Of a stretch of DNA of 38,389 bases, positions 1-38,389 are shown piece by piece. The translations under genes and the position numbers were made by a program. The number at the start of each line of letters is the position of its first letter. The stretch's first letter is position 1. Origin of the DNA: a virus; the IMG/VR virus record IMGVR_UViG_3300043540_000364, positions 1 through 38,389 of that record. One strand, 5' to 3'. Below the pieces are notes generated by a model, which ran no database searches, was not told the DNA's origin, and saw nothing but the letters and a program-made list of their open reading frames with translations.

Positions 1-567
1 GTACATGCCCTTCATGCCGGGTGGTCACCTGTCACCAAGGGCACCCACCGGCATTGTGGGGCCTATCGGAGCAACATCAAAGACGGCCGCCTGGTGCTCT
101 TCAAGGGCGATTTCTTCCTGGTCCTGGGGAAGCAGGGCGCGATGCTGGTCGCACGAGTGAAGCGGGCGGGCCGGCGCGAGTTCTCGAATGTGGCCCACCT
201 GAGCTACCGCTTGAAGTTCAATCGCCGCAACCCTTTCCTGGTGAGTCACTTCGGGGAGGGGGGGAAACTCTTCAACCTGGAATATCCTGAATGGGGCCTT
301 TTGGAGCCTGTGAGGAGCGTCGACCAATTCCCCCTCAAGGAGATTCACGGGGCCCTGAGCGACTTCATCACCTCAACCGGCACGGCGCCAGGCCGGAAAG
401 AATTCTTGGACCTGGTAAGGCCCTTTGTTGGCTGCCAAGGAAAGGCTTACCAGGCAATCAAGGCGGGAGAGGGTAAATTCTGGAAAGCTGTTCAGATAGA
501 TCGGGCGATCAGGCATTACCCGGTTTTATTATCAAAAATGGCCTCTCCCGATAATAAAGTTAAATAA
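1..567 (+). CDS. Unknown protein, C-terminal part (5' end outside window)
   Basis: The reading frame is open from the first base to the TAA at 565-567, giving at least 188 residues. An internal GTG at 94 lacks a good Shine-Dalgarno sequence, so the real start is probably upstream of the window. Third codon positions are strongly GC-rich, as in the phage genes downstream, which supports coding. The product is basic and soluble-looking with no membrane segment, signal peptide or motif I recognise. Its position before TerL would suit a small packaging protein or an early/late boundary gene, but nothing in the sequence shows this. The last ~40 bases become AT-rich and run into the inverted repeats before the convergent AbrB-like gene. 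Confidence 0.65.
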   Translation, partial: VHALHAGWSPVTKGTHRHCGAYRSNIKDGRLVLFKGDFFLVLGKQGAMLVARVKRAGRREFSNVAHLSYRLKFNRRNPFLVSHFGEGGKLFNLEYPEWGLLEPVRSVDQFPLKEIHGALSDFITSTGTAPGRKEFLDLVRPFVGCQGKAYQAIKAGEGKFWKAVQIDRAIRHYPVLLSKMASPDNKVK

Positions 568-584
568 TAGCAACAGTATTATCG
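525..584. repeat. Cluster of three TATTATC/GATAATA sites forming inverted repeats
   Basis: TTTATTATC (525-533), GATAATAAA (550-558) and TATTATCG (577-584) share one 7-base core in alternating orientation. The first two are perfect 9-base arms. CGATAATA (549-556) and TATTATCG (577-584) are perfect 8-base arms with a 20-base loop that contains the upstream gene's stop codon. The cluster lies between two convergent genes. It could be a weak AT-rich bidirectional terminator or binding sites for the adjacent AbrB-like protein. The function is inferred; only the repeats are seen. Confidence 0.5.
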
Positions 585-585
585 T

Positions 586-774
586 TTATCCGGGCACTAC
601 TACCTTCATAACTTCCCCCACCACCACCGTTAGAATATCACCTGTTCTTATCCCGTGTTTTTCCACAAAAGTCTTAGGAATATTAATGTAATGTGACCCG
701 CTGATCTCGATAACCTTCCTATCGTTACCGAACCTATCTTTAAAGTCACCACCCTCTCCCTCAGTTATTTTCAC
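586..774 (-). CDS. AbrB/SpoVT/MazE-type swapped-hairpin DNA-binding protein
   Basis: This is a 62-residue protein on the opposite strand to everything else here. It starts at GTG 774-772, with a G-rich Shine-Dalgarno sequence about 10 bases upstream on its strand. Residues ~20-60 fit the AbrB fold pattern: a basic K-V-I-E-I strand, GSHYINIPK, then a helix, then GIRTGDILTVVV. Known family members are dimeric transition-state regulators or antitoxins (MazE, VapB). No toxin partner is visible, so a phage transcription regulator is more likely than an antitoxin. The gene and its flanks are clearly more AT-rich than the surrounding genes, which suggests a separately acquired 'moron'. It faces the terminase gene across a 116-base region with a perfect inverted repeat, a possible autoregulatory operator. 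Confidence 0.8.
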   Translation of the reverse strand: MKITEGEGGDFKDRFGNDRKVIEISGSHYINIPKTFVEKHGIRTGDILTVVVGEVMKVVVPG

Positions 775-834
775 CTTTAAAATACCCCCCTTAATCTTAA
801 AGTTAAGCAGATATTCTTTAAAGCAACTCGATTT

Positions 835-857
835 GTCAAGAAAATAAGTTTCTTGAC
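835..857. promoter_or_regulatory. Perfect inverted repeat with TTGAC on both strands; divergent promoter/operator candidate
   Basis: GTCAAGAAA (835-843) and TTTCTTGAC (849-857) are perfect 9-base arms around a 5-base spacer. Each arm ends in TTGAC, so each strand carries a -35-like hexamer: TTGACG towards terL, and TTGACA towards the AbrB-like gene. On the minus strand an AT-rich AATAT follows at roughly the right distance. No good -10 is visible towards terL. It lies between the divergent AbrB-like gene and terL, the only divergent junction in the window. Operator function is inferred. Confidence 0.5.
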
Positions 858-890
858 GTTCTTTTAATTATTGGGTAGCCGAAAGATAAC

Positions 891-2321
891 ATGGCTAATG
901 TTTCTGAACTCAAATTCCAGTTGTCGAGAACGGCATCCGCTTATGTTGAATCAAGCGCAGTTGTCAATGCCATCATCTCCAATACTGGCGAGGGTAAAAC
1001 CTATGCGTCTGTAGCTGCCATCGTGCGCCATGCGGAAAGGTGTAAACGACCAATACGGTGCGCCATTGTCCGAGATACCCACGAAAACATTAAGAATTCT
1101 ACCGCCGTCTCCATTCAGGAAGCCTTTGAGAACTTTCCTCACCTGATCAGGTTCAAGAACGACTTCAAACAGTGTTATATCCGGGGTCCTTATCCCATCA
1201 AGTGTGACCTGTTCGGGATCGACGACCTGGGCAGCCTCTCCAAACTTCAGGGCCCGGAATATGCCCTGATCTGGTTGGAGGAACCGGCGCCCATGGCCGA
1301 CAAGGTGAACGCCGGGCTGCCGGTGGAGGTTTTCCGGGCCGCCCTGGTGCGCTGCGCCCGCCAGAAAGGGACCGTTCCCCGGCTGCAAATCTCCATGAAT
1401 CCGGCGGACGAGGACCATTGGACCTTCCGGGAACTCATCGAAGCCCCGGATGTTCTCCCCGACTTCCCTCTGGTCACCAAGAGGGTTTTTTTCGTTCCCT
1501 ACGGTGAGAATAAACACGTTTCTGAGGTCTCCCGCCAGGCCGTCAAACTCGCCTACAAGGACGATCCGGCCTCCTACGCCCGTTACGTCGAGGGCAAGTT
1601 TGCGGCGGTCTTCCGGGGCAAAGGGGTCACCCCGCAATACAACCGGGGGCGCCACCTGTCGCCCTACAAGCTGGTGCCGGCCCGGGGCCTGACTTCCTTT
1701 GCCTTCTTCGATTCCTGGCACAACCCCTCCTGCGTCCTGGGCCAGATCACCATGGCCAACCGTCTCATCTTCATCGACACGGTAAAGCTCATGGGTTCTG
1801 ACATTCGCACCCTCATCGAGACGATGGTGTTCCCCCTCATTCACAGCCCCAAGTGGAAGGACAGGGCCCGGGTCTGGCGCGTAGGGGGCGATTGCACCAT
1901 GAAGAACCCGGATCAGAGCAACAGGCAGAAGAGCGCCGCCAAGGTGGTGGAAGAGTATTTCCCTGACTCCATGTTCGAGCCCGGGCCTACCAAGTGGGAA
2001 ACGATGAAGCTGGGGATCGCCAACGCCTTGAGAGGCAGCGATTACCGGGGGGAACCTCTGGTTTACCTCTCTGCCGACAACCGGGTTCTCGATAAGGGGC
2101 TGGCCGGGGCCTGGCATTACAAGACCGACAATTCCGGGAACATCATCAGCACGGTCCCGGAAAAAGATGAAATCTCTCATCCCTGTGACGCCTGGTGCAA
2201 TGCGGTCTGCACCCTGTTACCGACAGTTCTTCCCAAATTCAGCAGTCGCAATTTCAAGGAAGCAGCCCGGCGCAGCCGGAACAGGGCAGCGAATTATGCG
2301 GCAGGAGCGAGGGTTTATTGA
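891..2321 (+). CDS. terL: Terminase large subunit (TerL): packaging ATPase and nuclease
   Basis: This 476-residue protein drives DNA translocation into the prohead and cuts the concatemer. The N-terminal ATPase has a Walker A-like SNTGEGKT ending near residue 37, a Walker B strand EYALIWLEE at ~123-131, and a coupling motif-like ISMNPADE. The C-terminal RNase H-like nuclease shows the expected acidic residues: D274 in FAFFDSWHNP, D334 in GGDCTMKN and D433 in HPCDAW. Length is normal for the family. The start at ATG 891 has only a weak GAAAG upstream. It is the first gene of the + strand late block and lies next to the divergent AbrB-like gene. No small subunit is recognised in the window. The downstream gene overlaps its stop (TGATG). 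Confidence 0.95.
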   Translation: MANVSELKFQLSRTASAYVESSAVVNAIISNTGEGKTYASVAAIVRHAERCKRPIRCAIVRDTHENIKNSTAVSIQEAFENFPHLIRFKNDFKQCYIRGPYPIKCDLFGIDDLGSLSKLQGPEYALIWLEEPAPMADKVNAGLPVEVFRAALVRCARQKGTVPRLQISMNPADEDHWTFRELIEAPDVLPDFPLVTKRVFFVPYGENKHVSEVSRQAVKLAYKDDPASYARYVEGKFAAVFRGKGVTPQYNRGRHLSPYKLVPARGLTSFAFFDSWHNPSCVLGQITMANRLIFIDTVKLMGSDIRTLIETMVFPLIHSPKWKDRARVWRVGGDCTMKNPDQSNRQKSAAKVVEEYFPDSMFEPGPTKWETMKLGIANALRGSDYRGEPLVYLSADNRVLDKGLAGAWHYKTDNSGNIISTVPEKDEISHPCDAWCNAVCTLLPTVLPKFSSRNFKEAARRSRNRAANYAAGARVY

Positions 2322-2548
2322 TGGATACCTCCGGTTTCAACGGCTGGTGGCCGGTGAAGTTCTTCACCGGCAAGAAAGACGGCCAGATGGTAGGCACCGA
2401 AGGCTTCAGGAATGTGATGAATGGCGAGGAGTGTAGGCCGCAGAAGGGGTGGAATGGGGAACCCCCTTATCCTACCGGCGACCTCCATTGTCGCCATACC
2501 TCCCGAGCCTACAGGGACGGCTATGACCGGATCAACTGGAACCAGTAA
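2321..2548 (+). CDS. Small unknown protein coupled to terL
   Basis: This is a 75-residue protein. The ATG at 2321 overlaps the terL stop as TGATG, and a GGAG-containing stretch lies upstream, so translation is probably coupled. The frame is open further upstream inside terL, but that part would be a shadow. The product is polar and rich in Gly, Trp and aromatic residues, with three Cys/His-type residues in a GDLHCRH segment. No family was recognised. Its place between TerL and portal suggests a minor packaging or head protein, but this is only context. Confidence 0.65.
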   Translation: MDTSGFNGWWPVKFFTGKKDGQMVGTEGFRNVMNGEECRPQKGWNGEPPYPTGDLHCRHTSRAYRDGYDRINWNQ

Positions 2549-2558
2549 GGGGGAAATC

Positions 2559-2702
2559 ATGCCAGCAAAAAGCAAAGGTCCGATTCCGGGCACGCCATCC
2601 GCACAGATGCAAAAGCCGGAAGCGGGTTTGCCTCAGAAGGTCAAAAAGCCCATGCCGGTGAAGATCACCAAGACCGGGACGTTGCACAAGCGGCCCTTTT
2701 AG
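2559..2702 (+). CDS. Small basic Lys/Pro-rich protein
   Basis: This is a 47-residue protein. The start at ATG 2559 is chosen because AAGGGGGG sits directly upstream at good spacing, whereas the longer open frame from 2421 has no support and overlaps the previous gene. The sequence is almost entirely Lys, Pro, Gly and Gln, probably disordered, and carries a strong positive charge. Such small basic proteins can bind DNA or cap structural complexes, but no function can be assigned. It ends in TAG, and the TAGGAG at its stop serves as the ribosome-binding site for the next mini-ORF. Confidence 0.6.
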   Translation: MPAKSKGPIPGTPSAQMQKPEAGLPQKVKKPMPVKITKTGTLHKRPF

Positions 2703-2711
2703 GAGTTTGCC

Positions 2712-2756
2712 ATGGCCTTCATCATGATTTGGATCAACCCCTTTCAGGAAGACTGA
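2712..2756 (+). CDS. 14-codon leader ORF coupled to portal gene
   Basis: The mini-ORF reads MAFIMIWINPFQED. It has a Shine-Dalgarno AGGAG at 2701-2705, six bases before its ATG. Its TGA overlaps the portal ATG as TGATG (2754-2758). The arrangement fits a translated leader that delivers ribosomes to the portal start. It may instead be a fortuitous ORF, since AGGAAG before 2756 would also allow independent initiation. The protein itself is hydrophobic and has no recognised homologue. Confidence 0.4.
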   Translation: MAFIMIWINPFQED

Positions 2757-4807
2757 TGCCTATCCTGCAGAAGTTGGAAAATCCCACCCCTGAGGTCATG
2801 CGGCGCGTCCAGGAGATCAACCGTCAGGAGACGGTTCCCCCGGCCGCAGACGCGCCGATGGACGAGAAGGAGTTGGCCGAACGGGAAGAGGCTGCCAGGG
2901 CCTACGCCGGAGAGGATGAACCTCATTTCGTCTCTTTTGTCGAGGATTGCGTGGACACCGCGGTCAGGGCCATGCAGCAGATTCGCCTTGATCAGCAAGA
3001 GTGCTGGGATGTTTTCAACGAGGAGCAACCCCCCAATTACGCCCGTAAGGAAGCCTGGCAATCAAAGGTCGTGGTTCCTAAACCTTTCGGCTCCGTGCAA
3101 TTCTCCATGGCCATTGTCCGGAAGGCTTTCGATACCCAATTTCTTAGCGTCGAGAATGAGAGAGACGACGAGACGGCGCAATTCTGGCAAAAGCTCCTGG
3201 GTTACCAACTGAGCCGGAATTACGCCAACTTCCCGATCAATTTCACCGACGCCGTGGGGATGGGCTTTGCCATCGGGCAGAGCATGGAAATGATCCCCGT
3301 GTGGCGCCCGGGGAAAGGTCTACGCTATGTCCTGGTGGAGCCCTGGAAGATCCACCGGGACCCCGACGCCCTGAGTCGGCAGCCGCAATCGGGCCTCTAT
3401 TGGGTTCACCAGGAGTATCTCGATTACTGGCTCTTGAAGGACTACGCCAAGAAGGGCCGTTACATCAATATCGGCACCTGGGGGCCTGGCGGCGCACCAC
3501 AGGAAGGAAACCCCAAGGACCCGAGCCTGACCAAAGAAGAAATCGCCCGGCGCAAGAACCAGGTTTGGGGCCGGTCAAGATTTCGTTCCATGGTCCTGAC
3601 CTCAGAGTTTTACGGGACCGTTCTGGATCGGAACGGCGAACTTCTTCTCCCCAACGCCACTTACACCACCGCGGCCGGCAGGGTAATCAAGCTGCCGCAG
3701 AGGAGCCCTTACCCCACCTTACGGTGGCCGGGCATGGGCTTCTCCCCTTTCCCGCACCTGCTCCGGTTTGATGGCCGGGGTCTGGTGAAGGGCGTTAAAA
3801 GCCTCTGGTATTTCCTCAACTCCCTCATGTGCCTTCAGGCCGACAACCTGAACTGGATCGTCAACCCGCCGTCTGAAATCGACATTTCCACCTTGGTGGA
3901 CCCCACGGATATTGACGACTTCCCGGGGAAACAATGGCTCACCAGAGGAACGACGAGCGGGCAACAGGCCGTCCGCATGGTGGAGCGCAAGTCGAACACC
4001 AGCGAATTCCTGGCCCATGCCAACTTCATTGATCAGCGGATGCAGGAAGGCATGATGCTTAACTACACGGCCCAGGGGCTCCCCGGTTACCGGGCCGAAG
4101 TGACCGCTTGGGAGGCCTCCCAGAACCTGGAACAGAGCATGACCGTCTTCGGGCTCATCGGGAAAAACCTTGAGGATGGGGCCTTAAATTCGATCCTGGC
4201 CGGCGCCGAGACGATTGCCATCAACATAACTTTTGAAGAGCTCGCGGCCATCATGGGCGAAGAAGTGGCCACGAAATATCAGGTTCCGGTGGATGCCGAC
4301 AATCCTACCGGCATAAAGTTACCCACCCTGACCACAGGAACTTTCCGGGTTTCCGGGATTTCGGCGCTCATGCGTGACCTGGAAATCATCCATAACATCC
4401 GGGACATTGTTCTGCCGATGTTCCAGGACCCCCTCTTCCAGCCTTACGGTAAACCTTATGCCCTTTGCCAATCCGTCGAGAAGCGGCTGAATCTCAGGGA
4501 TGAGGGCCTTTGGGTTGATCCGGCCATGGCGCAGAAGGTTGATGAGGCGCAACAGGCCCAGCAAGAGGCCAGTATCGAGACTCAGAAAGCTCTTGGGGCT
4601 GCCGAAGCTGCCTTGACTCAGGCTAAGGCCGAAGCGGAAAGGGCAAAGGCTCTCATGAATGAGGCCAAGGCCATGGAACATGAAGGCAAGGGATTCCTGG
4701 CCAAGGCCAAGGCCGTCACCGAATTGGCCCCGGGTGAGGGGGCGCACCCTGGGGAACAACCTGGCGGTCAGCCTGGCAAAAAGCCTGGTGAAGGAGCTAC
4801 CCAATGA
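2756..4807 (+). CDS. Portal protein
   Basis: This 683-residue protein is the likely dodecameric portal at the capsid vertex through which TerL pumps DNA. The assignment rests on position (TerL - portal - scaffold - capsid), length and sequence style. An acidic N-terminus is followed by an early helical segment and a KEAWQSKVVVPKPF motif, then mixed alpha/beta wing and stem regions. At the C-terminus, residues ~600-655 are an Ala/Glu/Lys/Gln coiled coil, followed by a Gly/Pro/Gln tail. The start at ATG 2756 is preferred over TTG 2729 because AGGAAG lies five bases before it and it overlaps the stop of the leader ORF. The stop overlaps the next gene as ATGA, indicating coupled translation. Confidence 0.85.
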   Translation: MPILQKLENPTPEVMRRVQEINRQETVPPAADAPMDEKELAEREEAARAYAGEDEPHFVSFVEDCVDTAVRAMQQIRLDQQECWDVFNEEQPPNYARKEAWQSKVVVPKPFGSVQFSMAIVRKAFDTQFLSVENERDDETAQFWQKLLGYQLSRNYANFPINFTDAVGMGFAIGQSMEMIPVWRPGKGLRYVLVEPWKIHRDPDALSRQPQSGLYWVHQEYLDYWLLKDYAKKGRYINIGTWGPGGAPQEGNPKDPSLTKEEIARRKNQVWGRSRFRSMVLTSEFYGTVLDRNGELLLPNATYTTAAGRVIKLPQRSPYPTLRWPGMGFSPFPHLLRFDGRGLVKGVKSLWYFLNSLMCLQADNLNWIVNPPSEIDISTLVDPTDIDDFPGKQWLTRGTTSGQQAVRMVERKSNTSEFLAHANFIDQRMQEGMMLNYTAQGLPGYRAEVTAWEASQNLEQSMTVFGLIGKNLEDGALNSILAGAETIAINITFEELAAIMGEEVATKYQVPVDADNPTGIKLPTLTTGTFRVSGISALMRDLEIIHNIRDIVLPMFQDPLFQPYGKPYALCQSVEKRLNLRDEGLWVDPAMAQKVDEAQQAQQEASIETQKALGAAEAALTQAKAEAERAKALMNEAKAMEHEGKGFLAKAKAVTELAPGEGAHPGEQPGGQPGKKPGEGATQ

Positions 4808-5181
4808 CCCTGCCAACCGGCGCCGATGTGTCGATAGCAACCGGATTGCCCTTTGACGGGCCTTCGCCGGAGAGCAAAGCCAAGGCTGCCCACAAGTTTC
4901 ACGACAGCTTGCATGAATCCTACGCCCTGGCCGCCGAGCTTCAAGGAAGCTCTTTGGCCCGGGCCGTTTTTCAGCAATATCAAGCCCGCCTGGTCGTTCT
5001 GGCCGGTAATGATCCGGTGTGCCTCACCTTGGCAAAGATCATCATGGCCTGGCGCAACGACTTAGAGGTTGCCCCTCTTATGGCAGAGAAAGAGGCCATG
5101 AGGGTCTTAGGGCCACAAATCGGGGCTTTTGCCCCCTTTGAACAGGAAGAAGCCGCCCCCGGGGATGGGGATTCCGGCTGA
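4804..5181 (+). CDS. Unknown protein between portal and scaffold
   Basis: This is a 125-residue protein whose ATG at 4804 overlaps the portal stop (ATGA). The middle (residues ~25-105) reads as a compact helical bundle rich in Ala and Leu. The ends are polar, with an acidic tail of Glu, Ala, Pro and Asp. There is no signal peptide, membrane segment or recognised motif. The position between portal and scaffold is often taken by small head-assembly or protease-like proteins, but no catalytic motif is seen here, so I leave the function open. Confidence 0.7.
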   Translation: MTLPTGADVSIATGLPFDGPSPESKAKAAHKFHDSLHESYALAAELQGSSLARAVFQQYQARLVVLAGNDPVCLTLAKIIMAWRNDLEVAPLMAEKEAMRVLGPQIGAFAPFEQEEAAPGDGDSG

Positions 5182-5241
5182 GATAAAAGAGCACGCGCCG
5201 GCCCTTAACCGGATTCCCGACGCGAGGGGAGAAAAAACTTC

Positions 5242-6183
5242 ATGTCCGACGAGAAGAAAGTCCAGACGCCAGAAGAAGAGATGCGGTTGAAGGGAGTCGA
5301 AGATGAAGGTTCCCTGTCGAGCATCATGGGGGAAGCGCCTCACCCGGTTCTTTCCGGCCATCCGGCAGGGGAAACCTTCGAGGAGGAGAAGCCCGAGGAG
5401 AAGCCGGAAGAGAAGCCCGAGGACAAATCCACAGAGGATAAGTCCCCGGAGCGGAAATACAAAAGCTGGGAAGAGGCTGAGGCTGGCGCTGCCGAGCATC
5501 AAAGGTTCGCTACCGAGAAGGCCACGGAAGCGGCCCGGCTACGCGAGGAGAACGAAGCCCTCAAGACCCAGCTTGCCGGGAATGAGAAGGCCCCGGAGAA
5601 GCCCCCGGAGAAAACCCCTGAGGAATTCGAGGCTGAGAAAGAAGCCCGAATCGAAACGGCTCTGGAAGAAATCGGCAATCTGGACGAATTCGACCCGGAC
5701 TACAAGAAAAAGGTCGCCCGGGCCTGGTTAAAGGCCGGTTTTGGCGGTAGCAGCGCCGCCCCCATGCCCGAAGTTGACTTGATCGAGAAGGTGTGGGGGA
5801 AGATCGAAGAACGGCTCGCAGAGCGGGATAAGCCCAAAGAAGAGGCCACTATCCGCCAGCAAGCCGAGACACTTGCTACCGCCCAAGGCTTGGATATGGC
5901 CCCGGGAACGGCTGCCAACATCCTCTTTTGGGTCCTGGCTAAAGAAGCCCCGGAAGCTCCTTTCGAGGAGCAGGTGAAATGGACCACAGAGGAAGTCAGA
6001 AAGAAGTTAGGGACAAAACCGGGAATGACCGAGGAGGAGAAGGCCCTGGCTGAAAAAGCCCGTCTGAACAACGCCCCTCTGGAAAGGGGGGGGAGCCCGC
6101 CTCCCGCCACGAAACCCAAGGAAGACAAGGGATACACCCTTGGCGGCATCTTAAACGATCAGATGCACGCACGAATAATTTAA
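5242..6183 (+). CDS. Capsid scaffolding protein
   Basis: This 313-residue protein is very rich in Glu, Lys, Pro and Ala. It contains an EKPEEKPE-type repeat near residues 50-65, a helical coiled-coil-like stretch at ~75-125, a second Pro/Glu tract, and a mixed C-terminal half. This composition, together with its place 12 bases before the capsid gene, is typical of scaffolding proteins that template prohead assembly and then leave. A GAGGGGAG Shine-Dalgarno sequence precedes ATG 5242. No protease motif was found, so the protein is probably not a protease-scaffold fusion. The assignment relies on context and composition, not on sequence homology. Confidence 0.75.
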   Translation: MSDEKKVQTPEEEMRLKGVEDEGSLSSIMGEAPHPVLSGHPAGETFEEEKPEEKPEEKPEDKSTEDKSPERKYKSWEEAEAGAAEHQRFATEKATEAARLREENEALKTQLAGNEKAPEKPPEKTPEEFEAEKEARIETALEEIGNLDEFDPDYKKKVARAWLKAGFGGSSAAPMPEVDLIEKVWGKIEERLAERDKPKEEATIRQQAETLATAQGLDMAPGTAANILFWVLAKEAPEAPFEEQVKWTTEEVRKKLGTKPGMTEEEKALAEKARLNNAPLERGGSPPPATKPKEDKGYTLGGILNDQMHARII

Positions 6184-6195
6184 GGAGGTCGAGCA

Positions 6196-7164
6196 ATGCA
6201 AGCTCATAACTGGACATTCGACGCCGAACTCGGAATCTATAAAAACCACCAGTTGAGCAAGAAGCTCCTGGAGGCTTCGGCTGGCCTGTGCAAGATTCTG
6301 CCCTTCACGCATGACCATGGCATCGGCTTCAAGAAAAACGCCGGGGAAATGGTCAACATCATGCACATCAACCGGCTGCCGAACTCCGCTTCTTCCCGCC
6401 TTGAGGAAGATACCCGCATCCCCATCCGCAAGCTGTCCTGGGGCAACCGGGCCATCAAGGTGGTCGAGTTCGGTGAGGGGGTGGAATACACCCATCTCAT
6501 GGAAATGCTGGCAGAGTTCAAGCCCAGCAACTCCCTCCAGAAGGCCCTCAAGACCCAAATGGAGGAGGCCCTGGACACCGAGGCGGCGACGGCCTTTATG
6601 GACCCCGCCGCCGTCAAGCTGGTGTTCACTCCCACCAGCATCACCGGGGGTCAGTTCGGGACCGCGGGGTTGCCCTTGAATGTGGCAGCCGTCGGCCTGA
6701 CTTTTGACCACTGCACCCTGATCGCCGACTATCTGCGGGACACGATCCACTGCACTCCCTACGAGGGGGATAACTTCGTGGGTATGTCCTGCAACCGGAA
6801 TCTCCGCTCTCTGCGGCAGGATCGCTATTGGCAGCAATGGCACCAGTACCTGCAGAAGGGCGATTTCGTCTTCCGGGGCGAAATGGGACAGACCGAGCGC
6901 ATCCGCTGGGTCGAAATCAACCGGGCCCTGGCCCTCTCCAACACCGCCGGCACCTCGACGCAGCTTGGCGAGGCCGTGGTCTTCGGTGACGAGGCCGTGG
7001 CCCGCCTTGAGGCTGAAACCCCGCATCTTCGTCTGGACCCGAACTACCAGAGCGACTTCGGCCGCACCCAGGCTGCGGCCTGGTATGGAATTCTCGGGTT
7101 CGGCTCGGTGTGGGATGTGGCCGACGACGGCAAAGCCAAAATCATCCGGATCGACTCCCTGTAA
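6196..7164 (+). CDS. Major capsid protein, N4-gp56-like (HK97 fold)
   Basis: This 322-residue protein probably forms the icosahedral shell. It has the features of N4-gp56-type capsid proteins: a short N-terminus, a central region ending in YLRDTIHCTPYEGDNFVG, and a C-terminal block with EMGQTERIRWVE, then GEAVVFGDEAVA, and YQSDFGRTQAAAWYGILG near the end. A strong AAGGAGG ribosome site precedes ATG 6196, as expected for the most abundant virion protein. It follows the scaffold by 12 bases. Directly after its stop comes a hairpin-forming repeat (7166-7192). I recognise the family from memory of its pattern; no alignment was run. Confidence 0.88.
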   Translation: MQAHNWTFDAELGIYKNHQLSKKLLEASAGLCKILPFTHDHGIGFKKNAGEMVNIMHINRLPNSASSRLEEDTRIPIRKLSWGNRAIKVVEFGEGVEYTHLMEMLAEFKPSNSLQKALKTQMEEALDTEAATAFMDPAAVKLVFTPTSITGGQFGTAGLPLNVAAVGLTFDHCTLIADYLRDTIHCTPYEGDNFVGMSCNRNLRSLRQDRYWQQWHQYLQKGDFVFRGEMGQTERIRWVEINRALALSNTAGTSTQLGEAVVFGDEAVARLEAETPHLRLDPNYQSDFGRTQAAAWYGILGFGSVWDVADDGKAKIIRIDSL

Positions 7165-7165
7165 G

Positions 7166-7192
7166 CAGTTGTTGCAAAATCTGCCACAACTG
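7166..7192. repeat. Imperfect inverted repeat, copy 1 of a dispersed element
   Basis: CAGTTGTTGCA (7166-7176) and TGCCACAACTG (7182-7192) are 11-base arms with one mismatch around the loop AAATC. The element lies one base after the capsid stop codon. A near-identical copy, with one base different in the right arm, lies inside the giant gene at 27086-27114. It has no T-tract, so it is not a classical terminator. It could be an mRNA-stabilising or processing hairpin after the capsid gene, or a small mobile palindromic element. Confidence 0.75.
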
Positions 7193-7209
7193 ACTCAGGA
7201 AAGGAGGAC

Positions 7210-7722
7210 ATGAATATGTATGGTTCCTACGCAAAGAAGGTTATTGACGCCTGCGTTGGGGATGCTTCTCTGGCTGCGGCCCTCGCCCTGGAAGCGGCCA
7301 AGGCTGCCATCCTCACCAAAACCATGAACGAGCCCTTTGTGGTGACTCGCTTTGGTTACCGTCCTACCGTGGCGTTCAACTACGACACGCAGACGGCGGA
7401 AGGCGTCCTGACCATCTACCGCTACCCGGTGGCGGGTGGCGTTGGCAAGGTGGCCCTGGCCAGTATCCCCCTGAAGGACGCGGCCGAAGTGAACGGTGTT
7501 TACTATGTCGATGTGCCCAACCCCCCCGTGGCCACCCGTAAGATGGGCCGGGCCGAAATCAACGCCGGGGAGCAGGTGGTCATCGAGATCACCACGCAGG
7601 GGGCAGGTGGCGCCGGGATCGCTGGCGACTTTCAGCCTTACTTCTGCGGCCACCCCAAAGCGGAGGTCTGTGCCAATCAGTCCGAGATGCACAACCTGAG
7701 CGACGAAAACGCCGTCACCTAA
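7210..7722 (+). CDS. Capsid-associated/decoration protein candidate
   Basis: This 170-residue protein has a strong AAGGAGG site before ATG 7210 (a second ATG lies two codons later). An Ala-rich N-terminal helix (residues ~10-40) is followed by a beta-rich body with Gly/Val/Thr-rich strands, including AGEQVVIEITTQGAGG. It lies between the capsid gene and a GC-rich terminator-like hairpin, so it probably shares the high-level capsid transcript. This would suit a decoration or head-fibre protein. No family was recognised. Confidence 0.65.
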   Translation: MNMYGSYAKKVIDACVGDASLAAALALEAAKAAILTKTMNEPFVVTRFGYRPTVAFNYDTQTAEGVLTIYRYPVAGGVGKVALASIPLKDAAEVNGVYYVDVPNPPVATRKMGRAEINAGEQVVIEITTQGAGGAGIAGDFQPYFCGHPKAEVCANQSEMHNLSDENAVT

Positions 7723-7737
7723 GGGTGGCGCCTGACT

Positions 7738-7766
7738 CCCGGGGGCCTTGCGCCCCCGGGTTATTG
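7738..7766 (+). terminator. GC-rich hairpin, terminator or attenuator after capsid genes
   Basis: CCCGGGGGC (7738-7746) and GCCCCCGGG (7752-7760) form a perfect 9-base GC stem with the loop CTTGC, followed by TTATTG. The trailing T-tract is short and broken, so termination is probably partial. That would reduce transcription from the capsid genes into the tail genes, a common arrangement in phages. The next gene's ribosome site follows within 15 bases. Confidence 0.7.
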
Positions 7767-7777
7767 AGGAGAAAGGA

Positions 7778-8131
7778 ATGGGAGCCTTAACTGCTGACGA
7801 TGTGACTGTGACCGTCTTGGCCAAGGATTTCACTTCCTTCGGGAAGCTGAATCTTTGCACCATCAAGTTTGGCGATGGGGTGAAAACCTATCCTGCGGAT
7901 GGGATTCCCCTGCCTGTTATTGGCAAATTCGGCCTGCATAAGGCCCTTTCTGCCTTGCAGGTCGTCTCCAAAGGCGGGGCCAAATACGATTACGACTTCG
8001 ACAAGGCCCACCACAAACTGGTCATGAATTACTTCGACTATAACAATGCAAACGACGGGCCCATGATCGAAGTGCCCAACACCGTCGCCCCGGCAGAGAC
8101 CACTCTGACGGTCCTGGCTTACGGGGAGTAA
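7778..8131 (+). CDS. Small structural protein, unknown
   Basis: This is a 117-residue protein. The start at ATG 7778 is preferred because GAGGAGAAAGG lies immediately upstream. An in-frame TTG at 7748 falls inside the terminator hairpin and is unlikely. The sequence looks like a small beta-rich domain, with alternating Val/Thr strands at both ends and a central KYDYDFDKAHHKLVMNYFDY segment. The regular spacing and Val/Pro-rich end resemble small phage virion proteins, but I cannot name a family. It is followed three bases later by another small gene and is probably cotranslated with it. Confidence 0.65.
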   Translation: MGALTADDVTVTVLAKDFTSFGKLNLCTIKFGDGVKTYPADGIPLPVIGKFGLHKALSALQVVSKGGAKYDYDFDKAHHKLVMNYFDYNNANDGPMIEVPNTVAPAETTLTVLAYGE

Positions 8132-8134
8132 TTT

Positions 8135-8662
8135 ATGGGTCAGAAACTTTTCACCAAATCCTATGGCGAGATCGAGGTCGAGTGCAGTTGGGTGGAAGGC
8201 CCTCACCACTTGGCACGCCTGACCAATGGCGCCTATGTCCACATCACCGGCCTGCCGGTCAACTCCAAGTCTGAACTCCGGGCCGTCCTCACCGGGGAAG
8301 ACCTGGAAAAGGCCCTGGATTGGTTCGACCATCGCCACGACGGGAAGGAGCAGGTCTTCAAGCGCGTCATGTTCGACGCCGACGGGGCCCCGATCTTTGA
8401 GGATGGGACTCCCGTGGAGAGTCCTTCCGATCTGGTCCAGGCCCTCAAGCCCGGCCCGGTTCTAGATGCGGCGCTGATGGCTCTCAGCAAGAAGCTGGAA
8501 GAGAAGCGCAGAGCGGAGAACTTGGCTCAGAAGGAAGCCGGTTCGGTGGCCAAAGGCATGAAGGCCAGGAAACTGGCCGGCCCGAAGAAGCCGCCCCAGG
8601 CGGTGACAGCCAAAACCCCGGCGCCGCCTTCAGATAAAGAGGCGGTCTCCATCACGGTATAA
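8135..8662 (+). CDS. Small unknown protein with basic disordered tail
   Basis: This is a 175-residue protein starting at ATG 8135, with GGGGAG upstream. Residues 1-110 look folded (mixed strands, then an EDLEKALDWFDHR helix). Residues ~115-175 are a Lys/Ala/Pro-rich tail that is probably disordered or coiled. There is no membrane segment or catalytic motif. It lies between capsid and neck genes, where assembly chaperones and head-completion factors are often found, but no homology supports either role. Confidence 0.65.
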   Translation: MGQKLFTKSYGEIEVECSWVEGPHHLARLTNGAYVHITGLPVNSKSELRAVLTGEDLEKALDWFDHRHDGKEQVFKRVMFDADGAPIFEDGTPVESPSDLVQALKPGPVLDAALMALSKKLEEKRRAENLAQKEAGSVAKGMKARKLAGPKKPPQAVTAKTPAPPSDKEAVSITV

Positions 8663-8665
8663 AAA

Positions 8666-8821
8666 ATGGCCGATGAAACCGAATACCTGGTGATCTGTGG
8701 GAACCCTAAATGCCGGTTGGTCTATCGGCCTGACCCGGCCATCTACCAGGAACCGCAGCAATATTGTCCCAGGTGCGGATTTGATCAAAGTCAGGCTGGA
8801 AACTGGAAGAAACGAGAGTGA
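8666..8821 (+). CDS. Zinc-ribbon microprotein
   Basis: This is a 51-residue ORF starting at ATG 8666, three bases after the previous stop, and ending at TGA 8819-8821. It has a C11-x4-C16 knuckle and a C34-x2-C37 knuckle followed by GF, the usual spacing of a small treble-clef or rubredoxin-like zinc ribbon. The upstream AT-rich run has no clear Shine-Dalgarno sequence, so translation may be coupled to the previous gene. Such microproteins are common between phage structural genes and have no assigned role. The four conserved-pattern cysteines make a chance ORF unlikely. Confidence 0.65.
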   Translation: MADETEYLVICGNPKCRLVYRPDPAIYQEPQQYCPRCGFDQSQAGNWKKRE

Positions 8822-8837
8822 TAAGGAGCCCTCCTTA
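8822..8837 (+). repeat. Palindromic Shine-Dalgarno-like hairpin
   Basis: TAAGGAG (8822-8828) and CTCCTTA (8831-8837) are perfect 7-base arms separated by CC. The left arm contains a consensus Shine-Dalgarno core, but no start codon lies at a usable distance. The 82-base gap before the next gene holds nothing else I recognise. It may be the relic of a ribosome site or a small RNA structure. Confidence 0.3.
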
Positions 8838-8903
8838 CCACATTGGACCAACCCTATTCGTTTTTGAGGGCTACTCTCAACAGGTGATGGGAGGCGGTAG
8901 AGA

Positions 8904-9590
8904 ATGAATTTATCTGAGTTGCGGGATGAACTCAAGCTCATAGTCCAGGACGCTTCTCTTGAAGGCTATTACAATACCTGGATTAACGATTCCATTGCCT
9001 CTTTGGCCCAGGAATTCGACTTCCCCGCCCTCAGAAGTCTCGACCCCTTCCCTTTTTCGGTGGTCAATACGGCCTGGTATCGTGAGGCCCCCGAATCATT
9101 TATGAAGAAGCTCCTCCGCTGCTACAACTCGGCGGGTTCCCAGGTAAAGGTTCTGGATCGGCTGGAGCAGCTTGACTACAAGGATTGGGACCATGGCCAG
9201 ACCGGAACCAATATAACGCACATCTGCGCCTTTGAGCACGGCGGCAAGAAATACTTCGGTTACTTTCCCAAGGCGACTGAGACCATCAAAGTGTGGTTCT
9301 ACGAGGCCCCGGCTCGCCTGGAAAAGGACAGCGACGTTCCCGATTTCTGCCCCCCGCAATTCCATAGCGACGTCATCCTGCCCCGCATCATCGTCAAGAA
9401 CTTCGAACTCTTGCAGGACATGGTGAAAGAGGCGCCCTATAGCAGCCTGGGTTACTGGCTGCAACGGCAGCGCGCCGGACTCTATGGGTCCGGGGGCACA
9501 GGGGAAATTGGCCTCATCAACTATCTGGCCAAACAACGGGGTATCCGCCGACATGGGGGCCGGGACCCATTGTTCAGCGGTGGGTATTAG
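8904..9590 (+). CDS. Head-tail adaptor (neck) protein candidate
   Basis: This is a 228-residue protein with a GGGAGG site before ATG 8904. The N-terminus, MNLSELRDELKLIVQD followed by a helix with YYNTWINDSIASLAQEF, fits the pattern of phage head-to-tail adaptor proteins: a short helix pair with a conserved W-I-N. A mixed C-terminal half includes VKVWFYEAPARL-like strands. The gene lies after the capsid module and directly before the stopper/hub candidate, exactly where podoviruses encode the ring that docks onto the portal. The adaptor role is inferred from the helical pattern and order; other neck roles are possible. Confidence 0.65.
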   Translation: MNLSELRDELKLIVQDASLEGYYNTWINDSIASLAQEFDFPALRSLDPFPFSVVNTAWYREAPESFMKKLLRCYNSAGSQVKVLDRLEQLDYKDWDHGQTGTNITHICAFEHGGKKYFGYFPKATETIKVWFYEAPARLEKDSDVPDFCPPQFHSDVILPRIIVKNFELLQDMVKEAPYSSLGYWLQRQRAGLYGSGGTGEIGLINYLAKQRGIRRHGGRDPLFSGGY

Positions 9591-9591
9591 G

Positions 9592-10887
9592 ATGCGAGAA
9601 CTTACCGTCAACGGTTTCAGAGGCATGAACAACCTACCGAGTCCCCCTTCTGAGTGGGTGGACAAGGAGCGCCGCCTGACGCCGCAATATGTGGTCAATG
9701 CGGACCTGACCGACAAGGGGGCGATCCTCAAACGCCGGGGTTACCGGAAGGTCCTGGATTTGGTGGACCCGCATTCTCTCTGGGCGGGCTCCATCATGCT
9801 GTGTGTGGCGAATGGGGAGGAGCACCCTGTAGCACTCCACCTCGTTACGGAGCAGAGTGCTCAGGAGTTGTGCGGCGTGGACGGCCCCAGAGCCCGGGTC
9901 ACCTATGAAGAGGTGGACGGCAAGGTCTTCATGTCCAACCCTTACTGGAACCAGGTTCTTGACATTGAAAGCCTAAAAACCTCCGCGTGGGGCGTTCCCA
10001 ACCCCCCCCCGCCGAGCGTTTCCATGACGGCGGGTAATATCCCTCCGGGTATCTATCTTTTGGCCTTTACGAAGATTTTGAACGGTGTGAGGGGAGGCAA
10101 CGGCCCGGTTTTGCAAGTCATCATCGAGGGCATGGCCCAAGGAATCCGGTTGAACAACCTGGCCTCAGATTATGAGGTCTGGATTACTCACCCGAACGGC
10201 GGGAAGCTCTTCAAGGCCGAAGTTTCCGGCGGCGGCGTTATCACCGGCGAGGCTCCCCTGACTATCCCCTTGGATACCTTTGGGGCCGAACCGGCACCCC
10301 GATTTACCCACTTCTGCTTCAAATTCGGCCGCATGTGGGGCTGCCTGGGTAAGTACGTCTATTACTCGGAGCCCCATTCCTATGAAGTCTTCCGGAGGCG
10401 GCTGCCCTTTCTCGAAGACCTGGTGATGATAGCCCCGGTAGCGAACGGCCTTTTTGTCAGCAGCCTCAAATCCACCTGGATTCTGGCCGGCCATGATCCC
10501 GGCAAGATGAGCGTGGACCATATCGGCGACGGGGCTGTGCCTGGCACCCTGACCTACCACCAGGTTGAGAGCGGCGGTTATGAGATCAGCCGCAAGCTCT
10601 CCCAGCTTCCTTCTCCGGTGTGGATGGGGCCCAGGGGGGTGGTGGTGGGAACCCACAACGGGCACTTGGTCCACTACACCGAGGCCCGTTTGAAAGTAGT
10701 CTCCCGGCAGAGCGGGGCCGCCCTCTCTTTGAGCAGGGACGGAATGCCCCAACTCTTATTCGCTCTCTGGGGAGCTTCCCAGCAGAAGGATAGCGACCTG
10801 GAGTTCATATTTACCAACAACCGGCTTTATGTGCCGGAACCCGTCAGAGTCATCGGCTCTGGGGGAATCATTTTTGGAGGGGAATAA
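9592..10887 (+). CDS. Tail stopper/hub protein, P22 gp10-like
   Basis: This 431-residue protein starts at ATG 9592, one base after the previous stop. The open frame extends upstream to 9484 but without support. The N-terminus has a FRGMNNLPSP-type motif, then NADLTDKGAILKRRGYRK, the typical start of P22 gp10-type phage stabilisation proteins. The body is rich in Gly-turn-strand units with recurring GL/G.V blocks, compatible with a beta-propeller-like fold. These proteins close the neck below the adaptor and hold the packaged DNA. The family call is from pattern and position; I give it as likely, not certain. Confidence 0.7.
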   Translation: MRELTVNGFRGMNNLPSPPSEWVDKERRLTPQYVVNADLTDKGAILKRRGYRKVLDLVDPHSLWAGSIMLCVANGEEHPVALHLVTEQSAQELCGVDGPRARVTYEEVDGKVFMSNPYWNQVLDIESLKTSAWGVPNPPPPSVSMTAGNIPPGIYLLAFTKILNGVRGGNGPVLQVIIEGMAQGIRLNNLASDYEVWITHPNGGKLFKAEVSGGGVITGEAPLTIPLDTFGAEPAPRFTHFCFKFGRMWGCLGKYVYYSEPHSYEVFRRRLPFLEDLVMIAPVANGLFVSSLKSTWILAGHDPGKMSVDHIGDGAVPGTLTYHQVESGGYEISRKLSQLPSPVWMGPRGVVVGTHNGHLVHYTEARLKVVSRQSGAALSLSRDGMPQLLFALWGASQQKDSDLEFIFTNNRLYVPEPVRVIGSGGIIFGGE

Positions 10888-10888
10888 C

Positions 10889-11590
10889 GTGCTCTACGTC
10901 CCGAATGTCGGCGAAATGGCGATGCTCCGGCAGTTACTGGCCACCATGGAAATTCAGTTGGGCTTGTATAAGAACCAGGTGGTGCCCGACGGCAATACCG
11001 TCATGAACACCCTGGTTGAACTTCCCACGGGCGGGGGGCGGGCCTATGTACCCAAGACCCTGAAAAACGAGATCGTCGAGAGCGCCCTGACCGCCGACAA
11101 GTGGTATCTGTCCCTCAATTCTCAGGGGAAGGCCGAGGGGCAATACAGCGATGCGGCGCAATCCTGGATTATGAACGCAGCCGACATCGCCGACGGCAAC
11201 ACTATTTACGGCGCCTTCGGCTATGTCTGGGTTCTGCCCTTTGACCATGGTCTGGCTGCCGGGCCGATCAAGGTTGGCGATACGGTGACCGGGGCCGGGG
11301 GCGGCCAGGGCGTAGTGACCGGCGTTCAGCTTATCTCGGGCTCCTGGGCCGGCGGCGACGCTGCAGGTTACCTCTTCCTCAAGACCAAATCGGGAACCTT
11401 CGTGAACGACGAGGCCTTAAGTGTGTCTGCGGTGCAAATGGCGACCGCCAACACCGGCGTCGAGAATGCCGGGGATGCCCACAAGAAGATCATCTTCATT
11501 GATGCTTTTAGCTCGGGCTATGCCATCGACACCGTGGGACTGACCATCGAATACACGCCGAAGATCTCTGCTTCTTCCGCTTCGGCGTAA
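10889..11590 (+). CDS. Tail protein with GLYKN domain, paralogue 1 with inserted domain
   Basis: This is a 233-residue protein starting at GTG 10889, with GGAGGGG upstream. It shares a domain with the genes at 13939 and 14346: IQLGLYKN near residue 30, a Gly-rich turn, an AAQSWIMNAA...YGAFGY segment, and a closing EYTPKI. Between the last two blocks (residues ~130-205) it carries a Gly-rich insertion with VGDTVTGAGGGQGVVTG that the paralogues lack. The core looks like a small beta domain. Repeated use of one fold in a tail module is typical of baseplate or fibre-attachment proteins. The paralogy is seen directly in the sequence; the role is inferred. Confidence 0.7.
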   Translation: MLYVPNVGEMAMLRQLLATMEIQLGLYKNQVVPDGNTVMNTLVELPTGGGRAYVPKTLKNEIVESALTADKWYLSLNSQGKAEGQYSDAAQSWIMNAADIADGNTIYGAFGYVWVLPFDHGLAAGPIKVGDTVTGAGGGQGVVTGVQLISGSWAGGDAAGYLFLKTKSGTFVNDEALSVSAVQMATANTGVENAGDAHKKIIFIDAFSSGYAIDTVGLTIEYTPKISASSASA

Positions 11591-11597
11591 CCGGGGG

Positions 11598-12542
11598 GTG
11601 AGGGTGAAGGTTCGCAAATTCGCTGATCGCAACTTCCGTATCGACCACGAGAACTTCGGGGAAGTGAATGAGGTCGTCTACGAGAAGTGCAAGATCAAGG
11701 GTTTCGGTCTGGAGAAGACCGACCCCCTCACCCTGGATGACACCATGAAGGTCGATTGGGGCGGGCAACTCTATGACAAGGTGCCCATTTTCTACCATTG
11801 CAAAGAGTCCTACTACATCAAGGATTCCGGCGTGTTGAACCCTGTCAATGAATCCTTGAAGTATGGAGCCCTGGCCTTTGGGCAGGACATGGACGTCAAG
11901 GTTATGGTGAAAGCCAACGTGCCGAAGTTCGTCATCGGCCATGGGGACAGCATCCCCCGGCGCTGCCTGAACTACGTCAAGATGGTGGTCCGGACCTATT
12001 CCTTTAACCCCAGCATCTTTTCCACCCAGCCCGGGGCCGAATCCACCCTGTATTGGCGGTTCGTCGAGCAGGATGTCGTGTGCGGCAGGAATGTGCCCTG
12101 CCATGACCCGGCGGGCAAAGACCTGAATTGCACCAAGAAGGCCCTTGTGCTCTGCGGGCACCGGGAACTCCAGTTCGGCACCATCGTTTACTACATCGGC
12201 GATTGGCTCATTGATCTCGGGCCGGTCATGCTCATTTTCATGGTTTATGCCGTCGGTATGCCAGGACCTGCAACCATGCAGATGTATGTCTGCGCTGCCC
12301 CTTATGACAAAGACCTCAGAGAGCGGACCATAGCCTTCGGCAAGGAGAAGGAAGCCCAAATCGCTGCAACGACAGGCAGCGGTCTTTTCGCATGGAGCCC
12401 TATACCGCAGGAAACCTTTTACCCGGGGTTCTACCAGCAAACCAAAATTCAGAAAGCATTGTGGGACCTCTTCGGAGGGTATAGCCCTGAACCGCCCCGT
12501 TGGATTTACACCGAAATCTATGCCCAGGACTGGAAGCTATGA
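11598..12542 (+). CDS. Unknown Cys-containing tail-region protein
   Basis: This is a 314-residue protein that could start at GTG 11598 or GTG 11604; the G-rich run before them serves both. It is mixed alpha/beta. Cysteines are concentrated in the middle, in a VVCGRNVPCHDP segment, a nearby NCTKKA, and LCGHREL, which could bind metal. A hydrophobic LGPVMLIFMVYAVGMPGP stretch (residues ~209-226) is too short and interrupted to be a confident membrane segment. The stop overlaps the subtilase gene as ATGA, so the two proteins are probably made together. No family was recognised; a partner or substrate of the protease is possible but only inferred. Confidence 0.65.
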   Translation: MRVKVRKFADRNFRIDHENFGEVNEVVYEKCKIKGFGLEKTDPLTLDDTMKVDWGGQLYDKVPIFYHCKESYYIKDSGVLNPVNESLKYGALAFGQDMDVKVMVKANVPKFVIGHGDSIPRRCLNYVKMVVRTYSFNPSIFSTQPGAESTLYWRFVEQDVVCGRNVPCHDPAGKDLNCTKKALVLCGHRELQFGTIVYYIGDWLIDLGPVMLIFMVYAVGMPGPATMQMYVCAAPYDKDLRERTIAFGKEKEAQIAATTGSGLFAWSPIPQETFYPGFYQQTKIQKALWDLFGGYSPEPPRWIYTEIYAQDWKL

Positions 12543-13930
12543 TTGAGCCCAAATCCACCGACCCATTAGGCTTTACCGATGCCCTGCGGGTCTTCCGGGA
12601 AACGGACCAGGAGCTCTATGAAGTTGTTGCCAGGAGCTTCAACGTCAAGGCCTGGAACCAGATGATGCGGACTGCCCGAGAGCACAAGCCGCACATCTAC
12701 CGGGGCATTGGCCGGGGGGTCCTGGCCCTCAAGAAGGGAAAGCATACCTCTGCCGGCAAGGATGTGCGCCAGGAACTCAGGAACATCGCCCGGGAACTGG
12801 TGAGCACTTACAAGTGCGACCGGGGGTTCGGTGACGTAGAAACGCCGAAACAGACGGTTACCGTGCGGCTGCGGCACTCCCAGGTCGTTACCGGCCTGCC
12901 CGCTGAGATTATGCAGTTGAATCACCGGCTGGCCCAGGACCACGGCGGCATCAATAAGTGGACCTTCGGATTTGATAACCGGATGTTCGTCACCGACATT
13001 CCCGAGGCCGAAATCGAACGGCTCCGGGCCCGGGACGAAGTGATGTCGGTCGAGGTTGAGCCTATCGCCCGCATCATGTCGAAAGAAATACCCCAATACG
13101 TCCCGAATGCGGTCAACACCGATTGGGGCGTAAGCCGCTGTTTTCCCGACAATGCCTGGGCGAGAGGCATTTATGGGAAAAATACTAAGCTCGCCATTCT
13201 CGACACCGGCATTAAGCAATCACATCCCGCCTTCTGGAAAAACGGGGAGACGCCTTACAAGGGCGGCTGGAACTTCGTGGCTTCAAGCGCCAATCCGGCT
13301 GATGACCATGACCATGGCACCTATTGCGCCGGCATCATCTGCCACCAGCACACCGGGTTGCCTGGCACCTACCGGGGCATTGCCCCGGGCATCGACCTCT
13401 ATATAGGAAAGGTCCTGGACGCCAAGGGCTCCGGGAGCTACGGCAATATCGCCGCCGGTATTGATTGGGCCAGGTCCATCGGGGTTGACGTCATTTCCAT
13501 GAGCCTGGGTGCCAGCCAGGGCACCACGGCGCTCCAGGCGGCCTGTGATGCGGCCTGGTATGCCGGGGTTGTGGTAGTGGCAGCGTCGGGTAACGAGAGT
13601 CAAGCAGATGCGGTGAGTTATCCGGGTAAATATCAGAGCGTTATTGCCGTAGCAGCGGCGGACTATGACGAGAACATCGCCAGCTTTTCCAACCAGGGGG
13701 CAGAGATTGAAGTTGCTGGCCCGGGCGTGGCAATCGTGGGGCCTTGGGCCGGCAACACCTATTCGGATTACCAGGTGACCAACTCTGGCGGCCTTTATAT
13801 GTGCGCTTCCGGCACGAGTGCGGCTTGTCCGCACGTGGCCGCTTGTGTGGGGCTCATGAAGTGCTGGTATCCGGCAGCCCTGAACACCGACCTCAGACAA
13901 TGGTTACGGGAGTATGCCCGTGACCTATAG
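12539..13930 (+). CDS. Subtilisin-like serine protease (S8) with prodomain
   Basis: This is a 463-residue protein starting at ATG 12539, overlapping the previous stop. The catalytic triad is clear: D222 in LAILDTGIKQSHP, H259 in DDHDHGTYCAGI and S427 in CASGTSAACPHVA, with oxyanion Asn N352 in VVVAASGNES. Residues ~104-176 have the pattern of an I9-type inhibitor prodomain, ending in SVEVEP as in bacterial subtilases. The first ~100 residues are helical and unrelated to the protease. There is no signal peptide, so it is not a secreted bacterial-type enzyme; inside a phage tail block it is more likely a virion or assembly protease. Substrates could be neighbouring tail proteins or host surface proteins. 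Gene position and coupling support a structural role. Confidence 0.92.
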   Translation: MIEPKSTDPLGFTDALRVFRETDQELYEVVARSFNVKAWNQMMRTAREHKPHIYRGIGRGVLALKKGKHTSAGKDVRQELRNIARELVSTYKCDRGFGDVETPKQTVTVRLRHSQVVTGLPAEIMQLNHRLAQDHGGINKWTFGFDNRMFVTDIPEAEIERLRARDEVMSVEVEPIARIMSKEIPQYVPNAVNTDWGVSRCFPDNAWARGIYGKNTKLAILDTGIKQSHPAFWKNGETPYKGGWNFVASSANPADDHDHGTYCAGIICHQHTGLPGTYRGIAPGIDLYIGKVLDAKGSGSYGNIAAGIDWARSIGVDVISMSLGASQGTTALQAACDAAWYAGVVVVAASGNESQADAVSYPGKYQSVIAVAAADYDENIASFSNQGAEIEVAGPGVAIVGPWAGNTYSDYQVTNSGGLYMCASGTSAACPHVAACVGLMKCWYPAALNTDLRQWLREYARDL

Positions 13931-13938
13931 GGGGAAGC

Positions 13939-14334
13939 ATGTCGGCCAAATGGCATGACCGGGGGGAGAATTGGGTGCTGGGCATCCTGCTCGGCAGCGT
14001 GTCCGTTTCCACCTACCTTTATATGGGCCTCTACAAAAACGCCGTCGAGCTTGAGGAAGGCGACGAACTTGCCAGCATCACCGAGCCCAGCGGTTATGGC
14101 TATGCCCGCAAACAATTACCCCGGGGGTCCTGGGCCATCACTGATGATGTGGCGACCTTCGCCCAGCAAACCTTTCTGGCTGCGGGCGGGCCCTGGGGCG
14201 ATATAACCGGCTATTTCATCACCACCACCGCTGACAATAGCGGCCTGCTGGTGGCGTCCGAGCATTTTACCAACGCCCTCGCTATCGCTGACGGCAAGGG
14301 CATCAAGATTACGCCGAAAATCACGGTGAAGTAA
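13939..14334 (+). CDS. Small tail protein, GLYKN-domain paralogue 2
   Basis: This is a 131-residue protein with a GGGGAAG site before ATG 13939. It has the same layout as its neighbour at 14346: a Trp near residue 5 followed by GENWVLGILLG, YMGLYKN, TEPSGYGYAR, FAQQTF, WGDITGYF and a final KITPKITVK. The two look like a tandem duplication. The fold is probably a compact beta domain with an exposed Trp/Gly surface. It lies between the subtilase and the lectin-like protein, which suggests a fibre or baseplate component. Its exact function is unknown. Confidence 0.7.
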   Translation: MSAKWHDRGENWVLGILLGSVSVSTYLYMGLYKNAVELEEGDELASITEPSGYGYARKQLPRGSWAITDDVATFAQQTFLAAGGPWGDITGYFITTTADNSGLLVASEHFTNALAIADGKGIKITPKITVK

Positions 14335-14345
14335 GGAGAATGGAC

Positions 14346-14744
14346 ATGCCGAATTGGTGCAACGACGGGGAAAACGAAATTCTCAACGTCTTCTTCAAGG
14401 GAACAAGTCGGCCCGCCTTTTACTTGGGTCTCTATTGCGCCCCCACCGTGGAGCCGTCAGAAGACGTCGCCCTCACGGCTCTGACGGAGCCCGCCGGAGG
14501 CGGCTACGCCCGGCTTCAGCTTCCGGATGCCGATTGGTCGGTGGTGGCTGATCTTGCCAGCCATGTTCAGAAAACCTTTTCCTGCTCTGGCGCCGCCTGG
14601 GGGAACGTCTATGGCTGGTTTATCTGCAACGCGGCCTCGGGCACCGTGGGCAAGGTCTATGCGGTGGGGAACTTTGCGGACGGTCCTTATAACGTCCCGG
14701 ATGGCGGGGCGGTGAAGGTGACGCCTAAGATAACCGCCGCCTAA
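14346..14744 (+). CDS. Small tail protein, GLYKN-domain paralogue 3
   Basis: This is a 132-residue protein. ATG 14346 is chosen over ATG 14340 because AGGAG (14334-14338) then has seven-base spacing, and because MPNW aligns with MSAKW of paralogue 2. Shared blocks are GENEILNVFFKG, FYLGLYC, TEPAGGGYAR, HVQKTF, WGNVYGWF and VKVTPKITAA. Compared with paralogue 2 it has gained several cysteines, including one in the GLYC position. It probably arose by tandem duplication and then diverged. It is presumed to be a tail or fibre component. Confidence 0.7.
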   Translation: MPNWCNDGENEILNVFFKGTSRPAFYLGLYCAPTVEPSEDVALTALTEPAGGGYARLQLPDADWSVVADLASHVQKTFSCSGAAWGNVYGWFICNAASGTVGKVYAVGNFADGPYNVPDGGAVKVTPKITAA

Positions 14745-14757
14745 GGAGGGAGGGGCC

Positions 14758-15738
14758 ATGGCCCGACTATTCATCGACGGTTTTGAACATGGGAACCTGG
14801 ACTTATGGGACTCCATTCTCAACCCTGCCAACGTCTCTGTTGATAGCGTCCTGAGCGGACGGGACGGTAATTATTGTCTTAGGTGCGACGCAAGTAACCA
14901 GACAGGGGTGTATAAAAACCTCCCCAGCAGGAGCGAGTTGTATGTGGCCCTGAAGATATATCCGAAAAACTCTGCGAGGGTTTTCAGGTTCTACAGCGGC
15001 ACCACTGCGCTTGGCTACCTTTGGCTTTCGGCTCTGGGCGGGCAGCTTCAGGCAAAGCGTGACGATGCCACTATTCTTGCCACAGGCACGGTCACCATCA
15101 ACGTCAACACCTGGTATCTCGTGGAGGTTCATTACAAGCCGGCTGATTCTGGGGGCATCTTTCAAGTCAAGGTTGACGGCGTTCTCGATATAGACTTTTC
15201 CGGCGACACCACTCCCGGGGGGGCCACCGTTGACCGGATTGCTGTGGGCACCGACAGCTTCAGTTTTGGTTTGGGGTACTACGACAACATCATCGTCGAT
15301 GACGCCGCCTGGATCGGCGACACCAGAATCCAGGCCATCAAGCCCTCAGCAGCCGGTAGTTCGGCCCAATGGGACCCTTCGGCGGGGGCGAATTGGGACT
15401 GCGTGAAAGAGGTCCCGCCTTCCGATACGGATTTCAACTCCACCGGGGCCGCCGAAGAGATAGACCTGTTTACCTTTGGCGACCTGACCGGCTCCATAGA
15501 ATCGGTCAAGTGCGTCCAAGTCCAGTCCCGGGCCAAATTCGAGGGCAATCCCACGGCGCAGAAGCTCCAGCTTGGGGTGCGCCAGGGCGGGGCCAATTAC
15601 TTTGGCGCCAGCAAAGACCTGACGACGGCTTTCAAGCAGCACTCTCAGATTTGGGAGCAGGACCCCGCCACCGCGGCCCCCTGGACGCCGGGCGGGGTGA
15701 ATAGTGCGGAGTTCGGCTACAAGGCTGTGACGACCTAA
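14758..15738 (+). CDS. Lectin-like (concanavalin A/LamG-type) tail fibre protein
   Basis: This is a 326-residue protein with a GGAGGGAGG site before ATG 14758. Residues ~1-190 follow a jelly-roll pattern seen in phage tail lectins: DGFEHGNLDLWDS at the start, alternating strands such as ELYVALKIYP and WYLVEVHYKP, then a VKVDG strand and GYYDNIIVDDAAW. The C-terminal ~130 residues are a second beta-rich domain. Such domains bind host glycans or act as fibre building blocks. It stands between the small paralogues and the repeat fibre. The fold is inferred from pattern, so the ligand is unknown. Confidence 0.7.
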   Translation: MARLFIDGFEHGNLDLWDSILNPANVSVDSVLSGRDGNYCLRCDASNQTGVYKNLPSRSELYVALKIYPKNSARVFRFYSGTTALGYLWLSALGGQLQAKRDDATILATGTVTINVNTWYLVEVHYKPADSGGIFQVKVDGVLDIDFSGDTTPGGATVDRIAVGTDSFSFGLGYYDNIIVDDAAWIGDTRIQAIKPSAAGSSAQWDPSAGANWDCVKEVPPSDTDFNSTGAAEEIDLFTFGDLTGSIESVKCVQVQSRAKFEGNPTAQKLQLGVRQGGANYFGASKDLTTAFKQHSQIWEQDPATAAPWTPGGVNSAEFGYKAVTT

Positions 15739-15747
15739 AGGAGTCTC

Positions 15748-17955
15748 ATGCCTACTCGCTTTTATTTCACAGCAACTGCTGCACCAGCCATTACCCCTGC
15801 CTATGGGGTGGAATGGGACAAGACCACCAATGCGGTGCGGCGGCTCCTGTCCCAGGGCAAAAACACCACCATTGCGGCCACTTCCTCTGATGCCGAAATC
15901 GGCGCTTCATCGCCTTACGACATTCTCAACCGTCAGGTAATCTCCAAACCCCTCAAGGCCCAGACCATCGGAGGCACGGTCAAGGGGCAGATGCTTTGCT
16001 CCCAGAATGCCGACGATGCCGACATGTGCTGCCGGGCGATGGTCATCAAGGTGGTGTCCGCTGACGGCGGCACGGTGCGGGGCACCCTGCTCTCCCAATT
16101 CCCGGCCAGCCTGACTTCGGAGTTCGTCACCGGCACCCTGACCAACCGGAACTTCCCGCCGAGCACCGCCCTCAACCCGGTGACCTGCCAGGACGGCGAT
16201 TATCTGGTCATTGAGGGGGGGGTTCGGGCCTTTAATGCCACCGCCACCTCCAAGGGCTTTTCGCTCCGGTATCGGGACAGCGCCGCCCTGCCCGACCTGC
16301 CGGAAGACGAAACCGACATCAACGATTACTGTTCCTGGATTGAGTTCAGTCAGACCATCCAATTTACAGACAGCCAAAGCGTTTCACACGTCATCGCCCA
16401 AGTCGAGTATGTCACGGTTTCGAGGGAAACGGTTTCCCAGCTAAGCGCTCAGGTCGAGTATGTGCTCACCCCGCCGGGGCAGTTCACCATCGAGGCACCG
16501 GTCACGGTGGCGATCAACCCGTCCGGCACGACCGGGAGCCCGGAATTTACCAAAGACGCCGAGATCACGGTAAGCCTGGATGTCTCGAAAACCAGCACGA
16601 TATTCCAACCCGCGGGCAGCTCTATAGCCGACGCCGAGGTCACGGTAAGCCTCACCCCTGCGCCTGACACCTTTAATATTCATGCGGCTGACGCAAGGGT
16701 AACGGTAAATCTCAATCCTTCAGGCACCTTAACCTCCTGCACAGTCTTCAAAACCGAGGCGATTATCGAAATTGCCTTTCTACCGCAAGCCGCCTCCCGA
16801 CTGCCCATAATTGGTTGGGACAAGGCCTCCGGCTACGGTTTCGTTGACGTCACCTGGCTTAGCGATACCCCGCCTTTCTATGTCCCAGATACCGGCCTGG
16901 AATTGGAGATTGACCCGACGGCCGCCAGCCATTCCCTCTATGCCGAGCTCAAGCAGACCGCCGAGGGCGGCATCGTCTTTCAGGGGGAACCAACCCTCAC
17001 CATTAAAAAGGCTGGAACCTACCAAGAGGAAGGCCTGGGGGGGATAGACCTTGGCGGCCAGGCGGTTGTCGTCGTCAGGCAGCCGGTCAAGAAATCCTAT
17101 GTGGGCGACGGTGGCCTGCGCATCGGCGGCCAGGCTATCGTTCAAGTTACCGATCCCAAGGATGCCAGCAAATATAGTTTCACGGTCTGGGGCGGCCTGG
17201 AAATCGGCGGGACCCCTGCTCTCAAGGTAACCACGCCGAAGACCTATTCCTTTGTCGGGAGCGGCGGTATAGCCTTTGGCGGCTTCCAGGTTCCTGATGT
17301 GGTGGTCACCCGGCCCAGCGTCTTCACCGAAGACAAGATCGACATTGTGGCCTCTGGGGGCCTCTGGTTCGAGGGCGACACCCTTCTCAAGGTGACCCGC
17401 CCGGGTAAGATCAGCATCGAGGCCGAAGCGTTTATCCTGTGGTTCTCCGGGGAGCCCGGCCTGGCGGTACTCCGGCCGCGGACCATCGAGGAAGAAGGCG
17501 AGGGTGGCCTGATCCTGGGAGAAGAAGAGGCTCCGGCGGTTTGCGATTCCTGGATGTTAAGCGGCGTGGACTTAGAGCCCTCCATGTATTCCCGCTTTAA
17601 CTTCAACTCCTATGCCCTGAGCCAGGGCAAGGGCTACGCCGCCGGCCAGGATGGTATCTATCTCCTGGAGGGCCTGGATGATGACGGCGAAGTAATTCAC
17701 CCGGGCGTGCGCATCGGCAATACCAATTTCGGAGATTCCGGGCCCAAGAGAATCCGGTCCATTTACTTGAGTGAGGGCAACGACAACGCCGAAATTCGGG
17801 TGGTGGCCGGAGACAAGGAGGGCTACTTCTCCAAGGCCAGAAGCGGTTGGAAGGTGAGCCGGGACATGCGGGCCCGGGAATTTGTTATCGACATCGGCGA
17901 CTTTGAAGAACTCTCGCACCTTGAGATCGTGCCCTTTGTGCTGGCGAAAGGATAA
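15748..17955 (+). CDS. Tandem-repeat tail fibre protein
   Basis: This is a 735-residue beta-rich protein with AAAGGAG before ATG 15748. The N-terminal ~200 residues form one domain. Residues ~246-345 hold about five degenerate units with a VTVxLxPSG core. Residues ~407-598 hold about eight units of 22-30 residues on the pattern GGLxIGGxAxLxVxxP, for example GGLRIGGQAIVQVTDP and GGLEIGGTPALKVTTP. The last ~135 residues are a distinct domain with GIYLLEG and KRIRSIYLS. Regular Gly turns suggest stacked strands of a fibre shaft. It is probably a tail spike or fibre shaft with a C-terminal tip. Unit number may vary between relatives. Confidence 0.7.
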   Translation: MPTRFYFTATAAPAITPAYGVEWDKTTNAVRRLLSQGKNTTIAATSSDAEIGASSPYDILNRQVISKPLKAQTIGGTVKGQMLCSQNADDADMCCRAMVIKVVSADGGTVRGTLLSQFPASLTSEFVTGTLTNRNFPPSTALNPVTCQDGDYLVIEGGVRAFNATATSKGFSLRYRDSAALPDLPEDETDINDYCSWIEFSQTIQFTDSQSVSHVIAQVEYVTVSRETVSQLSAQVEYVLTPPGQFTIEAPVTVAINPSGTTGSPEFTKDAEITVSLDVSKTSTIFQPAGSSIADAEVTVSLTPAPDTFNIHAADARVTVNLNPSGTLTSCTVFKTEAIIEIAFLPQAASRLPIIGWDKASGYGFVDVTWLSDTPPFYVPDTGLELEIDPTAASHSLYAELKQTAEGGIVFQGEPTLTIKKAGTYQEEGLGGIDLGGQAVVVVRQPVKKSYVGDGGLRIGGQAIVQVTDPKDASKYSFTVWGGLEIGGTPALKVTTPKTYSFVGSGGIAFGGFQVPDVVVTRPSVFTEDKIDIVASGGLWFEGDTLLKVTRPGKISIEAEAFILWFSGEPGLAVLRPRTIEEEGEGGLILGEEEAPAVCDSWMLSGVDLEPSMYSRFNFNSYALSQGKGYAAGQDGIYLLEGLDDDGEVIHPGVRIGNTNFGDSGPKRIRSIYLSEGNDNAEIRVVAGDKEGYFSKARSGWKVSRDMRAREFVIDIGDFEELSHLEIVPFVLAKG
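16483..16782 (+). repeat. Protein repeat array A in the fibre gene
   Basis: About five degenerate units, each with an (A)xVTVxLxPSG-like core, span residues ~246-345 of the fibre protein. The repeats are clear in protein but diverged in DNA, so the array is old rather than a recent slippage product. Confidence 0.6.
16966..17541 (+). repeat. Protein repeat array B in the fibre gene
   Basis: About eight units with a GG-[LI]-x-[IFL]-G-G core followed by a Val-rich strand and a Pro turn span residues ~407-598. Units differ in length by a few residues in the linker after the Pro. The DNA of different units is well diverged. Confidence 0.65.
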
Positions 17956-17957
17956 GA

Positions 17958-19184
17958 ATGAGCCATCAAAGAGATGAAAGCGCCAAGTGGGGCCAGGCGG
18001 TCAATGAAGTCATGGGGGAGTGGGAGGGGATCGCCCGCAAGCTCCTGTCCGAGAGCGCCGCCCGGGGTTTCCCAGCCCCGGATGGCGTCACCCTGGATGA
18101 CCTGCAGATCATGACCCTCAAGGCCCAAGGGGAACTGGTAAAAGCCAACGCCAAGATTTACCAGGAACAGCGACAGATCATCTTCGAGCTTGAAGGTCTG
18201 AGCCTCAAGGTAGCTATCGAAGTGGCGAAGCTGGCCCTGGATTGGTACAAGGCCCAACTCCTGAACGATCTGGCCCTGGAACAGGCCGAGCAGGATGCCA
18301 ATATCGAGAAGTGGCGGGGCGACGTCATCCGACTGAACGCCGAAACGGAGAACCGCCAGGCGGCCATCATCCGGCTCAAGGCCGACATCGAGCACGAGGT
18401 TAATCTTTACAAACAGCAGGAAATCCAGGCCGAATACCTCACCTTGCAGGCCGAAGTGGACTTGGTGAATGCCAAGGTTGCTACAGCAGAAGCGAAGCTC
18501 GCCATCATCGGCAGCCTTTATGACGTCATCGCGGCTGAGCAACTGGCCCTCTATGCGGAACAGCGCCGGGCCGCGGCCTTGCAGTTGGTCGTGGCAGCCA
18601 AAAAGCGCCTGGCCGACGTCAAAAAGGAGATGATTCCTCTCTACCTGAAGAAGGCCGAAGCCCGGGAAGACCTGGCCGAAGCCACCACCAAAGAGGCGGC
18701 GGTCAAGGAGCAGATCGAGCTTCTGGGTTATGACAGGATCAAACTCAAGGACGCTGAGGAAGAGGCGGACCATGAGGTCCGGGAAGCCGAAAACGACTTC
18801 CAACTCGCCCAGGAGCAATATACCAGATGGGAAAAGATTGTGGAAATCTTGCGCACCCAACAGCGCCGGATTCTCCAGCAATACGCCAATGATGTGCGGC
18901 GGGAAATCCTGGCCCGCCAACTGGCGCTCAGAAAAGAAGACTTGGAGATCGACTTCTCGACTACTTTTCAGCGCCGGCAGATGGAAGCCAACGCCGACAT
19001 TGCCCTCATGGGCTATGAGAAGCTGCTTTCCAAACAGGAATTCCTTAATCGGATGAAGAACCTCAAGGAAATTGGCGTAGATAACGCTTCAACCATTGAG
19101 GCCAGCGCCACCCAGACGCTCCATAGCAGCACCTGGACCGTTTACGCCAAGCGGGTCAGCAAGGGCAGCGCCAACATTTCTTAG
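17958..19184 (+). CDS. Long coiled-coil virion protein 1
   Basis: This is a 408-residue protein starting at ATG 17958, two bases after the fibre stop. From residue ~60 to ~370 it is almost uninterrupted heptad-like sequence rich in Ala, Glu, Leu, Gln and Lys, predicted to be very long helices. The N-terminus is a short helical lead and the C-terminal ~35 residues are Ser/Thr-rich. It is followed directly by a second protein of the same type. Such proteins can form a trans-periplasmic channel in podoviruses, a tail tube lining or a fibre stalk. There is no signal peptide or membrane segment. No family was recognised. Confidence 0.7.
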   Translation: MSHQRDESAKWGQAVNEVMGEWEGIARKLLSESAARGFPAPDGVTLDDLQIMTLKAQGELVKANAKIYQEQRQIIFELEGLSLKVAIEVAKLALDWYKAQLLNDLALEQAEQDANIEKWRGDVIRLNAETENRQAAIIRLKADIEHEVNLYKQQEIQAEYLTLQAEVDLVNAKVATAEAKLAIIGSLYDVIAAEQLALYAEQRRAAALQLVVAAKKRLADVKKEMIPLYLKKAEAREDLAEATTKEAAVKEQIELLGYDRIKLKDAEEEADHEVREAENDFQLAQEQYTRWEKIVEILRTQQRRILQQYANDVRREILARQLALRKEDLEIDFSTTFQRRQMEANADIALMGYEKLLSKQEFLNRMKNLKEIGVDNASTIEASATQTLHSSTWTVYAKRVSKGSANIS

Positions 19185-19194
19185 GGGAGTTGAA

Positions 19195-20373
19195 ATGCTT
19201 GTCCAGGACCAGAACGCCTTACAGGAATTGAAAGACCGAACCAGGGCGCGTAACCGCACCATCTTTCACCTGCCCCTGGACTATCTAAACGCCCTGGCCC
19301 CCCTCCGGAAAGAAGCCGAGGTCTTAAACAGCCTTGGGATGCCCATGATTGAGGGCTATATGGCCGCAACCGACGAGATCTTCTTCGTTAAGAATTATGA
19401 GCAGCAGGTAGAGAGCGACCTGGAATACCGTAAGCTGGAAAACCAGCAGCGGATAGCCGACGCCGACGCCGCCACGGAACGGGCCAAGCTCGCTTACAAG
19501 CTGGCCGCCGAAGAATATGTGCAAAATGCCCGCCTGTATGATGCCCGGGTTCAGGCTCTCATCATGGCTGCCCGGGAATATGCCGCCGAGGTGGAACGGG
19601 AGCAGATCGAGCTCGAAAGGCTCCGGTCCATCCTGGCGGTCGAGAAGCAAGAGACCCGGCTTAAAGAGATAAACGCCGAGATTTATTATGAGTATGTCAA
19701 GCGCATGGAGGTCGAGGTAGACGTTGCCCGGGCCAAGCTCGACGTCGCCAAGGCCAACACCAGGGCGGTCCTGGCCGACATTCAGGCCCAGGAAGCCGAG
19801 CTTGAGATAACTGAGGCCGAACTGCAAGAGGCTATGCAGGTAGCCGAAAAAGCCACTCTCCAAGCCGATGTCGCCGCCATTTACGCCGAGATCATCACCA
19901 AGCGCCTTTCCGAAATCAGGCTGGATGTCAGCCGGGCCGAGATCGAGGCCGGTTTCCGGTATGTGCAAAGCAAACTCAATGATCTTCTGGGGATATGGGA
20001 TATTCGGACCCGGACCGTCAACCTGCGCACCCAAAACGAGCAAGAGATTTACGACGAGGTTATGCAGCTTCTGGCGGTCGAGGAAGCGGCCGAAGACATC
20101 AAAAAACTGGCGCAGACCTCCGATGAAGATTTTTTGACCTTCAAGGCCGGTGAGACGGCAGAAGAGCTCACCAAGGAGCAGCAGCTTCTTGATGAGCGGC
20201 TGACCGCCCGGGAAGACCTCATGGAGCATAAGAACTCGGTCACCATGTCCCTCGATGATCTGGCAGCCTGGGCTAAAGCGCTTGCCAACGGTGCCCAGTG
20301 TTCTGTGTACCAGAACCGGAGAAACATTAACTTCGTTGGTCAGGACATGAAGCTCTACGTGGACAAGGGCTAA
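19195..20373 (+). CDS. Long coiled-coil virion protein 2
   Basis: This is a 392-residue protein. The start is ATG 19195, where GGGGAG lies six bases upstream; the open frame extends to 19096 but would overlap the previous gene. Residues ~70-345 are heptad-like and rich in Ala, Glu, Leu and Arg, much like protein 1. A globular N-terminus and a C-terminal cap with QNRRNINFVGQDMKLYVDKG complete it. The arrangement suggests that the two coiled-coil proteins work together, perhaps as a hetero-oligomeric tube or stalk. Its stop overlaps the next ATG (TAATG). The function is inferred from shape only. Confidence 0.7.
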   Translation: MLVQDQNALQELKDRTRARNRTIFHLPLDYLNALAPLRKEAEVLNSLGMPMIEGYMAATDEIFFVKNYEQQVESDLEYRKLENQQRIADADAATERAKLAYKLAAEEYVQNARLYDARVQALIMAAREYAAEVEREQIELERLRSILAVEKQETRLKEINAEIYYEYVKRMEVEVDVARAKLDVAKANTRAVLADIQAQEAELEITEAELQEAMQVAEKATLQADVAAIYAEIITKRLSEIRLDVSRAEIEAGFRYVQSKLNDLLGIWDIRTRTVNLRTQNEQEIYDEVMQLLAVEEAAEDIKKLAQTSDEDFLTFKAGETAEELTKEQQLLDERLTAREDLMEHKNSVTMSLDDLAAWAKALANGAQCSVYQNRRNINFVGQDMKLYVDKG

Positions 20374-21425
20374 TGGACGACATCTATTCTCTCGACGACA
20401 TCTTGAGCCTGGAGCCTAGGGTTGATGAGGGCTATGAGCTTGGCGAGGAGGACGACGAGGACGATGAGGGCTCGCAGATGACCCAGCCCAACCGCCCCTG
20501 GGGTCCTGGCGCCCTGGAAGAAACCTGGTGGCTCCTGGGCGATGAAAGAACCGACATGGCCGACATTTATGAACGAGCCCCGGAAAGTCTGGACAAGATG
20601 TTTGAACGCTACAAAATCTACCCCATCAAAATCAACGAGAAGCGCAAGCTCTTCTTTGCCCGCTTTGAGTTTCCCCGCTACCAGCAAAACCTCATGCATG
20701 CGGATGCCAAGCTCAAGAACGTGGAGATGCCCCTGGGATTCATCGACTTCCTGGTGGGTTTCCCCATGCAGGCCCCGGAATTGATATTGATGCTGGGGGA
20801 ATGGAGCTCGCGTGAGGATGAACTGACGGTTGCCCATGAGGATTATGGCTACCCCCTGCCGGCCATCCCGGATAGCTTTTTCGAGGGCTACGAGAAGGAA
20901 AAAATGCTCTTGAACCTCTTCTACCTGGACGAAGCGCACGCCTTGAGCATGGCTGACGACCTCACGGGAGAGCCGAAGCCTGAGGGGCTGCATTGGTGGG
21001 TCCGGGTCAACAGCAAGCATGACCACTATTACCCCATGCCAGGGGAATTCTTCTGCCTGGCCTACCGGCAGTGGGTCACCCTGCCGCAGGGGGGCCAGGA
21101 GAGCAACCCGGTCATTTTTGCCGGGAACTGGATGGACACGATTTTTTATTCGGGATGCAGAATTAAGGCCATCGACACCAAAAGCAAGGACTATCCCATC
21201 TATACCGTGGAGTGGCGGGGTTATACGGTCAAGAAGGAATCCACCGTGAAACCCACGGATTTCGCTGAATACAAGATTGGCGACCGGGTGACCATTTTGA
21301 AGAATGTTCCCAGCAAAAAGCAGAGCCAGCAATGGAAGGATGAGGACATGAAAGAGTTCGACGGCGAGAATTGGATGATAGCGCCGTTGATTTTTTACGG
21401 CATCAAAGGCTTGGCAACCGAATAG
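20373..21425 (+). CDS. Unknown virion-region protein with acidic N-terminus
   Basis: This is a 350-residue protein whose ATG 20373 overlaps the previous stop. Residues ~26-36 are an acidic GEEDDEDDEGS tract, followed by a globular region rich in Trp, Tyr and Phe. Near residues 290-325 a DFAEYKIGDRVTIL-type segment looks like a small SH3-like barrel. There is no membrane segment or catalytic motif. The position between coiled-coil proteins and the internal-protein block suggests a tail or ejection component. I cannot assign a family. Confidence 0.65.
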   Translation: MDDIYSLDDILSLEPRVDEGYELGEEDDEDDEGSQMTQPNRPWGPGALEETWWLLGDERTDMADIYERAPESLDKMFERYKIYPIKINEKRKLFFARFEFPRYQQNLMHADAKLKNVEMPLGFIDFLVGFPMQAPELILMLGEWSSREDELTVAHEDYGYPLPAIPDSFFEGYEKEKMLLNLFYLDEAHALSMADDLTGEPKPEGLHWWVRVNSKHDHYYPMPGEFFCLAYRQWVTLPQGGQESNPVIFAGNWMDTIFYSGCRIKAIDTKSKDYPIYTVEWRGYTVKKESTVKPTDFAEYKIGDRVTILKNVPSKKQSQQWKDEDMKEFDGENWMIAPLIFYGIKGLATE

Positions 21426-21435
21426 GGGGTCAGTC

Positions 21436-22806
21436 ATGAGCATGACAACCGATTTGACCGGTGGGCTCTTTGGGCCTACGGAAGAAGAACGGAAAGCCCA
21501 GGCCAGTTTAGCTGCGGCTGCGACCAGGGCCGAAGCTGATGTGCAAACGGCCAGGATAAGAGCGGATTCGCTGAATCCTGGCAAGTTGCCTGGGATGCCC
21601 CTGGGCCGATTCTCTTCGGCTCCCATCGGGGTAGCGCCGACGGGGGGGAAGGCTCTTCAGGGAGTGGCCGACTTAAGGTTTGCGGAAGCGGCCAGGAACG
21701 GGGCCGAGCTTGGCGAACCTACCTCCTTCCGGGGAGGGGCCGGCGCCCCTGAGCCGGTTGGGGTTATCCGGGGGATGCGCCAGGCCTACGCCACGGAAGC
21801 AGGGGGCCCGAACCTGACGGAGTTCGCCACGCCGGTTCAGGCGCAACAGGCTTTCAACCGGGAGCAGGCGCGAGAAGCGGGGAACACTCCTGAGGCTGTT
21901 AAGCAATATGGCGAATTCGTCCCGACGGGTGGAACCCTGGAAGCCCAAAAGCACACCAACAAACTCTTGGAAATCGCCGCCCAAGGGAAGTCTCAGGAGG
22001 TCGCCGCCGGCACCGCCCTGAGGCAGCAGCAGCAGGGCCAGCAGTATTTGAACCAAATGCTTCTCAGCGAATACGGGGTTGAAGACCCGAAGACCAAGGA
22101 AAAGGTTCTGCCGGATTATGTTCAGAAGGCCGCGCTGAGTCTCCTGCCTGAAATTAAGGACATGGGCGGGGTGCAGCAACTCATGGAGAAAATCCGGCCA
22201 GCCCTGGAACAGGGGAAGCAGATTGATGTCTTCAACAACCCGGCGACCCGGGGGAATACTCGCAGTTCCATCCTGGCGAATTACCAGGCCGATATGCAGG
22301 CCCAGGGGAAAGCGGCCGATCCCAATGTGGTGCGCTGGATCACCAGCGAACCCGTCACCCCGGCAAACCTGGCCTGGTTTCAGCAGAGGGTCAGCAAAAT
22401 CGGGAAAGTCTCTGCCAATCCGAGCGCACCGGCCCCGACAGTCCAGGCCCCGGCGCCTACCAGCCTTCAGGAGTATGCCAACCTGCCAGCAGAAAGAAGG
22501 GCTCAAATAAGAAATGATCGGTTGATCGAGGAGGCTGGCGGTCCGATTGATAACAGGGGTTTTGGCCTTTGGAATAAGTTAAATGGACTTGCTGCGCAAC
22601 GCGAAAAGCAAGAAATGGAGAAGGATTTCGCCTCTACCCAAAAGAAGACCCCGGAAGCAACTGCGGCCCCCTTGGTGACCCCTCCGGTCATGCCGAAGGC
22701 GACGAAACCCCAAGCCAGTTTGGACCTGAGAATACCGAATTTGACCGCAGGGCAGCCGGTGAGACCGTCTCTCTATGATGAAGTTGCTGTAGCTGGGAAA
22801 GGGTAA
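21436..22806 (+). CDS. Internal virion/ejection protein candidate
   Basis: This is a 456-residue protein starting at ATG 21436, with GGGGGT upstream. It is largely helical and rich in Ala, Gln, Glu and Pro, with long low-complexity stretches: an AAAATRAEADVQTARI helix near the start, RQQQQGQQYLNQML in the middle and a PTVQAPAPTS linker near 340. This composition resembles internal proteins that must unfold to pass through the portal. It directly precedes the giant polyvalent protein, as internal-protein genes do in podoviruses. No domain family was recognised, and the ejection role is inferred. Confidence 0.6.
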   Translation: MSMTTDLTGGLFGPTEEERKAQASLAAAATRAEADVQTARIRADSLNPGKLPGMPLGRFSSAPIGVAPTGGKALQGVADLRFAEAARNGAELGEPTSFRGGAGAPEPVGVIRGMRQAYATEAGGPNLTEFATPVQAQQAFNREQAREAGNTPEAVKQYGEFVPTGGTLEAQKHTNKLLEIAAQGKSQEVAAGTALRQQQQGQQYLNQMLLSEYGVEDPKTKEKVLPDYVQKAALSLLPEIKDMGGVQQLMEKIRPALEQGKQIDVFNNPATRGNTRSSILANYQADMQAQGKAADPNVVRWITSEPVTPANLAWFQQRVSKIGKVSANPSAPAPTVQAPAPTSLQEYANLPAERRAQIRNDRLIEEAGGPIDNRGFGLWNKLNGLAAQREKQEMEKDFASTQKKTPEATAAPLVTPPVMPKATKPQASLDLRIPNLTAGQPVRPSLYDEVAVAGKG

Positions 22807-22816
22807 GGAGCCCACA

Positions 22817-25800
22817 ATGCCTGATCTTCGCCAGATGGCCGATGAGTGGCAGTTGCCGGCGGCAGTGCCGGAAAAGCTGCCAGGGGAAACCCCGGGGGTG
22901 GCGCCCGCACCTGGGGCTCCCCCGGCAACCCAGGAAGAGGACCCTTGGAAATTGCCGGAATCTTCCACGGCTGGCACACCTGCACCTGCACCTGCTACAC
23001 CTACCGGATTACCGCCTCTCTCTCCGGAGCAGGAGGACGAGCATACCCGGATAATGCGCCTGGCGCAGAAGAAGATGAATGAGTCGGTGGAGGTTGAAAG
23101 AAGCCTTGGCGGGGAGATCGGGGCCAGCGTCGTGCGGGGCGCCATTGGGGTTGCCAAGCTGCCGCTGCAGATCGCCAATATTGTCGGCGGCGATGTGCTG
23201 GGAAGTAAGACGGTTAAGCGGGTTGCCGAGTCGGGGATTTACGGCCTGGAAAATCTGGCCGAATCTCCCACCTGGAAACCTTCTCAGGAGGCGGGCGGGG
23301 TGCCGATAGACCTGGATCGGATCATCCAGAGCCCCGGTCAGGTTGTCAACCAGATCGGTGCGCAGATAAAAAACCCCCGCTTTTGGGCGGCCCAGCTACC
23401 GGAAGGCGCCATGTCCATGGTGCCCTTCTTCGTGGGGTCCTGGGCCCCGAAAGCAATTGCCTATGCCGGGACCATGGGGAAGGCCCTGGAAGCTGCCAAC
23501 GCCGCCGGTGATATTGCCAAAGCGACGGCCATCGCTCAGAAGATCGAACGCCTTGGCACCATAGGCGGCTACGGCATGGCCATGGCGATGGAGGCGGGTC
23601 AGGGCGAAGAGAATGTTCGACATTTTGAGTTGAAGAACCCGGACAAGCCGATCCCCTGGGCTAACAAGGTCCTGGCCATTGCGGCAACAGGCGTGGTGGC
23701 TGGTGGCCTGGAAGCCTTTTCTCTCAGTCGTGTCTTCATGGGGAAATATGGCGGCGAGCTTACCGGCGAGGCCATGATCAAGGCTTTGATGGATGGTAAG
23801 GCTGGCAATCTCCTGGCCCGGAAGGTCATTGACAGCGTAGTGACCGAAGGACTCACCGAAGGCGCACAGAGCATCGTCGAAAATGCGGCCGCACGGTTGG
23901 GCTTCGATCCAGATCAGAAATTCACGGAAGGAGTGGTCGAAAGCATCCTGGTGGGCGCCGCCTTGGGTGGCCTGGGGGGTGGTTGGGAAGGGGCCAGAGC
24001 CCGCCAACGCGCCGCCGGGGAATTGGCGGATACACGGCATAGGAACCTGCTGAACTCTATCCAGATCATCGGCGACAGGATTCACCAGGCCAATCTCGAT
24101 TCCCAGGCTGAATATAAAGCCACCATGGGGGCAACTGAGGAGGCTCAGGCCCGGGGAGAGGTCTATGGCCAGATGCAGGGGCCGCAGGAAGTTCCCCAGG
24201 CGGCGCCCACCCCGCCCCTTGGCCCGGCTGCCCCGGGGACGCCGGTTCTCTATGGCGAGAATGGCCAGCCCATCCGTCCCACCGCGGAAGATTTTGAATC
24301 TGAACAGGCCCTTGTTCAGGCTCAAGCCGTGCCCCCCTGGAAGCGCACCGCTCTGGAAAAGCTCATTGTGGATCGTCATGCGAGAGAGCTTGAGGATTGG
24401 GGCCAGACCATCACAGAAAATGCCAGGGCCGGTTGGGATTCCACCCTACCCAATCCTTTTGGCCCGCCCCCGGCCACACCGGGAGGCCCGGTCATTACCC
24501 CGGCTTTTCCTGGCCGGGAGCCGATGGCGATTAACGCCGCCGATATTGCCGAAGTCGCAGCCCCCACCGGGGAACAGAGCCTTGTCAATCGTCTTCGCCG
24601 GGGAGTCAATAATGTCAACGAAACCGGCGAACCTGCGGCCTTACAGGATTTGACCGAACTGGCCCGGAACAACCAGGAGACGGTGAAGAACATCCTGGGG
24701 ATGCCTGAGCGTGAAGGTTTGCGGCCCATCGCCGAACGCCTGGATGATCTTTTCAGCCGGGTTGACGAGGGCGATCCTCTGGCAGCCAAGGAACTACACG
24801 AATTACTGAGTGCCCGCCTGGACAAGGTTCAAGACCTGACCCGGGGGGAGATTTTGCAGGTTCTTCCTGATAAACCGATCACCCCGGCAGGGGCCTACTT
24901 TGAAGGCATAGAAGACGAAACCAAGCCTCCCGAGGCGCCGCCCACGCCTGAGGGGGAGGCTCCACCTTCGGGGGTGCCGCCCACACCTCCGGAGACCCCG
25001 CCTGGCGTATCAGGTGCGCCAACACCTGAGTCAGGCACCCCAACCGCGACACCCCCGCCGTCGGCGGCTCCCGTTTCTGGCCAAGGCCCGTCGGCGGCAG
25101 GGGTCCCTCCTATGACTCCCAAGGTGCAAGATCTGGTGAATCAAATCCAGGCTTACGAGGGGGGAAGATACTCCCCTGAGTTCGTCAAGATGCAGCAGGA
25201 GTTGGGGCTTGAGGTTATCCCGGGGGTCCGGTTGCAGGACGCCGACGATGCCGGTTTGATGTTTACCCTCTTGCAGCAGGGGAAGATCACCCCGGAGGAA
25301 TGGGGCACCTTTGTTGAGGATTTGCGGGCGAGTAACAAAATCCGGGAGGCCCCGGCTGTTCCAACCCCGCCGGCTGAAACCCAAGCGCCGCCGGTTGTTG
25401 AAGAGACTCCCGTAGCTCCTGAACCCCAGGCCCAGGCCCCGACGGACGAGAATATCAACGCCTACAAGGAAGCCGTCAAGGGCCTGGTGGATGATCTGGA
25501 AATCGGGGATGAGGAGAAGGCCCGGTTCAAACAGGCCATTGACGAGCAAACGACCGTTAAGGGTGTGGACCAGGCTTACTTGGCTGGCCCCCCCGAGATT
25601 CCGCCTCCTCCTAAGGCACCAGGAGGAAGAGAGATACGGGTCCGAGGCCCCAGATATGACCTGGCCAAGGCCGTGGAGCGCGGGGATCGGGCCACCATCA
25701 TCAAAGCCTATGGGGGGTTCAATTCCCGGGCGCGGGTGATCAAGACCTTTGAGCCCGAGGAGCGCAGACTGCTCTTCCCCTTCATGCGCCGGGGAGCACA

Positions 25801-28800
25801 GGGCCCCGACTCCCTGCTTCAGGAGTTGCAGAACAACTACCCGCATCTTTTTGGGACCATCGAGTCGGACGATCAATTTCTGGCCATGATCATCAGCGGG
25901 GAAATGTATAAGAACACCGACATTGACGATTGGTTAAAACTTGAAGAGGAATACTACAATGACATTCGTGAGCAAGCCGGAGAAGAAGGCGTCGACGAAG
26001 CTGGGCTCGCCGAGATTGAGAGAGATGTTGAGGGAGAGGTTAATGCTGAAGAAAATGATCTCGCAGGCGAAACAGGCCCGGCAGAAGAAGCCTCTCAAGG
26101 CGCTGGGAATATCCCCGGGCTCACCCCGCCCAAGCCAAAAGCCCCGTCCGTAATCGACCAGAAGGTAGCCGAAACCCTCAAGGTCACTCCTGACCTGGAT
26201 GAGGGGAAAATCCGTCGCGTCTTCCGGGCCCTGCCCGATGCTTCCCCGACTGAGGCGGCGATGCTGGCCCAGGACGACGAGCTTTTCAATCAGGTGGCCA
26301 AGGGCAACTTTTCAGCCACGGAGAGGGAACAGCTTTACAAGAACCATAAGGAAGCGCAGGGGAATCTTCCGGGGATTGGTGGGGGAGGGTTGTTCGATCA
26401 GCCTGAGGCAGAAGTTAAGCCAAAGCCCGCGCCCAAGGTTCCTGGGGTCACGCCGTCAAGCCCTAAGACGCCAGAGCAAAAAGCTACGGCCCTCATCATG
26501 ACCATAAAGGACCCGGAAAGAAGGAAATGGGCCCAGGCTTATTTCGATTGGGTTAAGGGTGGTAGAGAGGGCACTTCTCCGCCACTTCCTAATTTTCTCA
26601 GCAGACAATGGGCAGAAGGTTTGCGGGGCAATATTGATGGACTTTTCCCGCCAGCCCAGGCGAAGCCAGTTTCGGAGGCCCCAAAGTTTGAGATCGGCGA
26701 CATGGTGCGGCCCAAGCCTGGGTCTGATATGCCAGGCTTCAAAAATAAGGACTCTGCCAAGGTCACGCATATCCAGGTGGATGCTGACGGGAAGCAGAAG
26801 TTGAGGATTGACGGTGGTGGACCCCATTGGAACGCCAGCGAGTTTGAAAAAGTCGAGGAAACGAAGGAACTTGACAAGGGGGAGGCCCCGAAGGAATTCA
26901 CCCAGGAGGACTACCGGAAGAAGGCCCTGGAAATCTTTGAGGGCATGAACGAAAGCCAGCGGACTGGCGTGCAGCATGGCCTTTTCCCTCATGACCTCAT
27001 GGAGGCTGCCAAGAAAGAAGGCTACACCGAAGGACAGAAGCTGTCCGTGGCCCTCATGTGGGCGGCCGAGAAAAAGGCCGCAGAGTCAGTTGTTGCAAAA
27101 TCTGCAACAACTGAAGAGGAAACGGTTACCGAGCAGGAGGCGACGGCCTCCAAGAAGTTAGCCGAACAGGTGTTGAAATGGCTCAAAGCTCCAACCGTCA
27201 TGGCCTCCCCCATTGTCGGATTAAGGCCCTTCACCAGCGCCCAACTCTTCAAATGGGCCGACGAGGCCTTTGGGGGAACCCAGGCCGAAGGGAAATACAC
27301 CCCCAAGGACGCTTACGACGCCATGGAATTGGGGGTGAACAAGTTCATCCAGGCCAATCCCACGCTCTTCGATCCCCACGCCAACGATCCGGCCAAGGTG
27401 GTGCAGCGTCTGGAAAAGCTCACCAGCATCCTTCCCACGCAAACCCGGCGCACCGGGGAATCTGAGGAGTTTCAGCAATTCTCGACGCCCCCGGCCCTGG
27501 CCTACCTGGTGAGTTGGGTAGGCAACGTGGGGCCGCATGAGGTGGTCCTGGAACCGAGCGCCGGGACCGGCAGCCTGGCCGTCTTCGCCAGCAACGCCGG
27601 AGCCCCGGAGATCATCGTCAATGAACTCAGCCCCAGGCGGGCCGAACTGGTCAAACAGTTGGGGTTTGATCGGGTCTTCACCGAGAACGCCGAGCAGCTT
27701 AACAACATCCTGCCCAAGGATGTGAAGCCCACTCTGGTGGTGATGAACCCGCCCTTTTCGGCCACCGCGGGCCGGCTTCAGGGGAAGCGGGTCATTCAGA
27801 CCGCAGCCGTCCACATCGAGCAGGCCCTGAAACGGTTGGAGGAGGGAGGCCGTCTGGTGGCCATCGTGGGCCGGGGCATGGCCTTCGGCAAGCCCGCTTT
27901 TACAGAGTGGTGGGGGGAAATCCGAAAAGAATATAAAATCCTTGCCAATGTCAGTGTAAGCGGCAAGAATTATACCAAATACGGGACAGCGTTTGATAAC
28001 CAGATCGTTGTCATAGACAAGTCAGGCCCGACTACTTCTCCTCCTGTCGTCGGCACGGTGGAGAAGCTCACGGACCTGGTTCCTCTCTTGGAGGGCGCAA
28101 AGAATGAGCGAATTCCTGCCACAGAACAACAGCCCGGTCAACCAGGCCGCGAAGAAGGCACTCCTCCAACTCAAGCTGAAGCCGGAACCGGACGACCTGT
28201 ATCTCCTCCAACTCATGGATTGGAGCCTGGAAAAGAAGAAGGTGGCGCTCCGGGCGCCGTGGGCGGTGGGGGAGGAGCAGAAGTCAATGTTCCTGAACAT
28301 CCGGGACAGCAAGAGGCTGGATCAGGTAATGCGGGTGTTCGAGGAACTCCCGTCCGACCCGGAGGAACCGTCGGAACTGGTTTACCTGGCGCAGGAGAAG
28401 GGGCCCCTGTCGGCGGTGAAACTGGCGCAGGAGGCGTGGGAACAACTGGCCGATTGGATGGACGTGAACGGTCGTTGGGAGAACAGCAAGATTCCGGGAG
28501 ACACGGACCTGTAACCGTCGAGGCCAAAGGAGAGGAAGAGGAGGAAAACAAAGGAAAATTCACCGATTCGGTTTTCGAGGATTACAAGCCGAAGAGGGTA
28601 AAGATTGCCGGGGCCAAGCCCCATCCCGCCCAACTTAAAGAGTCGGCAGCCATGGCGTCAGTCTCGCCTCCGGCTCCCACTTACACCCCGAACATTCCCC
28701 AAAAGACCATTAAGGAAGGCAAGCTCAGCGAGGCCCAGCTTGAGACGATTGTCTATGCTGGCCAGGCGCACTCCCAAATGCTGCCATCCGGCGAGCGCCG

Positions 28801-31800
28801 TGGGTTTGCCATCGGTGACGGCACCGGCTTAGGTAAGGGCCGCGAAATCTCGGGGATTTTCCAAGATAACTGGAACCAGGGCCGCAAGAAAGGCGTCTGG
28901 ATCAGTCAGAACCCGAGCCTTTTGAAAGATGCCAAACGGGATATGAAGGGGATCGACTGGAACCCTGAACTCGTCAAGAATCTCCCCAAGGCGAGTGAAC
29001 AGATCAAGGATAAAGAAGGGATCATGTTTCTCGGCTATGACACCCTTCGTTCTGGTCAATCCATCCGGGCCCGGGAAGGGGGCAGGCAGAGCCGTATCGA
29101 CCAATTGGTCAAATGGCTGGGAGAGGATTTCGACGGGGTAATCGCCTTTGACGAAGCCCACAACATGAACAACGCCAAAGATGAATCCGGCCAGGGAGGA
29201 TTCGGGCAGCAAAGGCGCCAAGCCTCTCAAAAAGCCCTGGCAGGCGTGGAACTCCAAAGGCGTCTGCCGAATGCCCGGGTGGTCTATGTGTCGGCGACCA
29301 TGGCCGAAGAACCCGACCACCTGGCCTTTGCGGACAGGTTGGGGTTGTGGGGGCCTGGGACCGCTTTTGCCAACCGGAACCGCTTCTTAAGCGAGATTTC
29401 TTCCGGCGGTGTGGCGTCGATGGAGGTAGTAGCCCGGGATTTGAAAGCCCTGGGGAAATACGTGGCCCGCAACCTCTCCTATGATGATGTGAAATATGAG
29501 CGGTTGACCCATGAATTAACCCCGGAACAGACCAAAATCTATAACGAACTGGCCCAGGCTTGGCAGATTATTTTCGCCAATATCAACAAGGCCCTGGATG
29601 ATACCGGGGCCGGTAGTTCGCCAACACAAAAACGGCAAGCCCTGGCCATGTTTTGGGGGTATAACCAAAGGTTTTTCAACCAGATCGTGACCTCCATGCA
29701 GATGCCCACAGTCTTGAAGTCCATGGAGAACGACCTGGCCAAGGGTTATTCCCCCATCGTGCAGTTGGTCAACACCTATGGCGAGGCGACAGATCGGGAG
29801 ATCGACAGGAAGGAAGAAGGCGCCGAATACGATGAACTGGACCTCTCCCCCCGGCAGTCGCTTATCCAGTATCTTGAACGGTCTTTCCCCACGCAGCAAT
29901 ATGAGGAATACACCGACGAGAACGGCGATACGAAAATGCGGCCGGTGGTCGATTCCAACGGTAACCCGGTGGAAAATGCTGAGGCTGTGGCTGCCAAGAA
30001 CCGGCTTATTGCCAGACTCGGGATGCTCAGGTTTCCTGATAATCCCCTGGACCAGATTATCAATAAGTTCGGCCCCAAGGTGGTGGCCGAGGTGACCGGG
30101 CGCAAGCAGCGAATTTACAATAATAAATTGGAGAAGCGGGGGAACGCTGCGGTTGCCAAGGACATTGAGGCTTATAAGAACGACGAAAAAACAATCCTGG
30201 TGTTCTCCGGGAAGGGTGACACCGGGGCCAGTTACCATGCCGACCTGGGCATAAAGAACCAGAGGTTGCGGCGCCATTACTGTGTGCAACCCGGTTGGCA
30301 GGCCAAGAAAGCCATGCAGGGCTTCGGGCGGTCCCACCGGACCAACCAGAAGCAGGCGCCAGAGTTCATCCTGACGGAAACCAATATCAAGGGGCAGAAA
30401 CGTTTTATCTCTGCCATCGCCCGGCGCCTGGACCAGCTTGGAGCCCTCACCAAGGGGCAGCGCCAGACCACGAGCACTGGCCTCCTCAAGGCCGAAGATA
30501 ATCTGTTGACCCCTTATGCGAAGAGGGCCATTGATCGGTTTATCGACGATCTGCGGGGCGGTCGCGTGGCCGGCCTGACTTCTCAGGAATATGAAGACCA
30601 GACGGGATGGAAATTGACCTATCAGAGTGGCGGTTCCGTCACAGTCAATTACCCGGATGCGAAGCAATTCTTCAACCGGCTCCTGGCCATGGAAATCGAG
30701 AAGCAGAACAACGCGTTCGACCATTTTGACAAGCTCCATAAAGAAATTCTCAGGCAAGAAGCCGAGCAAGGCACTCTCGATGTTGGCATAGAAACCATTC
30801 AGCCAGGGGCCTCCCCGGGGTGGTCTAATCCTGGGGGCCGCATTAAGAAGGTTAGCGAACAGTCCATTTACACCGAGCCTGACAGCAAGGCCGAAACCAA
30901 AGTGGTGGCCTTTGACCTCATCAATCCCACGCGGCCCCGGCAGTGGAATCAGGTGAATTTCCGGGGAACCTGGTTTTATACCAATAACCGGAGTGGTGCG
31001 CTTTGGGCGGTTGATTCATCGCCGAGAAATGTCAATGCCGAGATGAAATATCTGGCCGTCGGCCCGGGCGAGTTCTCCCGCCGATGGATCACCCAAAATG
31101 ATCTTGTCGATCAGCAGAAATGGACGAGAGTGCGGGACGCTATGGCCAAACCCCAATGGGATCAGGCCGTGGCCGCACTCCCGAAGGAAACCACTCACCG
31201 GATTCATCTGATCACCGGGACCCTTCTGCCTATTTGGGATCGTCTTAACGGGCCTACTATGGTTTTCCGTCTTCAAGATGATACCGGAAAGCGGTATTTA
31301 GGCCGGATGATCTTTGACGAAGACCTGGATGACACGCTGCGGTCTTTGGGGGCTACCAACCAAGCGCAATCTTCCCAGCAGGTCAAGAGCGCCGGGGATG
31401 TTTATGAAAGGGTTCTGGACAACAATTGGGTGGTGACCCTGGCCAACGGCTGGCAATTCAAGAGAGGCCTGGTTTCCGGGGAGCAGCGCATTGAACTTGT
31501 CGGCGTGGACCCCGATTACCTCACAGAGTTGGAAAACCTGGGGGTGATCCGGGAGACGCACGGCTACCAGACCAGGCTCTTCATTCCGATCATGAAAGGG
31601 ACTGATACCCGCTCCATCGACATTATCCATGAAATCATCAAGACCAAGCCGGTCATTGAGGCTGCCCCCCGGTATGCCGCTACTAACCGGCAGAGCATCA
31701 AACAGGGGATTCTTGGCACCGGGCCAATCGTCACCACCGAGGGCATCAAGTCCCGCCTGGGAGATAGCGTCAAGGTCGAAGAATTCGACGATGGCAGCGG

Positions 31801-34800
31801 CTGGGGCCTGACTCTTCCCAATGGGAAATACATAGCGATCCTCAAGAACCAGAAAATCCCGAAGCCGAACTTCGAGGACTTGAAGAAAACTTACAAGGAT
31901 ATTACCGAGGAGGGTTGGGAAAGAGGGACCGTAGGCGGGGAGTGGCGCCCCATGACCGTTGGCGGGGTGGTGGCCCTGGCCAAGGGCGTCGGCATGAAGC
32001 TGGTGGATCATGAGCTTTTCCATGCCGCCGCCGACCTGGTGCTGACCCAAAAGGAAATGGACCAGATCCTCAGGAAATACGGGGATTGGGAAGCGGCCGC
32101 GGAAGCCTATCAGGAATGGTCGCCCACGGAAACCGCCGTAGAACCTGATGCTAAGACCATTTTCCAGAAGATTCAGAGGTTCTTCCATCGGATCATGCAG
32201 ATCCTCAAGGCCGATCCTACCGAGGCGATCTTTAAGAGCATCAGGAGCGGCCAGATTTGGATGAGGACGGAAGTTGGCCCGGGAACCGTGGCGGATGCTT
32301 ACAGCTTCAAGGAAGTCACTTGGAGAAAAGAAAAAGACGGTTTTGGTAAACCGGATCAGCCCATTGACTATTACCTCAAAAAACTTGAGAAGTTAGGCTG
32401 TTCGGATCACCTGCTCTCCCTGGCCAAAGAACTGACCCAATCGAAGAAGCGTCAGAATTACGATATTTCTTCCGAAGACGGGATTCAACACCAAGTTCTC
32501 CGGTGGGATGGCCACAGCCTCTATTATCTCGACCAATGGGAAAAGGGCAGTTTCAACCGCCTCCAAATCGACCCGACGAACGGGTATGTAGATTGGGGAA
32601 ACGGGCAAGGTCCGAGTGCGCCCTCCACCAGGTATTCCTTCCGCACCGCCTCCCCGGCCGAGCAACGCCTGTCCATGTATGAAGAGAGGATGATGGCCCA
32701 GGAGCAGGAGAAAAAACCTCTCCTGCACAGGTTCAGAAATGCTCTGAGCACCGAGAACCGGGAAGCGGCCACGCAGACCTTTCGGTTCCTCTATGATGAA
32801 GTGGTGGACCGCATGGCGCCTTTCGAGAGGGCGGAAACCCGGGCGCTCAAGGCCGGGGGGATCATCCCCAAGGGTGAATCCGCCAATTACACCGTCGGCT
32901 TCTGGCGGGGCCAAGAGGGTTGGGTGGCCCAGGCTGTGATGAAGGCCGGGGTTTACCACGAAATCACCGAGCAGGGAAGATTCGTCGGCGACGCCAAGAA
33001 GGTGGGGGAGAGCCTCACGGCCAGGCTGGAACCTCTCCGGGAGTTGGCCAAGAAGCGGGGAGAGACACCGGATAAGGTCATAAATGACCTCTTCAATCGC
33101 TTCATGGTGGCCCAGCGTGATCTTGAGCTCGCGGGGGAAACCGGTGTCCGGGAATCCGGGGAGATCAAAGGGACCAGGCCCGATGAAAGCCGCCAGGCGT
33201 TGGCAGACCTCAAAGAGCTTTATGGGGAGGATTACGCCACCCTGGAAAAAGTCGCCGGCCGGCTGGAAGAGGACGGTAATTTCACCAAGGGCTCGGTCAG
33301 GGAATGGACCGACCAGGCAATCCTCCAACGGCTGCTCCAAGCCGGATTTCTGGACAGGCCCCGCTATGAGGAGATCAAGCACAAGAACCAGTATTATGTG
33401 CCCTTCAAGCGCCTCATGGATGAACTCGACGATTATGTGGACGCCTATTCCCAGGCCCTCGGTGTCAAAGGCCGGGTGGTCCAGAAGATCAAGGGTTCTG
33501 AGAAAGCCATCCTGAATCCCCTTGAGATGTTGATGCAGTTGGCAGCCAAGGCGAATTACGCCTACGCCAGAAACCGGATGTTGGACGGTGCGGCAAAGCT
33601 GGCCGAATGGGGCGATCCCGAGATTAAGGAGGTCCCGGCCAAGTTCATCCCCGTTGATGAAACCTTGAAACAGGAGGTTGATGTTGGTCTGCGGGGCCGG
33701 CTTATGGCCCTGGCCGACAGGCTGGGGATTCCCGTCAAGGTGGTCAAGTCTCTCCGGGGGCGCCGCCTTGGGGAGTTCAAATCCTGGCTGAGACAGGAAG
33801 TGCGGGACGGGAATATCACCATGGAAGAGGCCAAGGAGATCACCACGCGCTTTGCCACCACGGAAAGGGTCCTCTCCCATGAGCTTGGTCATGCCCTGGA
33901 TAAAAATTATGACCTGGTAAATCTCCTGATCACGCAGGGCACCCCGGCGATGAAAAGGGAGTTGCGGGCCATCGCTGATCAGAGGGCCGATCTCAATAGC
34001 TCCAAATCCTATAAACGGTATGTCAGGAAGAGAGAGGAACAGGTTGCCGAGTTCGTCTCCCGTTATATCGCTGACCGTGCGGTGGCCAAGGCTTTGGCCC
34101 CGGAAGCAGTGAAGACGTTCGAGAGGTTCTTACAGCAAAAGGGCCTGACGGACCTCAAGGATTTCAAGTGGTCCCACCAGATGGGGTCGATGGAGTTCCA
34201 GAACCGGGTATGGGCCCGGTCTCCTCTGCCTCCTGAACCTGGAACGGTGCCCTATTACCGGAATGGCTTTCAACGGTGGCTGAAACTCCCGCCGGATATG
34301 TTCAAGGCCACGCAGAACATGATGCCCGAAGACATGGGAATCTTTCTGCGAATCGCCAAGGCCCCGGCAGACCTTCTCCGGGCCGGTGCGGTGACCACCC
34401 CGGAATTCGGGATCGTCACCAACCCGGTTCGTGACATTATCCAGGCTTGGGTTTTTAGCAGGTTCGGGTTCAATCCCCTCAAGTGGTTCCGGGATTTGGG
34501 GTTGCTCCTCTCCAAAGACAAGAACACCGTGGAGATGCGCAACAAGGCCGAGGCCATGGGGGGATTCATGGCGACCCTGGCGCAGAGCTTCATCGAGCCC
34601 GAGAAGATCACCGCGGACGACATTACCGGCAAGCGCAAGGGCATAATCTACCAGGCCCATCCGGTCCAGGCGCTGCGCCATATCTCCGCGTACCTGGAAA
34701 ACATGACCAGGTTCTCCATTTACAAACAGGCCATCGAGAAGGGCCTGACTCCGGCTGAGGCCATTCACGAAATGCGGCGCACCACCCTGGACTTCCGGCG

Positions 34801-36256
34801 CTTCGGTGGTCACCCGGTAGTGCGTTACCTCAACATGATCATCCCGTTTTTCAATGCCGGGATTCAGGGCACGGATAAGTTGCTTTCCGAACTGGCTGGC
34901 CCGAACAAATGGGCCGTGATGCGGCGGTTAGCTCTCCTGGCGGCGGGCTCCGTCGGCCTCTGGATGCTGGCGCACAACGATGATCGCTATAAGGAATTGG
35001 AGAATTGGGAGCGTAACTATTTCTGGCACATCCCGGCTGGTGACCAGATGCTTCGTATCCCCAAGCCTTTCGAGGCCGGCATTCTCTTCGGCTCGGTCCC
35101 GGAAAGAATCCTGGATGCCCTGGTGGATAAGAATGTGGGAGGGATGCAATCGGCCTTGGGAGCTTCCTGGAAGGCGATGACGCCTGACTTCATCCCGGCC
35201 TTTGCCCGTCCTATCGTCGAGGGTTATGCCAACTATAACTGGTTCCTGGACCGCCCGATTGAAGATGTGAGCATCCAAAAGCTGCCGGTGGAACTCAGGT
35301 CGAAACCCTGGACTACCGAGCTGGCCAAGGCGGTCAGCCGGATCGTCGCTCCCGTGGTCAACCCGGTCTTTGAACTGAGCCCCATCAAGGTGGAGCAAAT
35401 TATCAGGACCACTACCGGGGGCTTGGGGTCCAATTATTTCCTCCCCGGGATCGATGTGCTCCTGCGCAAAGCCGGTGTCCTGGAAGATGTGCCGCAGCCC
35501 GCCCGAAACGCCATTGAGCTATGGGGGGTCAGGGCCCTCTTCACCAAGCCGCCCACCGGCTATCGGGCCAAGACGGTCAATGATTTCATGGAGAATTACC
35601 AGAAGATTCTTCAGGCAGACCAGGGGTGGAAGCTCCTCTGGAATTCCGGCCAGATGGACCAATTGGATGCCTTCCTGGAAAAACACCCTGAGGCCATGTT
35701 CGCCCGGGTTGCCCGCCAGGTCATGACCGAGATGGGGAATGTCAGGAAGCAGCGGTCAGCGATTTATGAAAGCAAGACCCTGGACCCCGACCAGAAGAGG
35801 ACCCGGCTCGACGCCCTGGATGAGAAGATCGTACACCTGGCGAAGATGGGCCAGGCTTTCATGGACCACGAAATCGCCGACAACCTCAAGATGCCTTCCC
35901 GGTTCAAGTCGGAGTTCGGGATCAGGAAGAGCATGGACCTGGACGGTTACTACAAGATGGTGGTGGAGAGCGTGGGAGACGCTTACACGGAAGTTAAGAA
36001 AGGCCTCCCCCGGTTCGCCAGCATGGACCCTGAACAGAGACAAAATTCCCTTACCAGGATTCTACGTCAGGCCCGGAAGGAATATATCCCCACCCTCAAG
36101 AAACCCGAAGATGTGTTGCAACCCTATAGGTTCAAAAGCCTTTTTGACACGCCCACGCGTCAGGAGAAGGCAAGGTATCAGGCTCTTTTTGGAGCCGGCA
36201 AGGTTAATGCTGGACTCGCTACCGGGTTCAGAATCAGAGAGGAGGAGGCCAGATGA
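22817..36256 (+). CDS. Giant polyvalent protein: N6-adenine methylase, strawberry-notch helicase, zincins
   Basis: This is a 4,479-residue protein; GTAAGGAG precedes ATG 22817. Domain order by residue: Pro-rich lead (1-75); hydrophobic, helical region with two Gly/Ala-rich segments (~85-400); Pro/Glu-rich linkers with small domains (~450-1480, including an acidic linker with an overlapping ORF); methylase (~1490-1750) with EPSAGTG at 1579-1585 and NPPF at 1644-1647; Gly/Pro linker (1763-1900); SF2 helicase (~1910-2620) with GDGTGLGKG (K2007), DEAH at 2112-2115, SAT at 2159-2161 and GRSHR at 2504-2508; HELFH at 3065-3069; HELGH at 3688-3692; LPD38-like region (~3812-4100). The helicase block QGFGRSHRTNQ with the following LGALTKG matches the strawberry-notch family. 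Methylase plus this helicase is the DarB arrangement of P1, a virion-packaged protection protein. Packaging and injection here are inferred. Confidence 0.93.
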   Translation: MPDLRQMADEWQLPAAVPEKLPGETPGVAPAPGAPPATQEEDPWKLPESSTAGTPAPAPATPTGLPPLSPEQEDEHTRIMRLAQKKMNESVEVERSLGGEIGASVVRGAIGVAKLPLQIANIVGGDVLGSKTVKRVAESGIYGLENLAESPTWKPSQEAGGVPIDLDRIIQSPGQVVNQIGAQIKNPRFWAAQLPEGAMSMVPFFVGSWAPKAIAYAGTMGKALEAANAAGDIAKATAIAQKIERLGTIGGYGMAMAMEAGQGEENVRHFELKNPDKPIPWANKVLAIAATGVVAGGLEAFSLSRVFMGKYGGELTGEAMIKALMDGKAGNLLARKVIDSVVTEGLTEGAQSIVENAAARLGFDPDQKFTEGVVESILVGAALGGLGGGWEGARARQRAAGELADTRHRNLLNSIQIIGDRIHQANLDSQAEYKATMGATEEAQARGEVYGQMQGPQEVPQAAPTPPLGPAAPGTPVLYGENGQPIRPTAEDFESEQALVQAQAVPPWKRTALEKLIVDRHARELEDWGQTITENARAGWDSTLPNPFGPPPATPGGPVITPAFPGREPMAINAADIAEVAAPTGEQSLVNRLRRGVNNVNETGEPAALQDLTELARNNQETVKNILGMPEREGLRPIAERLDDLFSRVDEGDPLAAKELHELLSARLDKVQDLTRGEILQVLPDKPITPAGAYFEGIEDETKPPEAPPTPEGEAPPSGVPPTPPETPPGVSGAPTPESGTPTATPPPSAAPVSGQGPSAAGVPPMTPKVQDLVNQIQAYEGGRYSPEFVKMQQELGLEVIPGVRLQDADDAGLMFTLLQQGKITPEEWGTFVEDLRASNKIREAPAVPTPPAETQAPPVVEETPVAPEPQAQAPTDENINAYKEAVKGLVDDLEIGDEEKARFKQAIDEQTTVKGVDQAYLAGPPEIPPPPKAPGGREIRVRGPRYDLAKAVERGDRATIIKAYGGFNSRARVIKTFEPEERRLLFPFMRRGAQGPDSLLQELQNNYPHLFGTIESDDQFLAMIISGEMYKNTDIDDWLKLEEEYYNDIREQAGEEGVDEAGLAEIERDVEGEVNAEENDLAGETGPAEEASQGAGNIPGLTPPKPKAPSVIDQKVAETLKVTPDLDEGKIRRVFRALPDASPTEAAMLAQDDELFNQVAKGNFSATEREQLYKNHKEAQGNLPGIGGGGLFDQPEAEVKPKPAPKVPGVTPSSPKTPEQKATALIMTIKDPERRKWAQAYFDWVKGGREGTSPPLPNFLSRQWAEGLRGNIDGLFPPAQAKPVSEAPKFEIGDMVRPKPGSDMPGFKNKDSAKVTHIQVDADGKQKLRIDGGGPHWNASEFEKVEETKELDKGEAPKEFTQEDYRKKALEIFEGMNESQRTGVQHGLFPHDLMEAAKKEGYTEGQKLSVALMWAAEKKAAESVVAKSATTEEETVTEQEATASKKLAEQVLKWLKAPTVMASPIVGLRPFTSAQLFKWADEAFGGTQAEGKYTPKDAYDAMELGVNKFIQANPTLFDPHANDPAKVVQRLEKLTSILPTQTRRTGESEEFQQFSTPPALAYLVSWVGNVGPHEVVLEPSAGTGSLAVFASNAGAPEIIVNELSPRRAELVKQLGFDRVFTENAEQLNNILPKDVKPTLVVMNPPFSATAGRLQGKRVIQTAAVHIEQALKRLEEGGRLVAIVGRGMAFGKPAFTEWWGEIRKEYKILANVSVSGKNYTKYGTAFDNQIVVIDKSGPTTSPPVVGTVEKLTDLVPLLEGAKNERIPATEQQPGQPGREEGTPPTQAEAGTGRPVSPPTHGLEPGKEEGGAPGAVGGGGGAEVNVPEHPGQQEAGSGNAGVRGTPVRPGGTVGTGLPGAGEGAPVGGETGAGGVGTTGRLDGRERSLGEQQDSGRHGPVTVEAKGEEEEENKGKFTDSVFEDYKPKRVKIAGAKPHPAQLKESAAMASVSPPAPTYTPNIPQKTIKEGKLSEAQLETIVYAGQAHSQMLPSGERRGFAIGDGTGLGKGREISGIFQDNWNQGRKKGVWISQNPSLLKDAKRDMKGIDWNPELVKNLPKASEQIKDKEGIMFLGYDTLRSGQSIRAREGGRQSRIDQLVKWLGEDFDGVIAFDEAHNMNNAKDESGQGGFGQQRRQASQKALAGVELQRRLPNARVVYVSATMAEEPDHLAFADRLGLWGPGTAFANRNRFLSEISSGGVASMEVVARDLKALGKYVARNLSYDDVKYERLTHELTPEQTKIYNELAQAWQIIFANINKALDDTGAGSSPTQKRQALAMFWGYNQRFFNQIVTSMQMPTVLKSMENDLAKGYSPIVQLVNTYGEATDREIDRKEEGAEYDELDLSPRQSLIQYLERSFPTQQYEEYTDENGDTKMRPVVDSNGNPVENAEAVAAKNRLIARLGMLRFPDNPLDQIINKFGPKVVAEVTGRKQRIYNNKLEKRGNAAVAKDIEAYKNDEKTILVFSGKGDTGASYHADLGIKNQRLRRHYCVQPGWQAKKAMQGFGRSHRTNQKQAPEFILTETNIKGQKRFISAIARRLDQLGALTKGQRQTTSTGLLKAEDNLLTPYAKRAIDRFIDDLRGGRVAGLTSQEYEDQTGWKLTYQSGGSVTVNYPDAKQFFNRLLAMEIEKQNNAFDHFDKLHKEILRQEAEQGTLDVGIETIQPGASPGWSNPGGRIKKVSEQSIYTEPDSKAETKVVAFDLINPTRPRQWNQVNFRGTWFYTNNRSGALWAVDSSPRNVNAEMKYLAVGPGEFSRRWITQNDLVDQQKWTRVRDAMAKPQWDQAVAALPKETTHRIHLITGTLLPIWDRLNGPTMVFRLQDDTGKRYLGRMIFDEDLDDTLRSLGATNQAQSSQQVKSAGDVYERVLDNNWVVTLANGWQFKRGLVSGEQRIELVGVDPDYLTELENLGVIRETHGYQTRLFIPIMKGTDTRSIDIIHEIIKTKPVIEAAPRYAATNRQSIKQGILGTGPIVTTEGIKSRLGDSVKVEEFDDGSGWGLTLPNGKYIAILKNQKIPKPNFEDLKKTYKDITEEGWERGTVGGEWRPMTVGGVVALAKGVGMKLVDHELFHAAADLVLTQKEMDQILRKYGDWEAAAEAYQEWSPTETAVEPDAKTIFQKIQRFFHRIMQILKADPTEAIFKSIRSGQIWMRTEVGPGTVADAYSFKEVTWRKEKDGFGKPDQPIDYYLKKLEKLGCSDHLLSLAKELTQSKKRQNYDISSEDGIQHQVLRWDGHSLYYLDQWEKGSFNRLQIDPTNGYVDWGNGQGPSAPSTRYSFRTASPAEQRLSMYEERMMAQEQEKKPLLHRFRNALSTENREAATQTFRFLYDEVVDRMAPFERAETRALKAGGIIPKGESANYTVGFWRGQEGWVAQAVMKAGVYHEITEQGRFVGDAKKVGESLTARLEPLRELAKKRGETPDKVINDLFNRFMVAQRDLELAGETGVRESGEIKGTRPDESRQALADLKELYGEDYATLEKVAGRLEEDGNFTKGSVREWTDQAILQRLLQAGFLDRPRYEEIKHKNQYYVPFKRLMDELDDYVDAYSQALGVKGRVVQKIKGSEKAILNPLEMLMQLAAKANYAYARNRMLDGAAKLAEWGDPEIKEVPAKFIPVDETLKQEVDVGLRGRLMALADRLGIPVKVVKSLRGRRLGEFKSWLRQEVRDGNITMEEAKEITTRFATTERVLSHELGHALDKNYDLVNLLITQGTPAMKRELRAIADQRADLNSSKSYKRYVRKREEQVAEFVSRYIADRAVAKALAPEAVKTFERFLQQKGLTDLKDFKWSHQMGSMEFQNRVWARSPLPPEPGTVPYYRNGFQRWLKLPPDMFKATQNMMPEDMGIFLRIAKAPADLLRAGAVTTPEFGIVTNPVRDIIQAWVFSRFGFNPLKWFRDLGLLLSKDKNTVEMRNKAEAMGGFMATLAQSFIEPEKITADDITGKRKGIIYQAHPVQALRHISAYLENMTRFSIYKQAIEKGLTPAEAIHEMRRTTLDFRRFGGHPVVRYLNMIIPFFNAGIQGTDKLLSELAGPNKWAVMRRLALLAAGSVGLWMLAHNDDRYKELENWERNYFWHIPAGDQMLRIPKPFEAGILFGSVPERILDALVDKNVGGMQSALGASWKAMTPDFIPAFARPIVEGYANYNWFLDRPIEDVSIQKLPVELRSKPWTTELAKAVSRIVAPVVNPVFELSPIKVEQIIRTTTGGLGSNYFLPGIDVLLRKAGVLEDVPQPARNAIELWGVRALFTKPPTGYRAKTVNDFMENYQKILQADQGWKLLWNSGQMDQLDAFLEKHPEAMFARVARQVMTEMGNVRKQRSAIYESKTLDPDQKRTRLDALDEKIVHLAKMGQAFMDHEIADNLKMPSRFKSEFGIRKSMDLDGYYKMVVESVGDAYTEVKKGLPRFASMDPEQRQNSLTRILRQARKEYIPTLKKPEDVLQPYRFKSLFDTPTRQEKARYQALFGAGKVNAGLATGFRIREEEAR
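25959..26153 (+). CDS. Candidate nested ORF in the giant gene, small basic protein
   Basis: This is a 64-residue ORF in the +1 frame, inside an acidic linker of the giant protein. GAGGA (25946-25950) lies eight bases before ATG 25959. By hand count, 51 of 64 third positions are G or C in this frame, against 31 of 64 for the giant frame over the same bases. The product is very basic and Met/Lys/Arg-rich, so it could bind nucleic acid. Caution: an acidic GAA/GAG-rich frame read one base over gives Lys/Arg codons automatically, so the evidence is weaker than for 28104-28514. Not proven to be translated. Confidence 0.3.
   Translation: MTFVSKPEKKASTKLGSPRLREMLRERLMLKKMISQAKQARQKKPLKALGISPGSPRPSQKPRP
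27086..27114. repeat. Perfect inverted repeat, copy 2 of a dispersed element, inside the giant gene
   Basis: TCAGTTGTTGCA (27086-27097) and TGCAACAACTGA (27103-27114) are perfect 12-base arms around AAATC. The same element, one base different in the right arm, follows the capsid gene at 7166-7192. Here it encodes residues ~1424-1433 within a linker (VVAKSATT), where an insertion would be tolerated. A mobile palindromic element or a shared protein-binding or RNA-processing site would explain the two contexts. Confidence 0.8.
28104..28514 (+). CDS. Nested gene overprinted in the giant gene (136 aa, unknown)
   Basis: This is a complete 136-residue ORF in the +1 frame relative to the giant gene, between its methylase and helicase domains. 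GGAGGG (28090-28095) lies eight bases before ATG 28104. By hand count, 112 of 136 third positions are G or C in this frame, but only 45 of 136 in the giant frame over the same bases; elsewhere the giant frame has GC-rich third positions. The protein has a normal composition: a helical soluble product with LKPEPDDLYLLQLMDWSLE, RDSKRLDQVMRVFEEL and LAQEAWEQLADWMD. The giant frame here is a Gly/Pro/Glu-rich linker, as expected of a passively read strand. There is no membrane segment, motif or known family. A double frameshift artefact is less likely because this frame has its own start, ribosome site and stop. Confidence 0.72.
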   Translation: MSEFLPQNNSPVNQAAKKALLQLKLKPEPDDLYLLQLMDWSLEKKKVALRAPWAVGEEQKSMFLNIRDSKRLDQVMRVFEELPSDPEEPSELVYLAQEKGPLSAVKLAQEAWEQLADWMDVNGRWENSKIPGDTDL

Positions 36257-36615
36257 AGCCGAAAAGATGGTTAAGGAAGAAGGTGGTATTCGACTTCCCC
36301 AACGGTGCGGCCGGCGACGCCCTGGTTCAGAGTGCGCCGATCTACCTGGAAGGGGAAATCCTCCACATCCAACAGCGCAACGGCGCCAACGACGGCGCCC
36401 GCACGGCGCAGTTGACCTTGGAGGACGAGGATAATTACCAAATCTTCGACGGGACCGCCAAGGCTGCCAATACCGTGTCCAGTCACGAATTCGGGGTAAG
36501 CATCCGGCGCATCCTGTCGGGGAAGAACACTCTGAAATGCACGATCTCGGGTGATCCCGGGGCGAGTGGTTACGAAGTAACCGCGGTGGTCTATCTGGTG
36601 GGGAGAGACGGTTAA
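36253..36615 (+). CDS. Small beta-rich protein after the giant gene
   Basis: This is a 120-residue protein whose ATG 36253 overlaps the giant gene stop (ATGA), with GAGGAGG upstream, so translation is coupled. It has a basic N-terminus, then alternating hydrophobic strands such as EILHIQQRNG, TAQLTLEDED and YEVTAVVYLVG, probably a small beta-sandwich. There is no signal peptide or membrane segment. It could be a small virion or decoration protein. It lies at the boundary between virion and lysis genes and is not recognised. Confidence 0.65.
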   Translation: MKPKRWLRKKVVFDFPNGAAGDALVQSAPIYLEGEILHIQQRNGANDGARTAQLTLEDEDNYQIFDGTAKAANTVSSHEFGVSIRRILSGKNTLKCTISGDPGASGYEVTAVVYLVGRDG

Positions 36616-36637
36616 CCGAAAGGGAAGAGGTGGGGGG

Positions 36638-36979
36638 ATGCATGATCTGGCGGAACATACAGGAACTTTACTGGCCCTAATATCCTCCATGGCGGGGATC
36701 ATTGGAATCTTCATCGGTGGGTTCGTCATGGACTTCCGACACCGGCTCAAGAAAATGGAGGAGCGCCAGACAAAGCTCCGGGAAGAGGTTCTACCCGACG
36801 AGTATGTCAAGAAGGATTCCATCGAGGAACTAAAGGGTTCCATTGATAATTTCACAGAGCAATTTTATTTGTTTATGAAAAGCTGCCACGAGGGGAACTG
36901 CTTCATGGCTCAGGTATTCCGGTTGGCTCAGAGTGGAGCCATCGAGATGCCGCCGGCCAAGGGGGGGGAAAATGCTTGA
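36638..36979 (+). CDS. Small membrane protein, holin or lysis accessory candidate
   Basis: This is a 113-residue protein starting at ATG 36638, with a G-rich site upstream. Residues ~9-31 form one hydrophobic segment rich in Leu, Ile, Gly and Ala, followed by a basic RHRLKK and a charged coiled-coil-like region with KKMEERQTKLREEV. The topology of one N-terminal membrane helix plus a cytoplasmic or periplasmic helix resembles some holin-like or membrane-anchored phage proteins. It overlaps the endolysin gene by eight bases. A lysis role is inferred from position. Confidence 0.6.
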   Translation: MHDLAEHTGTLLALISSMAGIIGIFIGGFVMDFRHRLKKMEERQTKLREEVLPDEYVKKDSIEELKGSIDNFTEQFYLFMKSCHEGNCFMAQVFRLAQSGAIEMPPAKGGENA

Positions 36980-37598
36980 TTCAGTAACCGGGATCGAATT
37001 CCCATTCCTGCAGCATGAAGTCGAAGATATGTTCGGAGATCCACGAGACCCTGATTTCCAGAATGAATGGCTCGGGTTCATCGACCTTGCTGAATTTGCG
37101 GATATGTTGGGCCAGGTGAAGGATTTCCACCATCCCAGCTACTTCGGCTTTTATGGCCATTACCTCCTGGAACACCCGCTCAAAAAGGCGCTGGGCTTGG
37201 TCCGGGAGAAAGGCCAGGGGAAGATCATCCAGACCTTTGACGGCTGCCATTGTATCCGGCCCTCCAAGAGTGGCAAATTTACCTCCATGCACGCATGGGG
37301 CTTGGCCGTTGACCTTAATGCGGCCAGCAATCCCTACAGCGAATCCCGGTTGATCACTACCTTCCCGGACGCATTTGTGGCTTGCTTCACCCAGGCTGGT
37401 TTCGAGTGGGGGGGGCTCTGGCAATCTCCACACGACGCCATGCACTTCCAATTGCCCTGGACCCGGGCATGGACGCCTGGGGCCAAGGGTATTCTTACCC
37501 CTGTGCCTTTTGTGAGGGATGGGGTTAAGGATCAGGCAGGGGCCATCGGCCAGGATGGGACCGTCAGCGTCGGGGAGGGAATCCAGGATGAGGCATAA
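36972..37598 (+). CDS. Endolysin, M15-type peptidoglycan peptidase
   Basis: This is a 208-residue protein; ATG 36972 follows an AAGGGGGGGG site and overlaps the previous gene. It carries the M15 (VanY/L-Ala-D-Glu peptidase type) metal site: H107 and D114 in SMHAWGLAVDLNA, and H158 in DAMHFQ, with D155 a likely catalytic acid. The upstream FEWGGLW block is also typical. It cleaves peptide stems of peptidoglycan. There is no signal peptide, so it needs a holin to reach the cell wall, and two membrane-protein genes flank it. The C-terminal ~45 residues are Gly/Val/Asp-rich and outside the catalytic domain. Confidence 0.9.
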   Translation: MLDSVTGIEFPFLQHEVEDMFGDPRDPDFQNEWLGFIDLAEFADMLGQVKDFHHPSYFGFYGHYLLEHPLKKALGLVREKGQGKIIQTFDGCHCIRPSKSGKFTSMHAWGLAVDLNAASNPYSESRLITTFPDAFVACFTQAGFEWGGLWQSPHDAMHFQLPWTRAWTPGAKGILTPVPFVRDGVKDQAGAIGQDGTVSVGEGIQDEA

Positions 37599-37833
37599 GC
37601 TATCCGAGTTTGTTATTGATCCGGGGAGCAGGGAGTTCTCCATGTCCCGCCTTTGCCTGGGCGTCCTGGTTCTCATGGATGTGGCTTGGGCAATCGCTTG
37701 TATTTTGGGGCTCCCCCCACACCCCTTGGTATCCCCTGTCTGCTCTCTGCTCGGGACGGTCACCGGCGCCGTCTGCGGCGTCTATGGGGTCAACTCTTTT
37801 GGCGGGGCCTGGAGGAAGGGTCCACAGGAGTAA
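37588..37833 (+). CDS. Two-helix membrane protein, holin candidate
   Basis: This is an 81-residue protein. The start at ATG 37588 is chosen for GGGAGGG upstream; it overlaps the end of the endolysin gene by 11 bases. Two hydrophobic segments (~22-43 and ~50-69), separated by a Pro-containing turn, predict two membrane helices, followed by a short basic tail. This size and topology fit a class II-type holin, which lets the cytoplasmic endolysin through. It is followed three bases later by the spanin genes. The assignment rests on size, topology and context. Confidence 0.7.
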   Translation: MRHKLSEFVIDPGSREFSMSRLCLGVLVLMDVAWAIACILGLPPHPLVSPVCSLLGTVTGAVCGVYGVNSFGGAWRKGPQE

Positions 37834-37836
37834 ACT

Positions 37837-38235
37837 ATGCTGACGAAGGCACTCATAGGAATCATCGTGACGATGCTGGTCGGGGGTGGTCTCCTGGGGG
37901 GCTTCTTCCATTGGAAGCATCAGCGAGAAGTGAGTCACTTGACCCGACAGATAGGACAACTTGAGGGGGAGAAGCAGGCCCTGGAAATCCAGGCCAAGGC
38001 CCAGGAAGCTACCATCGAACACCTGCAGAAGACGAAAGTGGTGAAAGCGAGGGTTACCCATGAAAAGAAAGAAGTTAAACAGGCTGTCGATATTGGCGAT
38101 TTTGGCCGTACTCGTGAGCTTTATCAGCGTTACCGGGTGCGCCCCAAAGGTAAAGACGGTATTGCCGAAGGTGGGAGAGGAAGCGGTACCGGCCATTCAG
38201 CTACCAACCAGGCCCGAACTGACACTCTTCAATGA
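37837..38235 (+). CDS. Rz-like inner-membrane spanin
   Basis: This is a 132-residue protein with AGGAG before ATG 37837. Residues ~4-24 are a membrane anchor, followed by a periplasmic helix with long Gln/Glu/Lys heptads (~30-75), the layout of i-spanins. The C-terminal part is polar and low complexity because it overlaps the Rz1-like gene in another frame. i-Spanins pair with outer-membrane lipoproteins to disrupt the outer membrane. This and the next gene imply a Gram-negative host. Confidence 0.75.
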   Translation: MLTKALIGIIVTMLVGGGLLGGFFHWKHQREVSHLTRQIGQLEGEKQALEIQAKAQEATIEHLQKTKVVKARVTHEKKEVKQAVDIGDFGRTRELYQRYRVRPKGKDGIAEGGRGSGTGHSATNQARTDTLQ

Positions 38236-38386
38236 CGACGAAATGAACAAAATTCCCATGTCAGCCCATGGGAAGATCCTCTCAAACCAAGCCGAGTGGT
38301 GGGGGTATGCCGATATTATGGAGGGTGCCGTGAAGACTCTCCAGGATTATATCCGCAGCGCCTTCAAGATAAAGGGGGGTTCTTGA
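38060..38386 (+). CDS. Rz1-like outer-membrane lipoprotein spanin
   Basis: This is a 108-residue protein in the +1 frame relative to the Rz-like gene, overlapping it by 176 bases and extending beyond it. GAGGG precedes ATG 38060. The N-terminus is a lipoprotein signal: basic residues, a hydrophobic core, then SVTGC with the lipobox Cys at 27. The mature part is short and Pro-containing, as in o-spanins, but longer than the ~40 residues of lambda Rz1. The overlapping arrangement is characteristic of Rz/Rz1 pairs. The stop TGA at 38384-38386 lies inside the window, so the gene is complete. Confidence 0.8.
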   Translation: MKRKKLNRLSILAILAVLVSFISVTGCAPKVKTVLPKVGEEAVPAIQLPTRPELTLFNDDEMNKIPMSAHGKILSNQAEWWGYADIMEGAVKTLQDYIRSAFKIKGGS

Positions 38387-38389
38387 ACT

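Follow-up and report, generated by a model that had tools for sequence, protein, structure and literature searches.

A gene lying wholly within another reading frame of its functional partner is familiar from lambda Rz/Rz1 and other nested phage pairs. The putative gene described below resembles Rz/Rz1 in being completely nested in another frame of a partner gene, but it has no lysis function, belongs to another family and lies on an interdomain linker. A second comparison is offered by the conjugative plasmid RP4, in which the acidic protein TraH is encoded in another frame within traI and stabilises the relaxosome (PMC7314908). As with TraH of RP4 and other IncP plasmids, the predicted product is a small acidic protein (pI 4.7, net charge -7) encoded in another frame inside a gene for a large DNA-transfer enzyme, and the test for a TraH-like acidic protein nested in the other frame of a transfer enzyme gene is met, although only as an analogy: the host gene of TraH encodes a relaxase, whereas the host here encodes a methylase-helicase fusion, and the function of its small protein can only be inferred.

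The closest described relatives of the host gene are the polyvalent proteins with a DarB-type methylase-helicase dyad, described by Iyer et al. 2017 (PMC5512222), who named a strawberry-notch example from Methylomonas; the words "overlap" and "linker" are absent from the main text of that paper. In phage P1, Ulx aids the localisation of DarB to the head (PMC9024508). Ulx is likewise a small protein (146 aa) encoded beside a methylase-helicase antirestriction giant, but ulx stands on its own, 3′ of darB, and no nested ORF with a coding signature was found in darB itself. By HMM comparison, the small protein family is homologous to neither Ulx (E 0.8) nor DdrA of P1. The DarB-like podovirus JC1 is reported to have its giant protein in the virion but no identified homologs of the Dar accessory proteins (PMC9144972). 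No published description of nested genes of the kind considered here was found in the open-access literature, subscription journals and preprints being outside the scope of the search.

The giant gene and the reading frame nested within it

The window, by which is meant the whole stretch of 38,389 nucleotides that was analysed (IMG/VR virus record IMGVR_UViG_3300043540_000364), contains a giant polyvalent gene of 4479 codons on the plus strand (22817..36256), as are all features listed below. Upstream of it are genes for a terminase, a head-tail adaptor, a major head protein and further virion components, which indicates that the window is a fragment of a podovirus-like tailed phage. The giant protein possesses an N6-adenine DNA methylase domain (27398..28097) that matches DNA methylase PHROGs and has the motif NPPF at codon 1644 (approximately position 27746), an AAA_34 or strawberry-notch P-loop NTPase domain (28619..29548, E 1e-112), a Helicase_C_4 or strawberry-notch C-terminal domain (30041..30796, E 8e-73) and LPD38, a large polyvalent protein associated domain (34979..35455, E 1e-32). 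With NPPF, AAA_34, Helicase_C_4 and LPD38 it meets the membership test for a DarB-like methylase-helicase polyvalent protein and belongs to the class with the DarB-type dyad. On methanotroph plasmids (L003 and L004, including those of Methylotuvimicrobium and Methylomonas LL1), the giant gene is located close after the genes for traI, the coupling protein, traF and topoisomerase III. This location is the slot that traC/traD occupy in RP4.

Between the methylase and the helicase, in the +1 frame relative to the giant gene, is an ORF of 136 codons that begins with ATG and ends with TAA (28104..28514). Its putative ribosome-binding site for internal initiation, GGAGGG (28090..28095), is located eight bases 5′ of the ATG and doubles as part of the giant-frame codons for Leu-Glu-Gly; the methylase end of the giant is an LLEG..NE stretch, and the DNA encoding this stretch carries both the ribosome site and the start codon of the small gene. 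Over the small ORF, the giant frame is a stop-free linker of about 137 codons (28103..28514), rich in Gly, Pro and Glu.

The earlier note, made from the DNA of the window alone, had given the coordinates, start, stop, ribosome site and +1 offset of this ORF, all of which proved exact. Its hand counts of GC-ending codons, 112 of 136 in the +1 frame and 45 of 136 in the giant frame over the same interval, were reproduced to the codon, the latter comparing with a GC-ending fraction of 0.695 in the remainder of the giant gene, and its observation that the giant frame turns Gly/Pro/Glu-rich precisely at 28104-28514, with methylase on one side and helicase on the other, was confirmed. Other nested ORFs in the giant gene of the window reach 162 aa and one of them has a ribosome-site-like sequence; among those of at least 70 codons, none besides 28104-28514 has a clear coding GC signature.

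All of the evidence is sequence-based, with no transcript, ribosome-profiling or peptide data, and on that footing 28104-28514 is very probably a genuine gene for a protein, overprinted on the methylase-helicase linker in the +1 frame. Most likely, ribosomes would start internally on the mRNA of the giant, at the conserved GGAGG...ATG of the methylase end, and produce a separate acidic, helical protein of approximately 120 aa, and other ribosomes would read through the linker to produce the giant protein; selection would act on the sequence of the small protein, and the linker of the giant would mainly be held stop-free. The ATG of the small gene can be removed by a T-to-C mutation that is silent in the giant frame (AAT to AAC, both encoding Asn), so that a clean test is possible.

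Conservation and constraint of the small frame

The small ORF of the window, used alone as a tblastn query, has no match in phages, plasmids or viral contigs, and relatives were therefore sought through the methylase and the helicase. The methylase-linker-helicase stretch matches plasmids at 50-57% identity, and four gammaproteobacterial plasmids, carried by Methylomonas, Methylotuvimicrobium and Thioflavicoccus, have in the corresponding position a +1 ORF of 114-117 codons; compared in the small frame with the ORF of Methylomonas LL1, the other two methanotroph ORFs are 66-69% identical and that of Thioflavicoccus is 50% identical. When ORFs from plasmids, viral-contig scans and a genome scan were gathered, 112 distinct +1 ORFs (window included) encoding 87-145 aa were found, all in the corresponding position; they come from phage contigs, plasmids and bacterial genomes. 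The start codon is ATG in 108 of them and GTG in four, and in nearly all its distance from the methylase end is exactly conserved. A ribosome-site-like motif, conserved across relatives at positions -14 to -9, precedes 96 of the 112 small ORFs, versus 7.7% at the same phase upstream; 96 is an upper estimate, as the starts were picked partly by the ribosome-site criterion. In every one of the 112 sequences, it is the small frame that has the lowest GC content at codon position 2 and that carries the codon-position GC signature.

The pattern of substitutions is that of a frame under selection of its own. Across 109 pairs of related ORFs, substitutions at positions 1, 2 and 3 of the small frame number 3659, 2653 and 5517, respectively, and the small proteins are more alike than the giant-frame translations, the two identities being equal after rounding only in near-identical pairs. 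Since related sequences are not fully independent, rates were computed from seven disjoint close pairs: substitutions that change only the small protein occur at 0.036 per site and those that change both proteins (NN) at 0.041 per site, versus 0.134 per site for those that change only the giant (p = 4e-10), small-only changes being four times rarer than giant-only changes. The low rate of changes to the small protein and the high rate of giant-only changes imply that the linker of the giant is nearly neutral with respect to its amino acids. The marks of an overprinted gene that sequence can show are all present: a complete ORF in another frame within a longer gene, a start and ORF conserved in position among relatives (the 112 ORFs) and purifying selection specific to the nested frame. 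The earlier note had suggested a separate gene hidden in the linker, for which the recurrence of the +1 ORF, similarly placed in each of 112 distinct sequences, is strong support, and it had named two results that would refute the suggestion; neither materialised, as no relative with an ordinary long linker has a broken +1 frame (L134 and L149, described below, come nearest to being exceptions) and substitutions conserve the small frame instead of the giant frame.

The composition of the linkers correlates at r = 0.968 with the giant-frame reading of synonymously shuffled small genes, versus r = 0.635 with the methylase. In composition, the linker is thus what the small gene would cast as a shadow in the giant frame, but no giant-frame stop is seen in the linkers where approximately 178 would be expected, which indicates that both frames are kept open. 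Judged by these correlations and counts, the richness of the linker in Gly and Pro mostly reflects the small gene, and the linker is free of stops so that the giant can be made. In one contig of a Chromatiaceae metagenome-assembled genome (L101, 3.4 kb), the small ORF is intact and the giant gene undergoes a change of frame in the methylase and meets a stop within the overlap; these breaks of the giant frame are due to either decay or assembly error.

The openness of the +1 frame is weak as evidence of a gene because codons for Gly, Pro, Ser, Thr and Glu lack T at position 2. In synonymous shuffles that kept the residues of the giant, the +1 frame of the window was open in 3.9% of trials, and over 86 sequences the chance that the residues of the giant leave the +1 frame open has a mean of 0.17 and is as high as 1.0. 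If the ORF were merely an artefact of composition, left open by chance and never translated, its openness at a single locus would not be a rare event, and further long nested ORFs do occur in the giant gene; however, one would not then expect constraint to fall on the small frame instead of the giant frame, which is what the rates by site class indicate, nor would one expect conservation of the start and ribosome site, a coding GC signature in 112 of 112 sequences or a confidently predicted fold, and an artefact is scarcely credible. The comparative evidence is decisive in favour of a gene, as openness alone would not be. It might also be supposed that programmed +1 frameshifting at the methylase end yields a methylase-small protein fusion that ends before the helicase, with no separate protein made. 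The small frame does run directly on from the C-terminus of the methylase, and such a fusion would usefully truncate the giant, but almost every locus has its ATG in a constant position, preceded at a suitable spacing by a ribosome site, and +1 stops are often close upstream (the open frame is 113-132 codons for ORFs of 111-114 codons), leaving little room to shift; frameshifting is very improbable. Both readings were set aside on account of the constraint on the small frame and the conserved ATG and ribosome site, and an overprinted gene with its own internal start is the reading adopted below.

Distribution, origin and predicted product of the small gene

Of 50 virus records searched with a profile built from 65 members, 45 yielded exactly one copy of the small gene, in every case within the linker, and none yielded a copy standing alone; matches were also found in 15 of 201 Methylomonadaceae genomes, one copy in each. 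Seven of the 112 small ORFs do not match the family profile. The gene is not recorded in the annotations of the records that were viewed, the gene tables of the plasmids being incomplete. Loci whose linker is short or has been replaced lack the small ORF, as in Azospirillum, Nostoc-type and Phaeobacter plasmids and in L077, L179 and L149. As L149 has both methylase and helicase, with another insert filling its linker, the small ORF is not universally needed. A truncated +1 remnant of the small gene (L134:3689-3845, MTEEMLPQNKRPLNQAAKMAMEKL...) is found in a record without a strawberry-notch helicase. Two other records (L167 and L195) keep the small ORF though they show no strawberry-notch helicase, possibly because they are fragments, and this suggests that the small ORF travels with the methylase end. 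Where the linker is 900-1285 bases long (L139, L142, L151 and L169), the small ORF is still located at the methylase end, with the extra sequence before the helicase.

In some closely related loci the small gene has little resemblance to its counterpart. The methylases of L044/L176, L074/L180 and L079/L161 are 73-83% identical and the small ORFs only 20-29% identical (83% and 28%, respectively, for L044/L176), and the similarity of the DNA falls soon after the ATG and resumes past the stop, as if the small gene had been exchanged as a cassette or had changed very fast; these pairs do not decide between the two.

It is possible, at somewhat less than an even chance, that the small gene is ancestral, having once stood between separate methylase and helicase genes and been read through, so that the linker arose de novo. 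This scenario concerns origin only and is compatible with an overprinted gene. Codon usage in the flanking sequence is matched better by the small frame (0.354) than by the overlapping giant frame (0.078), the small frame being the closer one in 81 of 112 loci (p = 2e-9), the linker of the giant looks like a shadow, and the small protein is predicted to fold whereas the linker is of low complexity. On the other hand, fused relatives without the ORF exist (L006-L009, L077 and L179), no locus with three separate genes was found among the relatives, the tree is unrooted, and de novo genes that are old also acquire genome-like codon usage (PMC8227390). Likeness of codon usage to the flanks commonly marks the older frame and suggests here that greater age or stronger constraint belongs to the small frame, with the order of events left open by the unrooted tree. 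The alternative raised in the earlier note, that the giant was formed by reading through a former intergenic gene, remains possible: codon usage leans toward an older small frame, but the three-gene relative is missing.

Structure models were computed from alignments of the window and locus sequences, in one run with the sequences from plasmid records left out. The model of the 136-aa protein of the window is all helical (pLDDT 87.9, pTM 0.83), and a Methylomonas-type protein was modelled with similar scores (pLDDT 87.9, pTM 0.82); the two proteins are less than 20% identical and their helices are in like order in both models, the alignments having some sequences in common. On the strength of these predictions, the small protein looks like a folded helical protein. 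Searches with the models found no counterpart by Foldseek in PDB or BFVD (best E above 1) or by VIA-align (best Z 2.4), and hmmsearch of PDB sequences gave E 0.09 or worse. When 4 to 68 members of the small family were scanned against Pfam and PHROGs, and five against NCBIfam, no shared family emerged, only single matches at chance level; in a broad alignment of 65 members, no stretch is conserved enough for a contig scan. Fold and family give no hint of function.

Because the small protein is nested, acidic, present in one copy and tied to the methylase end, it may tentatively be inferred to be a partner of the methylase/helicase of the giant, by analogy with the systems introduced above and with less confidence than an even chance would deserve. 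Such a partner, made in step with the giant, might stabilise or regulate the giant module, or might help to load the giant into the virion or transfer apparatus. The median pI of 4.8 among the small proteins, the single copy in 45 of 50 virus records and the persistence without helicase in L167 and L195 support this inference. The small protein could instead act in counter-defence on its own account, perhaps as a DNA mimic, and have nothing but its locus in common with the giant; its acidity, its fast evolution and its replacement or unrecognisable divergence in some close relatives speak for this. However, the small gene is always beside the methylase and never alone in the 50 records, overlapping Gly codons impose part of the acidity, and no likeness to solved folds was found; independence is unlikely. 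This alternative bears on function only, and a partner of the giant is the function preferred here.

Nested ORFs in other DarB-like giants

In six cultured phages, the DarB-like giant has a different +1 ORF of 120-131 aa, referred to here as family 2, on a linker of low complexity that immediately precedes the helicase: Serratia phage Parlo (L197:186-575), Klebsiella phage ZX1 (L199:231-626), Pseudomonas phage Skulduggery (L200:180-569), Ruegeria phage 45A6 (L201:168-557), Vibrio D274 (L202:213-575) and, by tblastn, Vibrio 1.232.O. It has no detectable sequence similarity to the family of the window (family 1), and the helicase precedes the methylase in the giants of family 2, but it resembles family 1 in being a +1 ORF on a low-complexity DarB-like linker with a coding GC signature (five of five examined) and with the small frame better conserved, in this case in every pair. 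In all six phages, the only annotation over the match is that of the giant. The occurrence of family 2 in six cultured phages implies that overprinting of such linkers recurs.

Some isolated ORFs were also noted. Bacteroides phage BS-TP4 has a +1 ORF of 119 aa between methylase and helicase (L198:3228-3587) with a coding GC signature (0.53/0.33/0.66); it is in the same place as that of the window, is unlike it in sequence, and has no relatives in the phage collection. The giant gene of Burkholderia phage JC1 (L205) has, at codons 1371-1506, a single candidate +1 ORF with coding-like GC on a Gly/Asp/Arg-rich linker. The giant gene of Serratia phage Parlo (L203) has a second nested +1 ORF of 81 aa at codons 787-868, also a single candidate, with strongly coding-like GC (0.54/0.28/0.77).

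Whether low-complexity linkers of DarB-like giants have repeatedly acquired overprinted small genes that encode folded partner proteins, comprising family 1, family 2 and the single candidates of BS-TP4, JC1 and the second site of Parlo, is evenly balanced on present evidence. If they have, the nested proteins would be the accessory proteins that DarB-like podoviruses are said to lack, and the odd Gly/Pro/Ala-rich composition of the linkers would be partly a by-product of a second gene. The small gene would add a widespread protein family that is apparently hidden by construction from standard annotation, and would offer a concrete reason for the low-complexity linkers of giant polyvalent proteins as well as candidates for the accessory proteins of P1-type antirestriction, which have been reported as unidentified in DarB-like podoviruses (PMC9144972).
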